A model generated the notes under the pieces. The model was not told the DNA's origin. It worked only from the letters and a program-made list of their open reading frames with translations, and did no database searches. 15,214 nt of DNA. Source: Candidatus Neomarinimicrobiota bacterium (GTDB lineage Bacteria > Fidelibacterota > Marinisomatia > Marinisomatales > TCS55). Location of the stretch: contig JABIDL010000038.1 of the NCBI GenBank assembly GCA_018651745.1, forward strand, positions 1 through 15,214, given 5' to 3'. The translations under genes were made by a program, and so were the position numbers. Each line of letters opens with the position of its first letter. The stretch's first letter is position 1. Positions 1 to 15,214 of this stretch are shown one piece after another.

Positions 1-49
<49 letters not shown>

Positions 50-51
50 AA

Positions 52-90
52 CCAACTATCAAATTTACTTATCCGGAATATGGATGAAAA
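52..90 (-). promoter_or_regulatory. possible promoter of tRNA-Phe with a Bacteroidota-type -7 box
   Basis: On the minus strand the octamer TAAATTTG (plus positions 60-67) lies just upstream of the tRNA 5' end. It matches the Bacteroidota -7 consensus TAnnTTTG exactly. A T-rich run about 19 bases further upstream is only a weak match to the TTTG -33 element. The spacing would start transcription within a few bases of the mature tRNA end. A match of this length in AT-rich DNA can arise by chance, and it is not known that this lineage uses the Bacteroidota-type sigma factor. Confidence 0.3.
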
Positions 91-161
91 ACGTCGTGAA
101 AATTAGTCGTGAGTTTTTCTCAATGCAAACCGAAACTCAGCTATTTTAACATCTTTCTTTA

Positions 162-185
162 TTTTCTTGTTTGAAGACAAGAAAA
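162..185. repeat. perfect 9-bp inverted repeat in the rdgB leader (possible operator or hairpin)
   Basis: The arms TTTTCTTGT (162-170) and ACAAGAAAA (177-185) are exact reverse complements around a 6-base TTGAAG loop. No T-run follows on either strand, so it does not look like an intrinsic terminator. It overlaps a weak sigma70-like promoter candidate for rdgB (TTGTTT at 167-172, 17-base spacer, TATGTT at 190-195). If that promoter is real, the repeat sits over the -35 element, where a repressor could bind. It could equally be a hairpin in the 5' leader. The structure is seen; the function is inferred. Confidence 0.4.
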
Positions 186-216
186 CTCCTATGTTTTCCA
201 ACGTTTCTCTCTATCC

Positions 217-221
217 GAGGT
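217..221 (+). promoter_or_regulatory. ribosome binding site of rdgB
   Basis: GAGGT lies about 10 bases before the ATG at 232, a normal distance for a Shine-Dalgarno sequence. It supports that ATG as the rdgB start. The longer string GAGGTAACA (217-225) recurs exactly at 886-894 in front of sprA. Confidence 0.5.
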
Positions 222-231
222 AACATATCAA

Positions 232-855
232 ATGGACATTATTTTAGCAACACATAATCTACACAAAGTGGAAGAAATTTCTTCTAGATTAGGGGACCTT
301 CCTGTAACGTGGATGACGTTGGAAGATTTCCCTCACATTGGCGAGATTGAAGAAACTGGCTCAACATTGCTTGATAATTCTCTGTTAAAAGCTCGGACTG
401 TCAACGCAATCACTGGTTTGCCCGCATTAGCAGATGATACGGGGCTTGAAGTTGATGCCTTGGATGGTGCACCGGGAGTATATTCCGCGCGGTGGGCAGG
501 AGAAGACGCCTCTTTTGAGGATAATATCAACAAATTATTAATTGAAATGAAGTCAGTAGAACTTGAAAAAAGGACAGCCCGATTCAGAACAGTGATTTCT
601 CTTGTGGATGGTCCCACAGAAAAATGGGTTGAAGGGTGCGCCGAGGGAATCATTGCCGAGAAACCTAAAGGCAATGATGGATTTGGATATGATCCTGTTT
701 TTTTTCTTCCACAAACAGGGAAAACATTTGCGGAACTTTCTCTTGAAGAAAAAAATAGAATAAGTCATCGGGGAACCGCTTTGGAAAAATTGAGAGATGT
801 AATTAAATACCGGCTGGTCGATCAGCCCCAACACCAGGAGGATGTAAGCCTATAA
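232..855 (+). CDS. rdgB: RdgB/HAM1-type XTP/dITP diphosphatase
   Basis: This cytoplasmic house-cleaning enzyme hydrolyses non-canonical purine triphosphates (XTP, dITP, ITP) to monophosphate and pyrophosphate, keeping deaminated bases out of DNA and RNA. The 207 residues match the usual family length. The family motifs appear in order: the N-terminal nucleotide-binding ATHNxxK (T7, N9, K12), metal-ligand candidate E40, LADDTGLEVDAL with the catalytic Asp pair D68-D69, GAPGVYSARWAG (79-90), GFGYDP (150-155), and KNRISHRG (174-181). The ATG start has GAGGT at good spacing. The C-terminal tail (about 195-207) is polar and unconserved. The gene ends 67 bases before sprA on the same strand, so shared transcription is possible but not shown. 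Identification is secure; the T9SS neighbourhood is probably incidental to its function. Confidence 0.96.
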   Translation: MDIILATHNLHKVEEISSRLGDLPVTWMTLEDFPHIGEIEETGSTLLDNSLLKARTVNAITGLPALADDTGLEVDALDGAPGVYSARWAGEDASFEDNINKLLIEMKSVELEKRTARFRTVISLVDGPTEKWVEGCAEGIIAEKPKGNDGFGYDPVFFLPQTGKTFAELSLEEKNRISHRGTALEKLRDVIKYRLVDQPQHQEDVSL

Positions 856-876
856 GTAGACCGCTATTGTTTGATG

Positions 877-891
877 TACCTCTTTGAGGTA
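877..891 (+). repeat. small hairpin in the sprA leader burying a GAGGT element
   Basis: TACCTC (877-882) and GAGGTA (886-891) form a perfect 6-bp stem with a TTT loop, between rdgB and sprA. The 3' arm contains a Shine-Dalgarno-like GAGGT that would be paired. No T-run follows, so it is not a normal terminator. The GAGGT is 32 bases from the sprA TTG start, too far to act directly on it. Six base pairs can arise by chance, so a role in sprA translation or RNA stability is only a possibility. Confidence 0.3.
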
Positions 892-922
892 ACAATTAAA
901 TTAAAAAAACAGAAAACAATCA

Positions 923-3900
923 TTGACTAATAAGTTGATAGCAGGTCTTTTTATCCTCCTGACCATCGGGAAATCCTACGGGCAGCAGGCAGACTCCGTC
1001 CAAATTCCTTTTCCCCATCTTGTTTCGCGATTTGTAGTAAACCCATTTTTCGAAACGAAAAAAACTTTCCCTCTTTTTGCTGATACTCTTCTTATCCCCA
1101 CAGATTTGATTCCTATTCCATTTGCAAGAAAGGGGAGTGAAATCCAGATAGATAGGGAATTCGAATTCATCACAATTATACAAACTGTAGATGGATTTAT
1201 TAACAAAATTCCATTTACCGCCCCTGTGGATTGGTACGTTACGCAGATGTTTATTTCAAAGAGAAGAGAGAGTTTTATCCAAACATTTACAAGCGTAACT
1301 AAATCTGTTGCAAGCAGCACAAAATCTGGACATGGGCAGGCAATGGAAGTAATAGGCGTGGATGTTGGTGATCTTGGCAGAGTTTCTCTTCATGCAAGAG
1401 GGAATGTCAATATTTCCGGAAAAATGGTTTTCCAAGATCAGCAGCTTGTTCGATCCAGTATTAATGAAACGCAAAACACACATTTGGAGTTTGATCAAAA
1501 AGAAAATTTTAATGTCCAGGGGAAAGTTGGAGATCGCGTATCTGTATTTATGGACCACGATTCGGAACGGGATTTTGATTGGGAAAACAATATCCGGATC
1601 AAATATGAAGGCAAAGAAGATGAGATTGTTCAAAAAATAGAAGCCGGGAATGTGTCTTTAAGTTTACCCGGTTCGCAAGCATTGATGGGATCTGCCGGAC
1701 ATTCCGGACTTTTCGGGATTAAAACTATTTCCAAGTTTGGCCCCCTGGACGTAACTGCCATTGCGTCAGTGGTGGAAACGAAACGCGAGCAACAAGAATA
1801 TACCGGAAATAATGAGGCGAAAACTCAGCAGATCAAAGATACAGATTATGTAAAAAATAAATATTTTTTCATTCACGAGTTGTTTCGAAATGGGATTGAT
1901 ACTACGTTATCTGAAAGTCACCGTGTTGTTGTGCCACCGTTTTATCCACTAAATAATGGGTTACATAATATTGGATCCGTCATTGTACGAAATTTTGAAC
2001 TATATAAACTTGACAATACAACCAACTCCGAATCAGAAGAAGGAACTGCTCACGCTGATCTTAATAATCCTGATGAAAGTTTAGATCAAACCGGGAATTT
2101 TAAACGGTTGGAACTGGCACAAGAATATTCGATTGTAGAAGATCTTGGATTCATTCGGCTTCGTCAACGTGCTCAAGATGAAGTGTTTGGATGCTCATAT
2201 ATTTTAGTTGACCGCTCTTCTGGTGATACAGTTTTGACCGTTGGGGAGCCCATATCTGTAGACAATGAATTACTAAAGCTTAAAATGCTTAAACCTCGAT
2301 CTCTTACTCTAGATCATCCCACATACGATCTTATGTTTAAAAATGTGTATTACTTAGGCACAACCAAAATAAACCGCGAAGGATTTGAAGTTAGAATTGT
2401 GAACAATAGGTTGCCCGTACCAAGCCATTTAGATCCATTGGGTACACCATTTATCACTCTATTCGGGTTAGATAGTGTGGACGAAAGTGGGAATCGACAA
2501 GCCGATGAACTTATTGATATTTCTAATCCGAATATTATATCTCTAGATAATGGTGAATTGATTTTTCCTACATTTTTCCCATTTGCCAACGACTCACTTT
2601 CAGGTGGAACGGGTCATCCTGATTTGCAGGAAGTCCTAGGCACCGGTATTATGTACACTACAACCGATAGAACGCAGATTGATAATGACAGCAGATTTAC
2701 AATTGAAGTGGACTACTCCAATCAAAGTTCCACTATAAGTCTTGGTTTCATGATTGTAGAAAATAGTGAACAAGTATTAAAAAACGGTATACCACTGAAA
2801 AAAGGAATTGATTATTCTGTCGATTATTTTTCAGGAACATTGGTTTTACTAGATGAAACCGATCCGAATGCTGAAATTCGTATTTTGTTTGATAAACACG
2901 AATTGGTTTCCTTTGATAAAAAAACCATTCTAGGCGTACGAGGACAGATGGATATCAATGAGCATTCTTATCTTGGATTGACTGCTTTGTATTTTAATCA
3001 ATCGGTTATCAATGAAAAAATAGAAGTTGGTTATGAGCCAATGCGGAATTTTATGTGGGGGATGAACGGTAGAGTAGAACAGCCGCTGGATGGACTTTCT
3101 CGCTGGCTGGATAAACTACCTGTCATTGAAACGGATCGCCCATCTAGCTTTTCGGTGGAGGGCGAAATTGCCCAAATTATCCCAAATCCAAATCCTATCA
3201 ATAATTCGGCGACAGGCGATCCGGATGGAGTGGCATTTATAGACGATTTTGAAGGGGCCAAGCGGACAACCACAATTCCTATCCAGCGAAGATTTTGGAA
3301 AGAATCCTCAGCGCCGGTAGATCCAATAACCGGAAATCCAATGCGGCAGTTCAACCGCGCCAGAACCAATTGGTACAATCCATATGGGCAAGTTCGTACG
3401 AAAGATATTTGGCCCAACTTATCTACTTCTATCCGGGCTCAAAATGAAACAACGGATATTTTAATCATGAAATATACACCGCGGACGGTTCAGGCAGATA
3501 CAGATGTGGATTCCATTTGGGGAGGGATAATAACTCCTCTGTATTCTGGAGATAATGACCAAACCTCCACGAAATTTTTTGAAATTTGGGCGAAGGGATC
3601 CGGAGTCAACTTATCTATAAATCTTGGACAAATAAGTGAAGATAGAGATGGAAATGGAGAATTAAATACGGAGGATATTCCGGCTGGAGGACTGAAAGGA
3701 GATGGGATTTTACAAGATGCAGAAGATGTAGGACTTGATGGATGCAGTGATGCGCAGGAAGATGGTTGGGGCGGATGCTTACCAGACAGTATGAGTTTTT
3801 CTGATCTTTTTACATCAGGCGATACCATTCTTATCAATTCAAAAACAGTGGATGGTGGAGGTGATGTGGACCCAACGGACCCGAATGGAGACAACTGGAG

Positions 3901-6900
3901 CTATTCCGAGGGTAGCATCAATTACGATCATATTAATGGTACAGAGGGGAATGCATTGGATGCCGGAAGATATCCTGACACCGAAGATTTAGACCGGACG
4001 AATTACCCGGATATGACAAATGATTATTTTACAATAAAATTTGGGCTGGACGATGAAACGTATTTTTCCGGTGAAACCAAGGATAACGGAATTGCAACAG
4101 GATGGAAATTATATCGGGTTCCACTTGTTGATTTTTCAAAAATTGATTCATCAAAAAGTCAGGAATGGAACAACATTCAGCATATGAGGCTGGTTTTAAC
4201 CGGTGGAGACAAAAATTCCACTTCCATCGTCCAAATTGCAAAAATTGAGCTGGTTGGAAATGATTGGAAAGAAATGGGCATTGCGGCGGACACGGTGACT
4301 ACTTTTTCCAAAACGGATAGTGATAGTATTTTTGCTATATCAGTAATTAATACAGAAGATAACGCCTCATACCAACCGCCCAGCGGGGTTGAAGGTGAAT
4401 ATGATCGTATCAATCAAATCCAATCGAAAGAGCAGTCGTTGGTTCTTTCTTTTACCGATCTTCCTGCAGGGAATAAAGGCGCTGCAATGAAATCCGGCAT
4501 GACGCTTTCAGGTGATCGTGCCAAAAGTTATTTGACATATGATAGAATGAAAATGTATATCTACGGTCTTGAAAGTAATTGGGTAAAATCTGTTGAAACC
4601 GATGTAGAGTTTTTCCTTCAGTTCGGATTCGAAGGAAATTATTATGAAGTGACTCAACCAGTTTATGCCGGATGGGATGAAACGGTTGGAAGGAATTCCA
4701 TTGATCTTGATCTCAATTGGCTTTCAGCACTCAAATTGACAGATGCTGAAACTAGGAAAATCAGGGATTCAGATATTATCACAGATTCTTCCGGCGTAAA
4801 GGAATACCAGTTTACGGATGAGTCCGAAAATCCAACCGGGAAGCGAATAAAAATTGTCGGTTCCCCCGCCCTAAATCGAATCCAATTTTTTATTGCAGGA
4901 ATCCAAAACAAATCAGATGGACCCATCACAGGTGAAATTTGGATAGATGAACTCAGGCTGAGCGGGGTAAAAAAGGATAAAGGTGTTTCTTTGCGGCTAT
5001 CTTCAAAATTTACATTGGCAGATATTATGAATACTTCTTTTGCCTACAACAGGCAGGATGCAGATTTTCATACGCTTCAGCAACGGCTTGGATCTAATAA
5101 TACTACGGAACGTATCAATGTTAATTCCAGTTTCTCTCTTCACAAATTTTTACCAAAAACATGGGGTATCAGTATCCCATTATCAACCTCTTTCGCACAA
5201 TCAGTAAGCACTCCCAAATACTTTCCCGGCCAAGATATTCTCGTGGATGAAGGCAGTCCGCCGGATTCCATTTTATCTAAATCTCAATCTGTGAATCTGA
5301 GCCTAAAACTTTCCAAAACTTCCCGATCGGATAATAGTTTGGTTAAGTACACGCTGGATAAGGTGACAGCGTCCATCAATTCAGCAAAGAGTGTTTCCTC
5401 TGATGCCATCCAGAAAGAAGTTTTAAATCAATCTTATTCCGGGAAAATTAGTTATGCGTTACCCTTTGGTAGAGATAATTATTTTTCACCATTCAAATGG
5501 CTTGAATCAATTCCATGGGTTGGGGGCAAGCTTGCCGAAACCCATATTTATTATACACCAACCTCCGTCAACACGTCTGCTTCCTTCAGTGAAAAGTTGA
5601 CCCAAAAAACTTCGCGCGTCGGTGGAAAGTCTCCCGATATTTATAATCTTGGGTTGAGCCGTGATTTTTCAGTTGATTATTCTTTGACTGACAATATTAG
5701 AAATAAATACTCTTGGAATGCCAAAAGTGATATGGATGATTATCGTGGGTATGCGTGGCTTGCCTTGAAGAATACTGATCCTGGGATTGTTACGGATGTT
5801 ACTGAATCTTTCACGACATCCTTTTCGCCCACTATTTTTTCTTGGCTAAAACCCAACCTGAATTATTCTGCCGGATATAGATGGAATCAGAACCTTGATA
5901 GCAATGTGGATGGTGCGAATATTGGAACTCAGTTGCGGTTTTCTTCCAGTGTCAGCCTTACACCCAAAACGCTAGTTGAATTAATTTACAAACCCGGTGG
6001 TAAAGCTGCAGCATCCAACCAAAAGAGAGGAAGAGGAAGACCTTCAGAAAAAAATGAAGAAACAGTTTCAGAGCCCGAAGAACCGAAAAAGGATAATATT
6101 ATTTTAGCATCCATACACAAATTTATGGGAAGAATTAATCCAATTAGTGTCAGCTATACAGAAAATCTGAGCCGGACTGGACAGGGTGTGCAAGGCGAAG
6201 TTCCGCTTGGATATAAATTTGGATGGCTGCCGGATCACGGTCTTTCACATTCTGAAAAGGTGGGAACAAATATTGGAAGTTGGACTCATAAAAGAGACTT
6301 AAGTATGCGAAGTGGTTTCAAGTTTGGGAAAAATATAACGACCAGTTTTAATTTCACTCAAAATCTTGGTAGAAGCATTAGCGGTGGCGGGGTCGAACAG
6401 CAAAATTTAACTCGTGATTTTCTTGCTTATGGAGAAAGTTTGGAAAATGGTTTCCCATTCTCAGGCTGGAGTCTTCGGTGGTCAGGTGTTGAAAAATGGC
6501 CCATCATTAACAAAATTGCCAAAAGCGCTTCATTGGAGCATGCATTAACAGGAAAAGAAACTCGCTCTTGGCAGTTTGATCAGGGGACACCCATCGCAAC
6601 GTCCTTTTTAAAATTGAGTAATTATATTCAAGCAAATAAAGATTTTGAAAGAACGTCAAGAATCAGTCAAAGTTTTTCTCCTTTGGTGGGTTTAACCATG
6701 AGCTTGAACCACGGTGTATCTATGTCGTTACGCCACAATAAATCTCGATCGGTAGAAGGATCCTATAATGGTGGGCAAAAAGTATTCAATGATCAGTCCG
6801 TTACAGCAACAGCAAGCTACAGCCATAGAGGCGGCTTCACCATTCCTTTGGTGTTCTTTCGAGATTTCAGTATTCAAAACACAGTAAACTTCAGTTTAAA

Positions 6901-7129
6901 TTTTGATATGTCAGAAAGTGAAATAAAACAGAAGACGCTGACTGCAGAGAAATTTGCGCTGACTGCTTTTAATACCAGTTGGCACGCTGCTTTTAGAGTG
7001 ACTTATACCTTTAATTCAAAGGTCACAGGTTCGATGGTTTATGAATATCGGGAGTCGGATTCCATGACGACCGGAAAAAAGGTCGATCGCGATTTTGGTT
7101 TTGATGTTAATATAGCAATTACGGGTTAG
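923..7129 (+). CDS. sprA: SprA/Sov-type outer-membrane translocon of the type IX secretion system
   Basis: SprA (Sov in Porphyromonas) is the giant single-chain outer-membrane barrel through which T9SS cargo leaves the cell. This copy has 2068 residues, somewhat shorter than the roughly 2400-2500 of flavobacterial and Porphyromonas homologues. A signal peptide is visible (K4, hydrophobic 5-16, SYG before Q21), predicting a mature protein starting Gln-Gln. Family landmarks are GNVSLSLPGSQ (242-252) followed by GLFGIKT, then FIDDFEGAKR (772-781) and WIDELRLSGV (1340-1349). The C-terminal third has alternating strand-like segments rich in Ser, Asn and aromatics. An EF-hand-like Asp-rich loop (907-918) precedes a Cys pair (C941, C952). 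A charged insert at about 1695-1725 carries KRGRGRP. The start is TTG: an in-frame stop at 902-904 excludes upstream ATGs, no downstream ATG would keep the signal peptide, and the leader is A-rich without a close Shine-Dalgarno. The next gene begins 6 bases after the stop. Confidence 0.94.
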   Translation: MTNKLIAGLFILLTIGKSYGQQADSVQIPFPHLVSRFVVNPFFETKKTFPLFADTLLIPTDLIPIPFARKGSEIQIDREFEFITIIQTVDGFINKIPFTAPVDWYVTQMFISKRRESFIQTFTSVTKSVASSTKSGHGQAMEVIGVDVGDLGRVSLHARGNVNISGKMVFQDQQLVRSSINETQNTHLEFDQKENFNVQGKVGDRVSVFMDHDSERDFDWENNIRIKYEGKEDEIVQKIEAGNVSLSLPGSQALMGSAGHSGLFGIKTISKFGPLDVTAIASVVETKREQQEYTGNNEAKTQQIKDTDYVKNKYFFIHELFRNGIDTTLSESHRVVVPPFYPLNNGLHNIGSVIVRNFELYKLDNTTNSESEEGTAHADLNNPDESLDQTGNFKRLELAQEYSIVEDLGFIRLRQRAQDEVFGCSYILVDRSSGDTVLTVGEPISVDNELLKLKMLKPRSLTLDHPTYDLMFKNVYYLGTTKINREGFEVRIVNNRLPVPSHLDPLGTPFITLFGLDSVDESGNRQADELIDISNPNIISLDNGELIFPTFFPFANDSLSGGTGHPDLQEVLGTGIMYTTTDRTQIDNDSRFTIEVDYSNQSSTISLGFMIVENSEQVLKNGIPLKKGIDYSVDYFSGTLVLLDETDPNAEIRILFDKHELVSFDKKTILGVRGQMDINEHSYLGLTALYFNQSVINEKIEVGYEPMRNFMWGMNGRVEQPLDGLSRWLDKLPVIETDRPSSFSVEGEIAQIIPNPNPINNSATGDPDGVAFIDDFEGAKRTTTIPIQRRFWKESSAPVDPITGNPMRQFNRARTNWYNPYGQVRTKDIWPNLSTSIRAQNETTDILIMKYTPRTVQADTDVDSIWGGIITPLYSGDNDQTSTKFFEIWAKGSGVNLSINLGQISEDRDGNGELNTEDIPAGGLKGDGILQDAEDVGLDGCSDAQEDGWGGCLPDSMSFSDLFTSGDTILINSKTVDGGGDVDPTDPNGDNWSYSEGSINYDHINGTEGNALDAGRYPDTEDLDRTNYPDMTNDYFTIKFGLDDETYFSGETKDNGIATGWKLYRVPLVDFSKIDSSKSQEWNNIQHMRLVLTGGDKNSTSIVQIAKIELVGNDWKEMGIAADTVTTFSKTDSDSIFAISVINTEDNASYQPPSGVEGEYDRINQIQSKEQSLVLSFTDLPAGNKGAAMKSGMTLSGDRAKSYLTYDRMKMYIYGLESNWVKSVETDVEFFLQFGFEGNYYEVTQPVYAGWDETVGRNSIDLDLNWLSALKLTDAETRKIRDSDIITDSSGVKEYQFTDESENPTGKRIKIVGSPALNRIQFFIAGIQNKSDGPITGEIWIDELRLSGVKKDKGVSLRLSSKFTLADIMNTSFAYNRQDADFHTLQQRLGSNNTTERINVNSSFSLHKFLPKTWGISIPLSTSFAQSVSTPKYFPGQDILVDEGSPPDSILSKSQSVNLSLKLSKTSRSDNSLVKYTLDKVTASINSAKSVSSDAIQKEVLNQSYSGKISYALPFGRDNYFSPFKWLESIPWVGGKLAETHIYYTPTSVNTSASFSEKLTQKTSRVGGKSPDIYNLGLSRDFSVDYSLTDNIRNKYSWNAKSDMDDYRGYAWLALKNTDPGIVTDVTESFTTSFSPTIFSWLKPNLNYSAGYRWNQNLDSNVDGANIGTQLRFSSSVSLTPKTLVELIYKPGGKAAASNQKRGRGRPSEKNEETVSEPEEPKKDNIILASIHKFMGRINPISVSYTENLSRTGQGVQGEVPLGYKFGWLPDHGLSHSEKVGTNIGSWTHKRDLSMRSGFKFGKNITTSFNFTQNLGRSISGGGVEQQNLTRDFLAYGESLENGFPFSGWSLRWSGVEKWPIINKIAKSASLEHALTGKETRSWQFDQGTPIATSFLKLSNYIQANKDFERTSRISQSFSPLVGLTMSLNHGVSMSLRHNKSRSVEGSYNGGQKVFNDQSVTATASYSHRGGFTIPLVFFRDFSIQNTVNFSLNFDMSESEIKQKTLTAEKFALTAFNTSWHAAFRVTYTFNSKVTGSMVYEYRESDSMTTGKKVDRDFGFDVNIAITG

Positions 7130-7135
7130 CAGGGT

Positions 7136-8035
7136 ATGAAACACATTTGGATCACATTATTTTTTATTTGTTCAGCATGCACAGAAAATAAGCAGGTATT
7201 CTCGGGTGAATCTGCTTTTGGGTATTTGGAAAAACAGTGTTCATTCGGACCGCGAAATCCAGAATCCGTAGGTCATTCAGCGTGCAGAGAATATTTGACG
7301 GAACAACTTTTAGCTACAGCAGATACGGTTTGGCATCAGAATTTTATGTTGATGGTTCCGGGTGAATCACAGAAATCCAACCTCACAAATATTATTGCTA
7401 GATTTAATCCAGATGCAGAAAAACAAATTTTATTGGGCGCCCATTGGGATACCCGACCCTGGGCAGATCAAGATTTTGAATTACAATCCAAGCCGGTACT
7501 TGGCGCAAACGATGGAGCCAGTGGTGTAGCTGTCCTTTTGGAATTAGCAGATATTCTTTCCAAGGCGCCAACCTCGGTTGGAGTTACAATTGTGTTATTC
7601 GATGCAGAAGATTTTGGTTCTGCCGGCAATCCAAAATCATTCGCTCGAGGTTCGCAATATTTCGCAAAACATTTGCCGATACCAAAACCAGAGTATGCAA
7701 TAATATTGGATATGGTAGGTGACGCAGAACTTAATTTATTAATTGAAAGAAATTCTTTTAGACAAAATCGCCAATTGGTTAAAGAACTATGGGCGCTTGC
7801 AAAAGACCTTCAATTACCGGCATTCCTTCCTTCCATCCGCCATACAATTTTTGACGATCACGTTCCGCTTTATGAATTTGCCGGCATTCCAGCCATCGAT
7901 ATAATTGATTTTGATTATCCCAATGCACATCAAAATTATTGGCACACGCATCAAGATACTCCAGATAAGTGTTCGCCAGAGAGCCTAGAACAGATTGGCA
8001 CACTTTTAGTGCATCATATTTATGGTATCAAATAA
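7136..8035 (+). CDS. M28-family glutaminyl-peptide cyclotransferase-like lipoprotein
   Basis: Glutaminyl cyclases convert an N-terminal Gln of exported proteins to pyroglutamate, using a single-zinc M28 aminopeptidase fold. The 299 residues begin with a short hydrophobic segment ending ICSAC, so C15 may be lipidated, although the lipobox is imperfect (Cys at -3). Motifs in order are FGPRNPESVGH (38-47), GAHWDTRPWAD (101-111), LGANDGASG (122-130; D126 a zinc ligand), FDAEDFG (155-161; E158 acid/base, D159 a zinc ligand), LDMVGD (191-196; D192), FDDH (239-242; D241) and WHTHQDTPD (269-277; W269, H270 a zinc ligand). These match the order of the human catalytic residues E201/E202, D248, D305 and W329-H330, with Asp replacing Glu at the second site as in bacterial type II cyclases. 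A true M28 aminopeptidase remains possible. The gene lies 6 bases after sprA, and its stop overlaps the next start (TAATG). Confidence 0.85.
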   Translation: MKHIWITLFFICSACTENKQVFSGESAFGYLEKQCSFGPRNPESVGHSACREYLTEQLLATADTVWHQNFMLMVPGESQKSNLTNIIARFNPDAEKQILLGAHWDTRPWADQDFELQSKPVLGANDGASGVAVLLELADILSKAPTSVGVTIVLFDAEDFGSAGNPKSFARGSQYFAKHLPIPKPEYAIILDMVGDAELNLLIERNSFRQNRQLVKELWALAKDLQLPAFLPSIRHTIFDDHVPLYEFAGIPAIDIIDFDYPNAHQNYWHTHQDTPDKCSPESLEQIGTLLVHHIYGIK

Positions 8036-8850
8036 TGGATAAGGTTTACTTTCATTGCATGCGTATTTGGGTAACTGCGGGGTTCCTATTATTTTTCAAC
8101 AGTTGCGGGAAGACCGATCCGACTGTAGAAAGTAACCCTGTAACAAATGTCACCTTTTCTTACATCCAGTCTGCGAATAAACTTTATTTCTCGGCTGAAT
8201 GCGCGTCTGCTTATTCAGGATCTTCGCTTGATTCGGTGAATGTTTATTGGTTTGGTACGGATTCTTCCACTACTGCCGATACTATCCGATTAATGGATAA
8301 CAGCATGAGTGGAGATATAATTGCCAATGACGATGTGTATGCTGTTAAGGTGCTCAATGATACTACTTCAATAAAAAATACTATTTCGGTTTCAGATACG
8401 CATTCAGTTTATTTTTCGCTGGTAGCCGGGTATGGTTCGAATATTGATTTAACGACATTTTCGACATCTATTTCTAATTCCGGGCCTTCGATTACATCGG
8501 TTTCAATGCCGGATTCTTTGAAAAAGTTAGGTGGTGACAGCTTGGCAATATCAGTCATGGTTGTCTCCGCAGATGACCCTGACGGTTATGAAGATGTCAA
8601 ATCCTGCTATCTAATGTTTCAAAAACCGGACGGGACTTATTCTAGCGGGAGCCCTATTTCTCTTTACGATGATGGTGTAAGCAATCCGACATATTATTTA
8701 TGGGACGAAACAGCAAATGATGGAAAATTTTCACGATATATCACGATTGATTCAGGGAACGCCTCCGGAACTTACAATGCTTATTTTTATGTTCGCGATT
8801 ATGCCGGGATAGAATCTTCAGCTTATCTCAAAACGCTTGTGGTGTACTAA
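8035..8850 (+). CDS. uncharacterised lipoprotein with two Ca-site-like beta-sandwich repeats
   Basis: I do not recognise a named family. The ATG at 8035 overlaps the previous stop as TAATG and gives 271 residues. An internal ATG at 8059 gives a tidier signal peptide starting MRIWVTAGFLLFF. Both lead to the same lipobox-like FNSC, with C24 (long form) as the likely lipidated residue, so an outer-membrane or periplasmic lipoprotein is expected. The remainder appears to contain two related units. Unit one (about 65-107) contains LMDNSMSGDIIANDDVY; unit two (about 184-238) contains LYDDGVSNP and DETANDGKFS. The shared pattern, a D-D/N-x turn, then GD or ANDG and an aromatic strand, resembles secreted-protein domains of the choice-of-anchor X type. 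Its place between the cyclase and the PorZ-like gene, with start/stop overlaps on both sides, suggests coordinated expression with the T9SS. The function is unknown. Confidence 0.8.
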   Translation: MDKVYFHCMRIWVTAGFLLFFNSCGKTDPTVESNPVTNVTFSYIQSANKLYFSAECASAYSGSSLDSVNVYWFGTDSSTTADTIRLMDNSMSGDIIANDDVYAVKVLNDTTSIKNTISVSDTHSVYFSLVAGYGSNIDLTTFSTSISNSGPSITSVSMPDSLKKLGGDSLAISVMVVSADDPDGYEDVKSCYLMFQKPDGTYSSGSPISLYDDGVSNPTYYLWDETANDGKFSRYITIDSGNASGTYNAYFYVRDYAGIESSAYLKTLVVY

Positions 8851-10499
8851 TGAGATTTTTTCTACTTACTTGGTTTGTTTGGGTGACATTGGCAAAAGCA
8901 TCTGATCCAGTTTTGGCAAAAGAATTCAAAATTGATAACAGAGTATTCAATAAAATATCTGTATCGGTTGACAGTCTAACAGAAGGGTTACAAAGTAACG
9001 TGATTGCAGAAATTCAATTGCAGGGAGATAGTCTTGTTTGGATCGGAACAGGTTCAGGTTTGTCATTGCTCAGGGATTCTGTTTCTGTGGTCACATTTTC
9101 AACCGGATCGTCATTTACCGAAGGTGGTTCAACTGATTTTCTTCCTTCAGGTGGAATATCCGCGATAGCCGCATCTAACGACACACTCTTTGTTGCCACA
9201 GCAACTACAAGTGGATCAAATAATCCAATGGGTAACGGGTTTGTGTGGTCAACAAATTCAACGGATACAACTATAACTTGGACCTATTTCAGTCAGCCGA
9301 CCGAAGCTGCTGCAGATTCTCTTCCACCATTTGCAGGAAAATTTTTCAAAGCACTTCCTGTTACTGTGGAAGAATTTAATGTGACTTACGATGCATCTAT
9401 TGCAGGGAATTATATTTGGATTACAAGTTGGGCCGGTGGACTTAGGCGGTACGATATTGTTAACAATTCTTGGGGACGCGTTCCGCTTCCAAAAGACAAT
9501 CAAACCGATCTGAATACTTGCGACACCACTTTATATGGAAAAACAGGAGAATTCACAATTCTAGAAGATTTTTATCTCAATCCTCGAAATCCCTCAGAGG
9601 GTGGGAATCATAATCATAAAGCATTTTCCGTTTTGGCATATTCTGACACAATATGGGTTGGAACAGCAAACGGAATCAACCGAGGTATTTTAGGGACAAA
9701 AGGGTGTGTTGATTGGAACCATTATGCATACCCAATGGAAAACTTGACGGGGAATTTTGTAGTCTCATTGGCTCGGCAGGATTGGAATGGTCAAAGGATT
9801 ATTTGGGCAGCGACCTTAAATGCAGATGATCCTACTGAGACGAGAGGATTAAGCTATACCACGAACGATGGCGGGACGTGGATTACTACGCTGATCGATA
9901 AGCGTGTTTACAATGTTATAGCACATGATTCCCTGGTTTTCGCTGTTACCAACGATGGAATTTGGAAATCGGAAGACGGAAAAACATGGGCAAAGTTCAA
10001 AGGAATAAATCAGGCAACTCCTATTAGTGTATTTTATTATGATCTGGATGAAATATTGACAAGTGACATGTTTTCCGTCGCGTTTGACAGCCGATCGTAT
10101 TATCCATCCCATGCTTTGTGGATTGGGTCCATGGATGGATTAGCTAGATCATCAAATTTAGATGGTTCAAATTGGAAAATATACCGAGCAAATTTTGACC
10201 CGGCTGATGTATATGCTTATCCGAATCCTTTTTCTCCCGATGTCCATAATGTGCTTGATGGCGACGGGTATGTTCGGTTTCATACCGATGTTAAAGAATC
10301 TTATGTTATCAATGTGTCTGTGTATAATTTTGCAATGGAATTGGTTTATTCGAGCGAATACGATCGCAGAGAAAATAGTGGAGCGTTAAAATGGAACGGA
10401 CGCGATAACCGAGGGAATTTGGTTTCAAATGGTTCATATTTTGTCCGCCTTGAATACGATTCAAAATCTGAATGGGTTAGTTTGATTGTGATCAAATGA
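8850..10499 (+). CDS. PorZ-like beta-propeller protein with a T9SS type A C-terminal domain
   Basis: PorZ is a surface component of the T9SS attachment complex, built of beta-propellers plus a sorting-type C-terminal domain. The 549 residues start with a signal peptide (hydrophobic 3-14, cut near AKA-SDP, residues 17-18). Propeller-type blade motifs recur: VWIGTGSGLSLLRD (63-76), TLFVATAT (112-119), IWITSWAGGLRRYD (189-202), IWVGTANGINRG (268-279), IIWAATLN (317-324), VFAVTNDGIWKSEDG (363-377) and LWIGSMDGLARS (423-434). The tail has AYPNPFSPD (456-464), a WNGRDNRGN turn (515-523), NGSYFVRLEY (527-536) and a final VSLIVIK, matching the FlgD-like fold of type A sorting domains. It is shorter than P. 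gingivalis PorZ, so it may have fewer blades. It starts by TAATG overlap and ends by ATGA overlap with the PorV-like gene. It could instead be an ordinary propeller cargo protein; the operon context favours PorZ. Confidence 0.75.
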   Translation: MRFFLLTWFVWVTLAKASDPVLAKEFKIDNRVFNKISVSVDSLTEGLQSNVIAEIQLQGDSLVWIGTGSGLSLLRDSVSVVTFSTGSSFTEGGSTDFLPSGGISAIAASNDTLFVATATTSGSNNPMGNGFVWSTNSTDTTITWTYFSQPTEAAADSLPPFAGKFFKALPVTVEEFNVTYDASIAGNYIWITSWAGGLRRYDIVNNSWGRVPLPKDNQTDLNTCDTTLYGKTGEFTILEDFYLNPRNPSEGGNHNHKAFSVLAYSDTIWVGTANGINRGILGTKGCVDWNHYAYPMENLTGNFVVSLARQDWNGQRIIWAATLNADDPTETRGLSYTTNDGGTWITTLIDKRVYNVIAHDSLVFAVTNDGIWKSEDGKTWAKFKGINQATPISVFYYDLDEILTSDMFSVAFDSRSYYPSHALWIGSMDGLARSSNLDGSNWKIYRANFDPADVYAYPNPFSPDVHNVLDGDGYVRFHTDVKESYVINVSVYNFAMELVYSSEYDRRENSGALKWNGRDNRGNLVSNGSYFVRLEYDSKSEWVSLIVIK

Positions 10500-11431
10500 A
10501 GATTCCAAAAAATCAGATTTGGTATTTAATCATTTTCGGCTCAATTGCGGCTACGGATTATTCAGGATACAGTGGATCCTTTCTAAGAATGGGAACAACC
10601 GCAAGGGCGATTGCAATGGGAAGCGCATTTACTGCAGAACTCGATTATGGGTTTTCTGCTTATTACAATCCGGCAGCAACAGCTTTTGTAGAATCGAAAA
10701 GAGTAAATTTTGCGCACCAGTCGCTGTCATTGAATCGAAGATTAATTGCCGCATCTTATTCTATGAATCTTCCACCAACTGCGGGCATTGGAATTTCGTG
10801 GGTTAGCGCCGGGACAGATAAAATTGATGGCCGTTCAACCTCTGGACAGCACACCCAATATTTATCCACAAGTGAAGATGCGCTCATGGTCACCTTTGCT
10901 CAAAAACTGCGATCGTGGTTTGCCATGGGAATCAATGTGAAGATTCTGTACCACCAATTACCAATGAATTCAGATAATTTAACTGGTAGCGGGATTGGAT
11001 TTGATATGGGCGTGATGATTCGTGGAGGGAATATGCCATCGCTTGCTCTTATGGTTCAGGATTTGAATTCAAGTTACAATTGGAATACTACAACCGTATT
11101 TGAGGAACAGGGAAAATCCTACAAAGAACAGTTTCCGACGATTTACAGAATAGGATCTACTTATACGCTTGGTCAATTTTATTTTGTTGGCGATTTAGGT
11201 GTTGTTACAGATTCAGAATCACTGCTTGGTTATGCAATGAGAGTTGGCACAGAATATACTTATAAGGATCGGTATTTTTTGCGAGCTGGGTACGGTAATT
11301 CGAGAGCTTCGCTTGGTGCAGGTCTGAATTGGTCTTTTCTCAATCAAAATGATGCATACCTTGATTATGCATTTGTCATAGAATATCCGGCAGGCTCTGG
11401 ACATATATTTACGTATGCGATTCATTTTTAA
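10496..11431 (+). CDS. PorV-like outer-membrane protein (PorV/PorQ family)
   Basis: PorV-type proteins are 14-stranded FadL-like barrels. They shuttle T9SS cargo from the SprA channel to the attachment complex. The 311 residues contain a signal peptide (hydrophobic 8-18) and the family N-terminal signature SFLRMGTTARAIAMGSAFTA (28-47), followed by SAYYNPA (54-60). Further barrel-strand features are SWVSAG (101-106), GIGFDMGV (166-173), SLALMVQDL (182-190) and RVGTEYTY near the end. The chain ends in HF, an aromatic terminal residue typical of barrels inserted by BamA. It overlaps the PorZ-like gene by 4 bases (ATGA) and the PorQ-like gene by 17 bases. Assignment to the PorV/PorQ family is firm; calling it PorV rather than another member rests on this context and on the RMG-x-x-AR-A-x-x-MG motif. 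Confidence 0.82.
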   Translation: MKIPKNQIWYLIIFGSIAATDYSGYSGSFLRMGTTARAIAMGSAFTAELDYGFSAYYNPAATAFVESKRVNFAHQSLSLNRRLIAASYSMNLPPTAGIGISWVSAGTDKIDGRSTSGQHTQYLSTSEDALMVTFAQKLRSWFAMGINVKILYHQLPMNSDNLTGSGIGFDMGVMIRGGNMPSLALMVQDLNSSYNWNTTTVFEEQGKSYKEQFPTIYRIGSTYTLGQFYFVGDLGVVTDSESLLGYAMRVGTEYTYKDRYFLRAGYGNSRASLGAGLNWSFLNQNDAYLDYAFVIEYPAGSGHIFTYAIHF

Positions 11432-12290
11432 TTCACTGATTTTCTCAGGATTCCTTTTGTCCGGGGCAGGATCGATCGGGACAGGATTTTTATCGCTTCC
11501 TACATCTGCATCCGAACTTTCTCTTGGTCAAAACCCCGTTTTTGGATTAACCAATTGGACAAACCCGGCCATTGGGGCCAACCAAAATTCGCAATCTTAT
11601 TTGAATGTATCGTACGGAAGTTGGTTAAGCGGAGTTCGATCTTTCAAGCTGAGCGTTGGATCAAATTTGGGGAGTTATAAATCAGGATATAGGATTAGGC
11701 ATGTCAGTCTTAATGATTTGGAATATCGAACCGACCGACCAACCGATGAACCATTAGCATCTTTTGGTGCGAGTGGAACTGCAATTGATTTTCATCTAAA
11801 CAAATCATGGGAAAAGTTAAATGCTGGAATAGCATTGCGGTGGATCTATATGGATATGTACACAGAAAATTCGCAAGGAATTTCACTGGATATGGGTGGG
11901 ATTTTCTCAATCGGGAAAAAACTAAAAATTGCCGTTAGCTTGTTAAATCTTGGAACGATGAACGCTTTCAAATCTGATAACCCTACTCTTCCGACCCGTA
12001 TTTTGGCAGGAATTTCAACACAATTAAACCCGGGATTAATGTCGATTGAAATATCGGCTAGCGGAGAATACAATTCTCATGTTTCCGGAATCATATCCGG
12101 ATTAGCAGGACAAATGCGTGTGGGGAAACTCATTATTAATTCAGCGGTTAGGTCATCGGATAATGTAATAACACTTTCCGGCGGTGTCGGGCTCTCGCTT
12201 GGGATGTACAGTCTTAACTATGGATTATTATACGGAACCCATCAACTTGGTTTACCCCAAATGATTGACCTTTCTATAAGGTTGCCATAG
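11415..12290 (+). CDS. PorQ-like outer-membrane protein (PorV/PorQ family)
   Basis: PorQ is the second barrel of the T9SS attachment complex and anchors the surface parts to the outer membrane. The 291 residues begin with a signal peptide (hydrophobic 7-18). The N-terminal signature GFLSLPTSASELSLGQN (24-40) and TNPA (49-52) follow, then DLEYRTDRPTDEP (101-113) and FGASGTAIDFHL (117-128). The latter stretches resemble PorV/PorQ-family proteins of Ignavibacteria-like lineages. GISLDMGG (155-162) and LLNLG (176-180) recall the matching segments of the upstream PorV-like protein, as expected for paralogues. The C-terminus (IDLSIRLP) lacks a terminal aromatic residue, unlike its neighbour. The ATG lies inside the last codons of the PorV-like gene in another frame, giving a 17-base overlap that implies coupled translation. 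The family is firm; the PorQ identity is inferred from order and from the FLxLPxSA motif. Confidence 0.75.
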   Translation: MRFIFNSLIFSGFLLSGAGSIGTGFLSLPTSASELSLGQNPVFGLTNWTNPAIGANQNSQSYLNVSYGSWLSGVRSFKLSVGSNLGSYKSGYRIRHVSLNDLEYRTDRPTDEPLASFGASGTAIDFHLNKSWEKLNAGIALRWIYMDMYTENSQGISLDMGGIFSIGKKLKIAVSLLNLGTMNAFKSDNPTLPTRILAGISTQLNPGLMSIEISASGEYNSHVSGIISGLAGQMRVGKLIINSAVRSSDNVITLSGGVGLSLGMYSLNYGLLYGTHQLGLPQMIDLSIRLP

Positions 12291-12293
12291 GTT

Positions 12294-13127
12294 ATGGGAA
12301 AAACCTCGGACAATCAGAAAAAAATTATTTATTTTTTAGCCGTCATTGTACTGGCTTTTGGAGTTAAATATGTATTATCCATTCGTGACGAACCAGTTCG
12401 TACTACTGATGAATCCCCCGACATATATATAAAAGGCCAAGTGTCTGTTGATTCAATAAGGCATCGTGGATCCATTGCCATAATTATTGATGATTTTGGT
12501 TACCGAAATGATAAAGTGTCTGAAGGGTTCTTAAAGATAGATGCGTCCTTAACTTATGCGATTATCCCCGGGCACGAATATAGCCAATCGTTTTCCTCAA
12601 GAGCGAAGCAAAAGGGGTATGAAGTTATTGTTCATATGCCTTTTGAATCCCGGTTTAAAACCAAAGGTGAAAGAGAGTATATTCTTGAAACAGATATGAC
12701 AAGTGAGGAATTGGAAATCAGAATAAATAAGGTACTTCGTCATTTGCCGGAGGCAGTAGGAATGAACAACCATCAAGGGTCAAAAACCAGCGCAGATAAA
12801 CGCGTGATGGGGATTTTGGCTTCTATATTAAAACGAAATGGGAAATATTTTATTGATAGCCGGACTACAAAAGAAACCGTTGCAGAAGTGACGATGCGAA
12901 ACCATCAAGTCCCGACAAATCGTCGGCACGTATTTTTAGATAATCAGGATAATATTGATTTAATAAAAACTCAATTGAAAGAACTTATTCAGAAAGCGGA
13001 AATTTTAGGAGTAGCTGTTGGAATTGGACATGCAAAGGAAAAAACCCTTACGGCGCTGAAAGAAATGATTCCTAGGATCCAAACTGAAGGCTACGATTTT
13101 GTTTTTGCATCGGAAGTGACAAACTGA
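12294..13127 (+). CDS. divergent polysaccharide deacetylase, YibQ/DUF610 type, membrane-anchored
   Basis: Members of this family have a NodB-like barrel and are presumed to act on envelope polysaccharide, though the substrate is generally unknown. The 277 residues start with a basic N-terminus and one transmembrane segment (about 11-30), so the enzyme is probably tethered in the inner membrane facing the periplasm. Family motifs in order are IAIIIDDFGY (61-70; catalytic D66-D67), YAIIPG (88-93), VIVHMPFE (111-118; H114), GMNNHQGS (156-163; N159, H160), YFIDSRTT (185-192), RRHVFLDN (210-217) and VGIGHAKEKTLTAL (242-255; H246). The metal and catalytic residues appear intact. It follows the PorQ-like stop after 3 bases and its own stop overlaps the next start (TGATG). 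A role in trimming cell-wall glycans for envelope complexes is conceivable, but nothing here shows it. Confidence 0.88.
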   Translation: MGKTSDNQKKIIYFLAVIVLAFGVKYVLSIRDEPVRTTDESPDIYIKGQVSVDSIRHRGSIAIIIDDFGYRNDKVSEGFLKIDASLTYAIIPGHEYSQSFSSRAKQKGYEVIVHMPFESRFKTKGEREYILETDMTSEELEIRINKVLRHLPEAVGMNNHQGSKTSADKRVMGILASILKRNGKYFIDSRTTKETVAEVTMRNHQVPTNRRHVFLDNQDNIDLIKTQLKELIQKAEILGVAVGIGHAKEKTLTALKEMIPRIQTEGYDFVFASEVTN

Positions 13128-14107
13128 TGGGAATTCTTTGCAAAGTATTAAGAAATGATTACACCGAAAGCATTCATGTCGCATACGCTGTTGCGGTGGA
13201 TGAAAATGGTAAGGTTTTATTTGCATCGGGCGACCCTGATTATATTACTTTCGTTCGTTCATCTCTCAAGCCCTTTCAGGCAGCAGCAGTAGTTGAGAAG
13301 GGTGCAACAAAGGATGCTAATTTTTTGCCGGATGAATTAGCGCTTATGTGCGCTTCTCACAATGGCGAGGACATTCATGTGAAAACTGCACAATCTATGC
13401 TGAATAAATTAGGACTTGATGCATCAGCCTACGAATGTGGAATTCATCCGCCGTATGATCAAGACACCCGCAATCAAATGTTAAAGGATGGGAAAGAATG
13501 GTCCGCGCTAAATAATAACTGCAGTGGGAAACATGCCGGAATGCTTTCACTTGCATTGAAGTTGGGTGTAGATCCGGCAGGATATACGAAAAAAGATCAT
13601 CCGGTTCAGGAAAAAATATTTGAAAAACTTACAGATTTAACCGGAATACAAAATTTTCCAACCGGAATCGACGGTTGCAATGTTCCTGCACCCATGTTGT
13701 CGTTAAAAACGATTGCCGGTCTTTTCCAGAAATTGGCATCCGGAAAAGATGCTTCACTCAACACTTTATTTGAAGCGATGACTTCCCATCCTTATCTTGT
13801 TGCCGGAGAAAAAAGATTTGATACGGATTTTATCACCGCACTAAATGGACGCGCAGTTACCAAAGTTGGAGGAGAGGCTATTCGCGGTGTGGGTATTCAA
13901 ACTCAAAATGGTGAATCAATCGGTATAGCCATAAAGGTACTGGATGGAAATCAAAGAGCAGCACCTGTGGCGACAATGAAGTTTTTGGAGCATCTGAAAC
14001 TTTTATCTAATGTAGAAATCCAATACTTAGATACTTACAGGACAAGTATATTAAAAAACCATAAACAAATTGAAATCGGCCGAATTAAAGCTGATATAGA
14101 ATTCTAG
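13127..14107 (+). CDS. L-asparaginase, Rhizobium etli type (PF06089 family)
   Basis: This family hydrolyses L-asparagine to aspartate and ammonia and is unrelated to E. coli asparaginase II. It has a serine-beta-lactamase-like fold. The 326 residues show no signal peptide, so the enzyme is cytoplasmic. Visible active-site motifs are RSSLKPFQAA (44-53; S45 and K48 spaced as in the catalytic S-x-x-K), CASHNGED (75-82; S77), NNNCSGKHAG (129-138; C132, K135, H136), GIDGCNVPAP (180-189; D182, C184) and TKVGGE (245-250; K246). Their order and spacing agree with the R. etli enzyme, in which two Cys and a Lys hold a metal ion. The ATG overlaps the deacetylase stop by one base, and the next gene starts directly after its stop, so it is embedded in the operon. 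It has no known T9SS link. Confidence 0.92.
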   Translation: MGILCKVLRNDYTESIHVAYAVAVDENGKVLFASGDPDYITFVRSSLKPFQAAAVVEKGATKDANFLPDELALMCASHNGEDIHVKTAQSMLNKLGLDASAYECGIHPPYDQDTRNQMLKDGKEWSALNNNCSGKHAGMLSLALKLGVDPAGYTKKDHPVQEKIFEKLTDLTGIQNFPTGIDGCNVPAPMLSLKTIAGLFQKLASGKDASLNTLFEAMTSHPYLVAGEKRFDTDFITALNGRAVTKVGGEAIRGVGIQTQNGESIGIAIKVLDGNQRAAPVATMKFLEHLKLLSNVEIQYLDTYRTSILKNHKQIEIGRIKADIEF

Positions 14108-15214
14108 ATGAAAATATTTATTTACGTTTTTTTGACTATTGCCATCCATGCTTCCTCTGCCAGGATAATGACGTATAATTTATGGGAATTTTCTGGCAAT
14201 GATGATGATCGTGAAGATGACATCAAAATGGTCATAGAGGAAATTGATCCTGATATTATTGTAGCTGAGGAATTGGATGACATAGAAGGATTCAATGCTT
14301 TGGGATCTGATGTGCTAGATCAAATTGGATCCAATATTTACACCGGCGCACCTTTCATAGATCAATCAACGACTTACGCGGATATTGGATTATATTATAA
14401 GCATGATATTTTTGAGTTTGTCAGCACAGCCACGATAAACACTACTAACAACTGGGGGCACCGCGATGTGATCGAATTTGTTATGCGCCATATTTCTTCC
14501 GGTGTAGAAATTCGTTTATACGGTGTCCATTTGAAGGCTGGTACCGGTAGTGATAATGAAACAGATCGAGCAGAAGAAGCAGAAGCGCTCCGAAATTATT
14601 TAAATGAATTATCCGCTGAGGATTTCATATTTGTACTAGGAGATTTTAATTTATATAATTCCAGTGAAGATGCTTGGACAAATTTAACCGGGTCTCAAAC
14701 GGACAATGACGGTCGGTTATTTGATCCAATTGACGAGGTAGGCTATTGGCACAATAGTTCCTATTTTGAAGACGTTCACACTCAATCGACTCGTAGTTAT
14801 TATAATGGCCAAAATTATGGCGGAATGGATGATCGCTTTGATTTTATTTTAACCAACGCCACTGTGTTGGATGTAAACAGTTCCGAGTGTTATTACGTAG
14901 AGGGTACCTACACCGCCTTTGGAAATGATGGCAATCATTTTAATCAAGCAATAAACTCTGGAAATAATTCTGCTGTGAACGTTGATATTGCCGATGCGCT
15001 GGTGGTGGGTTCCGACCATTTACCGGTTTATATGGACGTGTGGTTTAATGACTTGGTGTACAGCGATACGAGAATTGTCATTACCGAAGTGATGCCAAAT
15101 CCGAGCGCCGTTTCGGACAGTTATGGTGAATGGTTTGAAGTGTACAATGCTGACACAGTGTCTCTGGATTTAAACGGCTGGATTATTAAAGATGATGGCT
15201 CGGACACACACACA
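14108..15214 (+). CDS. secreted endonuclease/exonuclease/phosphatase with a lamin-tail domain (3' end outside window)
   Basis: The reading frame stays open from the ATG at 14108 to the window edge (369 codons). A signal peptide (hydrophobic 3-14, cut after ASSA at residue 18) indicates export. The DNase I-like fold is well marked: RIMTYNLW (19-26; N24), DIIVAEEL (49-56; metal-ligand Glu), LYGVHLKAGTG (138-148; H141), FVLGDFNLY (175-183; D179, N181), DDRFDFIL (241-248; D245) and GSDHLPVY (301-308; D303, H304). All expected catalytic positions are present, so a nuclease or phosphodiesterase is likely; the substrate is not evident. From about residue 322 a lamin-tail domain starts (IVITEVMPNPS, then GEWFEVYN and LNGWIIKDD), common in secreted nucleases. 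It begins immediately after the asparaginase stop. A T9SS sorting tail may lie beyond the window, but this cannot be seen. Confidence 0.9.
   Translation, partial: MKIFIYVFLTIAIHASSARIMTYNLWEFSGNDDDREDDIKMVIEEIDPDIIVAEELDDIEGFNALGSDVLDQIGSNIYTGAPFIDQSTTYADIGLYYKHDIFEFVSTATINTTNNWGHRDVIEFVMRHISSGVEIRLYGVHLKAGTGSDNETDRAEEAEALRNYLNELSAEDFIFVLGDFNLYNSSEDAWTNLTGSQTDNDGRLFDPIDEVGYWHNSSYFEDVHTQSTRSYYNGQNYGGMDDRFDFILTNATVLDVNSSECYYVEGTYTAFGNDGNHFNQAINSGNNSAVNVDIADALVVGSDHLPVYMDVWFNDLVYSDTRIVITEVMPNPSAVSDSYGEWFEVYNADTVSLDLNGWIIKDDGSDTHT

What the first reader, a model, noticed from the sequence alone, without database searches (positions are those of the whole stretch)
923..12290. Compact T9SS operon joining the translocon, a glutaminyl cyclase and an attachment-complex set
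Six consecutive plus-strand genes encode SprA, an M28 glutaminyl-cyclase-like lipoprotein, an unassigned lipoprotein, a PorZ-like protein, and PorV- and PorQ-like proteins. In well-studied Bacteroidota these functions are, as far as I know, mostly scattered across the chromosome. Here the channel, an N-terminal processing enzyme and the cargo-receiving barrels are packed with gaps of 0-6 bases. This layout predicts that they are made together and suggests the lipoprotein and cyclase belong to the machine.
Basis: partly seen in the sequence, partly recalled or inferred. Interest (0 to 1): 0.65.

Follow-up and report, generated by a model that had tools for sequence, protein, structure and literature searches.

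The report
Secretion channel gene paired with glutamine-capping enzyme
Across a whole little-studied bacterial phylum, and in a second lineage, the gene for the outer-membrane channel of the type IX protein secretion system sits directly beside the gene for an enzyme that caps the front end of exported proteins, which suggests the two are made together and makes a disputed link between them testable.

Summary
SprA (769 bits, cut-off 200) is followed on one strand by a type II glutaminyl cyclase (QC), a lipoprotein, a beta-propeller protein with a T9SS-type C-terminal domain (PZ), and two PorV/PorQ-family barrels (PV, PQ), with gaps of +6 to -17 bases; three further genes continue the run. SprA and QC hold. 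PZ, PV and PQ belong to the right superfamilies but are not the attachment complex: better PorZ, PorU and PorV candidates lie elsewhere in the same genome. New here: (i) rdgB-sprA-QC is kept throughout the phylum (QC directly after sprA in 60 of 61 loci with room) and sprA-QC in a second lineage (13 of 15), but in 0 of 18 Bacteroidota and Gemmatimonadota loci; (ii) QC is this genome's only type II cyclase, and signal-peptidase substrates show Q at +1 at 26% against 3.7% background (13 of 28 T9SS cargo proteins by eye), so the "Bacteroidetes Q-rule" operates here too; (iii) PZ-PV fits a recurrent "CTD protein + downstream PorV-family barrel" pair. Most likely: a secretion operon coupling translocon and pyroglutamate capping, plus a surface propeller protein with its own shuttle. 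No transcript or enzyme data; structure predictions failed.

The parts
232..855 (+). rdgB/HAM1 non-canonical purine NTP pyrophosphatase; housekeeping, but conserved directly upstream of sprA in this phylum
   Evidence: PF01725 220.6 bits, TIGR00042 185 bits over cut-off; 58 of 65 sprA loci
923..7129 (+). SprA/Sov, T9SS outer-membrane translocon; predicted signal-peptide cut ...KSYG^QQADS exposes Gln
   Evidence: TIGR04189 769 bits, cut-off 200; SprA of F. johnsoniae 6h3j 4.2e-65; N-terminus
7136..8035 (+). QC: type II (M28-family) glutaminyl cyclase, predicted lipoprotein (lipobox CSAC); D126, D159, H270 align with the zinc ligands, E158, D192, W269 with catalytic/pocket residues
   Evidence: 6qro glutamine cyclotransferase 6.8e-52; residues invariant in 18 homologues; only strong QC hit in the genome
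8035..8850 (+). LP: lipoprotein (invariant lipobox Cys24) with two tandem DDG...GD..DG.YS modules (choice-of-anchor-X-like)
   Evidence: no Pfam match; structure prediction failed, pLDDT 36
8850..10499 (+). PZ: signal peptide + beta-propeller region + C-terminal FlgD/T9SS-type Ig domain (YPNPFSP motif); PorZ-like architecture but shorter, not the PorZ orthologue
   Evidence: profile A2 hits BT4663-type propellers 4a2l 2.5e-21, PorZ 5m11 8.6e-5, PorU 6za2 C-terminus 0.0085; PorZ equivalog 26 bits vs cut-off 260
10496..11431 (+). PV: PorV/PorQ-family outer-membrane barrel, proposed shuttle/anchor for PZ
   Evidence: NF033709 102.8 bits over cut-off 90; PorV equivalog only 46 vs 250; profile vs PorV 6h3i_F 7.5e-12
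11415..12290 (+). PQ: second, more divergent PorV/PorQ-family barrel
   Evidence: PorQ 50.6 vs cut-off 220, PorV_fam 48.6 vs 90; profile vs PorV 6h3i_F 8.7e-20; 24 of 30 orthologues hit PorV_fam and PorQ models
12294..13127 (+). divergent polysaccharide deacetylase (PF04748), usual next gene in the window's order
   Evidence: 213 bits; 23 of 33 loci of the order
13127..14107 (+). L-asparaginase II-type protein (PF06089); often present, probably a passenger
   Evidence: 357.9 bits
14108..15214 (+). secreted endonuclease/exonuclease/phosphatase + lamin-tail domain protein, runs off the contig

Best explanation
This is a secretion/envelope operon built on a conserved rdgB-sprA-QC core. SprA is the T9SS translocon. 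QC, a periplasm-facing lipoprotein, cyclises the N-terminal glutamine that signal peptidase I exposes on exported proteins, including SprA itself and about half of the T9SS cargo, and so caps them against aminopeptidases: the Q-rule, here outside Bacteroidota. Co-transcription would keep capping capacity in step with translocon supply. PZ is a surface beta-propeller protein that leaves the cell through SprA by its own C-terminal domain; PV, encoded immediately downstream, is its dedicated PorV-family shuttle/anchor, with PQ a second barrel and LP a lipoprotein partner of the same surface unit. Shown by computation: gene content, conservation, SprA and QC identity at sequence level, Q enrichment, paralogy of PZ/PV/PQ. 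Inferred: co-transcription, QC activity, the PZ-PV partnership, LP's role.
For: SprA and QC identity. QC directly after sprA in 60 of 61 loci with room in the phylum and 13 of 15 in a second lineage; the SprA tree puts the two in separate supported clades (0.967 and 1.0). The two lineage members without the pair have no type II QC at all. The window QC is the only strong QC in G000. Q at +1: 22/85 in G000 (26%, p 4e-13 against 3.7% at +2..+10), 64/231 in relatives (p 6e-40), E. coli 2/21 (p 0.47); 13/28 T9SS-CTD cargo proteins by inspection. T9SS looks complete enough to be in use in this genome: 52 CTD proteins and PorU at 582 bits. PZ-PV pairing: 4 of the 8 PorV-family genes lie directly downstream of a CTD-coding gene, like sprF downstream of type B CTD genes in F. 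johnsoniae, where the barrel is the cognate shuttle (PMC12618676).
Against: The cluster also carries housekeeping genes (rdgB nearly always, prmA in many classes, asparaginase), so adjacency alone does not prove functional coupling. QC in Bacteroidota acts on most exported proteins, not just T9SS ones, and mutagenesis in P. gingivalis argued against a role of pyroglutamate in T9SS targeting (PMC5837995). My signal-peptide caller is home-made; Q at +1 in G000 is not significantly above E. coli by Fisher test because the E. coli sample is small (p 0.15). Two lineage members without type II QC still show Q after the SprA signal peptide (L334, L335), perhaps through a type I QC, not tested. No transcript, protein or enzyme data. 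The GldM search was empty and uninformative.
Confidence: 0.6

Rival explanations
1. Housekeeping/envelope super-operon: rdgB, sprA, QC and prmA are simply old neighbours held together by expression level or drift; QC is the general Q-rule enzyme and has no special tie to T9SS; PZ/PV/PQ are an unrelated surface cassette inserted downstream.
For: rdgB and prmA are part of the conserved run; Q enrichment is seen in general signal-peptidase substrates, not only T9SS cargo; PZ/PV/PQ are missing beside sprA in f19 and g21.
Against: In the second lineage rdgB is not beside sprA, yet sprA-QC still is in 13 of 15, so the pair outlives its housekeeping neighbour; members without the pair have lost type II QC altogether.
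Confidence: 0.3
2. One reading: channel, N-terminal enzyme and the PorZ-PorV-PorQ attachment complex in one operon.
For: Family-level matches of PV and PQ to PorV/PorQ and of the PZ profile to PorZ 5m11.
Against: All three are far under the equivalog cut-offs; better PorZ (C33, 176 bits), PorV (C26, 188 bits) and PorU (C33) candidates exist in the genome, and five PorV-family proteins score above PV.
Confidence: 0.07
3. The M28 protein is an aminopeptidase/carboxypeptidase that trims secreted proteins rather than a cyclase.
For: M28 is mainly a peptidase family; NCBIfam gives only weak aminopeptidase matches.
Against: Best structural relatives by far are bacterial type II QCs (6qro 6.8e-52 against 1.7e-11 for aminopeptidase 2ek8); Asp in place of the third zinc ligand and Trp before the His ligand, the QC marks of PMC7948796, are invariant; Q enrichment supplies its substrate.
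Confidence: 0.05

Closest known systems
T9SS translocon SprA-PorV of Flavobacterium johnsoniae (6H3I)
   Same: SprA homologous over most of its length; PorV-family barrels encoded beside it
   Different: Here sprA sits in an operon-like run with QC; the neighbouring barrels are divergent paralogues, the better PorV candidate being elsewhere
PgQC / TfQC (PG_2157) and the Bacteroidetes Q-rule (PMC5837995, PMC10653852, PMC7948796)
   Same: Type II lipoprotein QC with the same zinc and catalytic positions; Gln enriched right after signal-peptidase I sites
   Different: In P. gingivalis QC is in an operon with PG_2158-hemG; the Q-rule was described as a Bacteroidetes feature, though single high-Q species such as Ignavibacterium album were noted. 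Here Q frequency is lower and QC is locked to sprA
PorZ (5M11) of the attachment complex
   Same: beta-propeller of the BT4663 type followed by a T9SS C-terminal domain
   Different: 549 aa rather than about 776; matches the PorZ model only at the C-terminal end; a full-length PorZ candidate (792 aa) exists at C33
Type B CTD substrate + downstream SprF/PorP-like shuttle pairs (PMC12618676)
   Same: substrate gene directly followed by an outer-membrane barrel gene
   Different: here the barrel is PorV-family rather than PorP/SprF-family and the CTD is FlgD_ig/type A-like

Membership tests
T9SS translocon SprA/Sov | match to TIGR04189 over cut-off across most of the model | tested here: met
   769 bits vs 200, three stretches
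T9SS translocon SprA/Sov | genome carries CTD cargo and a PorU sortase | tested here: met
   52 TIGR04183 matches; PorU 582 bits
T9SS | PorLM/GldLM motor | tested here: inconclusive
   no GldM match, but no control genome rang either
Type II glutaminyl cyclase | closest to QC structures rather than aminopeptidases | tested here: met
Type II glutaminyl cyclase | zinc ligands Asp/Asp/His, catalytic Glu and Asp, Trp in pocket | tested here: met
   D126, D159, H270, E158, D192, W269 invariant in 18 sequences; roles from PMC7948796
Type II glutaminyl cyclase | pocket Phe four residues before the Trp (PgPhe294) | tested here: inconclusive
   F259 is invariant but offset by an insertion
Type II glutaminyl cyclase | cyclises N-terminal Gln | not testable with these tools
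   needs an enzyme assay
PorV orthologue | NF033710 over cut-off 250 | tested here: not met
   46 bits; a different protein (L161) reaches 188
PorV/PorQ family (broad) | NF033709 over cut-off 90 | tested here: met
   PV 102.8 bits; PQ only 48.6, but its profile finds PorV at 8.7e-20
PorQ orthologue | NF033711 over cut-off 220 | tested here: not met
   PQ 50.6, PV 44.7; other paralogues reach 79-95
PorZ orthologue | NF052228 over cut-off 260, two propellers + CTD | tested here: not met
   26 bits, C-terminus only; the C33 protein has 176 bits over the whole model
T9SS CTD protein (PZ) | C-terminal T9SS-type Ig domain | tested here: inconclusive
Bacteroidetes-type Q-rule | Gln strongly enriched at +1 after signal peptidase I sites | tested here: met
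   26% vs 3.7% background; 46% in CTD cargo; lower than the values typical of Bacteroidetes (above 48%, mean 71%, PMC5837995)
Bacteroidetes-type Q-rule | Gln converted to pyroglutamate in vivo | not testable with these tools
   needs N-terminal proteomics

The most novel reading that the evidence does not exclude
N-terminal pyroglutamate capping is a built-in step of type IX secretion in these lineages: QC is made with and perhaps held at the translocon, so that SprA, its accessory barrels and its cargo are capped on the way to the channel. The old coincidence of T9SS with the Q-rule would then reflect a real coupling whose gene linkage Bacteroidota have lost.
Probability: 0.3. Interest if true: 0.75.

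Novelty: new variant of a known kind. Interest (0 to 1): 0.58.

Why it matters
The 2018 Q-rule paper noted a striking phylogenetic coincidence between T9SS and high Q-values, then set it aside, and the 2023 follow-up describes the rule as applying to Bacteroidetes but not other phyla (PMC5837995, PMC10653852). A sprA-QC gene pair conserved through one phylum and in a second lineage, together with Q enrichment there, reopens that question with a concrete test system. It also gives a marker locus for T9SS outside Bacteroidota (31 of 31 relatives and all 94 good-quality genomes of the phylum have a sprA match), including 0.7-1.0 Mb streamlined genomes, and points to PorV-family barrels as gene-paired shuttles.

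Tried and rejected
AlphaFold of LP and PZ as single sequences gave pLDDT 36 and 31 and was discarded; no fold search was run on them. PZ as PorZ, PV as PorV and PQ as PorQ were rejected on cut-offs and better paralogues. The GldM search was uninformative. The first Q-rule script was replaced by a stricter one. Literature searches for T9SS in Marinimicrobia and for SprA+PorV+QC found nothing relevant. The unassigned ~280-aa gene between QC and LP in many relatives is PrmA, so probably a passenger.

Full report
What is there. The window is one whole contig (G000:C38) of a 1.86 Mb, 43-contig genome. The six genes claimed are all present and on one strand. Spacings are +6, -1, -1, -4, -17; the run continues with PF04748, PF06089 and an EEP+LTD gene at +3, -1 and 0, and is preceded by rdgB. 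No promoter or terminator signal above shuffled expectation was found.

Identity of the parts. SprA scores 769 bits against TIGR04189 (cut-off 200) and aligns with F. johnsoniae SprA. The M28 protein is closest to bacterial type II glutaminyl cyclases (6qro, 6.8e-52) and far from aminopeptidases. D126, D159 and H270 align with the zinc ligands (Asp in place of the human Glu is the bacterial QC mark), E158 and D192 with the catalytic residues and W269 with the pocket Trp; all are invariant in 18 homologues (roles from PMC7948796). LP has an invariant lipobox Cys and two repeated modules. PZ is a propeller protein: its profile finds the BT4663-type sensor propellers (2.5e-21), PorZ (8.6e-5) and the PorU C-terminus; PorZ itself was compared with BT4663 when its structure was solved (PMC5121618). 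PV passes the broad PorV/PorQ family cut-off; PQ does not, but its profile finds PorV at 8.7e-20.

Not the attachment complex. None of PZ, PV, PQ approaches the equivalog cut-offs. The genome holds eight PorV-family proteins found by that model, five scoring above PV; one at C26 reaches 188 bits in the PorV model, and others reach 79-95 in the PorQ model. A 792-aa protein at C33 scores 176 bits over the whole PorZ model, about 20 kb from the PorU sortase (582 bits). These are the likelier attachment-complex genes, though PorV and PorZ candidates are themselves under the curated cut-offs.

Conservation. sprA occurs in 31 of 31 relatives and 193 of 199 genomes of the phylum, 94 of 94 of good quality. 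In the neighbourhoods fetched QC directly follows sprA in 60 of 61 loci with room; the exception is L106. The median sprA-QC gap is 2.5 bases and no pair is on opposite strands. LP, PZ, PV and PQ follow in most loci, with PrmA inserted before LP in many classes. They are missing in f19 (L091, L092, L094) and in the streamlined genus g21 (L107, L108), where sprA-QC remains.

Outside the phylum. A motif scan gave named sprA loci. In 18 loci from Bacteroidia, Rhodothermia/Balneolia, Ignavibacteria, Kapabacteria, Thermochlorobacteriaceae and Gemmatimonadota with usable flank, no partner gene lies beside sprA (some flanks are short). Where these genomes have a type II QC it is unlinked. One record, 'bacterium RSWS12', and its relatives form a second sprA clade in which sprA-QC is adjacent in 13 of 15; two members without it (G236, G247) have no type II QC at all. 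rdgB is not there, so the pair is older or tighter than its housekeeping context.

Q-rule. QC needs an N-terminal Gln. In a 400 kb sample of G000 a signal-peptide caller that ignores Gln at +1 finds Q there in 22 of 85 candidates (26%) against 3.7% at +2..+10; in relatives 64 of 231; in E. coli 2 of 21. The caller misses several obvious ...FLS^Q sites, so this is low. By inspection 13 of 28 CTD cargo proteins have Q at +1, and so do many SprA proteins including the window's. Bochtler et al. reported more than 48% in nearly all Bacteroidetes, below 9% in most Chlorobi, and a continuum elsewhere; they noted the T9SS coincidence but argued against a targeting role (PMC5837995). Szczesniak et al. 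found QC essential in P. gingivalis and the capping stabilising (PMC10653852).

Mechanism. Best reading: co-production of translocon and capping enzyme, capping protecting exported proteins including T9SS parts and cargo. For PZ-PV, four of eight PorV-family genes in this genome sit directly downstream of a CTD-coding gene, the arrangement of type B substrates with SprF-like shuttles, where the barrel is needed for secretion (PMC12618676). I therefore propose PV as PZ's shuttle. Shown: gene content, conservation, family placement, Q enrichment. Inferred: transcription, activity, partnership.

Verdict. Observation confirmed; interpretation half right; the surprising part is the phylum-wide sprA-QC pair together with a Q-rule outside Bacteroidota. 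New variant of a known kind.

Noticed in passing
L064:8135-11218 (-), i.e. G000:C28: A 1,027-aa protein without Pfam/NCBIfam match carries a ~75-aa SprA-like segment (TIGR04189 about 581-657, 'YDYTIDYSTGELYF'); proteins of 1,020-1,300 aa with the same segment turn up in most sprA genomes of several phyla, here beside an Omp85-type barrel. Possible undescribed T9SS-associated family.
   Followed up: partly
L107, L108 (genus g21, 0.7-1.0 Mb genomes): Strongly streamlined genomes keep sprA-QC next to each other while PZ/PV/PQ are gone from the locus.
   Followed up: partly
L111, L112, L113 (family f16): SprA proteins of 2,764-3,268 aa, much longer than the usual ~2,070.
   Followed up: no
G190:C9:2506-9399: A Bacteroidota-like sprA (2,361 bits) in a genome of this phylum; probably a contaminating contig.
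   Followed up: no
G109:C52 and G109:C32: Two nearly full sprA matches in one genome with about 5% contamination; duplication or mixture.
   Followed up: no
L163, L164, L165, window 10203-11425: PorV-family genes repeatedly lie directly downstream of genes with FlgD/T9SS-type C-terminal domains; candidate substrate-shuttle pairs.
   Followed up: partly
G000 genome: 52 T9SS type A CTD matches in a 1.86 Mb genome, a large secreted load for so small a genome.
   Followed up: no
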